37,733 nt of DNA from Sphingomonadales bacterium (GTDB lineage Bacteria > Pseudomonadota > Alphaproteobacteria > SMXS01), in contig JALHLV010000036.1 of NCBI GenBank assembly GCA_022844405.1, positions 1 to 37,733 on the forward strand, read 5' to 3'. The translations under genes and the position numbers were made by a program. The notes under the pieces are model-generated. The model worked only from the letters and a program-made list of their open reading frames with translations, was not told the origin of the DNA and did not search any database. Each line of letters begins with the position of its first letter. Position 1 is the stretch's first letter. This document shows, in pieces, positions 1 to 37,733 of the stretch.

Positions 1-111
1 AACTCACAAAAACCAGCGGCAATCTCGCCGGTGGTCTGGTCGTGCCCATCCGCCAACCCGCACAACCCTCGACAACCTCAAATCAACAATCATCGGCGGG
101 GTGAGAAATCC

Positions 112-126
112 GGGTTAGGGTGAGGG
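112..126. repeat. Fragment of dispersed intergenic repeat
   Basis: The 15-base string GGGTTAGGGTGAGGG is the exact reverse complement of bases 4026-4040, which lie inside the multi-hairpin repeat downstream of ferrochelatase. A small hairpin (ACCGC-AAA-GCGGT, about 130-142) follows it. Together they look like the end of a dispersed palindromic repeat lying downstream of the leftward phasin gene. The rest of bases 1-219 shows no gene that I can support. Confidence 0.45.
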
Positions 127-219
127 GGACCGCAAAGCGGTTCTGTACGGATCAGCCGCTCAGGCAATCACGGCCCAGCGTTGCCGGCTACCGCTTCAGG
201 CGGCCTCTCGTGTCGGAAG

Positions 220-648
220 TTACTTCTTGGCGGACGCCTGGACCTCGGAAAGGCTTTCCTGGACGCGACGGCCGATGATGCCCCACGCCTCGGTCTGCGA
301 CTTGCCGGCCAGCTCGGCCAGTTCCTTCATGTTGGCGACCGACTTCTCGAACGTGCCGCGGGCCATCTCGACCGGCTTGGCGAACACGTCCGCGCCGGCG
401 CCGGCGCCGATGGTCTTGGCGGTTTCCTGAAACTCGCTGAACGCCGCGGCGGCCATTTCCTGCTGGCGCTTGGCAACCGCCTGCAGGCCCTCGAGCGCGA
501 CGCGGCTGGCGTCGGTCAGGGCGGCGATGTTCGCCTGGCCGGCCTTCATCAGGCCGTCGACGTTGAAGCCCGGAACGGTGCCGGTGAACTGCGAAAAGCC
601 CTTGGTCCAGTTCTCGAACACATCGGCGAACGGATTGGTCTGCGACAT
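220..648 (-). CDS. Phasin family protein (PHA granule coat)
   Basis: A 142-residue protein that I read as a phasin, a small amphipathic protein that coats polyhydroxyalkanoate granules and controls their size and number. It starts MSQTNPFADVFENW, is almost entirely helical, is rich in Ala, Glu, Gln and Lys, and has no cysteine or membrane segment. The central stretch (about residues 40-110, with ALEGLQAVAKRQQEMAAAAF) matches the Phasin_2 style seen in alphaproteobacteria. An AGGAG lies 7 bases before the ATG, so the start is well supported. Upstream is a promoter overlapped by two TTGCA/TGCAA dyads (711-753). No PHA synthase or regulator gene is in the window, so the link to PHA rests on the family and the operator. 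Confidence 0.88.
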   Translation of the reverse strand: MSQTNPFADVFENWTKGFSQFTGTVPGFNVDGLMKAGQANIAALTDASRVALEGLQAVAKRQQEMAAAAFSEFQETAKTIGAGAGADVFAKPVEMARGTFEKSVANMKELAELAGKSQTEAWGIIGRRVQESLSEVQASAKK

Positions 649-710
649 GGTGATCTCCTAACTCGGTGTAAGCTGCCAGTAGGTTGGTTCTGCGGGCGGC
701 GCCCTTTTTG

Positions 711-753
711 TTGCACTGCAATATATCCGCCAAATTTCATTTTGCAACTGCAA
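711..753 (-). promoter_or_regulatory. Phasin promoter with two PhaR-like dyads
   Basis: On the minus strand a -35-like TTGCAA (747-742), a 16-base spacer and a -10-like TATATT (725-720) form a plausible promoter for the phasin gene. Two dyads overlap it: TTGCACTGCAA (711-721) covers the end of the -10 and the expected start site, and TTGCAACTGCAA (742-753) covers the -35. Their centres lie about 31 bases apart, three helical turns, so bound repressors would face the same side. PhaR repressors of PHA-accumulating bacteria bind TGC/GCA-rich dyads before phasin genes. The assignment to PhaR is inference. Confidence 0.6.
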
Positions 754-825
754 AAAAGAAAGCGCGCCCGCATAAATATTCCGCATGGCGGCGAACCAAT
801 CCGGCCCGGATATTGTTACTACCTG

Positions 826-853
826 GTGACGTCGCCAAATACCTAGCTATAGT
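826..853 (+). promoter_or_regulatory. Possible promoter of the alpha/beta hydrolase
   Basis: GTGACG (826-831), a 16-base spacer and TATAGT (848-853) resemble a sigma-70 promoter about 50 bases before the hydrolase start at 905. The -10 matches five of six consensus bases and the -35 four of six. This is weak evidence on its own. Confidence 0.3.
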
Positions 854-904
854 GGTGGGTGGGGAAAGACACCCGGTAGAATGGGTGCTGACGAGGAAAC
901 AACA

Positions 905-1693
905 ATGAATGCGGATGCGCACTTGACGCTGGGCGCTCGGCAGTACCAACCACCAGCCGCCATCTGGTCCATGCTTGAGCCCGCACGGGCGCTGATGGAA
1001 ATGGGGCTGCTGTCGTTCTCGGGACCCTGCCTCGGGCAGGCGCCGCGCGGCGACGGCCATCCGGTCATGGTCATTCCCGGCTTCATGGGCACCGACACGT
1101 CGACCGCCGTGTTGCGGTCGTACCTCCGGGCACTGGGGTACGAGGTCCATCCCTGGGCGCTGGGGCGCAATTTCGGGCCGCGCGGCGACACCGAGGAGCG
1201 CATGGTCGAGCGCGCCAACCACCTCGCCGCCCGCTACGAACGCAAGGTCAGCCTGGTCGGCTGGAGCCTCGGCGGCATCTTCGCCCGGCAGATCGCCCGC
1301 GATATCCCCGACGCCATCCGCCAGGTGATCACCCTCGGCAGCCCGTTCGGCAGCGCCGGCCAGGGCGGCACCAACAAGGAGATCGCCGGGCTCTACGAGA
1401 GGCTGTCGGGCGACATGATCGGCCACGCGCCGGAAACCGTCCGCGCCCGCCATCGTTCGCGCCCGCCGGTCCCGTGCACGGCGATCTTCTCCAGGACCGA
1501 CGGCGTCGCCGTGTGGCAGGTCTGCACCGAGGAAGCCGGCCCCGACACCGACAACATCGAGGTGTTCGGCAGCCACACCGGCCTGGGCTTCAACCCCTTC
1601 GTGCTCTACGCGGTCGCCGACCGTCTGGCCCTGCCGGAAGACGGCTGGGAACCCTTCGACCGCGGCGGCGTCAAGGCGCTGTTCTACGGGTAA
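905..1693 (+). CDS. Alpha/beta hydrolase (esterase/lipase type)
   Basis: A 262-residue alpha/beta hydrolase. The nucleophile elbow is GWSLGG (GxSxG with Ser). An upstream segment, VMVIPGFMGTDTS, has the usual oxyanion-hole position before the first helix. Late Asp and His residues (DGVAVW and GSHTGLG) suit the rest of a catalytic triad. No signal peptide is seen, so it is probably cytoplasmic. I chose ATG 905 because GAGGAAAC (893-900) precedes it at good spacing; an in-frame ATG at 881 has no ribosome site. It is divergent from the phasin gene, so a role in PHA or lipid ester turnover is possible, but the substrate cannot be read from the sequence. Confidence 0.82.
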   Translation: MNADAHLTLGARQYQPPAAIWSMLEPARALMEMGLLSFSGPCLGQAPRGDGHPVMVIPGFMGTDTSTAVLRSYLRALGYEVHPWALGRNFGPRGDTEERMVERANHLAARYERKVSLVGWSLGGIFARQIARDIPDAIRQVITLGSPFGSAGQGGTNKEIAGLYERLSGDMIGHAPETVRARHRSRPPVPCTAIFSRTDGVAVWQVCTEEAGPDTDNIEVFGSHTGLGFNPFVLYAVADRLALPEDGWEPFDRGGVKALFYG

Positions 1694-1703
1694 ACTCCTG
1701 TTT

Positions 1704-1845
1704 GTCATCCCCGACGCTAGTCGAGCCCGCGAACCGGAGGTTCGCGGCTGCGAGACTTGCGATCGGGGACCCATGTCTCCACGTGAAAGTTGCGTATCCT
1801 GGATCGACATGGGTCCCCGCTCGCGCTTCGCTTGGCGGGGATGAC
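1704..1845. repeat. Nested palindromic intergenic repeat
   Basis: The element is bounded by a 10-base inverted repeat, GTCATCCCCG (1704-1713) and CGGGGATGAC (1836-1845). Inside lie a hairpin with a 9-bp stem and GGA loop (1727-1747) and a 13-bp perfect inverted repeat, GGGGACCCATGTC (1765-1777) and GACATGGGTCCCC (1806-1818). This architecture is that of a REP- or MITE-like dispersed repeat. It starts 10 bases after the hydrolase stop and may also act as a transcription end for that gene. Confidence 0.75.
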
Positions 1846-1962
1846 AATCATGGTTGGTTCTTCGCGTTGGCCGCAGATCAGCACGGACAGGCCAAACCTT
1901 TCTTCCCTTCAAACCTGGCTCCTCTCTGTTATCTTCCCTGCCGTGAACCGCAGGAGGATGTC

Positions 1963-2979
1963 ATGAGCAATCTGGTCAATCGGCAATGGACCCTGGCGAG
2001 CCGCCCCGCGGCCATGGTCAGCACGGACAATTTCAGGCTGGCCGACGCACCGGTGCCCGATCCGGCCGATGGGCAGATCATGGTGAAGGTCACCCACGTC
2101 GCGTTCGAGCCGGCCATGCGCGGCTGGATGGCCGAGAACCCCGGCTACATGGCCGCCATCCCCATCGGCGGCGTCATGCGCGCCATGGCGGCGGGCGAAG
2201 TGGTCGTGTCCCGCCATCCCGACTTCAAGCCGGGCGACAAGGTTTCCGGCATGTTTGGCTGGCAGGAATACGCCGTGGTCGCGGCCCAGGACAGGCTGTT
2301 GCCGGTGCAGAAGCTGGCGCCGGGCGTCACCGAGGAGATGGCCTTGAGCGTGCTCGGCATCACCGGCCTCACCGCCTATTTCGGCATGCTGGACGTGGGC
2401 AGGCCGCAGGCGGGCGACACGGTCGCCGTGTCGGGCGCGGCGGGCGCGACCGGCTCCATCGCCGGCCAGATCGCGAAAATCAAGGGCTGCAGGGTGATTG
2501 GCATCGCCGGCGGCGCCGACAAGTGCAAGTGGCTGACCGACGTGGCCGGCTTCGACGCAGCCATCGACTACAAGTCCGAGAACGTTGGCAAGCGGCTGCG
2601 CGAGCTGGCGCCCGACGGCATCAACGTGTTCTACGACAATGTGGGCGGCGAGATTCTCGAGGCGGCGCTGGACAACCTGGCCATCGGCGCGCGCATCGCG
2701 CTGTGCGGCGCCATCTCGGGCTACAACACCGGCTCGTTGCCGCAGCCGCCGAAGAACTACATGGCGCTGATCCTGAAGTCCTCCAGCATGGCCGGCTTCC
2801 TGCTCGGCCAGTATGCCAAGCGGTTCGGCGAGGCCTCGGCCGATCTGGGCGCCTGGGTGCGGGACGGCAAGCTGAAGTTCGCCGTCGACGTGCAGGACGG
2901 GTTCGAGAACGTGCCGTCCACGTTCCTGCGCCTGTTCCACGGCCAGAACCTGGGCAAGCAGCTCAACCGCATCGGCTGA
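1963..2979 (+). CDS. CurA-like NADPH-dependent oxidoreductase
   Basis: A 338-residue zinc-independent medium-chain dehydrogenase/reductase of the leukotriene B4 12-hydroxydehydrogenase / curcumin reductase (COG2130) type. These enzymes reduce alpha,beta-unsaturated ketones and aldehydes with NADPH. The N-terminal GroES-like half contains HVAFEPAMRGWM. The Rossmann motif is SGAAGATGSIAGQIAK (about residues 160-175), followed by YDNVGGEILEAAL and ALCGAISGYN, both typical of the family. There are no zinc-binding cysteines. The start is set by CAGGAGG (1951-1957) before ATG 1963; longer upstream reading through the palindromic repeat is spurious. Ferrochelatase follows after 31 bases and may be co-transcribed. 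Confidence 0.9.
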   Translation: MSNLVNRQWTLASRPAAMVSTDNFRLADAPVPDPADGQIMVKVTHVAFEPAMRGWMAENPGYMAAIPIGGVMRAMAAGEVVVSRHPDFKPGDKVSGMFGWQEYAVVAAQDRLLPVQKLAPGVTEEMALSVLGITGLTAYFGMLDVGRPQAGDTVAVSGAAGATGSIAGQIAKIKGCRVIGIAGGADKCKWLTDVAGFDAAIDYKSENVGKRLRELAPDGINVFYDNVGGEILEAALDNLAIGARIALCGAISGYNTGSLPQPPKNYMALILKSSSMAGFLLGQYAKRFGEASADLGAWVRDGKLKFAVDVQDGFENVPSTFLRLFHGQNLGKQLNRIG

Positions 2980-3010
2980 ACCGGGCGGGCAAAGCGGCCG
3001 TACAGGAGAC

Positions 3011-4012
3011 ATGACCGGACCCGACACCAACACCGGGGTGCTGCTGATCAATCTCGGCACGCCCGACGCGCCGACGCCCAAGGCGGTGCGCCGCTATCTG
3101 CGCGAGTTCCTCAGCGACCGCCGGGTGATCACCACCAACCCGCTGATCTGGCAGCCGATCCTTCACCTGTTCATCCTGCCGTTCCGGCCGCGCAAGACGG
3201 CCGAAGCCTACAAGCTGGTCTGGCGCGACGACGCCGACGGTTCGCCGCTGCGCCATTTCACCCGCACCTTGACCGAGGCAACCGCCGCGCGGGTCGGCCA
3301 GTCGCGCAACGATGTCGTCGTCGACTGGGCCATGCGCTACGGCACGCCGTCGGTGAAGGAGAAGCTGGAGAGCCTGCGGGCGCGGGGCTGCGGCCGCGTC
3401 CTGGCGATCGCGCTCTATCCGCAATACAGCGGCACCACGACCGCCTCGGCCTATGACGCGGTCGCCGCCGGGCTGCGCGCCTTGGACTGGCAGCCGGACC
3501 TGCGCACCGCGCCCGCCTTCCCGGAGGACCGGACCTATATCGAAGGATTGGCCCGCTCGGTCGAGGACCATGTGGCCTCGCTCGCGTCGCCGCCGGACGT
3601 GGTGATCGCGTCCTATCACGGCCTGCCGCAGAAATATGTCGACGACGGCGACCCCTATTACGACCAGTGCCTGAAGACCACGCGGCTGCTGCGCGAGCGG
3701 CTGGGCTGGGACGAGGACCGGCTGCGCATGACTTTCCAGTCCCGCTTCGGCGCGCTGGAATGGCTGCGGCCCTATACCGACGTGGTGCTGGCCGCGCTCC
3801 CCGGCGAAGGCGTGAAGAAAATCGCGGTGATCGCCCCCGCGTTCCTCGCCGACTGCCTGGAGACGCTGGAGGAAATGGCCGAACGCGGCCGCCACACCTT
3901 CCTCGACGCCGGCGGCGAGCAGTTCAGCTACATCCCCTGCCTCAACGCCACCCCGCCCGCGGTGGCCCTGCTCGACGGGTTGATCGCACGGGAGCTGGAG
4001 GGATGGGGGTAG
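3011..4012 (+). CDS. hemH: Ferrochelatase
   Basis: A 333-residue ferrochelatase, the last enzyme of protoheme synthesis, which inserts Fe2+ into protoporphyrin IX. It opens with GVLLINLGTPDAPT, the family N-terminus. It carries ASYHGLPQKYV with the catalytic His203, the DWAMRYGTPSV segment and a late CLETLEEMAE stretch with the conserved acidic face. Length is normal for the bacterial enzyme. No iron-sulfur cysteine cluster is seen at the C-terminus. AGGAG lies just before the ATG. Heme supply suits the heme proteins in this window (P450, cytochrome b), but this is a housekeeping gene and need not be linked to them. Confidence 0.96.
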   Translation: MTGPDTNTGVLLINLGTPDAPTPKAVRRYLREFLSDRRVITTNPLIWQPILHLFILPFRPRKTAEAYKLVWRDDADGSPLRHFTRTLTEATAARVGQSRNDVVVDWAMRYGTPSVKEKLESLRARGCGRVLAIALYPQYSGTTTASAYDAVAAGLRALDWQPDLRTAPAFPEDRTYIEGLARSVEDHVASLASPPDVVIASYHGLPQKYVDDGDPYYDQCLKTTRLLRERLGWDEDRLRMTFQSRFGALEWLRPYTDVVLAALPGEGVKKIAVIAPAFLADCLETLEEMAERGRHTFLDAGGEQFSYIPCLNATPPAVALLDGLIARELEGWG

Positions 4013-4013
4013 G

Positions 4014-4145
4014 GCCGCTTCGCGGCCCTCACCCTAACCCTCTCCCTGTTGGGGCGAGGGGACGATGCTTGTGCATCGACACGGATCGACCCTTCTCCCC
4101 ACCGGGGAGAAGATGGCGCGTAGCGCCAGATGAGGGGTGAGCCGC
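4014..4145. repeat. Multi-hairpin intergenic repeat after hemH
   Basis: A run of short palindromes between two convergent genes. It includes GGGCCGC-TTC-GCGGCCC directly after the hemH stop, a GATGC/GCATC hairpin, CTTCTCCCC-ACC-GGGGAGAAG, and TGGCGC-GTA-GCGCCA. The whole is bracketed by an imperfect inverted repeat, GCGGCCCTCACCCT near 4023 and AGGGGTGAGCCGC near 4133-4145. Such CCCTCACCCTAACCC-type elements are common REP-like repeats of GC-rich proteobacteria. The hairpins could terminate transcription from both flanking genes. Confidence 0.7.
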
Positions 4146-4159
4146 GCCAGCGGCTTCTC

Positions 4160-4543
4160 TTACTTCTTCGCCGCCGGCCCGTCGAACGACTTCAGCAATT
4201 CGTACCAGCCCGACCCCTTCACCGCCAGCGGCATGGCGCCGAACTTCGCGGCCGTGTCCAGGTGCTTCTGGCGGCCCGCCCAGGCGTTGGGGTCGCGCTG
4301 CCACTCGTTCAGCACGCGCTCGGCCTCGTCATAGCTGGGCGCCTCGACCTCGTAGAGCGACAGGTAGCCCGACACGGTCTGGCTCCCCAGATGCGCCCCG
4401 GCCAGCTTGAACACGCTGCCGCGCACGAAGTTCGGGCAATGGGCCGTGTCCTCGATGTGCTGGTCGACGAACCACTCGTCGAACTGCGCCTGCTTGTCGG
4501 CGCTGGGCGGCTCGCAGAGCCCGATGAGAACGAAACGCGGCAT
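4160..4543 (-). CDS. Dimeric alpha/beta-barrel protein (EthD/DUF4286-like)
   Basis: A 127-residue soluble protein with the signature of ferredoxin-like dimeric alpha/beta barrels: MPRFVLIGLCEPP as the first strand, QFDEWFVDQHIEDTAHCPNF as the first helix with its conserved His, and SGYLSLYEVEAPSYDEAERVL as a middle strand and helix. Related EthD and DUF4286 proteins accompany degradation pathways, but most have no assigned reaction. GGGGAG precedes the ATG on the minus strand. The gene is divergent from squalene-hopene cyclase, and the region between them has been duplicated (4554-4808). No specific function is proposed. Confidence 0.75.
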   Translation of the reverse strand: MPRFVLIGLCEPPSADKQAQFDEWFVDQHIEDTAHCPNFVRGSVFKLAGAHLGSQTVSGYLSLYEVEAPSYDEAERVLNEWQRDPNAWAGRQKHLDTAAKFGAMPLAVKGSGWYELLKSFDGPAAKK

Positions 4544-4553
4544 GGATAGTCTC

Positions 4554-4632
4554 CCCTGTCTGTGGTGTCCCGCAAATTAGCAGTTTCTTGGCACAAGGGA
4601 ACCGCTGACCCGAAACCGGCGCATGAACGTCG
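4554..4632. repeat. Direct repeat copy 1 of the shc upstream region
   Basis: These 79 bases match 4729-4808 with five substitutions and one single-base gap by my alignment, about 93% identity. The unit runs from just before the start of the leftward DUF4286-like gene to ATGAACGTCG, the first codons of squalene-hopene cyclase. Copy 1 therefore holds a decoy shc start at 4623. Confidence 0.85.
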
Positions 4633-4633
4633 G

Positions 4634-4726
4634 TATTTCGGTGACAGTGCATTTAATTGATCTTGAAAAAAGGCGCGTCATAGTGGCCGAGCAGGATCGA
4701 CAATTAAATGCACTGTCACCGAAATA
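4634..4726. mobile_element. 93-bp MITE/REP-like inverted-repeat element
   Basis: Two 26-base perfect inverted repeats (4634-4659 and 4701-4726; outer bases TATTTCGGTGACAGTGC) flank about 41 bases of unique sequence. The element encodes no transposase. It lies within one or two bases of the junction between two 79/80-base direct repeats. The end sequence resembles those I associate with REP-associated tyrosine transposases (RAYT, Y1_Tnp), but this is from memory. A 53-residue reading frame (4623-4784) opens at the decoy shc start and crosses the element. Confidence 0.7.
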
Positions 4727-4728
4727 TG

Positions 4729-4808
4729 CCCTGTCTATAGTGGTCCCGCAAACTAGCAGTTTCTTGACACAAGGGAACCGCTGACCCAAAACCGGCGCAT
4801 GAACGTCG
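4729..4808. repeat. Direct repeat copy 2, leading into shc
   Basis: This is the second copy of the 79/80-base unit and contains the true squalene-hopene cyclase start at 4799. The differences from copy 1 are scattered, so the duplication is not very recent. Confidence 0.85.
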
Positions 4809-6826
4809 AGACACCCCTGACCTTGCAGGCCATGGACGACATTTTGCGCGGCGCGATCCGCGACGGCCTCGCGTGGTCGGTGTCGACGCAGCATCCGGAC
4901 GGCTACTGGGTCGGCAGGCTGCAAACCAACGCCTGCATGGAAGCCGAGTGGATCCTGGCACTGCACTTCCTTGGCCTGCACGACCATCCGCACCGGCAAG
5001 GGCTGAAGCTGTCGATCCTGCGCGGCCAGCGCGAGGACGGGTCGTGGTGCATCTATCACGGCGCGCCGGGCGGCGACATCAACGCCACCGTCGAAAGCTA
5101 CGCGGCGCTGCGCTCCATGGGCATGGCGGCCGACGATCCGGTGCTGGCGAAGGCGCGGGCGTGGATTTTTTCAAAGGGCGGCCTGCGCAACGTGCGGGTG
5201 TTCACCCGCTACTGGCTGGCGCTGATCGGCGAGTGGCCGTGGGAGCGCACGCCCAACATCCCGCCAGAGGTGATCCGTTTCCCGCTGTGGTTCCCGTTCA
5301 GCATCTACAATTTCGCCTCCTGGGCGCGGGCGACGCTGATGCCCATCGCCGTGCTGTCGGCGCGGCGGCCGTCGCGGCCGCTGACCTCGCGGCTTGACGA
5401 GCTGTTTCCCGAAGGCCGCGACCGTTTCGACTATTCGCTGCCGAAAAAGATCAGGCCGTTCACCTGGGAACGGTTCTTCATGGGCACCGATGCGATCCTG
5501 CATGGCGCCCAAACCCGCAAGCTGATCCCCGGCCGCGAGGCGGCCATCGCTCGCGTACTGGAATGGGTCATCAAGCACCAGGATGCCGACGGCGCCTGGG
5601 GCGGCATCCAGCCGCCCTGGATCTACAGCCTGCTGGCGCTGCATATCGAGGGCTATCCCATGGGCCATCCGGTGATGGCCAAGGGGTTGGCCGCGCTGCA
5701 CGACCCGCGCTGGTGCTACGAAACGGATGGCGCCGTCAACATCCAGGCGTCGGTGTCGCCGGTGTGGGACACGGTGCTGACGCTGCTGGCCATGGAGGAT
5801 TGCGAGGCGCTGGACGAGCATGCGGAGGCGGTCGAGCGGGCCATCGGCTGGCTGCTCGACAACGAGGTGCGCCATTACGGCGACTGGTCGCAAAAGGTGA
5901 AGGGCGTCGCGCCGGGCGGCTGGGCGTTCGAATACGCCAACCAGTTCTATCCCGACGTGGACGACACCGCCGTGGCGCTGATCGTGCTGGCGAAGCATCG
6001 CCACGATCCGAAATGGCAGGCGCGCGGCATCGACGCGGTGATCGGCCGGGCGGTCAACTGGGTGCTGGCCATGCAGTGCCGGGGCGGCGGCTGGGCGGCG
6101 TTCGACCGCGACAACGACGCGGCGATCCTTACCCGCATCCCGTTCAGCGATTTCGGCGAGGCGCTCGATCCGCCCAGCGTCGACGTCACCGCCCATGTGC
6201 TCGAAGCGCTGGGCGTGCTGGGCTATGACTGGCACCATCCAGCGGTCGAGCGCGGCGTCGCGTTCCTGCGCAAGGAGCAGGAGACGGACGGTAGCTGGTG
6301 GGGCCGCTGGGGCGTCAACTATGTCTACGGCACTTCGGCCGCGCTGCCGGCGCTCAAGGCCGTGGGCGAGGACATGCGCGCCGACTACATCACCCGCGCC
6401 GCCGACTGGGTGATCGCCCACCAGAACACCGACGGCGGCTGGGGCGAGACCTGCGGCTCCTACATGGACCGGTCACTGGCGGGGAAAGGCGACAGCACCG
6501 CGTCGCAGACCGCCTGGGCGCTGATGTCGCTGCTCGCCGTCGGCCGGCCGGGTGACCGGACAGTGGTGGAGACCGGATTGCGCTACCTGTCGTCGCGCCA
6601 GAACGGCGGCACCTGGGACGAAGCCGAATACACCGGCACCGGCTTCCCCGGCTACGGCCTCGGCCGGCACATCGACCTGGGCCAGGGCGTCGAGGAGAAC
6701 CTGGGCCAGTCGATCGAACTCAGCCGCGGCTTCATGATCAACTACAATCTCTACCGCCACTACTTCCCGCTGATGGCCATGGGCCGGGCGCGCAAATACC
6801 TCGCGCGTTTGGGGAATGAAGCCTGA
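4799..6826 (+). CDS. shc: Squalene-hopene cyclase
   Basis: A 675-residue squalene-hopene cyclase, the membrane-associated enzyme that folds squalene into hopene, the parent of hopanoids. The acid motif DVDDTA is at residues 386-391, with Asp388 in the position of the protonating Asp. QW-type repeats stud the protein, for example QDADGAWGG, QETDGSWWGRW and QNTDGGWGE. GSWWGRWGVNYVYGTSAAL is the family signature near residues 498-516. Length is normal. No strong ribosome site precedes ATG 4799 (AAGGGA lies 23-28 bases away). The next ATG, at 4832, is possible but would cut the usual N-terminus. No other hopanoid gene is present here. The 5' region carries a duplication. Confidence 0.96.
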   Translation: MNVETPLTLQAMDDILRGAIRDGLAWSVSTQHPDGYWVGRLQTNACMEAEWILALHFLGLHDHPHRQGLKLSILRGQREDGSWCIYHGAPGGDINATVESYAALRSMGMAADDPVLAKARAWIFSKGGLRNVRVFTRYWLALIGEWPWERTPNIPPEVIRFPLWFPFSIYNFASWARATLMPIAVLSARRPSRPLTSRLDELFPEGRDRFDYSLPKKIRPFTWERFFMGTDAILHGAQTRKLIPGREAAIARVLEWVIKHQDADGAWGGIQPPWIYSLLALHIEGYPMGHPVMAKGLAALHDPRWCYETDGAVNIQASVSPVWDTVLTLLAMEDCEALDEHAEAVERAIGWLLDNEVRHYGDWSQKVKGVAPGGWAFEYANQFYPDVDDTAVALIVLAKHRHDPKWQARGIDAVIGRAVNWVLAMQCRGGGWAAFDRDNDAAILTRIPFSDFGEALDPPSVDVTAHVLEALGVLGYDWHHPAVERGVAFLRKEQETDGSWWGRWGVNYVYGTSAALPALKAVGEDMRADYITRAADWVIAHQNTDGGWGETCGSYMDRSLAGKGDSTASQTAWALMSLLAVGRPGDRTVVETGLRYLSSRQNGGTWDEAEYTGTGFPGYGLGRHIDLGQGVEENLGQSIELSRGFMINYNLYRHYFPLMAMGRARKYLARLGNEA

Positions 6827-6835
6827 CAGAAACGC

Positions 6836-6867
6836 AAAAAAAACCGTCTCGAATCGAGGCGGTTTGC
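6836..6867. terminator. Bidirectional terminator between shc and the cold-shock gene
   Basis: AAACCGTCTCG (6841-6851), the loop AAT and CGAGGCGGTTT (6855-6865) form an 11-bp stem with one G-T wobble on the plus strand. An A tract (6836-6843) on its left becomes a run of eight U in leftward transcripts. It lies 14 bases after the shc stop. A second hairpin, GGAGGG-CTCA / TGAG-A-CCCTCC (about 6935-6959), lies closer to the cold-shock gene. Confidence 0.7.
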
Positions 6868-6977
6868 AGGCGGAATTATGGGGTAAATGTGTCATAAACC
6901 CGGGCCGCGCGGTCCGGATCGACGGGCTGCGCCTGGAGGGCTCACGCATGAGACCCTCCCTGCAGTTCGCCGGCGTG

Positions 6978-7187
6978 TCAGCCGAGGACCTTCAGTTCTT
7001 CAGCCGAGCTTTTGCCGTTGCGGCCACGAGTCAGTTCGTAGGAGACCTTCTGGCCCTCACGCAGGCCCGACAGGCCGGCCCGCTCGACGGCGGAGATGTG
7101 GACGAAGGCGTCGGCCGAACCGTCGTCCGGCTGGATGAAGCCATAGCCCTTGGTCGCATTGAACCACTTCACGGTTCCGTTGGTCAT
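6978..7187 (-). CDS. Cold-shock domain protein (CspA family)
   Basis: A 69-residue single cold-shock domain that binds single-stranded RNA and melts mRNA structure. The first strand is [10 protein letters not shown], followed by the RNP1-type [10 protein letters not shown] (residues 13-22) and the RNP2-type DAFVHISAV (residues 26-34). Start 7187 gives the exact family length; reading further upstream adds an unrelated 25-residue tail. The 242 bases between this gene and the helicase hold several hairpins (7224-7241, 7348-7371, 7390-7410), consistent with a long structured leader as in many csp mRNAs. The DEAD-box helicase upstream on the same strand is a functional partner type in RNA remodelling. 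Confidence 0.95.
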
Positions 7188-7331
7188 AGAGAGTGCTTTC
7201 TTCAAAGATGGCATAACAAACATCCGCACCAACGGGTGCGGACGGTTTCTCAGCTCGCTCAAGTCCTGGAGATCGGTAGCTCTGTCGGTGACGAAGCAGA
7301 TGAGCCGGGTCTTAGGTCACTGATCTTGCGG

Positions 7332-7359
7332 ATATAATCCCGCAAATCGGCGAATTCAA
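7332..7359 (-). promoter_or_regulatory. Possible promoter of the cold-shock gene
   Basis: On the minus strand TTGAAT (7359-7354), a 16-base spacer and TTATAT (7337-7332) resemble a sigma-70 promoter. It would give a leader of about 140 bases before the start codon at 7187. The -35 also lies at the edge of a hairpin (7348-7371). Confidence is low. Confidence 0.25.
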
Positions 7360-7429
7360 ATAAATTCGCCGGTCTCGAACGCCGCGATTCCCGGCCGGAA
7401 ACCGGCCGGGAGCGCGGGGTTGCGAGCGC

Positions 7430-8752
7430 TCAGGCCGCCTTTTGCATGGGATTGCGGCGGGGACGCCGACGGCGGCGCGACGGGGCGCGGTCGCTGTCGG
7501 CCTGCCGTGCGCCGTCCGGCCTCGGCGCTTCCCGGTTGCCGCGCGGCGCGTTGCCAGTGGCGGGACGTTCCTGGAGCGCCTGCCGAATCGGCCTGGAGTC
7601 GCCGTGCTCGGCCGCCGCCTCGCGCGGCGGTGCGCCGGCCACGGTGAGCTGGACGCGGATCAGCTTCTCGATGCTCTTCAGGTAGGGCCGCTCGGTCGGA
7701 TCGCAGAACGCGATGGCGACACCGCCGGCGCCGGCGCGCGCGGTGCGGCCGATGCGGTGGACGTAGCTTTCCGGCTCGTTCGGCAGCTCGAAGTTGATCA
7801 CGTGGCTGATGCCGTCCACGTCGATGCCGCGGGCGGCGATGTCGGTGGCGACCAGCACGCGGGCGGAGCCGCTCTTGAAGCGCTCGAGGGCGTTCTGGCG
7901 GGCGCTCTGCGACTTGTTGCCATGGATGGCGTCGGCGGGCAGGCCCGACTTGCTGAGCTGCTCGGCGACGCGGTTGGCGCGGTGCTTGGTGCGGGTGAAC
8001 ACGATCACCTTGGTGAGCGCCTCGTCACGCAGCAGGCTGGTCAGCAGCGACTGCTTGCCGGCGGCCTCGATGAAATAGACGCTCTGGCTGACCTTCTCGA
8101 CGGTGGTCGCCTGGGGCGTCACCTCGACGCGCACCGGCTCGATCAGCATGTCCTGGGCCAGCTTGGCCACGTCCGCCGGCATGGTGGCCGAGAACAGCAG
8201 CGACTGGCGCTTGCGCGGCAGGTGGGCGACGATCCGGCGCACGTCGCGGATGAAGCCCATATCGAGCATCCGGTCGGCCTCGTCGAGCACCAGGACGCCG
8301 GTGCCGGTCAGGTTGACGTGCTTCTGGTTGACCAGGTCGAGCAGGCGGCCGGGCGTGGCGACGAGGATGTCGACGCCGCGCGCCATGGCCTTCACCTGCG
8401 GACTCTGGCCGACGCCGCCAAGGATGACGGTGTGGCGCAGGTTGAGATGAGCGCCGTAGGCCCGGATGCTGTCGGCGATCTGCACGGCGAGCTCGCGGGT
8501 CGGGGCCAGGATCAGCGCGCGCGCCGTCTTCGGCGCCGCCTGGATCTTCTCGGCGGCCAGCCGCTGCAGCATGGGCAGGGTGAACGCGGCGGTCTTGCCG
8601 GTGCCGGTCTGGGCAATGCCCAGCAGATCGCGGCCCTGCAGCAGCAGCGGGATGGCCTGGGCCTGGATCGGGGTGGGGGTGGTATAGTTCTCGGCGGCCA
8701 GAGCGCGCAGCAGCGGCTCGATGAGGCCGAGATCGGTGAATTGGGTCGTCAC
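7430..8752 (-). CDS. DEAD-box ATP-dependent RNA helicase (RhlE type)
   Basis: A 440-residue DEAD-box helicase with all core motifs: FTDLGL with [10 protein letters not shown] (Q motif), AQTGTGKT (motif I, residues 47-54), PTRELAVQI (Ia), TPGRLLDL (Ib), DEAD (157-160), SAT in LFSATMP (III), [13 protein letters not shown] (V) and [10 protein letters not shown] (VI). The tail (about the last 70 residues) is disordered and Arg-rich, ending [15 protein letters not shown], as in RhlE proteins that bind RNA or ribosomal particles. The best start is GTG 8752, directly before TTQFTDLGL, with GGAAGGAC upstream. Reading further upstream adds about 45 residues of low-likelihood sequence. It lies upstream of a cold-shock protein gene in the same direction. 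Confidence 0.93.
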
Positions 8753-9240
8753 TTGAACAGAGTCCTTCCGCGCCGGGCGCACGCGGTGTTCGCGAACGCT
8801 CTCAGCGTGTTGCCTTTTCCACGCGCACCTGGAACTAAGCGGGGTTTTTCGGTGACCTGTCCGGAAGGAAACGCCAGTAAGGCGCATCGCGCGATCACGG
8901 CAGGTCTGAGGGGTAAGTGCGCCCGCGGCGTGCCATTGTCAAGCGGTATCGGGCTATGACGCTGAAAGGTGATGCGTTTTCGCCACAGTCCCGGATTCTT
9001 TTCCTGCCCCTGCGGCGAATCCTTTCCCTATCCTTACGTCTTATGCAACCACTGCCGCGCGCCGGGGAGTGGACGCGCGGAAGAAACCGGAAACCGGGGG
9101 AGCAACGATCGTCCGGCACCCGCCGTTTTGCCCGTCGTCCGTCCCGCCACGCTGCGTCTGGCGCAGTTGGGCGTTGCAATTTACCCCCTGAACGGTTGAG
9201 ATTGCGCCTGCGCTTTCTGAACCACCCGAGAGGCTTCTGA
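8753..9240. other. Intergenic region between helicase and autotransporter
   Basis: These 488 bases separate two divergent genes and must hold both promoters. Several short reading frames cross it on both strands, but none has a ribosome site or recognisable product. GAGAGGC just before ATG 9241 can serve as the autotransporter ribosome site. I see no convincing repeat, terminator or RNA gene. Confidence 0.5.
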
Positions 9241-12200
9241 ATGTATCAAGTCCGACCCCGCCGCCGAATGCGCGCCGGCTGCGCCATTGCTGGAGGCATC
9301 GTTGCCGTCAGCACCATGGGCGCGCCCGTTCCCTCGGAGGCCGCGGACCTGACCATCACGAAGACCCAGAGCGAGCCGGTCAAGACCTCCAACGCCAGCG
9401 GCGGCGCCGGCAACATCACCATCGAGTCCGGCGGCGGCGTCGTGGTCGACAAGGGCACCGCCGTCATCATCGACAGCAGCCACAAGGTCGATAACAAGGG
9501 CCGCGTCGAATCCAAGGGCGTCGACGGCCGCGGCATCGTGATCACCGGCTCGGTGACCAGCGGCGTCACCAACAAGGGCACCATCACGCTCGGCACCGAC
9601 GCCGACGACAAGACCACCGACGGCGGCAACTACGGCATCCTGCTGGATGCCGGCGCCAGCATGACCGGCGACATCCTCAACGACACCAGCGGCACCATCA
9701 CCGTCGCCGGCGTCAAGTCGGCCGGTATCGTCACCCGCGGCTCGCTGACCGGCAACATCAAGAACGACGGCAAGATCGTCGCCACCGGCGACGGCGGCCT
9801 CGGCATGCTGCTTTCGGGCAACATCACCGGCATCGTCACCAACACCGGCTCGATCACCACCGGCTCAGCGTCGACCCAGACATTGGACAAGGACGGCAAT
9901 ACCGTCACCAACCCGGAGACCGCGGGCGGCGATGGCCTGGCGGTCGGCGGCAATGTCGGCGGCGGCATCCTCAACGCCGGCGACAAGCTCACCGACCAGG
10001 AGGAGAAGGATCTGACCGCCGGCACCGTCGAGACGGTGCGCGGGCTGAAGAAGGACGCCATCGGCACCGACGCCACGATCACCATCATCGGCCCCGAAAA
10101 CGCGCTGCATGTGGGTCCGGACGCCGGCGGCGCCGCGGGCGGCAACATCACCATCGGCGCGGTCACCAAGGAAGCCTACGGCATCATCAACCGCGGCGAC
10201 ATGGCGAGCAGCACCACCAAGGATGTCGGCACCGCCGAGACGGTCCGCATCGGCCTGGGCGCCGGGTCCGCGTCGTCGGGCAGCACCACGGTGGTCGGCG
10301 GCTTCTTCAACGACGGCGGCGACATCACCACCAAGAGCACCAGCGGCAAGGCGACCTCCGTCGCCATCGGCTCGGGCGCGGTGCTGCCCGAGATCAAGAA
10401 CGTGGGCACGATCACCGCCACCACCACGACGGGCAATGCCGGCGTCCTCTCCATCGAAGAGGGCGCCAAGGCCGACAAGCTGGTCAATGCGGGCCTGATG
10501 CAGGCCAAGTCCACCTCGGTCACCGGCAACGCCTTCACCATCGTCGACAAGTCCGGCACGCTCAAGGTGATCGAGAACACCGGCACCATCTCGGCGATCG
10601 AGACCATCGGCGCCGACGTCAAGGGGCTGCCGATCACCACCACCGGCACCGCCATCGATCTCAGCACCTCGAAGGCCGACGTGACCATCCTCAACAAGGG
10701 CACCATCGCCGGCGACGTGCTGTTCGGCCTCGGCGCCGACACCTATACCCTGGACGGCGGCACCCAGACCGGCACCGTCGATTTCGGCGAGGGCGAGAAC
10801 ACCTTCACCCTCAACAAGGCGACCTTCTCCGGCGACCTCCTCGCCAGCAAGGGGGTCGTCGACCTGGAGGTCAAGGCGTCCACCTTCGCCATCGTAAGCG
10901 AAGACGGCGCGACGGTGCGCGACGCCACCTTCGACAAGGACTCGACCCTGGTCGTACCGATCTTCGGCAGCGACGCCACCGCCGGCACGCTGACCGCCAC
11001 CGGCACGGTCAGCCTGGCTAACGGCACCGGCGTGGTCACCGATTTCAAGACCCTGTCGTCCGAGGACATCACCTTCACCCTGATCGATGCCGAGACACTG
11101 ACCTTCGAGACCGACCTGAAAGGTCTCGAGGTGTCCGATACCTCGGCGTTCTTCAACGTGGAACTGAAGCTCGACGAGGAGGACCCGGGCAAGCTGCTGG
11201 TCACCGTCGAGCGCGCCAGCGCCGCCGACCTGGGGCTGAACGCCAACCAGACGGCGATCTTCAATGTCAGCAAGCAGGTGCTTGAGAGCGACACCGAGAT
11301 CGGCGCGGCCATGGCCGCGCTGAAGACCAACGAGGAGGTGCAGGACGCCTTCAACCAGCTCATGCCCGACAACAGCGGCGCGACGCAGCAGGGCATCTTC
11401 CAGACCCAGGCCGCCATCTTCGGCGCGATCAACAAGCGCATGGACGGCATCTACAAGCTGGACCAGCGCTACAAGGAGCGGGTCGAGCGCATCGCCGGCA
11501 AGGATCCGAAGCGCGCCAAGCGGATGGGACAGCGCGACAAGCCGACGATCTGGGCCGAGCAGCTGGTGCTGGTCGCCAAACAGAGCCCGTTCGATGACCA
11601 GCTCGGTTTCGGCGGCTACAGCTACGGCATTGCCCTGGGCGCCGACTATCCGCTGTTCGGGCTCGACGCGGTGGGCATAAGCCTCGGCCAGACCTGGTCC
11701 GAGTACAAGGAGAAGACCTCGTTCGACACGCCGACCGCGGTTTCGACCACCCAGTTCAACGTCTATGCCGGCTGGGAGAACAAGGGCTTCTTCGTCGACG
11801 TCAGCGGCGGCTATGGCTTCAGCTCCTATGACGGCGAGCGCAACATCGTCATCGGAGCGGTCAGCCGCACCTCGCTGTCCAAATGGAGCGGCCACCATTT
11901 CGGCGCCAATGTGCGCGCCGGCTACGGCGTGGCGATCGGCCGGTTCTCGCTGCAGGCGGCCGCCAGCCTCAGCTGGCTGAAGCTGCACGAGAACGGCTAT
12001 GTCGAGACGGGGCTGCCCGACGATAAAGGTAAACTCCGCGAGACCTCGGGTCCGGCCAGCAACCTGGTGGTCGGCGAACAGGACGTGAGCTTCGCGCGCG
12101 GCAATTTCGGCCTCACGGCCGGCATGCGCTTCGAGGACGGCACCGGCATCATCGAGCCCAACGTCCGCGTCGGCGCTACCCACGAGTTCAGTTACAAGGG

Positions 12201-12432
12201 ACCGACCAACACGGCTTATTTCGGTTTCCTGAAGGACGGCAACAACCTGCCGACCAGGCTGTCCGACGATTTCATGACTGTCGGCGCGCTGGCTGCCAAA
12301 ACCACGTTCTATGCCGGTGTCGGCGTCGATCTCAGCGCCCATTTCGGCACGCTGTCGTTCGACTACGACGCCGAGTTCGGCGGCGGCAGGCTGAACCACA
12401 TCGTCTCGGGCACGGTCCGCGTCAGCTTCTGA
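9241..12432 (+). CDS. Autotransporter (type Va) with beta-helix passenger
   Basis: A 1063-residue type V secretion protein. An N-terminal signal peptide (RPRRRMRAGCAIAGGIVAVSTM, cleaved near APVPSEA-AD, about residue 35) leads into a passenger of about 700 residues built from repeated Gly/Thr/Asn turns such as NKGTITLG, NTGSITTG and NKGTIAGD, typical of a right-handed beta-helix. A linker (about 670-765) precedes a C-terminal 12-strand autotransporter barrel that starts near PTIWAEQL and ends VSGTVRVSF with the terminal Phe recognised by the Bam complex. No protease or lipase catalytic motif is visible in the passenger, so adhesion or aggregation is likelier than enzymatic activity. A weak GC hairpin (about 12453-12468) follows the stop. 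Confidence 0.9.
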   Translation: MYQVRPRRRMRAGCAIAGGIVAVSTMGAPVPSEAADLTITKTQSEPVKTSNASGGAGNITIESGGGVVVDKGTAVIIDSSHKVDNKGRVESKGVDGRGIVITGSVTSGVTNKGTITLGTDADDKTTDGGNYGILLDAGASMTGDILNDTSGTITVAGVKSAGIVTRGSLTGNIKNDGKIVATGDGGLGMLLSGNITGIVTNTGSITTGSASTQTLDKDGNTVTNPETAGGDGLAVGGNVGGGILNAGDKLTDQEEKDLTAGTVETVRGLKKDAIGTDATITIIGPENALHVGPDAGGAAGGNITIGAVTKEAYGIINRGDMASSTTKDVGTAETVRIGLGAGSASSGSTTVVGGFFNDGGDITTKSTSGKATSVAIGSGAVLPEIKNVGTITATTTTGNAGVLSIEEGAKADKLVNAGLMQAKSTSVTGNAFTIVDKSGTLKVIENTGTISAIETIGADVKGLPITTTGTAIDLSTSKADVTILNKGTIAGDVLFGLGADTYTLDGGTQTGTVDFGEGENTFTLNKATFSGDLLASKGVVDLEVKASTFAIVSEDGATVRDATFDKDSTLVVPIFGSDATAGTLTATGTVSLANGTGVVTDFKTLSSEDITFTLIDAETLTFETDLKGLEVSDTSAFFNVELKLDEEDPGKLLVTVERASAADLGLNANQTAIFNVSKQVLESDTEIGAAMAALKTNEEVQDAFNQLMPDNSGATQQGIFQTQAAIFGAINKRMDGIYKLDQRYKERVERIAGKDPKRAKRMGQRDKPTIWAEQLVLVAKQSPFDDQLGFGGYSYGIALGADYPLFGLDAVGISLGQTWSEYKEKTSFDTPTAVSTTQFNVYAGWENKGFFVDVSGGYGFSSYDGERNIVIGAVSRTSLSKWSGHHFGANVRAGYGVAIGRFSLQAAASLSWLKLHENGYVETGLPDDKGKLRETSGPASNLVVGEQDVSFARGNFGLTAGMRFEDGTGIIEPNVRVGATHEFSYKGPTNTAYFGFLKDGNNLPTRLSDDFMTVGALAAKTTFYAGVGVDLSAHFGTLSFDYDAEFGGGRLNHIVSGTVRVSF

Positions 12433-12610
12433 CGACGCAACAAGAACGAAGCCCGGCGGCTTTCGCCGCACGGACCCCGTCCCGTATGTAGCCGGCTGAG
12501 ACGACTACACTGGATAAACGGTCCCCGCGCCACGAAGGTTCCGCGGGTCAGGCGTGGTTGGCCCCACACCGCCGCCCGAGCGCGGCGGGCGACGAAGGCC
12601 GCGGCGTGCG

Positions 12611-12626
12611 ACCCGCCCGGGCGGGT
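12611..12626. promoter_or_regulatory. 16-bp perfect palindrome before the two-gene cassette
   Basis: ACCCGCCCGGGCGGGT is its own reverse complement and lies 33 bases before the first gene of the 12660-13593 cassette. It could be an operator or the stem of a hairpin. No T tract follows, so a simple terminator is less likely. An autoregulatory site is only a suggestion. Confidence 0.35.
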
Positions 12627-12659
12627 GACTTCCGAGGCCGCTCGCGCTATGTTCGTGCC

Positions 12660-12962
12660 ATGAGCAAACACGCCAAGATCACCGATGCCCTGGTCCTCGG
12701 AACGGTCAACGCACCGTACAGGCGTGAGATCAACGCCCGAGACTTGAGCCGTTGCCTTCGGCGCAAAGAGCTTTCAGAGTGGCTCGTGCATATCGCCACG
12801 TTCTTTACCGACGTGGATCCTTCGCTGGTGCTGCAGTTCGCCGAGCTTCACGATATTCCTGTCGCCGATCTCCGGCGCGTCTACTTGGACGTGAAGAGAA
12901 AGACCGGCGAGAGAAGTTCCAAGTTAGAGGCTACGTTTGACTCAATGGCAAACGCTGCTTGA
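12660..12962 (+). CDS. Small protein upstream of an AbiEii-like gene (putative antitoxin)
   Basis: A 100-residue soluble protein, MSKHAKITDALVLG onward, that I do not recognise. It is mostly helical and charged, with RCLRRKELSEWLVHIATFF and QFAELHDIPVADLRRVYLDV, and a basic tail containing KRKTGERSSK. There is no signal peptide or membrane segment and no clear helix-turn-helix. ATG 12660 is chosen over a longer upstream reading that would cross the GC-rich palindrome. Its last 26 bases overlap the nucleotidyltransferase gene, so the two are translated as a pair. Position, size and base composition below the neighbouring genes fit the antitoxin half of a toxin-antitoxin cassette. That role is inferred from context only. 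Confidence 0.7.
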   Translation: MSKHAKITDALVLGTVNAPYRREINARDLSRCLRRKELSEWLVHIATFFTDVDPSLVLQFAELHDIPVADLRRVYLDVKRKTGERSSKLEATFDSMANAA

Positions 12963-13593
12963 CCGTGCCGTCTCAGGGTTGAGCCAACTGACGGCATCCG
13001 GGTTGCCCATGCCGGATTGGGTCGTTGGCGGCGGTAAGGCGATTATGCTCTGGCTGGATCATCGATCCAGTAAGGACATCGATATTTTCCTCACAGATCC
13101 GCAATATCTCGCTCATCTATCGCCTCGATTGGCGGGAGAAATGATGTGGTGCGAACTAAACTACGATGAGGCTCCGCACTATTTGAAGCTTAGGTATCGG
13201 GAGGGGGAGATCGACTTCATCGTGGCCATGCCGACTACCGATATCCCCGCGCTCAGAAAGCGGGTGGGTGCGTACCCTGGACACGAGGTGTTGCTCGAGC
13301 ATCCGGTTGAACCGGCGCTCAAGAAGCTGCGATACCGCGGCCAGGAAATGAAGGTACGCGATGCGTTCGACGTTGCCGTCGTCGAACACACCTATCCGGA
13401 TCTTCTGCGGGAGGCCTTGCGGCATGTTTCTTGGAACCGCGCAGGCATCAAAGCCCGGCTCGGTCGCATGAAGCCCGATTTCTTCGCCGCCGAACTGGCT
13501 GAACTGGATATTCGCCCGGCATGGCGACCCGTGGCGGATACGGCATTTTCCCGGATTGAGCGCATTGTCGACCTGATACCCGAGGTCACATAA
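12937..13593 (+). CDS. AbiEii-like nucleotidyltransferase (putative toxin)
   Basis: A 218-residue DNA-polymerase-beta-type nucleotidyltransferase of the AbiEii/AbiGii-like group. It has the Gly-rich loop VVGGGKAIML (residues 29-38), the metal-binding KDIDIF (Asp47, Asp49) and a third acidic residue in GEIDFIVA (Asp93). A later VRDAFDVAVVEH segment resembles the C-terminal half of AbiEii proteins. The likely start is TTG 12937, with AGAGG (12926-12930) six bases upstream; the next in-frame ATG, near residue 25, would sit almost on the catalytic loop. The gene overlaps the 100-residue gene before it. Codon use (TTG, TAT, AAG) and lower G+C differ from neighbours, suggesting transfer. Target and partner are unknown. 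Confidence 0.8.
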   Translation: MTQWQTLLDRAVSGLSQLTASGLPMPDWVVGGGKAIMLWLDHRSSKDIDIFLTDPQYLAHLSPRLAGEMMWCELNYDEAPHYLKLRYREGEIDFIVAMPTTDIPALRKRVGAYPGHEVLLEHPVEPALKKLRYRGQEMKVRDAFDVAVVEHTYPDLLREALRHVSWNRAGIKARLGRMKPDFFAAELAELDIRPAWRPVADTAFSRIERIVDLIPEVT

Positions 13594-13645
13594 GGCATCT
13601 CGGGTTTTGCTGGTTTGCCCGGCATTCATCCATTACTGAGGACAG

Positions 13646-13667
13646 GCCGCCGGAGGGGACCGGCGGC
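13646..13667 (+). promoter_or_regulatory. GC hairpin in the transporter leader
   Basis: GCCGCCGG-AGGGGA-CCGGCGGC forms an 8-bp perfect stem with a six-base purine loop, 26 bases before the MFS start codon. It may end transcription from the preceding cassette or affect translation of the transporter. No T tract follows. Confidence 0.3.
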
Positions 13668-13693
13668 AGTCCGACGAACGAGAAGCCAGCCGC

Positions 13694-15022
13694 ATGAGCA
13701 CCACCGCCGCCCAGGATGACCGGTCCAGCCGCAAGCTGTCCCGGCAGGACATGAAGACCCTGTCGCTGTCCGCTTTGGGCGGTGCGCTCGAGTTCTACGA
13801 CTTCATCGTTTTCGTGTTCTTCACCGCGGTCTTGAGCAAGCTGTTCTTCCCGCCGGACGTGTCCGACTGGGTGCGGCAGCTCCAGACCTACGGCATCTTC
13901 GCCGCCGGTTACCTGGCGCGGCCGCTGGGCGGCATCGTCATGGCGCATTTCGGCGACCTGGTCGGCCGCAAGCGCATGTTCACCTTCAGCATCTTCCTGA
14001 TGGCCGTGCCCACCTTCGCCATGGGCCTGCTGCCGACCTATGCGGAGATCGGCATCGCCGCGCCGATCCTGCTGCTGCTGCTGCGCATCGTCCAGGGCGC
14101 GGCAATCGGCGGCGAGGTGCCCGGCGCCTGGGTGTTCGTGGCCGAGCACGTGCCGGACCGTCATGTGGGCTTCGCCTGCGGCATGCTCACCGCCGGGCTG
14201 ACCGTCGGCATCCTGCTCGGGTCGCTGATGGCCACGTTCATCAACCAGGCCATGTCGCCCCAGGAGGTGCTGGACTATGGCTGGCGGATCGCGTTCCTGG
14301 TGGGCGGCGTGTTCGGGCTGCTCGGTGTCTATCTGCGGCGCTATCTGAGCGAGACACCGGTGTTCGAGGAAATGCGCCAGCACAAGGCGCTGGCCCGCGA
14401 GATGCCGATCAAGACCGTGATCCTGGCCCATCCGGGTTCGGTGATCCTGTCGATGCTGCTGACCTGGATGCTGACGGCGGCCATCATCGTGGTGATCCTG
14501 ATGACGCCGAATCTGCTTCAGTCGGTCTACGGTTTTTCACCAACGGTTGCGCTGGAGGCCAACGCGGTGGCGGTGATCTGTCTGACGGCGGGCTGTCTGT
14601 TCGCCGGCTGGGCCATCGACCGCTACGGTCCGGGCAAGACCTTCATCGCCGGCAGCATCCTGCTGGCGGCCTGCGTCTATGGCTTCTACACCAACATCGC
14701 CGAGGACCCGTCGCTGCTGTTTCCGTTCTACAGCCTGGCCGGCTTTTCCGTCGGCATCGTCGGCGCGGTTCCCTACGTCATGGTGAAGGCGTTTCCGCCG
14801 GCGGTCCGGTTCTCCGGCCTGTCGTTCTCGTACAACCTGGCCTATGCGATCTTCGGCGGCCTGACGCCCGTCGCCGTCGCCGCGCTGCTCCGGGAAAGCC
14901 CGCTGGCGCCGGCCTGGTATGTCATCGCCACCTGCGGCATCGGCCTCGTTCTGGGCATCTACATGAAGTTTTCGGGCTTCGGCGGGAACCCGGTCGAACG
15001 CGCCGCCTCAGGCCCGTCCTAA
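13694..15022 (+). CDS. MFS transporter (metabolite:H+ symporter type)
   Basis: A 442-residue inner-membrane transporter with about 12 predicted membrane helices. EFYDFIVFVFF in helix 1, and GDLVGRKRMF in the loop between helices 2 and 3, are hallmarks of the metabolite:H+ symporter subgroup (ProP, KgtP, ShiA relatives), which import organic acids, betaines or shikimate with protons. GIFAAGYLARPLGG precedes the loop, and LRIVQGAAIGGEVPGAWVF forms helix 4. A second signature-like loop, GWAIDRYGPGKTF, marks the C-terminal half. Substrate cannot be read from sequence. The neighbour beyond it is convergent (LLM oxidoreductase), so no operon context helps. Confidence 0.9.
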   Translation: MSTTAAQDDRSSRKLSRQDMKTLSLSALGGALEFYDFIVFVFFTAVLSKLFFPPDVSDWVRQLQTYGIFAAGYLARPLGGIVMAHFGDLVGRKRMFTFSIFLMAVPTFAMGLLPTYAEIGIAAPILLLLLRIVQGAAIGGEVPGAWVFVAEHVPDRHVGFACGMLTAGLTVGILLGSLMATFINQAMSPQEVLDYGWRIAFLVGGVFGLLGVYLRRYLSETPVFEEMRQHKALAREMPIKTVILAHPGSVILSMLLTWMLTAAIIVVILMTPNLLQSVYGFSPTVALEANAVAVICLTAGCLFAGWAIDRYGPGKTFIAGSILLAACVYGFYTNIAEDPSLLFPFYSLAGFSVGIVGAVPYVMVKAFPPAVRFSGLSFSYNLAYAIFGGLTPVAVAALLRESPLAPAWYVIATCGIGLVLGIYMKFSGFGGNPVERAASGPS

Positions 15023-15055
15023 GCCTCGGCAAGCCGCGTTGAGCGGCGTCGCCTG

Positions 15056-15916
15056 TTACAGAGCCGAAACGACCTCGTCTCCCAGCTGCCTGATCATGTC
15101 GGCGGCCTTGTCCGGCCACAGCGCGAACACGGGCACGGTCAGGCGGTGGACGCCGATGTCCTCGAACCGCTTCACCGCGTCCGCGCCGCCCTTCATCGCC
15201 CAGACGCCGGTGATCTCGATCTCGCCGAAATCGCGCCCGACGTCGTCGCACGCCTTGCGCAGCAGCGCCAGGTGCTCGCTCAGCTCGGTGACGCTGCCGC
15301 TGGGCGAATACCAGCCATTGCCGTAGCGGGCGACCCGCTCGAACGCCTTGCCCTTGTTGCCGCCGATGTGCACCGGCAACGGCTTTTGCACCGGCAGCGG
15401 GAAGGACTTGAAGTTGTGCCAGCTCAGGAACTCGCTCTCGTGCTCGACGACGTCGCCGGACCACACCTTGCGCATGGCCTGGATGTAGTCGTCGAACCGG
15501 GCGCCGCGCCGCTCGAACGGCGTGCCCATGGCGGCGAACTCCTCCCGCAGCCAGCCGATGCCGGCGCCGAGCATGAACCGGCCCTTCGACACGAAGTCCA
15601 GGCTCGCCGCCTGCTTGGCCATCAGCAGCGGATTGGCCTGCGACAGGATGTTGACGCCGGTGCCCAGCCGCAGCGTCGTCGTCTCGGCGGCGATGGCGGT
15701 CAGCGCCAGCAGCGGGTCCACGTAGTTGGTCTCGGGCTCCGAGCTCATGCGGCCGCTGGCGTTGTAGGGATAGCGGCTTTCGTACTCCAGCGGGACGATG
15801 ACATGCTCGAACGTCCAGACGGACTCGATGCCGGCCTGCTCCGCCAGCCTGGCGTGGGCGATCATCTCGTCGGGCGACGCGACGCCCTTGTTGATGGGGG
15901 CGATGCCGAATTTCAT
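15056..15916 (-). CDS. LLM-class flavin/F420-dependent oxidoreductase
   Basis: A 286-residue luciferase-like monooxygenase-family TIM barrel. It begins MKFGIAPINKGVASPDE. The strand-helix pairs carry IESVWTFEHVIVPLEYESRY, LRLGTGVNILSQANPLLMAK and FMLGAGIGWLREEFAAMG, which are characteristic of the F420-dependent TIGR03619-like branch. These enzymes use FMN or coenzyme F420 to oxidise or reduce diverse organics. Whether this organism makes F420 is not visible here. No partner flavin reductase is adjacent. The gene is convergent with the MFS gene (33-bp gap). A second LLM gene of the same broad type lies at 30841. Confidence 0.88.
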   Translation of the reverse strand: MKFGIAPINKGVASPDEMIAHARLAEQAGIESVWTFEHVIVPLEYESRYPYNASGRMSSEPETNYVDPLLALTAIAAETTTLRLGTGVNILSQANPLLMAKQAASLDFVSKGRFMLGAGIGWLREEFAAMGTPFERRGARFDDYIQAMRKVWSGDVVEHESEFLSWHNFKSFPLPVQKPLPVHIGGNKGKAFERVARYGNGWYSPSGSVTELSEHLALLRKACDDVGRDFGEIEITGVWAMKGGADAVKRFEDIGVHRLTVPVFALWPDKAADMIRQLGDEVVSAL

Positions 15917-16058
15917 GGGTTGCCTCGTCGTCTTGTGGGCAGGAAGAGATGCCCGGCGCCGCGATCTTACGGCTTTTGACCCGAGGAGGAAGCAGCATTC
16001 TGGCGGCTTCCGGGCGGCCGTGCGACACTGCGGCGGCGAGGCGATCCGGGAGTGCCGA

Positions 16059-16976
16059 TTGAGACCGTTGCTGATGGCGTGGGTGGCGCTGGCGTGGTTC
16101 TGCAGTGTGCCCGCGTCGGCCCTGGTCTATGCGGACCGGCCGGCGCCGGTGAGCCAGGACGACCTGGACCGGCTCGTGGCGCCTATCGCGCTCTATCCCG
16201 ATCCGTTGCTCGGGCATGTGCTGGCCGCGTCGACCTATCCGGCCGAGGTGGGCGACGCGGTGCGCTTCATGGAGGAGCATGACGGCCTGCGCGGCCAGGA
16301 ACTGGCCATGGAGATCCGCAACAAGGGCTGGGAGCCCAACGTGGCCGCGTTGCTGCAATTCCCCACCGTGCTCGCCCTGATGCGCGACAATGCCGACTGG
16401 GTACGGCAGCTCGGCGACCTGGTCTTGCGCGAGGAAACGGCGGTGCTCGACACCGTCCAGACGCTGCGCGGCCTCGCCCTCGCCCAAGGCTCGCTGCGCA
16501 CCAGCCGCCAGCAGAGCGTCTACACGTCGGGCGACATCGTCACCATTCTGCCGGCCAATCCGCGCGATATCTGCGTGCCGGTGTACGACGCCTCGACGGT
16601 CTACGGCGCGTGGTGGCTGCCCGACAAGCCGCCGCTGTCGTGGAGGCCGAAACGGCAGGGGCCAAGGGTGCACGACATGCTTTCGGCCGGCATCTCGTTC
16701 GCGCCGTGCAACACGCTCGCCGCCGCGTCCTACGTGAGCACCAGCCCGGACTGGGAAAACCGCCGGCTCAGCATGACCGGCCGCGGCGTCACCGGAATCT
16801 GGGAGCACGACCGGACGCACCGGCGCGACGTGCCCTATCCGACGGCGGCGGTCCGCGCCAGGTTCGAGCCCAATGGCCCCGGTACCGACAGCGGCATCCG
16901 GCGGGCTCCCAAGGGAGCGTCGGGCGTGACTATCATCAGGCCGAAGACTGACCCGCAGCCCGAAGAGAGCCGCTAG
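16059..16976 (+). CDS. Exported DUF3300 domain protein
   Basis: A 305-residue protein with the DUF3300 signature SQDDLDRLVAPIALYPDPLLGHVLAASTYPAEV (residues 32-64, broken here by LVAP and LAAS blocks). A signal peptide runs from RPLLMAWVALAWFC to a cleavage site near PASA (residue 21). TTG 16059 is preferred because it adds Arg2 to the signal peptide and has GGGAG (16048-16052) six bases upstream; ATG 16074 would leave no positive charge. The C-terminal half contains Cys pairs (PRDICVPVYDAS, SFAPCNTLAAASY) and a Pro/Arg-rich end. The domain's function is unknown; the protein is likely periplasmic. It is convergent with the AhpD-like gene (14 bases between stops). Confidence 0.75.
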   Translation: MRPLLMAWVALAWFCSVPASALVYADRPAPVSQDDLDRLVAPIALYPDPLLGHVLAASTYPAEVGDAVRFMEEHDGLRGQELAMEIRNKGWEPNVAALLQFPTVLALMRDNADWVRQLGDLVLREETAVLDTVQTLRGLALAQGSLRTSRQQSVYTSGDIVTILPANPRDICVPVYDASTVYGAWWLPDKPPLSWRPKRQGPRVHDMLSAGISFAPCNTLAAASYVSTSPDWENRRLSMTGRGVTGIWEHDRTHRRDVPYPTAAVRARFEPNGPGTDSGIRRAPKGASGVTIIRPKTDPQPEESR

Positions 16977-16990
16977 AGACTGCCTCAAGC

Positions 16991-17563
16991 CTATGGCCAG
17001 ATGGGCGCTTCGCCCTCGGGCAGGCGCGCGTCGGCCACACTGAGCGTGAACGACACCAGGCAGTAATAGCCGACCAGCGCCACCACCTCGACCAGCTTCG
17101 GATGGCCCAGCGCCCTGCTGGCGGCGGCGTGCAAGTCATCGCAGACGCGGCCGGTGTGCAAAAGGTCGTGCGCGACTTGATGCACCAGACGCTGGGTTTC
17201 GTTCTCGCAAGGCGGGGTTTCGCCGGTGCGCAGCGCCTCGATGATCGCCTCGGGCAGGCCTTCGGCGCGGGCCATGCGGGCGTGAGCCCAGAATTCGTAT
17301 TCCGCCTTCCAGTGGGCGCCGACGGTGAGAATCGCCAACTCGCGCGCCCTGCCGTCGAGCAGCGAGCCGAAGCGCAGCCGCTCGCCCATCTTCGAGCCGA
17401 TCCGGCCGAAGGACGGGATCTGCAGCCAGGCGTTGAACGGCCCGCCCAGCTCGGCGGTCGGCGTGCCCATGGATGCCTTGCGCGGCCCTTCGACGATGTC
17501 GTCCCACAGCGCGCGTTGCTCGTCGTTCAGGTCGCCGTGCCGCAGCTTGGGAAATTCGACCAT
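16991..17563 (-). CDS. Carboxymuconolactone decarboxylase / AhpD-like protein
   Basis: A 190-residue CMD-family all-helical protein. The core RARELAILTVGAHWKAEYEFWAHARMARAEGLPEA (about residues 73-107) has the conserved Glu and His (EFWAH) of the family. The CxxC of true AhpD is not at the usual place, so peroxidase activity is doubtful and a decarboxylase-like or unknown role is likelier. I prefer ATG 17563 because GGAGG (17573-17569) lies five bases upstream of it; an ATG at 17575 adds four residues. The P450 gene is 46 bases upstream on the same strand, so the two probably form an operon. Confidence 0.83.
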   Translation of the reverse strand: MVEFPKLRHGDLNDEQRALWDDIVEGPRKASMGTPTAELGGPFNAWLQIPSFGRIGSKMGERLRFGSLLDGRARELAILTVGAHWKAEYEFWAHARMARAEGLPEAIIEALRTGETPPCENETQRLVHQVAHDLLHTGRVCDDLHAAASRALGHPKLVEVVALVGYYCLVSFTLSVADARLPEGEAPIWP

Positions 17564-17609
17564 CGCATCCTCCATGCCTCGGGCGGCGATGCCGCCGGTA
17601 CTGTCCGTC

Positions 17610-18869
17610 TCAACGCTTGGTGAAGGTGATCGGCAGTTCTTTCATCGGCATGAAGTACAGGCTGGGATTGTGTACCGGCTGCGGCAGTTCGTGCTCCAGC
17701 CTGATGTCGTCCAGGCGGGTCAGCAGGGCGGTGAACGAGCTGACCATCTCCTGCCGCGCCAGGCTGGCGCCGACGCAGAAATGCGCGCCCGCGCCGAAGG
17801 CGATCTGCGCGCCGGCGTTCTTGCGGTCGATGTCGAACAGGTGCGGGCACTCGAACTTTTCCGGGTCCCGGTTGGCCGCGCCGTAGCGGGTCAGCACCAT
17901 GGAGCCGGCCGGGATCAGCGTGCCGTTCAGTTCCACGTCGCGGGTGGTCTTGCGCGCCAGCCCCTGCACCGGGCTTTCGATGCGCATGGCCTCCTCGCAG
18001 AACGGCTTGATCAGGCTCATGTCGCCCTGCAGACGCCGCATGGTCTCGGGATGGCGCAGCAGCAGCCACAGCCCGTGGGCGATGGCGCTCTGGGTGGTCT
18101 CGAAGCCGCCGCTGATCAGCTGGTGCATCAGATTCTGCAGCTCGTGCATGGACAGCGGCTCCTCGTCGTCGCCATGGGCGTGGACGAGGGCGGAGATCAG
18201 GTCACCGGTGGGGTTCCTGCGGCGGTCCTCGAACACGTCCGACAGATAGTGCTGCATCTCCAGCTCGGTCTCGGCGATCCGGCGGATCTCGGGCTCGGTC
18301 CATTTGCGGATCGACAGGGCGATCAAAGCGTCGGCCCAGCGCTTGAATTTTTCCACCTCCTTGCGGCCCAGGCCGAGCTGCTCGGCGATGATGATGCCGG
18401 GCATGGGCATGGCGAACTGCCTGTTGAACTCGCAGCGGCCGTCGTCGATCCACGAATCGATCAGGTCGTTGGCCACCTGGTCCACATAGGGCAGCATCTC
18501 CTTCACCCGCTTCACCGTGAACACCCGGTCCAGCAGCTTGCGGTAGCGGGAATGCTCGGGCGGGTCGGTCCGCTGCAGCGTCTGGACGTGCGCCCAGCCG
18601 CGTTCGGCGATGATCTCTTCGTAGAGCACGCCCAGATCGCCCTGAAGGCCCTTGCCGTCCTTGGCGCTGACGTCGTTGGAGAAGGTCTCCGTGTCCTTCA
18701 GCACCTGGCGCAAATCGTCATATTTGGTGACCATGTAGAAGCCGGTCTCCGGCATCCGGTAGACCGGGCATTGCTCGTGCAGCAGCGCGTAGAACTCGAA
18801 CGGATCGCTCTGCGTCGCGTGGTCCATGAGGCTGTAATCCTCGACCCGTCTGGTCACCCTGGCATCCAT
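17610..18869 (-). CDS. Cytochrome P450
   Basis: A 419-residue soluble bacterial P450. The heme loop is AFGAGAHFCVGASLA with Cys365 as iron ligand. The K-helix ExxR is Glu293-Ala-Met-Arg296. The I-helix has GGFETT (254-259) in place of the usual AGxET/DT, keeping the acid-Thr pair used for oxygen activation. The PERF-like region is PEKFECPHLFDIDR. Class I bacterial P450s need a ferredoxin and reductase; none is in this window. It is followed closely by the AhpD-like gene and is divergent from a nitroreductase gene. The substrate is unknown; sterol, terpenoid or aromatic substrates are all possible. Confidence 0.94.
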   Translation of the reverse strand: MDARVTRRVEDYSLMDHATQSDPFEFYALLHEQCPVYRMPETGFYMVTKYDDLRQVLKDTETFSNDVSAKDGKGLQGDLGVLYEEIIAERGWAHVQTLQRTDPPEHSRYRKLLDRVFTVKRVKEMLPYVDQVANDLIDSWIDDGRCEFNRQFAMPMPGIIIAEQLGLGRKEVEKFKRWADALIALSIRKWTEPEIRRIAETELEMQHYLSDVFEDRRRNPTGDLISALVHAHGDDEEPLSMHELQNLMHQLISGGFETTQSAIAHGLWLLLRHPETMRRLQGDMSLIKPFCEEAMRIESPVQGLARKTTRDVELNGTLIPAGSMVLTRYGAANRDPEKFECPHLFDIDRKNAGAQIAFGAGAHFCVGASLARQEMVSSFTALLTRLDDIRLEHELPQPVHNPSLYFMPMKELPITFTKR

Positions 18870-18992
18870 TTCCGTCTCCCCGAACCGGCGTCAGATGCCC
18901 GAATACTAACCGTGGTTCGGCAAAGGCGCGACAGCCTTGCGGTCGCAGGCGGCTGCCGCGATCATGGGCGCCGATTTCCAGGGGAGGGAACC

Positions 18993-19631
18993 ATGGCCGA
19001 AGCGAGCCTGTCCGACATCATCTTCTCCACCCGCGCCATGCGGCGGCTGAAGCCCGACCCGGTGCCCGACGCTCTGATCGAAAAGATCCTGCGCGCCGGC
19101 CAGGCCGCGCCGAGCGGCGGCAACGCCCAGAACTGGGGCTTCCTGGTGGTCAAGGACCCGGAGGTGAAGCGCCAGGTGCAGGTCTACTACCAGCGCGCCT
19201 ATGACGAGGGCGTCGGCAAGCACTATGCCGAGCGGCTGGCGTCCATGCCGGCGGGCGAGGCACGCGACAAGCTGGAGCGGCAGGTCGCAGCCGTGCATCA
19301 CCTGACGCTGCATTTCCACGAGGCGCCGGTGTGGATCGTGCCGTGCCTCGACGTGGGGCCGCGCGGCGCGGTCGGCATGAGCGGGGCGTCGATCTATCCG
19401 GCGGCGCAGAACATGCTGCTGACGGCGCGCGCGCTCGGGCTCGGCTCCACGCTCACCTGCCGGCACATGATGTTCGGCAAGGAGTGCGACACCATCTTCG
19501 GCCTGCCCGAGACCGTGGTGTCCTTCGCCATCCTGCCGGTCGGCTGGCCGGAAGGCAAATTCGGCCCGGTCGGCCGCGGGCCGCTGTCCAGCGTGGTGTT
19601 CAAGGACCGCTGGGGCCAGCCCTGGTTCTGA
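18993..19631 (+). CDS. Nitroreductase family protein
   Basis: A 212-residue FMN-dependent nitroreductase-like protein. FMN-binding segments are STRAMRRLKPDPVP (residues 12-25), APSGGNAQNWGF (about 40-51) and the mid-helix GASIYPAAQNMLLTARALGLGSTL. The C-terminus VFKDRWGQPWF is typical of a subgroup in alphaproteobacteria and actinobacteria. Members reduce nitroaromatics, quinones or enones with NAD(P)H, usually as dimers. GGGGAGGG lies just before ATG 18993. It is divergent from the P450 gene, with about 123 bases between starts. The physiological substrate is not visible. Confidence 0.9.
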   Translation: MAEASLSDIIFSTRAMRRLKPDPVPDALIEKILRAGQAAPSGGNAQNWGFLVVKDPEVKRQVQVYYQRAYDEGVGKHYAERLASMPAGEARDKLERQVAAVHHLTLHFHEAPVWIVPCLDVGPRGAVGMSGASIYPAAQNMLLTARALGLGSTLTCRHMMFGKECDTIFGLPETVVSFAILPVGWPEGKFGPVGRGPLSSVVFKDRWGQPWF

Positions 19632-19714
19632 CGACCGGCGCAGGGCGCGTCGATCCGTCAACCCGACCTTGATTTAAGGTGCCGCTTCGTCTATCCGTTG
19701 CGGCGTTTCCCCGG

Positions 19715-19790
19715 GCCGCTTTAGCTCAGCCGGTAGAGCATCGCATTCGTAATGCGAGGGTCGCGTGTTCGAGTCACGCAAGCGGCACCA
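19715..19790 (+). tRNA. tRNA-Thr (anticodon CGT)
   Basis: A complete 76-base cloverleaf: acceptor GCCGCTT/AAGCGGC, D arm GCTC/GAGC, anticodon stem TCGCA/TGCGA with loop TTCGTAA, T arm GCGTG/CACGC with loop TTCGAGT, then A-CCA encoded in the DNA. The anticodon CGT is at 19748-19750 and reads ACG. No integration signature (attL/attR or integrase) is seen next to it. Confidence 0.97.
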
Positions 19791-19823
19791 TTCCCTCAAG
19801 GCCCTGTTCCCCGCCTCCGGCGG

Positions 19824-22385
19824 TCAGTCGACCTCTTCGGCGTAGTATTCGTCGTGCCGTGTGTCCTGGTGGAGCAGGGCGTGATGGCGGAACGCCTCGC
19901 GGATATTCTCGCGCAGCAGCACGCTGTTCACCGGCTTGGTGCAGAACCGGTGGATGGCGCCGCGATTGATCGCCTCCATGATCGATTCCAGGTCGGCGAA
20001 GCCCGACAGGATGATCCGCAGCGTGTCGGGATAGAGATCCTTGACCTTTTCCAGGAACACGGTGCCGCCCATCCCGGGCATGCGCTGATCGCACAGGATG
20101 ACCTGCACCGGGTGCAGCGCCAGCAGATCGAAGCCCTCGGCGGCCGAGCCCGCCAGCAGGATATTGTAGCTGTCCTGGCGCAGCAGACGCTCCAGCGTGG
20201 CCAGCACGTCCGGATCATCGTCGATGAGCAGCAGGCTCTTCAGCGGCGGCGCGGCTTCGCCCGCCGGTTGTGGCAGCCGCTTGTCGTCGAGCAGCATCCG
20301 TTCGATGTCCTCGGCGGGCACGGGCGGGCTGAAATAGTAGCCCTGGATCATGTCGCAGTGGTGCCGCCGCAGATAGGCGAGCTGCGCGGCGGTCTCCACG
20401 CCTTCGGCGATCACCTCCAGCTTCAGGCTGTGCGCCATGCGGATGATGGCGAGCGCGATGGCCGCGTCGTCCGGATTGCGGGTGATGTCGCGGATGAAGG
20501 CGATGTCGATCTTGAGTTTGTCGATCGGGAAGCGGCGCAGATAGGCCAGGCTGGAATAGCCGGTGCCGAAATCGTCGATGGAAATCTGCACCCCGCGCTT
20601 TTTCAGGCCCCGCATGCAGGCGATGGTGCGCCCGGTGTTTTCCATCAGCGAGCCTTCGGTGAGCTCCAGCTCAAGCAGGTCCGCGGCGATGCCGGTCTCT
20701 TGCAGCGCCCTGGCGACGTCGCCGTCCAGGTCGCCGTCGACGAACTGGCGCCCCGACACGTTCACCGAAATGGCGACCGCGCCGACCGGCGACGCCGCCC
20801 AGGCGGCGATCTGCCGGCAGGCCGTGGCGATCACCCAGCTTCCAACCCGCACGATCAGGCCGGTTTCTTCGAGCAGGGGAATGAAGTCCCTGGGCGGCAC
20901 GAGGCCGTGTCCGGGCCGCTGCCAGCGGATCAGTGCCTCCAACCCGGCGATGCGGCCGCTGTTGAGGTTTACCTTGGGCTGGTAGTACAGCACGAACTCG
21001 CCGTTCTCGACGGCCTTGCGCAGGGCGGTCTCCATCTCCAGGCGGACCATGGCCTCGGTATTCATCTGCGCCGTGAAGAAGCTGCTGGTGTCGCGGCCAG
21101 CCTGCTTGGCCCGGTACATGGCGGTATCGGCGTATTTCAGCAGGCTTTCGGCGTCGGCGGTGTCGGCGGGATGGATGGCGATGCCGATGCTGGCGGTCAC
21201 CGTCACCTCGTGGCCCTGGAGGTAGAAAGGCCGCCGCAGCGCCTCGCGGATCTTGGCGGCCACGACCGACGCGCCCTGCTGTCCGTCCTCGAGCACCAGG
21301 ATGATGGCGAACTCGTCGCCGCCTTGCCGTCCGACCGTATCCCTGATGCGCACGCACTGGACGAGGCGGTCGCCGAACTGGCGCAAGAGGTCGTCGCCAA
21401 CGGCGTGACCCAGCGTGTCGTTCACGTTCTTGAAGTGATCGACATCGATGCTCAGCACAGCCAGATGCCAGCCATTGCCCGAGGCGCGCTCCAGCGTCTT
21501 GATCAGCGTGTCGAAGAACAGCGTGCGGTTTGGCAGGCCGGTCAGGGCATCGAAATGCGCCATGCGGTGGAGGCGCTTCTCTGCTTCCCTGCGTTCGGTG
21601 ATGTCGCGCATCACGACGACGATGATCCAGTCCGCGCCGGAGCGGTGGGCGTGGCGGTGCACTTCCACGTGCAGGTGCGAGCCGTCCTTGCGCCGCAGTT
21701 CGCTTTCCGTGAAGCGATTCACATGCAGGCCGGCGATGACGGCGTCATACATGTCCTCCAGCGTGACGAGAGCGTTTTTGTTCAGCTGCGACGGACCCAT
21801 CCGGAACAGCTCTTCGCGGGAGTAGCCGAACATGGTCGTAACGGTCTGGTTGACCTCGACGAACTTCATGCTGGTCCGGCTGACCAGCATGATCGCGTCG
21901 GCGGTGGAGTCCATGGCGGCGCGAAACCGCTGCAGGTCGGCGGCGCGCTCGTCCACCTGGCGTTCGAGGATCGTGCCGTAATTCTGCAGGAAATCCGCAT
22001 ACGCCTTGAGCCTCAGCAGGTTGCGCACCCTGAGCCACAACTCGGCGCGGTCGACGGGCTTGGTCAGGAAGTCTTCCGCTCCGGCGGCCAGGCCGGCGAG
22101 GCGCGCGTCCCGGTCGATATGCGCGGTGACCATGATGATCGGAATGTGCGCCGTGACCGGGTTCGCCTTGAGCCGGGCGGTAACCTCGTAGCCGTCCATG
22201 CCGGGCATCATGATGTCGAGCAGGATCAGGTCCGGCGGCGTCTCCGCCACCGAGGCCAGCGCTTCCTCGCCGTCGGCGGCGCAGCGCGTGATGTAGCCCT
22301 CGGGCTTCAGCAGTGCTTGCAGCAGCTTGCGGTTCCGCTGTTCGTCGTCGACGATCAGGATGGATGCCGGGGGCGGATCGGTCAT
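19824..22385 (-). CDS. REC-PAS-GGDEF-EAL-REC cyclic-di-GMP regulator
   Basis: An 853-residue soluble regulator. REC1 covers about residues 8-125 (phospho-Asp57 in LILLDIMMPG). PAS/PAC follows (about 150-270), then GGDEF (355-359 in GRQGGDEFA) with inhibitory site RIRD (346-349), and EAL (483-485 in GLEALIRW) with NVSGRQF, ELTEGSL, IDDFGTGYSSL and EGVET all present. A C-terminal REC2 (about 715-835, Asp766) completes it. Both the cyclase and the phosphodiesterase keep their catalytic residues, so it may be bifunctional or switchable. A receiver at each end is unusual. The start overlaps the stop of the single-domain receiver gene by four bases (ATGA), indicating translational coupling. Confidence 0.95.
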   Translation of the reverse strand: MTDPPPASILIVDDEQRNRKLLQALLKPEGYITRCAADGEEALASVAETPPDLILLDIMMPGMDGYEVTARLKANPVTAHIPIIMVTAHIDRDARLAGLAAGAEDFLTKPVDRAELWLRVRNLLRLKAYADFLQNYGTILERQVDERAADLQRFRAAMDSTADAIMLVSRTSMKFVEVNQTVTTMFGYSREELFRMGPSQLNKNALVTLEDMYDAVIAGLHVNRFTESELRRKDGSHLHVEVHRHAHRSGADWIIVVVMRDITERREAEKRLHRMAHFDALTGLPNRTLFFDTLIKTLERASGNGWHLAVLSIDVDHFKNVNDTLGHAVGDDLLRQFGDRLVQCVRIRDTVGRQGGDEFAIILVLEDGQQGASVVAAKIREALRRPFYLQGHEVTVTASIGIAIHPADTADAESLLKYADTAMYRAKQAGRDTSSFFTAQMNTEAMVRLEMETALRKAVENGEFVLYYQPKVNLNSGRIAGLEALIRWQRPGHGLVPPRDFIPLLEETGLIVRVGSWVIATACRQIAAWAASPVGAVAISVNVSGRQFVDGDLDGDVARALQETGIAADLLELELTEGSLMENTGRTIACMRGLKKRGVQISIDDFGTGYSSLAYLRRFPIDKLKIDIAFIRDITRNPDDAAIALAIIRMAHSLKLEVIAEGVETAAQLAYLRRHHCDMIQGYYFSPPVPAEDIERMLLDDKRLPQPAGEAAPPLKSLLLIDDDPDVLATLERLLRQDSYNILLAGSAAEGFDLLALHPVQVILCDQRMPGMGGTVFLEKVKDLYPDTLRIILSGFADLESIMEAINRGAIHRFCTKPVNSVLLRENIREAFRHHALLHQDTRHDEYYAEEVD

Positions 22386-22765
22386 GGCACGGGGCGTCCG
22401 GTCCTGAGCAACAGGGCGTCGATGGCCGCGTAAAGCTCCTGATACCTGAGCGGCTTGGCGATATAGGCATCGCACCCGGCGCTCCTCGTGCGCTCCTGGT
22501 CCGTCGTCATCGCCAGGGCGGTCAGCGCGATGACCGGGATGGACGCCGTGGCCGGGTCGCCCTTCAGTATGGACGTCGCTTCCAGGCCGTCCATGCCGGG
22601 CAGATGGATGTCCATCAGCACCAGGTCCGGATGTTCCGACCGCGCCAGCGCCAGCCCGGTCTCGGCGTCCGACGCGCTCAGCACCGTATGGCCGGCGTTG
22701 CGCAGCAGCAGCGAGGTCAGCTTCATGTTGGTCGGGCTGTCTTCGACGATGAGTATCCTGGCCAT
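22382..22765 (-). CDS. Single-domain response regulator (DivK-like)
   Basis: A 127-residue lone receiver, MARILIVEDSPTNMKLTSLLL, with acidic pocket Glu-Asp, phospho-acceptor Asp in LVLMDIHLPGMDG, switch Thr in VIALTALAM and Lys in AYIAKPL. There is no output domain. It resembles DivK of Caulobacter, including the AGCDAYIAKP stretch. Its position, directly before a GGDEF protein, recalls the divK-pleD gene order. It probably shuttles phosphate from the hybrid kinase just upstream (14-bp gap) or acts allosterically on it. Identity with the true cell-cycle DivK is not shown, since other single-domain receivers look alike. Confidence 0.92.
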   Translation of the reverse strand: MARILIVEDSPTNMKLTSLLLRNAGHTVLSASDAETGLALARSEHPDLVLMDIHLPGMDGLEATSILKGDPATASIPVIALTALAMTTDQERTRSAGCDAYIAKPLRYQELYAAIDALLLRTGRPVP

Positions 22766-22779
22766 CCTGAGCCCCTTTT

Positions 22780-25293
22780 TCAGCGCGGCGATAGGGCGCG
22801 CCTGACTTCGGCGATGAAATCGATACGGTTCAACCCGGCCTTCTCGACAACGCGGATGAGGTTGTCGGGGTTGCTGTTGAGCAAAGCCAGCTCCTGCGGT
22901 GTGGTCCGCTTCGCGGTCACCACCAGGATCGGGATGCGCGCCGTGTCCGCGTGGCTGTGCAGCGCTTCGACGACGTCGAAGCCGCTGACGTCCGCCATCA
23001 TCAGATCGAGCAGGATCAGGTCCGGCCGCACTTGCTGGGCCAGCGTGATCGCTTCCCTGCCACCATACGCCCGCACCACCGCGTAACTCGGCATGGGCAG
23101 GAACGCAGCGATCACCTCGACGGCCTTGGAGTCGTCGTCCACGACCAGGATGGTGTGCGTGTGGTCGCTGTCGGGATTCAGGCCCAGATCGGCGAGCGAG
23201 GCTTTCAACTGGGCGCGGCTGATCGGCTTCTGCAGCACGCCGGCGGCGCCGCTCGCCAGCGCCATGTCCTGGTAGTCCGGGCCGGCAATGATCACCACGG
23301 GTACACGGGCAAGGGCGGGGCTCTCGCGCAGCCGCAGCAGGAACTCCCAGCCGTCCATGCCCGGTAGCAGGATATCCAGCGTGATCAGGCTCGGCGGCTG
23401 CGCCGCGGCCAGAACCAGCGCGGCTTCGGCGGTGGAGGCGCGCATGACAGTGAAGCCTTCGGATTCCAGCAGCAGGCGGACAAGGTCGGCCTCCGACTCC
23501 TCGTCCTCGATCACCAGCGCGATGCGTTCCCTGGGCACGGCCGGGACCAGGCCGTCGCCGGCCGGTTCGCGGTGCTTCACGACCGCCGCGGGCTCCAGCC
23601 TGCGCAGCGGCAGCCAGACGGCGAAGCACGAGCCCTCTCCCTCGGCGCTGGAGACGGCCACGGTGCCGCCATGCAGGTCGGCCAGTTGCTTGACCATGGC
23701 GAGGCCGAGGCCCGTGCCCTGGAACTTGCGCGACAGGCTGCTGTCGATCTGGCTGAAGGCCTGGAACAGCTTGGCCATGTTCTCGTGGGAAATGCCGATG
23801 CCCTTGTCGGTGACGCGGAGTTCCAGGAATTCGTCGTAGCCGTTCGCGGGGGCGGGAAAGCCGTACATTGGCCGGGGACCCGCCAGTTTGCCGACCGCGG
23901 CGCGGGGTGCGCGACGCGCCTTGAGCACCACATGCCCGCCCGTGCCGCTGAATTTGACGGCGTTCGACAGCAGGTTGTAGACGATCTGCTTGGTCTTGCG
24001 CATGTCCAGCATGGGCGCACCCAGATTGTCGTCGGCCCTCAGTTCCAGTTGTACCCGTTGCGCCGCCGCCTTCTCCCGGACGATGGACAGGCTGTTCGAC
24101 AGCAGGCCGTTCAGAGCGACTGGCTCCAGTTCCAGCGCCATCATGCCGGCCTCGACCTTCGACAGGTCCAGGATGTCGTTGATCAGCGACAGCAGGTGCT
24201 GGCCGCTCGAGAAGATGTCGCTGATATATTCCTGCTGGACCTCGGTCACCTCGCCCATCAGGCCATCCTTGAGCGCCTCGGAGAAGCCGATGATGGCGTT
24301 GAGCGGCGTCCGCAGTTCATGCGACATGGTGGCGAGGAACTCGGACTTCATGCGGCTGGCATGCACCAGTTCCATATTCTTCTCCTGCAACGCATGCTCG
24401 AAGCGCTTGCGCTCGGTCACGTCGCGCGCCGCCGCGAACACGCCCTGCACCGTGCGGTCGCGGTCGTGAAACGTGGCGGCGTTGTAGGACACCACGGTTT
24501 CCTCGCCGTTGAGGTTGCGCACGGTCAATTCATAGTCGCTCACCCTGTTCTCGGTCAGCACCCGCCTGATCGCTGCGTCGGCCCGGATCGGGTCGGTAAA
24601 GAAGTTGCGGCAGGGCGCGCCGATCAGCTCGTCACGGGTACGGCCGGTCAGCGCCATCATCTGCTGGTTGACGTCGGAGATGATGCCCTGCGGATCGGTG
24701 GTCATCAGCGCGTCGATGTTCGATTCGATCAGCGAGCGGGTATAGAACTGCTGGTCGCGCAGCCGCTGATCCAGCAGCGCGCGGGCGGCTTCCGTCTGCT
24801 GGCGCGCCGTATTGTCGGTGCCGATCAGCAGATAACCGATGATCTTGCCCTGCGCGTCGCGCAGGGCCGTGACCGAAACGATGGCCGCGAACCGGCTGCC
24901 GTCCTTGCGGACATAGGTCAGGTCGTAGATGTCCTCGATGCCCCGCGACGCCTTGAACACCAGCGCCTCGAAGCCCGGCGTGATCGTGGTCTCCAGCTCC
25001 AGGCTGAGCGCCGCGGCGCGCGCGATCAGTTCGTCCGGGTCCGAGATGTCGGCCGGCGTGATGCGGTCGACCACGTCGGACGCCTCGTAGCCCAGCATCC
25101 GCTCGGCACCCACGTTGAAGACCTGGATCACGCCACGTTCGTCGGTGGCGATGCTGGAGAAGTTGGCGCTGTTGAAGATGGCGTCCTGCAGCGCGCCGGT
25201 CTTGAGCAGCGCCTTCTGCCGCTGGGACTCGACGACGCCTTCCGGGCCGCCCGGCTTTCCGCGGGTGCCATTGCCATTGCCAGGTTTGGCCAT
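22780..25293 (-). CDS. Cytoplasmic hybrid histidine kinase with two receivers
   Basis: An 837-residue sensor kinase without membrane helices. There are two PAS/PAC units (about residues 35-165 and 180-300), HisKA with His325 (FLATMSHELRTPLNAI), an HATPase with N box (QIVYNLLSNAVKF), DKGIGIS and GTGLGLAMV, then REC1 (about 590-700, Asp640) and REC2 (about 714-830, Asp763). Sensing is presumably by PAS domains in the cytosol. The start at 25293 has GGAGG six bases upstream; an upstream ATG at 25374 lacks one. It heads a three-gene leftward operon with the lone receiver and the GGDEF-EAL protein, which makes a complete phosphorelay to cyclic-di-GMP. Confidence 0.95.
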   Translation of the reverse strand: MAKPGNGNGTRGKPGGPEGVVESQRQKALLKTGALQDAIFNSANFSSIATDERGVIQVFNVGAERMLGYEASDVVDRITPADISDPDELIARAAALSLELETTITPGFEALVFKASRGIEDIYDLTYVRKDGSRFAAIVSVTALRDAQGKIIGYLLIGTDNTARQQTEAARALLDQRLRDQQFYTRSLIESNIDALMTTDPQGIISDVNQQMMALTGRTRDELIGAPCRNFFTDPIRADAAIRRVLTENRVSDYELTVRNLNGEETVVSYNAATFHDRDRTVQGVFAAARDVTERKRFEHALQEKNMELVHASRMKSEFLATMSHELRTPLNAIIGFSEALKDGLMGEVTEVQQEYISDIFSSGQHLLSLINDILDLSKVEAGMMALELEPVALNGLLSNSLSIVREKAAAQRVQLELRADDNLGAPMLDMRKTKQIVYNLLSNAVKFSGTGGHVVLKARRAPRAAVGKLAGPRPMYGFPAPANGYDEFLELRVTDKGIGISHENMAKLFQAFSQIDSSLSRKFQGTGLGLAMVKQLADLHGGTVAVSSAEGEGSCFAVWLPLRRLEPAAVVKHREPAGDGLVPAVPRERIALVIEDEESEADLVRLLLESEGFTVMRASTAEAALVLAAAQPPSLITLDILLPGMDGWEFLLRLRESPALARVPVVIIAGPDYQDMALASGAAGVLQKPISRAQLKASLADLGLNPDSDHTHTILVVDDDSKAVEVIAAFLPMPSYAVVRAYGGREAITLAQQVRPDLILLDLMMADVSGFDVVEALHSHADTARIPILVVTAKRTTPQELALLNSNPDNLIRVVEKAGLNRIDFIAEVRRALSPR

Positions 25294-25850
25294 CAATGCC
25301 TCCGGGCGGACGATCGCGTCCGCGGAAAACCGCTGGTCGGTGCATGGCCGCGGAGAAACGCTACGCGACGCCACTGCGGAACGGGCTCACAGATTGCCAC
25401 TGCGATCAGCACCCGACACGCGACGGGCCGGCGGGCAAAAGGGAGAATAATTGGACTCGAACTGTAACAACGAATTCGCACTTTTCACTCTATATGAGAG
25501 CGAATATGGTCGGTGACTCATTTATTTTTTATTATTGAACTGAATTTGGGAACTATTTATCGATTGCATTAATTTGCAGATTAAGGGGCAGCCCGATGCA
25601 ATTGTGGGGAAAATGGACTTCAGTATGCGCGGTGGCTTGCGATTATCTTGGATTGCGCGCCGTGTAGGGCGACCCTCCGGCACACTGCCCCATCGGTCCC
25701 TCCCCGGGTTCTGGCGTGCAAGCGGCATAGCGGGGAATGAACGCGCGCGGCACGACTTCCCGTACCGAATCGAATGGCCGCGGCGGGTGCCGCCGGCTGG
25801 CGCGGCGCGCCGGCCGTTGCTACAGTGGCGCCGGGGGCCGGAGCGGTCGA
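25294..25850. other. 557-bp intergenic region with an AT-rich core
   Basis: The stretch separates the signalling operon (leftward) from a small secreted protein gene (rightward). Bases about 25440-25640 are strikingly AT-rich for this genome, with runs such as ATTTATTTTTTATTATTG around 25521-25538, and may hold promoters or protein-binding sites for the kinase operon. No reading frame here has a ribosome site or recognisable product. I see no RNA gene or inverted repeat of note. Confidence 0.5.
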
Positions 25851-26153
25851 ATGCGCTGTTTCACCTTGATTTTCATAATTTTGGCTTCTTCCGCCGCCCA
25901 TGCCGCGCCCACGGGCGCCTGGGTTTGCCGGTACAAGGACCCCAACCAGAAGCAGACGGTGCGGCTGGACTTCGCCGCCGGCCGGTTGTCCGTCGATCGC
26001 GGAATCGGCGCCGTCCCGATGAAGAACGCCGTCATCGCCGACGACCGCGTGTCCTGGAAAGACGGCATGACGTTCGAGTTCTTTCCCAGCGAGAAGCGGA
26101 TGACGCGCACTTCCGCCACCGGCACCGACGGCCTGGTCTGCGTCAGGGAGTAG
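25851..26153 (+). CDS. Small secreted protein of unknown function
   Basis: A 100-residue protein with a signal peptide, MRCFTLIFIILASSAAHA, cleaved near residue 18. The mature part of about 82 residues is predicted beta-rich, with alternating polar and non-polar residues (QTVRLDFAAGRLSVDRG), and has two cysteines, Cys26 and Cys97, placed to close a disulfide across the whole domain. That suggests a small beta-barrel or lipocalin-like fold; I do not recognise the family. It starts at ATG 25851; readings further upstream lose the signal peptide. It ends two bases before the msrB stop (convergent). It is not methionine-rich, so it is not an MrpX-like scavenger. Confidence 0.65.
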   Translation: MRCFTLIFIILASSAAHAAPTGAWVCRYKDPNQKQTVRLDFAAGRLSVDRGIGAVPMKNAVIADDRVSWKDGMTFEFFPSEKRMTRTSATGTDGLVCVRE

Positions 26154-26155
26154 GC

Positions 26156-26656
26156 TTACGCCGTGCCGGGCCTGAACGACAGCGACAGGCCGTTCATGCA
26201 ATAGCGCAGGCCGGTCGGCCTGGGGCCGTCGTTGAATACGTGACCCAGATGCCCGCCGCACCGGCGGCAATGCACCTCGTCCCGCACCCAGCCGCCGGAA
26301 TAGTCCTTCCGGGTGCGCACCGCGTTGTCCAGGGGCTTCCAGAAGCTGGGCCAGCCGGTCCCGCTGTCGAACTTGGTCTTCGACGAGAACAGCGGCAAGT
26401 CGCAGCCGGCGCAACGGAAGGTGCCGGCGCGCTTCTCGCGGTCGAGCGGGCTGGTATGGGGCCTTTCCGTATCCTCGTGGCGCAGTACCCGCCAGGCCCG
26501 GTCGCCAAGCTGCCCCCGCCATTCCGCGTCGGTCTTGGTGATCTCGAACACCTCCGCATCGGCCTTCGCCGTGGCGCCCGAGCGGGTGGCGCCCATCACG
26601 CCCAGCAGGGCGAGCAGGCTGGCGCCGCCGAACAGCACCGATCGTCTGGTGTACAT
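26156..26656 (-). CDS. msrB: Exported peptide-methionine (R)-S-oxide reductase
   Basis: A 166-residue MsrB. It reduces the R-epimer of methionine sulfoxide in proteins. Zinc ligands are CAGC (Cys82, Cys85) and CRRC (Cys130, Cys133). FDSGTGWPSFW and HLGHVFNDGPRPTGLRYCMNGLSL carry the active site with Cys153. The N-terminus, TRRSVLFGGASLLALLGVMGATRSGATA, has a twin Arg followed by a hydrophobic stretch, so export by Tat is likely and the enzyme would act in the periplasm. The gene follows msrA after 10 bases, and both should be driven by the promoter at 27411-27440. The periplasmic electron donor is not in the window. Confidence 0.95.
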   Translation of the reverse strand: MYTRRSVLFGGASLLALLGVMGATRSGATAKADAEVFEITKTDAEWRGQLGDRAWRVLRHEDTERPHTSPLDREKRAGTFRCAGCDLPLFSSKTKFDSGTGWPSFWKPLDNAVRTRKDYSGGWVRDEVHCRRCGGHLGHVFNDGPRPTGLRYCMNGLSLSFRPGTA

Positions 26657-26666
26657 GGCCGCGCTC

Positions 26667-27365
26667 CTAACGGGCCGCGACCAGCACCGGCTGGTCGCGG
26701 TACTGGCCGGGGAACATCTTCTTCAGGTTGGCGATCTTCGGCAGGTCGTAGAAGGCGATGTAGCGGCTGTCGGGATGCCGCGTCGCATAGTCCTGGTGAT
26801 AGGCCTCGGCCGGCCAGAACTTCGCGGCGGGCTGCACCGTGGTGACGATGGGCCTGGGATAGACCTTCGCCGTGTCGAGCTGGGCGATATAGGCGGTCGC
26901 CACCTTCATCTGGCTGTCGCTGGTCGCAAAGACGGCCGAGCGGTACTGGGTGCCCCGGTCCGGTCCCTGCCGGTTGAGCTGGGTCGGATCGTGGGCGACC
27001 GAGAAGTAGATGCGCAGGAGCTGGCCGTAGGACACCTGCTTCGGATCGTAGGTCACCTTGACCGCTTCGGCGTGGCCTGTCCGCCCCGTCGTCACGTCGT
27101 CGTAGGTCGGTGATTTCGTCTTGCCCCCGGCATAGCCGGAGACGGCGCTGGTGACGCCCCTGGTGTGCTGGAACACCGCCTGGACGCCCCAGAAGCAGCC
27201 GCCGGCGAGGATGGCGGTTTCCGACGCGGCGGCGGACGGCGTGTCGAGCGCGGGCGCGGGGATGGCGACCGCCTTCTCGGCGGCTGTCGCGGGCAGCACC
27301 GAAAGCGTTGCGGCCGCCAGCGCGACGGCGAGGAAACGGGAAAGCGGGCGAATGGAACGGTTCAT
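26667..27365 (-). CDS. msrA: Exported peptide-methionine (S)-S-oxide reductase
   Basis: A 232-residue MsrA. It reduces the S-epimer of methionine sulfoxide. The catalytic motif is GGCFWG with Cys57; GYAGG, the Glu of GHAEAV and FWPAEAYHQDY are conserved family segments. The N-terminus (SIRPLSRFLAVALAAATLSVLPATA-AE, cleavage near residue 29) is a Sec signal peptide, so the enzyme is periplasmic, matching exported MsrB. AGGAG precedes the start at good spacing. It is the first gene of the leftward msrA-msrB operon, facing the cytochrome b / molybdoenzyme operon across a 183-bp region with two SigF-like promoters. No clear second recycling Cys is seen near the C-terminus. Confidence 0.96.
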   Translation of the reverse strand: MNRSIRPLSRFLAVALAAATLSVLPATAAEKAVAIPAPALDTPSAAASETAILAGGCFWGVQAVFQHTRGVTSAVSGYAGGKTKSPTYDDVTTGRTGHAEAVKVTYDPKQVSYGQLLRIYFSVAHDPTQLNRQGPDRGTQYRSAVFATSDSQMKVATAYIAQLDTAKVYPRPIVTTVQPAAKFWPAEAYHQDYATRHPDSRYIAFYDLPKIANLKKMFPGQYRDQPVLVAAR

Positions 27366-27410
27366 GTGCTCACTCCTGTGGCCGCCAGATTGGATGCGGC
27401 CTTCTCCTGT

Positions 27411-27440
27411 TCATTCGGCGGACGGCGGCGGAAAGTTACA
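27411..27440 (-). promoter_or_regulatory. SigF-type ECF promoter for msrA-msrB
   Basis: On the minus strand TGTAACT (27440-27434), exactly 16 bases, then CGAATGA (27417-27411). The recalled SigF consensus of Caulobacter is GTAACC-N16-CGAA. The start codon of msrA lies about 45 bases downstream. The architecture is the same as in the facing promoter at 27485-27514, and the sigF-nrsF genes lie nearby. Confidence 0.78.
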
Positions 27441-27484
27441 GGCCGGCGTCAAAGCGGCCCGGGGCGGAAAAATCCGTGGCATGA

Positions 27485-27514
27485 TGTAACCCGCCGACCG
27501 TTTCGGGCGAATGA
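27485..27514 (+). promoter_or_regulatory. SigF-type ECF promoter for the cytochrome b operon
   Basis: TGTAACC (27485-27491), exactly 16 bases, then CGAATGA (27508-27514). GGAGG (27536-27540) and ATG 27549 follow. This is the mirror image of the msrA promoter and should drive cytochrome b, the molybdoenzyme and, by read-through, sigF-nrsF, giving autoregulation. Confidence 0.82.
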
Positions 27515-27548
27515 GTCTTCATACGGTCCTGCACTGGAGGGAAACCGC

Positions 27549-28190
27549 ATGTCCGGCGACATCAGTCCGAAACCGCGAAAGCGCTGCGCCATCCATCCTT
27601 CTATCGTCCGGCTGACCCATTGGATCAACGCCGCGGCGATGATCGTGATGGTCATGAGCGGCTGGCAGATCTACAACGCCCATCCGATCTTCGACTTCAG
27701 GTTCCCGGCGTGGATGACCCTGGGCGGCTGGCTGGCCGGCGCCATCGCCTGGCACTTCGCCGCCATGTGGGTGCTGGCCGTCAACCTGCTGGTCTATCTG
27801 GCCTATGGCCTGTTCTCGGGCCATTTCCGCCGCGACCTGCTGCCGATCACGCCGGCCGGTGTGTGGCGCGACGTGAAGGCGGCGCTCGCCTTCCGGCTGC
27901 CGCACGCGCTGGGACATTACAACGCGGTACAGCGGCTGCTCTATGCGGGCGTCATCGCGCTCATCCTGCTGGCGGTCGCCTCCGGCCTCGCCATCTGGAA
28001 GCCGGTGCAGTTCCAGACGCTCGTCTGGCTGATGGGCGGATTCGACTTCGCCCGCGTGGTCCACTTCTTCGCCATGGCCGGCATCGTCGGCTTTTTCGTC
28101 GTCCACATCCTGCTGGTCTTGATCGTCCCGAAAACCCTGGCGCCGATGATCCTCGGCGGCACGGTCCCGGACGCGGAGGCAACACCATGA
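27549..28190 (+). CDS. Membrane cytochrome b (b561/YedZ1-like)
   Basis: A 213-residue membrane protein with about four main helices and heme-b-type histidines: His24 in RLTHWIN, His in IAWHFAAMW, His in RVVHFFAMAG and His in FFVVHILLV. This is the cytochrome b561 / hydrogenase-formate dehydrogenase gamma fold (PF01292), not the MsrQ fold that usually partners MsrP. It likely passes electrons from quinol to the molybdoenzyme that follows, whose ATG overlaps its stop by four bases (ATGA). YedZ1 of Azospira suillum, in a SigF-controlled hypochlorite operon, is the closest role analogue I know of. The start is fixed by GGAGG (27536-27540). Confidence 0.9.
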   Translation: MSGDISPKPRKRCAIHPSIVRLTHWINAAAMIVMVMSGWQIYNAHPIFDFRFPAWMTLGGWLAGAIAWHFAAMWVLAVNLLVYLAYGLFSGHFRRDLLPITPAGVWRDVKAALAFRLPHALGHYNAVQRLLYAGVIALILLAVASGLAIWKPVQFQTLVWLMGGFDFARVVHFFAMAGIVGFFVVHILLVLIVPKTLAPMILGGTVPDAEATP

Positions 28191-28945
28191 GCATCCTCAG
28201 ACCCCAACGCCCGACGCTCGACGACCTCAAGCCCGAACTGGCCGACATCGAACGCCGTCTGTTCCTGCGTGGCAGCCTTTCGCTGGGCGCGCTCACCCTG
28301 CTGACCGGCTGCAACCTGGTCGAAGGCAATTCGGTCGACAAGGCGCTGATGGCCATGTCGCACTGGAACGACAAGGTGCAGGCCTGGCTGTTCGACCCGA
28401 ACAAGCTGGCGCAGACATACAGTCGGGCCGACATCACCACGCCGTTCCCGTTCAACGCCTTCTACCCGGAATCCCGCGCGCCGGCCGTCGACGGCGGCAC
28501 CTACAGGCTGGAGGTTTCGGGCCTGGTCGCCGACAGGAAGTCGTGGACCATCGAGGAACTCCGCGCGCTGCCGCAGGAAAGCCAGATCACGCGGCACATC
28601 TGCGTCGAGGGCTGGAGCGCCGTCGGCGAGTGGTCGGGCGTGCGCTTCAGCACCTTCCTCGACCGCATCGGCGCCGACAGGCGGGCGCGCTATGTGGGCT
28701 TCAAATGCGCCGACGGCTACTACTCCAGCATCGACATGGCGACAGCGCTTCACCCGCAGACCATCCTGGCGCTGGATTTCGGCGATGATCCGTTGCCGCG
28801 CAAATACGGCTACCCGATGAAGCTGCGGGTGCCGACCAAGCTGGGCTTCAAGAATCCCAAGCATATCGGTGCCCTGTTCGTCACCAACGACAATCCGGGC
28901 GGCTATTGGGAGGACCAGGGCTACAACTGGTTCAGCGGCTCCTGA
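28187..28945 (+). CDS. MsrP/YedY-like molybdopterin oxidoreductase
   Basis: A 252-residue sulfite-oxidase-fold molybdopterin enzyme. The core begins TYRLEVSGLVADRKSWTIEEL (about residue 105). Cys139 in RHICVEGWSAVG is the expected molybdenum ligand, and KFGYP-like KYGYPMKLRVP closes the pocket. The N-terminus has twin arginines (RRLFLRG, 23-29) and a lipobox LLTGC ending at Cys42, indicating Tat export and lipid anchoring to the membrane. With the coupled cytochrome b it probably reduces periplasmic methionine sulfoxide using quinol, like MsrP; other S- or N-oxides remain possible. The placement opposite msrA-msrB and before sigF-nrsF supports oxidative repair. Confidence 0.9.
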   Translation: MSILRPQRPTLDDLKPELADIERRLFLRGSLSLGALTLLTGCNLVEGNSVDKALMAMSHWNDKVQAWLFDPNKLAQTYSRADITTPFPFNAFYPESRAPAVDGGTYRLEVSGLVADRKSWTIEELRALPQESQITRHICVEGWSAVGEWSGVRFSTFLDRIGADRRARYVGFKCADGYYSSIDMATALHPQTILALDFGDDPLPRKYGYPMKLRVPTKLGFKNPKHIGALFVTNDNPGGYWEDQGYNWFSGS

Positions 28946-29019
28946 TCGATCGGGTTTGCCAAATGCAGCCTGCTGTCCTTAGCCTGTCGCCGGGCGCCTT
29001 TCGCGCCTTCGGACGCAGG

Positions 29020-29577
29020 ATGGACCACAGCGACCAGGCCAACCGCCGTCTCGGCGGATTGATGGTGTCGGCGCAGGCCGGCGACCGCGCCGCCTATGAC
29101 GCGCTGCTGCGCGACTGCGTGCCGGTCATTCGCGCCGTGGCGCGCGGGCGCGGTGTGCCACCGGACGCCGTCGACGACGTGGTCCAGGAAACCCTGCTGA
29201 CGATCCACCGGGCGCGGCACACCTACGATCCGGCCCGCTCGTTTCGGACTTGGCTGCGCACCATCGCCGAACGCCGGGCCATCGACCTGCTGCGCCGCCA
29301 AGGCCGCCAGCGGTCGCGCGAAGTTCACGATGAGGCCGCCTACGAAACCCATCCGGCCGCAGCCCAGACGCCCGTCGCCGAAGTGGATGCCGGGCTGCGG
29401 CAGGCGATCGACGGTCTGCCCGAGGGCCAGCGCCAGGCAATCGAGGAACTGACGCTGAAGGACCGGTCGCTGGCCGAGGCCGCCCAGGCCACGGGCCGCT
29501 CGCCCGGCGCGCTCAAGGTCAACCTGCACCGGGCGCTGAAAACGCTGCGCGCCCGACTGTCGCGAGAGGAGGGATGA
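29020..29577 (+). CDS. sigF: ECF RNA polymerase sigma factor, SigF type
   Basis: A 185-residue extracytoplasmic-function sigma factor. Region 2 is DDVVQETLLTIHRARHTYDP (DNA melting and -10 contact) with SFRTWLRTIAERRAIDLLRR; region 4 is LPEGQRQAIEEL with the helix-turn-helix LAEAAQATGRSPGALKVNLHRAL, which reads the -35. There is no sigma-1.1 domain. The start is uncertain: ATG 29020 and ATG 28963 are both possible and neither has a strong ribosome site. The gene follows the molybdoenzyme within 74 bases, probably in the same transcript, and overlaps nrsF by four bases. By analogy with Caulobacter SigF it would recognise the two TGTAAC-N16-CGAA promoters nearby. Confidence 0.9.
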   Translation: MDHSDQANRRLGGLMVSAQAGDRAAYDALLRDCVPVIRAVARGRGVPPDAVDDVVQETLLTIHRARHTYDPARSFRTWLRTIAERRAIDLLRRQGRQRSREVHDEAAYETHPAAAQTPVAEVDAGLRQAIDGLPEGQRQAIEELTLKDRSLAEAAQATGRSPGALKVNLHRALKTLRARLSREEG

Positions 29578-30212
29578 TGGCGCATTCGACCGAGAACCTG
29601 ATCCGCGAGCTGGGCGAGGGTCTGGCGCCGGTGCGCCGCGCCGCTGCGCCCAACCGTCTCGCGCTGCTGTGGCTGGGCTTGGCCGCGCTGATCACCGCCG
29701 GCATCGCCGTCTTCTTCGACATGCACGCCGCCCTGGCGAGGCTGGACTCGGCGGCCGACACGCGGCTTGCCGCGCTGGGCTCCCTGCTCACCGCGGTCCT
29801 CGCCGCCAAGGCCGCGTTCGAGCTGGCGATGCCCGGGCGGTCACGGTTGTGGGCGCTGTTGCCGCTGCCTGCAGCCCTGCTGTGGATCGGCGCGAGCGGC
29901 ATGGGCTGCCTGCGTCAATGGACGACGGACGGCTGGGACGGCAGCGTTCATTCGGAATGCCTGATGTCCATCATTGGCATCTCGGCGCCGCTCGCCGTGG
30001 CCATGATCGTCATGCTACGCCGGGCGTTCCCGCTCCATCCGGTATTGACGGCCTCGCTCGCGGGCCTTGCTTGCGCCGCCGCGTCGGCCAGCATGCTCGG
30101 CATGTTCCATCCCGCGGACCCCGTTGTCGCCGATCTCGCCTTCCATGCCCTGGCCGTCGCGGTCGTCACCGCCGCGATGACCGCATCCGGCGGACGGCTG
30201 CTGCAGCGCTAG
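29574..30212 (+). CDS. nrsF: NrsF-type membrane anti-sigma factor (DUF1109)
   Basis: A 212-residue inner-membrane protein with six predicted helices and an N-terminal cytoplasmic segment, ENLIRELGEGLAPVRRAAAP, typical of DUF1109/NrsF proteins that hold SigF at the membrane. Cysteines are Cys112, Cys129 and Cys167. Cys129 in SECLMS fits the first redox/metal-sensing Cys known in Caulobacter NrsF. The second site, usually a HCP-like motif, reads MFHPAD here, with His179 where I would expect Cys. The start overlaps the sigF stop. Its loss of grip on SigF would trigger the Msr and molybdoenzyme promoters. Confidence 0.87.
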   Translation: MMAHSTENLIRELGEGLAPVRRAAAPNRLALLWLGLAALITAGIAVFFDMHAALARLDSAADTRLAALGSLLTAVLAAKAAFELAMPGRSRLWALLPLPAALLWIGASGMGCLRQWTTDGWDGSVHSECLMSIIGISAPLAVAMIVMLRRAFPLHPVLTASLAGLACAAASASMLGMFHPADPVVADLAFHALAVAVVTAAMTASGGRLLQR

Positions 30213-30307
30213 GACAGCCCTGCATGTCCTGACGGGTTTCTGCCCGGCAAGGCGGCGTGGTAGAACCGTGCCGCCCGCCGCGTCGGGACTGACCAGGGGA
30301 GAACGCC

Positions 30308-30841
30308 ATGCCCGGTATCGAAGACAAGCTGGAAATCCACGAGACGCTATACCGCTATTGCCGGTCCATGGACCGCATGGACGCGCCGCTGGCGCTGGAC
30401 TGCTTCTGGCCCGACGCCACGCTGGAATACAGCGGCCTCTACAGCGGCGCGCCCGCCGGATTCGTCGAATGGCTGTGGCCGGTGCACGCGTCGATGGTCT
30501 GCCACACCCACCGGGTCTGCAACATGCTGGTCGACTTCACCGGCGACGCGGCGGCGGTCAGCGAGAGCATGGTGCAGGTGACCTTGCGCATGCAGCCGGC
30601 CGACGAGCTGATCGACCTGATCGGTCATGGCCGTTACCTGGACACCTGGCGCAAGGCCGAAGGCCGCTGGCGCATCGCCGGCCGGGTCTTCGTGTCGGAC
30701 ATGAGCACCATGGTGCCGGTGCGCGCACGCGACGTCGGTGCTATCCTCTATCCGGGCACGCCCGGACAAAAGCCGCTTCCCGGCACGCGCGACACCTCGG
30801 ACCTGTCCTACAAGTTGCTGCCTGATCTCGGGAGAGCGTGA
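30308..30841 (+). CDS. SnoaL/NTF2-like protein
   Basis: A 177-residue protein of the nuclear-transport-factor-2-like SnoaL_4 group. ETLYRYCRSMDRMDAPLALDCFWPDATLEY (about residues 12-41) is the family N-terminal helix and cone. HASMVCHTHRVCNMLVDF and DTWRKAEGRWRIAGRVF form the sheet. Relatives include ring-hydroxylating dioxygenase small subunits, scytalone dehydratase and limonene-epoxide hydrolase. Many act on steroids or aromatics, but the reaction is not assignable here. GGGGAGAACGCC precedes ATG 30308. It overlaps the start of the LLM gene by one base (TGATG), so the pair is translationally coupled and probably works on the same compound. Confidence 0.85.
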   Translation: MPGIEDKLEIHETLYRYCRSMDRMDAPLALDCFWPDATLEYSGLYSGAPAGFVEWLWPVHASMVCHTHRVCNMLVDFTGDAAAVSESMVQVTLRMQPADELIDLIGHGRYLDTWRKAEGRWRIAGRVFVSDMSTMVPVRARDVGAILYPGTPGQKPLPGTRDTSDLSYKLLPDLGRA

Positions 30842-31722
30842 TGAAGCTGGGCGTCGTCTATCCGCAAACCGAACTGAAGGGCGACCCGCAGGCCGTCCAC
30901 GACATCGGCCTTGCCGTCGAGAAGCTGGGCTACGATCACATCCTGGTGTTCGATCACGTGGTCGGCGCGTCACACGACCGCGAGCCCAAGCTGTGGGGTC
31001 CCTATACCGAGAACCATCCGTTCCACGACCCGTTCGTGATGTTCGGCTATTGGGCGGGCATCACCCACCGGATCGAGCTGGTCACCGGCGTGCTGATCCT
31101 GCCGCAGCGCCAGACCGTGCTGGTCGCCCAGCAGGCCGCCGACGTGGACCTGCTCTCGCACCAGCGGCTGCGTCTCGGCATCGGCACCGGCTGGAACTAC
31201 GTGGAGTACGACGCGCTGGGCCAGGACTTCGAGACCCGCGGCGCCCGTGCCGACGAGCAGATCCCGTTCCTGCGCCGGCTGTGGTCGGAGCATGTGATGA
31301 GCTTCGAGGGTCGCTTCGACCGCATCGACAAGGGCAACATCCTGCCCCGGCCCAGGCGGCAGATCCCGATCTGGGTCGGCGGCTTCACCGAACCGGCGTT
31401 CCGCCGCGGCGGCAGGCTGGGCGACGGCTACATTTTCGCCGGCGACGTCGACCACGCGACCCAGGGATGGGAGCGGGTCCGCCACCATTTGAAGGAATCG
31501 GGACGTCCGGAAGCCGGCTTCGGCCGCGAACTGATCACCATCCGCGCCACCGACCTGCAGCAGACCGTCGATACGGTGAAGCGCTGGCGCGACCTGGGCG
31601 GCACCCACGCCTCGATCAATTCCATGGGCAAGGGCTTCACCACCATCACGGCGCATATCGACTTCATGTCCGAGGTGCGCCACCGCATCGAGGCGGGACA
31701 GACCGCTCCTATGGTCGTGTGA
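30841..31722 (+). CDS. LLM-class flavin/F420-dependent oxidoreductase
   Basis: A 293-residue luciferase-like TIM-barrel enzyme: MKLGVVYPQTELKGDP, LGYDHILVFDHVVGAS, HRIELVTGVLILPQRQTVLVAQ, LRLGIGTGWNYVEYDALG and PIWVGGFTEPAFRRGGRLGDG match the F420-associated TIGR03619-like branch. It is coupled to the NTF2-like gene before it. GTG 30838 is an alternative start; ATG 30841 is chosen because TGATG coupling is common. Its last 14 bases overlap the end of the convergent arylsulfotransferase-like gene. It is a distinct paralogue of the LLM protein at 15056. Cofactor and substrate are undetermined. Confidence 0.9.
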   Translation: MKLGVVYPQTELKGDPQAVHDIGLAVEKLGYDHILVFDHVVGASHDREPKLWGPYTENHPFHDPFVMFGYWAGITHRIELVTGVLILPQRQTVLVAQQAADVDLLSHQRLRLGIGTGWNYVEYDALGQDFETRGARADEQIPFLRRLWSEHVMSFEGRFDRIDKGNILPRPRRQIPIWVGGFTEPAFRRGGRLGDGYIFAGDVDHATQGWERVRHHLKESGRPEAGFGRELITIRATDLQQTVDTVKRWRDLGGTHASINSMGKGFTTITAHIDFMSEVRHRIEAGQTAPMVV

Positions 31723-33019
31723 AGCCGCGGAAGCTGGTGTCGAGCGCCCGCGCCTCGATCCGCTGGCCGGACGCGATCACCGGGATGTAGGCGCCGCCCG
31801 GACCGGCGCGCGTCGGGTTGGTGTATTCCCACACCACGGTGCCGCTGTTGTCGACCTCGATCAGCCGCCCGCCGTCCGACTCGGTCAGCAGCGTGTTGCC
31901 GTTGCCGAGCCGCTGCGCCGACAGCCGCGCCGTACTGGCGAAAGGCTGATCGGTTCCGCCGCCGAAGGACCAGACCACCGTGCTGGTCGACATGTCGATC
32001 TGCTGCGCCCGGCTGTCCTTGTCGTCGGGCGCGTCGACCACCATCAGGTCGCCGTCGGGCAGGGCGCGGGCCTCGTGCTGACCCCGCCATTCGCCGCGCC
32101 CGGCCCAGATGACCTGCTTGCCGGAGACGTCCAGTACCGCGACCGCGTCGAGAGCGCCGAACGACAGCAGCACCCGTTCGCCCGCGCTGTCGGGAACACC
32201 TTTCGCCCCGTTGCTGCCCAGATACTGGACGCTGGTCGCGCCCAGCGGGTCATGGTGTCCGGGTGGCACCTTGCGGAGCAGCGAGGCGAAACGCGAGCGT
32301 TCCAGCGCATCGACCAGCGAAATCTTCGCCGTCTCCTTGCCGTCGGGCGACAGCACGGCGAGGAAGTCCTCGAGGAACGGCGTCTCGAGAACGGTCGCCG
32401 GCTCGTCATCCTCGCGGATCGCCTGGACCAGCGCGAAGATGCGGCCATCGGGCGCCACGTCGAAGGCGCCGTGGGCGCGTTGCAGATAGCGCCACAGCGG
32501 CTTCGAGTCCTTGTCCACCTTCACCATGCCGTAGCCGGCCGGCATATGGCCGGCGGCCTCGAACACGGCGATCAGGTCGCCGTTGGGCATCACCCGGGCG
32601 TGGCGCAGGAACACCAGATTGTCCGGCTGGGGCTCCTGCACGGCGGCACCGTCCTGCTTCCAGACCGTGCTGTAGGGAATGGTCCACTCATGGACCGGCG
32701 CGCCGGTCATGGTGACCAGCCGCGCCACGGGACCTTCGCCCGAGGTGTAGAGCGTGAAGCCGCGCTGGGCGCCGATCGGGTCCCAGACGGTCACGCCCTT
32801 GTCGGCCGCGCGGGCTTTGCCCCAGTGGTCGGTCGTCAGCGGATCGCCGATCGCCTGCCGCTGCTCGCGCAGCGTGTCCCCCTGCCAGGCATCCGCCAGG
32901 ATCTTCGCCGCAGGCGGCCAGACGGCAACGGTCACGCCCGTACCGGCGACCGCGGTTGCCGCCGCCAGGGCGATCCAGATTTTCTTGCGCAATGCCGGTA
33001 CCTTCCCGCGCGGTCCCAA
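31709..33019 (-). CDS. Arylsulfotransferase (ASST)-like exported protein
   Basis: A 436-residue protein with an N-terminal membrane segment, KKIWIALAAATAVAGTGVTVAVW, acting as signal anchor or signal peptide. The rest repeats beta-propeller blades, such as RHARVMPNGDLIAVFEA, RGQHEARALPDGDLMVVDAP and RLGNGNTLLTESDGGRLIEV, as in arylsulfotransferase ASST family proteins, which move sulfate between aryl esters in the periplasm. A catalytic His could be in GHHDPLG or GQHEARA, but I cannot fix it. Blades of this kind also occur in other propellers, so the enzyme activity is not certain. The gene lies just downstream of the large hybrid kinase in the same direction (72-bp gap). Confidence 0.78.
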   Translation of the reverse strand: MGPRGKVPALRKKIWIALAAATAVAGTGVTVAVWPPAAKILADAWQGDTLREQRQAIGDPLTTDHWGKARAADKGVTVWDPIGAQRGFTLYTSGEGPVARLVTMTGAPVHEWTIPYSTVWKQDGAAVQEPQPDNLVFLRHARVMPNGDLIAVFEAAGHMPAGYGMVKVDKDSKPLWRYLQRAHGAFDVAPDGRIFALVQAIREDDEPATVLETPFLEDFLAVLSPDGKETAKISLVDALERSRFASLLRKVPPGHHDPLGATSVQYLGSNGAKGVPDSAGERVLLSFGALDAVAVLDVSGKQVIWAGRGEWRGQHEARALPDGDLMVVDAPDDKDSRAQQIDMSTSTVVWSFGGGTDQPFASTARLSAQRLGNGNTLLTESDGGRLIEVDNSGTVVWEYTNPTRAGPGGAYIPVIASGQRIEARALDTSFRGFTRP

Positions 33020-33091
33020 GAGCTACCATAGAGGTACGGTGCCCTACTCGCCATGTCCACAACGGCCCGGCGTGTCGACCTCGAGGTCGCC

Positions 33092-36000
33092 TCAGCCGGC
33101 GCCATCCAGCACGGCCCTGATCTTCTGCGCCATCTCCGCCTTGCGGAAGGGCTTGTTCAGCAGGTTGACGCCGTCGTCCAGCCGCCCGTGATGGACGATG
33201 GCGTTGTCGGTGTAGCCGGAGGAATAGAGCACCCTTGTTCCCGGCGCCCGCTTCACCACCTCTTCGGCGATTTCCCGGCCGTTCATGCCGCCGGGCAGCA
33301 CGATGTCGGTGAACAGCAGCTCGAAGCGCAGGCCCTCGTCCATCGCCCGCAGCAGATCGGGACCGGTGGGAAAGGACGCGACCTCGTAGCCGAGGGCTTT
33401 CAGGTTCACCTGCGCGAATTTGCGCACCAGTTCCTCGTCCTCGACGATCGCGATCCGCTCGGTGCCCTTGGCCATTGGCGGCTGGTCCGACTTCGCCGCC
33501 TTCGCCGTACCCTGGCGGTCGGCGGCACGCGGCAGGTAGATTTTCACCGTCGTGCCGTAGCCTGGCTCGCTGTACAGCTTGACGTGGCCGCCCGATTGCC
33601 TGACGAAGCCGTAGACCATGCTGAGGCCGAGGCCGCTGCCCTTGCCCACCGCCTTGGTGGTGAAGAACGGATCGAAGGCCCGGCTCAGCACGGACGGGTC
33701 CATGCCCTGTCCGGTGTCGGAGACGGCGATCATCACATACTGGCCGGGCAGGACTTCCTCCAGTTCGGCATAAAGGTCGTCGAGCCTGGTATTGGCGGTC
33801 TCGATGGTCAGCTTGCCGCCCTCGGGCATGGCGTCGCGCGCGTTGATGGCGATGTTGAGCACCGCGTTCTCGAGCTGGGAGCGGTCGACCACCGCCTTCC
33901 ACAGGCCGGCGCCGCGCACCAGTTCCAGGTCGATGTTTTCGTGCAGCGTCCGGCGCAGCAGCCCCTCAAGTCCGGTGACGAGCTGGTTTGCGTCGACCAC
34001 GACCGGCGCCAGCGGCTGGCGCCGCGAGAAGGCCAGCAGCCTGTGCGTCAGGTCGGCGCCCCGCTCGGCCGCGCTCTGGATCATCGCCGCGATGCTCCGC
34101 AGCCGCTGGTCGCCGGCCAGGTCCTCGACCAGCATGTCGGCATTGCCCAGGATCACGGTCAGCAGGTTGTTGAAGTCGTGGGCGACGCCGCCGGTGAGTT
34201 GGCCCACCGCCTCCATCTTCTGCGCCTGGCGCAACTGCTGCTCGGCCCGGCGGCGCTCGGTGATGTCCGAGGCATAGACGGTGATGCCGTCCGGCCCGGG
34301 GAACAGTCTCACCAGGTGGTAGCGGTCGACGGGCGGGTAATAGTTCTCCAGGGTGGCGTGCTCGCCGGTCTCCAGGGCGCGCTGGAAGCGGGTATAGACC
34401 TCGGTGCCGTACAGGTCCGGAAAGACGTCCCACATGGTCCTGCCCAGCACCTCGGCTTCCCTGATGCCGAACATCTCCTCGGCCGCCCGGTTGACCCGCG
34501 TATAGCGCCAGTCCCTGTCCAGGTGATAGAGGCCATCGGACATGGTGGAGAACATGCTGGCGATCTCGTCGCGCACCTGTTCCGCCAGCGCCAGCGCGCG
34601 CGTGCGCGCCTCGAGCAGGCGCACGTTCTCGATGGCGGCCGACACCATCTGCGCCAGCTGCATCAGCACCGCCTCGTCGCGGTCGTCGAAGTCCGCGGTC
34701 TCGCGATCCGATAGCTGGATCACCCCCAGATTGCTGCCGTCCTGGGCTATCAGCGGCACTGCCAGCCAGCCGCGCATGGGCGGATGCCGGTGTCTGGCGT
34801 CGCCGAAACCCTTCCACGCCGGATGGGTTTCGAGCTGGTTCTGGGTGAGACGCATGGGCTGGTTGTTCATGCAGACCAGCCGGTAGATGCCGGATCCGTC
34901 CGCGTGGTCGTCGTAGGTCCGCCACTTGCCATACTTGTCGGACAGCGAAACGGTGTGGACCGCCTGGGCGTAGTCCAGGCCGACGGTGAGGCTCAAAACG
35001 GCCTGGTGGCTGGGCACCAGTTCGCGCGATATCTCGACCGCGCGCTGCAGCACCTCGTCGGAACTGCGCAGACTCGAGATGTCGATGGACGCGGCCGCCA
35101 GCCGGTTCAGCTGCACCGTTGTCCGGTCCTGCTCGCGCTGGCGCAATCCAAGCTCGCGTATCGCCAGGCCAGAGGCTCCGATAATGAACGCGGTCAGGAT
35201 GATGTTGATCAGGGTACCGATCAGCGTCCGCATCCTCCAGCGGGCGAACACCTCGGCCTCGGGCATTTTGCCGACCAGCACCAGCGGCATGCCCGGGACG
35301 CGGGAATAGACCACCATGGCGCGGTCACGCGCGCCGCCGCTCCAGAACCAGCCGGACGCGCTGCCGTCCGTCAGCGGCCCGCGGAACAGGGCATCGCGCC
35401 GTTCGGGACCGAACGGCACGCCGGCGCTGGCTCCGCCGCCCGCCAGCATGACGCCGTCATCGCGGAACAGGGCGATGACCGTGCCGGGTCTGACGATCAT
35501 GGAATCGAACAGGGTCCTGAAGTGGCTGACGCCGATCGTTCCGACCGCCCAGCCCTCGAGCCCGCCGCCGGCGCCGATCCGGGGCCGCGCCAGGCGGATG
35601 ACCTCGGCGCCGGTGGCCTGCCCCGGTTGACTCGCGAGCGGCGGGCTGATCCGCGGCGCGGTCTCGCGGCCCGACGGCGGGTTGGTGAACGGCGGCTGCC
35701 GCGACAGGTCCACCGGCGCCGGCGACGGGTCGCGGGATGTGGCCTTTACCTTGCCGGAGGCGTCGGTCACGAAGAACTCCAGAACGCCGAAGGCGGCTTC
35801 GCGGGCGGTCCGCAGGGTCTCGTGCAACCGGCCGTCGGGCTGTTGCATATCCGGTTCGCTGGCGAAACGGTTCAAGCCGCGGTCGATGGTGCCCAGCGTC
35901 TGCTGGGTGTGGACGGCGAGCGCGTTGGTGACGTTGAGCAGGTCGCGGCGGACCTGCTCGGCCTCGCGCTCATGGTCGAGGCGCATCTGCAGGCCGTGCA

Positions 36001-36127
36001 GTCCCAGAAGGACCACGGCAATCGTGGCGACGAGCGCGACCAGAAGCCGGACGGACGTAACCAGTTGCGGTTTCAACGCGATGCCCCCGTGGTCCGCCGC
36101 TATCGGGACCTGGGCGGCGCGCATCAT
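33092..36127 (-). CDS. Membrane hybrid histidine kinase
   Basis: A 1011-residue membrane sensor. Helix 1 is about residues 23-45. A periplasmic sensor domain (about 46-300, dCache-like, with IDRGLNRFAS and GWAVGTIGVS) ends at helix 2 (about 301-323). Then follow GAF (about 355-505), PAS (about 520-625), HisKA with His650 (LTGGVAHDFNNLL), HATPase (N box QLENAVLNIAINARDAM, SDTGQGMD, GSGLGLSMVYGF) and a C-terminal REC with Asp941 (LLFTDIVLPGG). It likely senses a small ligand outside and a second cue by GAF/PAS. No response regulator gene is adjacent, so its output partner is elsewhere or the REC acts as a sink. Confidence 0.94.
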   Translation of the reverse strand: MMRAAQVPIAADHGGIALKPQLVTSVRLLVALVATIAVVLLGLHGLQMRLDHEREAEQVRRDLLNVTNALAVHTQQTLGTIDRGLNRFASEPDMQQPDGRLHETLRTAREAAFGVLEFFVTDASGKVKATSRDPSPAPVDLSRQPPFTNPPSGRETAPRISPPLASQPGQATGAEVIRLARPRIGAGGGLEGWAVGTIGVSHFRTLFDSMIVRPGTVIALFRDDGVMLAGGGASAGVPFGPERRDALFRGPLTDGSASGWFWSGGARDRAMVVYSRVPGMPLVLVGKMPEAEVFARWRMRTLIGTLINIILTAFIIGASGLAIRELGLRQREQDRTTVQLNRLAAASIDISSLRSSDEVLQRAVEISRELVPSHQAVLSLTVGLDYAQAVHTVSLSDKYGKWRTYDDHADGSGIYRLVCMNNQPMRLTQNQLETHPAWKGFGDARHRHPPMRGWLAVPLIAQDGSNLGVIQLSDRETADFDDRDEAVLMQLAQMVSAAIENVRLLEARTRALALAEQVRDEIASMFSTMSDGLYHLDRDWRYTRVNRAAEEMFGIREAEVLGRTMWDVFPDLYGTEVYTRFQRALETGEHATLENYYPPVDRYHLVRLFPGPDGITVYASDITERRRAEQQLRQAQKMEAVGQLTGGVAHDFNNLLTVILGNADMLVEDLAGDQRLRSIAAMIQSAAERGADLTHRLLAFSRRQPLAPVVVDANQLVTGLEGLLRRTLHENIDLELVRGAGLWKAVVDRSQLENAVLNIAINARDAMPEGGKLTIETANTRLDDLYAELEEVLPGQYVMIAVSDTGQGMDPSVLSRAFDPFFTTKAVGKGSGLGLSMVYGFVRQSGGHVKLYSEPGYGTTVKIYLPRAADRQGTAKAAKSDQPPMAKGTERIAIVEDEELVRKFAQVNLKALGYEVASFPTGPDLLRAMDEGLRFELLFTDIVLPGGMNGREIAEEVVKRAPGTRVLYSSGYTDNAIVHHGRLDDGVNLLNKPFRKAEMAQKIRAVLDGAG

Positions 36128-36237
36128 GTCCGCGCCGCCGCGACATGCTACAACGAATTTCCGCCGGCTGCCGACTCATTGCTGCACGATGCGATGGGCC
36201 GCTGGAGGTTGGGCATCACCGCCGCTATCCTGCCGCC

Positions 36238-37733
36238 ATGGGGCCAGAGATCGACCTCCGCCGGACCATGCGGCCACTGACCGGCGCGCTGATCGCCGCC
36301 GTGTTGTCCTGCCTTGCGCTCCAGAGCGGCGCCCGCGCGGCCGTGGGTGAAGCGCCCCGCATCGACATGAGCGTGATCGAGCCGGCGGGTGCCGGCGGAA
36401 CGGACCCGCTGGCAGTCGGCGGCGCGAGCGGCGACACCAGCGACTACCTGCTGCAGCTCAAGACGTTCTCGGAGCTGGAGGATCGCGCCCAGCGCGGCGA
36501 CGCCGACGCCCAGTGGCGGCTGGCGCTCGCCTACTATCGGGGTACCGGCGCCGCCGCCGATCCCGTGGCCGGCTTCGAATGGCTGACCAAGGCGGCGGAG
36601 AAGGGCAACCCGACGGCCGCGGCCATCCTGGGCAGCGTCTACCAGCGCGGCCTGGGTGGCACCGCGGTCGACTATGGCAAGGCCCTCCTCTGGTTCCAGA
36701 AGGGCGCCGACGCGGGCATTCCCATGGCGCTCTATCAGCTTGGCCTGCACGCCCTGCGCGGCTGGGGCGTGCCGGTCAACCGCGAGCATGCGGCCACCTA
36801 TTTCCGGCTGGCGCACGAGAAGGGCCTCGCCGACGGTCTGTGCGCGCTCACCCAGATCGAGCTCGAGGGCGATCCGGCGCCGGAGGCCGGCAGGCGGATG
36901 GCGGAGAACGTCCGCCAGGCCGTCGCCGAAGGCTCCGAACTCTGCATGGTCTGGCTGGCCCAGCTCCAGCTCCAGGGCCGGCTGATCGAACGCGACGACA
37001 AGGCGGCGCGCGCGCTGCTGCTGCGGGCGGCGGGCCTGGGCAACGCCTATGCCCAGTATCTGAGCGCGGTCATGCTGCTGTCCGGCCGGGGCGGCGACAA
37101 GGATGCCGGCCGCGGCATTGACATGTTGCGCCAGTCGGCCGAGCAGGGCGTGCCCGACGCGCAGGCGTCGCTATCGGCGGCCTACAGCATGGGCGAAGGG
37201 GTCGAGAAGGATCCGGTCAGGGCCTTCGATCTGGCCAGGTCCGCGGCGGAGCAGGGGTCGCCCTATGGCCAGCTGCTGCTGTTCACCTATTACCGCGAAG
37301 GCCTCGGCGTCGCGCCCAACGGGGCCGCGGCCCGTTCGTGGCTCGACCGCTGCGCCGAGGCTGGCCAGCCCGATTGCCTCTACAATCTCGGCGTGCTCTA
37401 CCTGCGCGGCGACGGCACCGGCGCCGACCCGGCCAGGACGCTCGATTACTGGACCCGCGCCGCCGATGCCGGCCATCCGGCCGCCCAGTACGCACTGGGC
37501 AGCCTGTACATGACCGGCGAGGGCGTGCCGAAGGATACGGCCAAGGCCCGAAAGCTCATGGAGCTGGCTGCCGCCGGCGGCGTCGACCAGGCGCGCTCGG
37601 CGCTGCGCTACATAACGGCCCAGGACGGCGCCGGCGCCCCCGACCCGGCGGCGGTCAGCTCGTCCTCGACCCTCTACCAGGGGCAGGCGCTGGCGCCGGC
37701 GGCGCCCGACGGCGCCGAGGGGCGCATCGCCCG
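36238..37733 (+). CDS. Sel1-repeat (TPR-like) exported protein, partial
   Basis: The reading frame is open from ATG 36238 to the window end (498 full codons, no stop), so the gene is cut by the edge. The N-terminus MRPLTGALIAAVLSCLALQSGARA (from the in-frame ATG 36268) is a signal peptide; 36238 adds ten residues. Repeats of about 36 residues follow, such as ADAQWRLALAYYRGTGAAADP, PDAQASLSAAYSMGEGVEKDP, PDCLYNLGVLYLRGDGTGADP and PAAQYALGSLYMTGEGVPKDT, all Sel1-like. Such proteins scaffold complexes in the envelope, often in polysaccharide export or signalling. It is divergent from the large membrane kinase (110 bases between starts). Confidence 0.9.
   Translation, partial: MGPEIDLRRTMRPLTGALIAAVLSCLALQSGARAAVGEAPRIDMSVIEPAGAGGTDPLAVGGASGDTSDYLLQLKTFSELEDRAQRGDADAQWRLALAYYRGTGAAADPVAGFEWLTKAAEKGNPTAAAILGSVYQRGLGGTAVDYGKALLWFQKGADAGIPMALYQLGLHALRGWGVPVNREHAATYFRLAHEKGLADGLCALTQIELEGDPAPEAGRRMAENVRQAVAEGSELCMVWLAQLQLQGRLIERDDKAARALLLRAAGLGNAYAQYLSAVMLLSGRGGDKDAGRGIDMLRQSAEQGVPDAQASLSAAYSMGEGVEKDPVRAFDLARSAAEQGSPYGQLLLFTYYREGLGVAPNGAAARSWLDRCAEAGQPDCLYNLGVLYLRGDGTGADPARTLDYWTRAADAGHPAAQYALGSLYMTGEGVPKDTAKARKLMELAAAGGVDQARSALRYITAQDGAGAPDPAAVSSSSTLYQGQALAPAAPDGAEGRIA

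Follow-up and report, generated by a model that had tools for sequence, protein, structure and literature searches.

Across 183 bp of a 37,733-nt stretch of DNA from a Sphingomonadales bacterium (GCA_022844405.1, contig JALHLV010000036.1, positions 1-37,733, forward strand; hereafter the window), two sets of genes face away from each other. On one side is msrA, which starts at 27365 and reads leftward; on the other is a gene for a cytochrome b561-type protein, which starts at 27549 and reads rightward. What controls this region, and what would the two sets of products do together? We conclude, with a probability of roughly 0.85, that it would be a bidirectional control point of a SigF/ECF16-type sigma factor held by its anti-sigma factor, NrsF, with autoregulation. 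This conclusion rests on sequence, conservation, the pattern of the regulon and co-location, and from these we infer transcription, sigma dependence, export, the signal, the enzyme substrate and the cysteine chemistry.

A predicted pair of divergent SigF-type promoters

The motif GTAAC-N17-CGAATGA has exactly two matches in the whole window, at 27411-27439 (-) and 27486-27514 (+), and none in 100 dinucleotide shuffles of it. This confirms the sequence-only reading, which had described two divergent, equally spaced sites here. Each arm reads TGTAAC(T/C)-N16-CGAATGA. The predicted leftward promoter spans 27411..27440 (-), with TGTAAC at 27435-27440 and CGAATGA at 27411-27417; its predicted rightward counterpart spans 27485..27514 (+), with TGTAAC at 27485-27490 and CGAATGA at 27508-27514. 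The GTAAC boxes are separated by 46 bp. Because the spacers are identical at only 7 of 16 positions, a recent inverted duplication seems an unlikely origin for the pair, and we rejected it.

The proposed match to SigF promoters also holds against published consensus sequences, which, like the other literature cited here, are taken from excerpts of the papers. Both sites fit the ECF16 consensus, (T/C)GTAAC-N17-CGAA (PMC8315932), and the Caulobacter SigF promoter, GTAACC-N16-CGAA (PMC3511200). No sigma-70 consensus promoter turned up when 25400-31900 was scanned, and sigma-70 promoters were therefore set aside as drivers of the region. Terminator-like sites number seven in the same interval, compared with 3.7 +/- 2.0 in shuffles. 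One of the seven is a hairpin (+) within the b561 gene; such hairpins occur at about the frequency expected by chance, and we counted this one against control by SigF.

Methionine sulfoxide reductases on one side, a probable SigF-NrsF operon on the other

The genes on either side are those that had been proposed, as judged by protein family matches. Leftward, msrA (26667..27365 (-), 232 aa) matches PF01625 with 209.9 bits and exceeds the curated cut-off of TIGR00401 (184.7 vs 108.1 bits), and msrB (26156..26656 (-), 166 aa) matches PF01641 with 155.8 bits and exceeds that of TIGR00357 (161 vs 113.05 bits). By inspection, MsrA begins with an apparent Sec-type signal peptide and MsrB with a Tat-like N-terminus, TRRSVLFGG; the resemblance to Sec and Tat signals extends to the congeners. 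The window msrA is the only one of four MsrA-family genes found in the genome to have both a Sec-type N-terminus, again by inspection, and the upstream motif.

Rightward lie the b561-type membrane protein (27549..28190 (+), 213 aa; PF01292, 80 bits), an MsrP/YedY-like molybdopterin oxidoreductase (28187..28945 (+), 252 aa; PF00174, 107.2 bits), an NrsF-linked ECF sigma factor, SigF/ECF16 in type (28963..29577 (+), 204 aa), and an NrsF-type anti-sigma factor (29574..30212 (+), 212 aa; PF06532, 68.4 bits, above the cut-off). The b561 and molybdoenzyme genes overlap by 4 nt, 17 nt precede sigF, and sigF and nrsF overlap. As the genes overlap or nearly so, the four likely form a single operon.

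The sigma factor contains only sigma regions 2 and 4 (PF04542 and PF08281), an ECF architecture. A tree of 109 sigma rows places it among 97 that are split from 12 other ECF rows by a 100/100 branch. Nearly all of these 97 are NrsF-linked, seven of them lie beside other NrsF genes, and beside two (L149 and G044c67) NrsF was not found. The branching of canonical and window-type sigma factors has weak support, and some branches are long. Architecture, adjacent NrsF, promoter and tree grouping place the window sigma with the NrsF-linked SigF/ECF16 sigmas, and the earlier assignment of a SigF-type sigma and its anti-sigma to the rightward operon stands.

Downstream of nrsF, at 30308-31722, are genes for a SnoaL-like protein and an LLM-class oxidoreductase. 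They are linked to nrsF in the five congeners that have sigF (G001, G002, G003, G005 and G006), and we saw no sign of a role for them in the response.

A small predicted regulon in the window genome

A scan of the genome for further targets, which the sequence-only reading had suggested, found six matches to TGTAAC-N17-CGAA, against two for a reversed-pattern control. The longer form, GTAAC-N16 to 18-CGAATG, has four matches, every one with N17, against one for its control. Five of the six sites precede a coherent set of mostly exported-looking redox and metal genes, with GTAAC 56-118 nt ahead of the start codon: msrA, the b561-molybdoenzyme-sigF-nrsF operon, a DUF1223 gene, an AhpC/TSA gene and a DUF2282 gene. 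Several of the proteins start, by inspection, with an apparent export signal. The DUF2282 gene is followed by a PF05114 gene, a family formerly called DUF692. The sixth site (C9, L072) lies within a coding region and was counted against control by SigF, and no gene for a methionine-rich scavenger peptide was seen at any of the six. This pattern suggests that the same sigma should drive the DUF1223 gene, the AhpC/TSA gene and the DUF2282-PF05114 operon; DUF2282-type operons are SigF targets in Caulobacter (PMC3511200). Some congeners have orthologues of these targets, and there the motif precedes all that were found: three of three DUF1223 genes, one of one AhpC/TSA and two of two DUF2282.

Conservation within the genus

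We searched six congeners (G001-G006). Four of them (G001, G003, G005 and G006) share the gene arrangement of the window genome, and both sites are kept in all five genomes that have it; only one of these ten sites, the rightward one of G001, has a spacer longer by one base. In an alignment of the five divergent regions, invariant columns make up 23 of 26 within the motifs and 42 of 157 elsewhere (one-sided Fisher p 2.5e-9). In a 7-kb stretch of G002, sigF-nrsF occurs without the msr and b561 genes, which was counted against the proposed control point, and a site precedes sigF. In G006, a methionine-rich peptide gene with its own site adjoins nrsF. NrsF was not detected in G004, a genome that is 78% complete.

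G003 and G004 also share an identical copy of the motif ahead of a gene that, by inspection, is dapF-like (L195 and L200, at about position 1500 (-)). We took this site, one copy of which is in the genome that yielded no NrsF, to be unrelated.

SigF loci beyond the genus

To look further afield, we scanned contigs with the sigma alignment; the counts that follow are for the best 80 loci by that scan, in which L095, L096 and L157 coincide with G001, G006 and G023. NrsF was detected at 79 of the 80, MsrB at 40, MsrA at 4 and a b561-molybdoenzyme pair at 7. A GTAAC-N16 to 18-CGA(A/T) site lies ahead of the sigF operon at 51, and a divergent pair of sites at 34; reversed and two permuted motifs are found at none. 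Two features were counted against control by SigF. At 29 of the 80, sigF has no such site before it; and of the 34 divergent pairs, 31 belong to one sigma clade, of Rhodanobacteraceae and allied MAGs, so that the lineages are few: this Rhodanobacteraceae-type clade, the window genus (L095 and L096) and a MAG labeled Acidobacteria (L113), whose leftward genes are MsrB and MsrA.

Individual loci have related gene content. Opposite sigF in a Dyella sp. (L098), the leftward genes start with one for a DsbD_TM-thioredoxin fusion (2550-4271 (-)), behind which lies MsrB with a Tat-like N-terminus. The fusion possibly supplies electrons to an exported MsrB, an arrangement reminiscent of the electron route that has been proposed for the EcfF targets of Bradyrhizobium (PMC3420878). 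A Rhodopila locus (L106) has an MsrB-MsrA pair with its own site, its spacer one base longer. Two further loci, L097 and L159, share the order sigF-nrsF, site, methionine-rich exported-looking peptide, b561, molybdoenzyme; the peptide genes, MXKDX-like, lie at about 5941-6180 and 5800-6067 (+), respectively, each with its own SigF-type site.

At L043 (3554 (-)) and L048 (3525 (-)), sites opposite sigF precede genes for small DUF2282-like proteins, so labeled for their likeness to the DUF2282 protein of the window genome.

An alternative cysteine layout in NrsF

How might such an anti-sigma factor sense its signal? Bradyrhizobium OsrA depends on C129 for holding EcfF and on C179 for its response to H2O2 (PMC3420878); the corresponding Caulobacter NrsF cysteines are C131 and C181 (PMC3511200). 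The window NrsF instead has C112 and C129, with H179 where the canonical second cysteine would be. The first canonical cysteine (C129 of OsrA) is present in 95 of 95 aligned NrsF rows. The second (C179 of OsrA) is present in five, all of which were added as canonical-type NrsF. C112 occurs in 86 rows, the window included, and never together with the second canonical cysteine; four rows (L163, L173, G041 and L081c) have neither. Dropping rows more than 80% alike leaves 68, of which 59 have C112, five the second canonical cysteine and four neither. The 95 rows include a broken gene (L103), a split gene (L109) and three places represented twice; moreover, sampling followed resemblance to the window sigma, and these shares are therefore no measure of how common each layout is in nature. 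The separation of C112 and C129 is 20 residues in 70 of the 86 rows and 17 in the window.

A structural model of the window NrsF (mean pLDDT 89.7) has six long helices besides short ones. In it, C112 falls within the final third of long helix 3, and C129 is where long helix 4 begins. Both should therefore face one and the same periplasmic loop, provided that the N-terminus is cytoplasmic. A search of the PDB by sequence found no relative of NrsF up to E 0.1.

Two of the NrsF genes are interrupted, one by an inner stop (L103, 5098-5718) and one by a split in two (L109, 2979-3537). Each break may be an assembly error or a real loss.

The molybdoenzyme: methionine sulfoxide or sulfite?

The sequence-only reading had one sigma inducing both arms of periplasmic methionine sulfoxide repair along with itself. 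Motif, conservation and regulon make a shared sigma with autoregulation the best reading, but "both arms" was an overstatement. The molybdoenzyme reaches 81.9 bits with the curated MsrP model, below the NCBIfam cut-off of 207, and its partner is a PF01292 b561 protein, not MsrQ. We therefore did not file it as MsrP, and its substrate is deduced indirectly; a search of the genome found no match above the MsrP cut-off. By inspection, the protein has a Tat-like motif, RRLFLRG, and an LTGC lipobox. Its best solved relative is 1xdq, a bacterial enzyme of the sulfite oxidase family, with which its CVE(A/G)WS cysteine, presumably the Mo ligand, aligns; as CVEGWS, this cysteine is invariant in eight of eight aligned rows. 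Its neighbors suggest that the enzyme would work like MsrP, and a second methionine sulfoxide arm is plausible.

A more specific proposal, which we make tentatively and would put at somewhat under even odds, combines the enzyme with the NrsF cysteines. The system would be a distinct redox switch in which the one-loop pair C112/C129, rather than the canonical two-loop pair, senses oxidants; the b561-linked MsrP-like molybdoenzyme would be an unrecognized alternative to MsrPQ for periplasmic methionine sulfoxide repair; and one bidirectional region would bring on thiol-driven and quinol-driven repair together.

The molybdoenzyme and b561 might instead resemble a sulfite dehydrogenase, with SigF answering sulfite, sulfur or metal stress and msrAB a side member of the regulon. 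PF00174 includes sulfite oxidases, the enzyme gives weak matches to the SorA and SoxC models, and the relatives of solved structure that were found for it bear the name sulfite oxidase. Caulobacter SigF, moreover, answers chromate and cadmium and not, in the excerpted results, generators of reactive oxygen species, and the DUF2282-PF05114 operon resembles its metal-induced targets (PMC3511200). We nevertheless consider this explanation unlikely, because the best curated match is to MsrP and not SorA (81.9 vs 46.2 bits), because an MsrB gene is present at half of the best 80 SigF loci, and because the b561-molybdoenzyme pair of L097 and L159, coming after sigF-nrsF and a methionine-rich peptide, recalls the MsrPQ neighborhood of Brucella (PMC8315932).

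A second sulfite-oxidase-family protein is encoded elsewhere in the window genome (C15:47518-47949 (-), locus L189), where we saw no convincing SigF site.

The linked sigma as the probable reader of the sites

Could another sigma factor or regulator of the genome, rather than the linked SigF, recognize the pair of motifs? The genome has five further matches to the window sigma protein, and cross-talk between ECF sigma factors has been discussed for rhizobia (PMC6180224). NrsF, in contrast, has a single match in the window genome, adjoining the window sigma, and TGTAAC-N17-CGAA sites outnumber their control only in relatives with NrsF. In six genus genomes with NrsF, there are 22 such sites against 8 for reversed controls, whereas four relatives without NrsF have 3 against 14. 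The corresponding counts for GTAAC-N16 to 18-CGAATG are 19 against 3 and 7 against 6. One of the relatives without NrsF, G007, has five matches to this last form against one for its reversed control; control by SigF does not explain them, they were counted in favor of a different regulator, and no link to an Msr or NrsF gene was seen at the five loci. Taken with the sites that precede NrsF-linked sigma operons at 51 of the best 80 loci, the distribution makes recognition by a different regulator very improbable. Chance or base composition, which would make the two sites accidents and the coherence of the regulon a coincidence, we regard as close to negligible: a few chance matches per genome do occur (0-8 for each reversed control), but no shuffle of the window contained a match, the sites are kept in five of five genomes despite diverged spacers, and the motif is kept before six of six orthologous targets found in congeners.

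A model for the control region

With the linked SigF as the regulator, the following sequence of events can be proposed. At rest, a six-helix NrsF in the membrane would hold SigF. Oxidation of periplasmic NrsF thiols, probably C112 and C129, would release it, and free SigF would direct RNA polymerase to two independent promoters. The leftward one would yield exported MsrA and MsrB; the rightward one would yield the b561/MsrP-like molybdoenzyme pair and then, at the end of the operon, SigF and NrsF. The presence of both sigF and nrsF in a SigF-driven operon would give positive autoregulation with a built-in shut-off. MsrA and MsrB would repair exported proteins by thiol chemistry, and the molybdoenzyme would draw electrons through b561.

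Relation to known systems

Several known systems resemble this one in part. In Azospira suillum, SigF-NrsF reportedly controls an MsrP-type system, YedYZ-MrpX, against hypochlorite; it is said to differ from the window in having an MsrQ-type partner and a methionine-rich peptide in the operon.

In Bradyrhizobium japonicum, EcfF-OsrA likewise pairs an ECF16 sigma with an NrsF-type anti-sigma, is autoregulated from a GTAAC...CG promoter and has among its targets genes for peptide methionine sulfoxide reductases, one of them predicted to be periplasmic (PMC3420878). Transcription of ecfF begins 6 bp downstream of the second promoter box (PMC3420878). The control of these reductases counts in favor of SigF relatives controlling MsrA/MsrB-type genes. 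Unlike in the window, the Msr genes do not, by locus number, lie beside the sigma gene, the motif is GTAAC(g,a)-N14-15-(c,t)CG(t,a), and OsrA relies for its H2O2 response on C179, a position at which the window NrsF has no cysteine (PMC3420878). Brucella BcrS-AbcS/bcrXQP also combines an ECF16 sigma and an NrsF-type anti-sigma, beside a methionine sulfoxide reductase operon, with the promoter (T/C)GTAAC-N17-CGAA and induction by HOCl (PMC8315932), and it counts in favor of control of MsrP/MsrQ by SigF relatives. It differs in its MsrP/MsrQ-type enzymes, in place of a b561 pair, and in its canonical C129 and C179, and the excerpted account mentions no MsrA/MsrB arm (PMC8315932).

Two other systems count partly against the proposed control point. 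Caulobacter crescentus SigF-NrsF shares the GTAACC-N16-CGAA promoter, NrsF, a YedY-family target (CC2748) and DUF2282-type operons, but in the excerpted results its two msrA homologues are unaffected and autoregulation is not strong under metal stress, and its NrsF has the canonical cysteine layout (PMC3511200). In Sinorhizobium meliloti, predicted ECF16 motifs precede both the RpoE7-EcfR7 operon and a divergent target operon, and RpoE7 raises both. The targets, however, are not Msr proteins but conserved hypothetical ones that resemble CC3254-CC3257 of Caulobacter, and the excerpted account reports no inducer, with no response of the promoters to H2O2, cadmium or chromate (PMC6180224).

A divergent arrangement of SigF-type promoters is thus already on record, from S. 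meliloti RpoE7 (PMC6180224), and so is control of Msr genes by SigF (PMC3420878, PMC8315932). What is apparently new is, first, a branch of NrsF that has C112 in place of the H2O2-response cysteine of canonical OsrA and, second, a b561-linked MsrP-like pair that recurs beside SigF, twice behind methionine-rich peptides. Among the matches listed in open-license literature, we found no report of the C112/C129 layout or of such a pair under SigF. SigF-NrsF control of methionine repair would be extended to a case in which MsrA, MsrB, an MsrP-like pair, the sigma and the anti-sigma share one 183-bp control region, providing a compact, testable regulon. As the whole NrsF branch lacks the OsrA cysteine for the H2O2 response, sensing could be tested by comparing two natural cysteine layouts.

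A canonical-type SigF locus of another alphaproteobacterium (L046) also has a divergent pair of sites, at 3443-3530. There, the leftward site faces a gene for a methionine-rich exported-looking protein, and sigF-nrsF is followed by an MsrA gene that has a site of its own.
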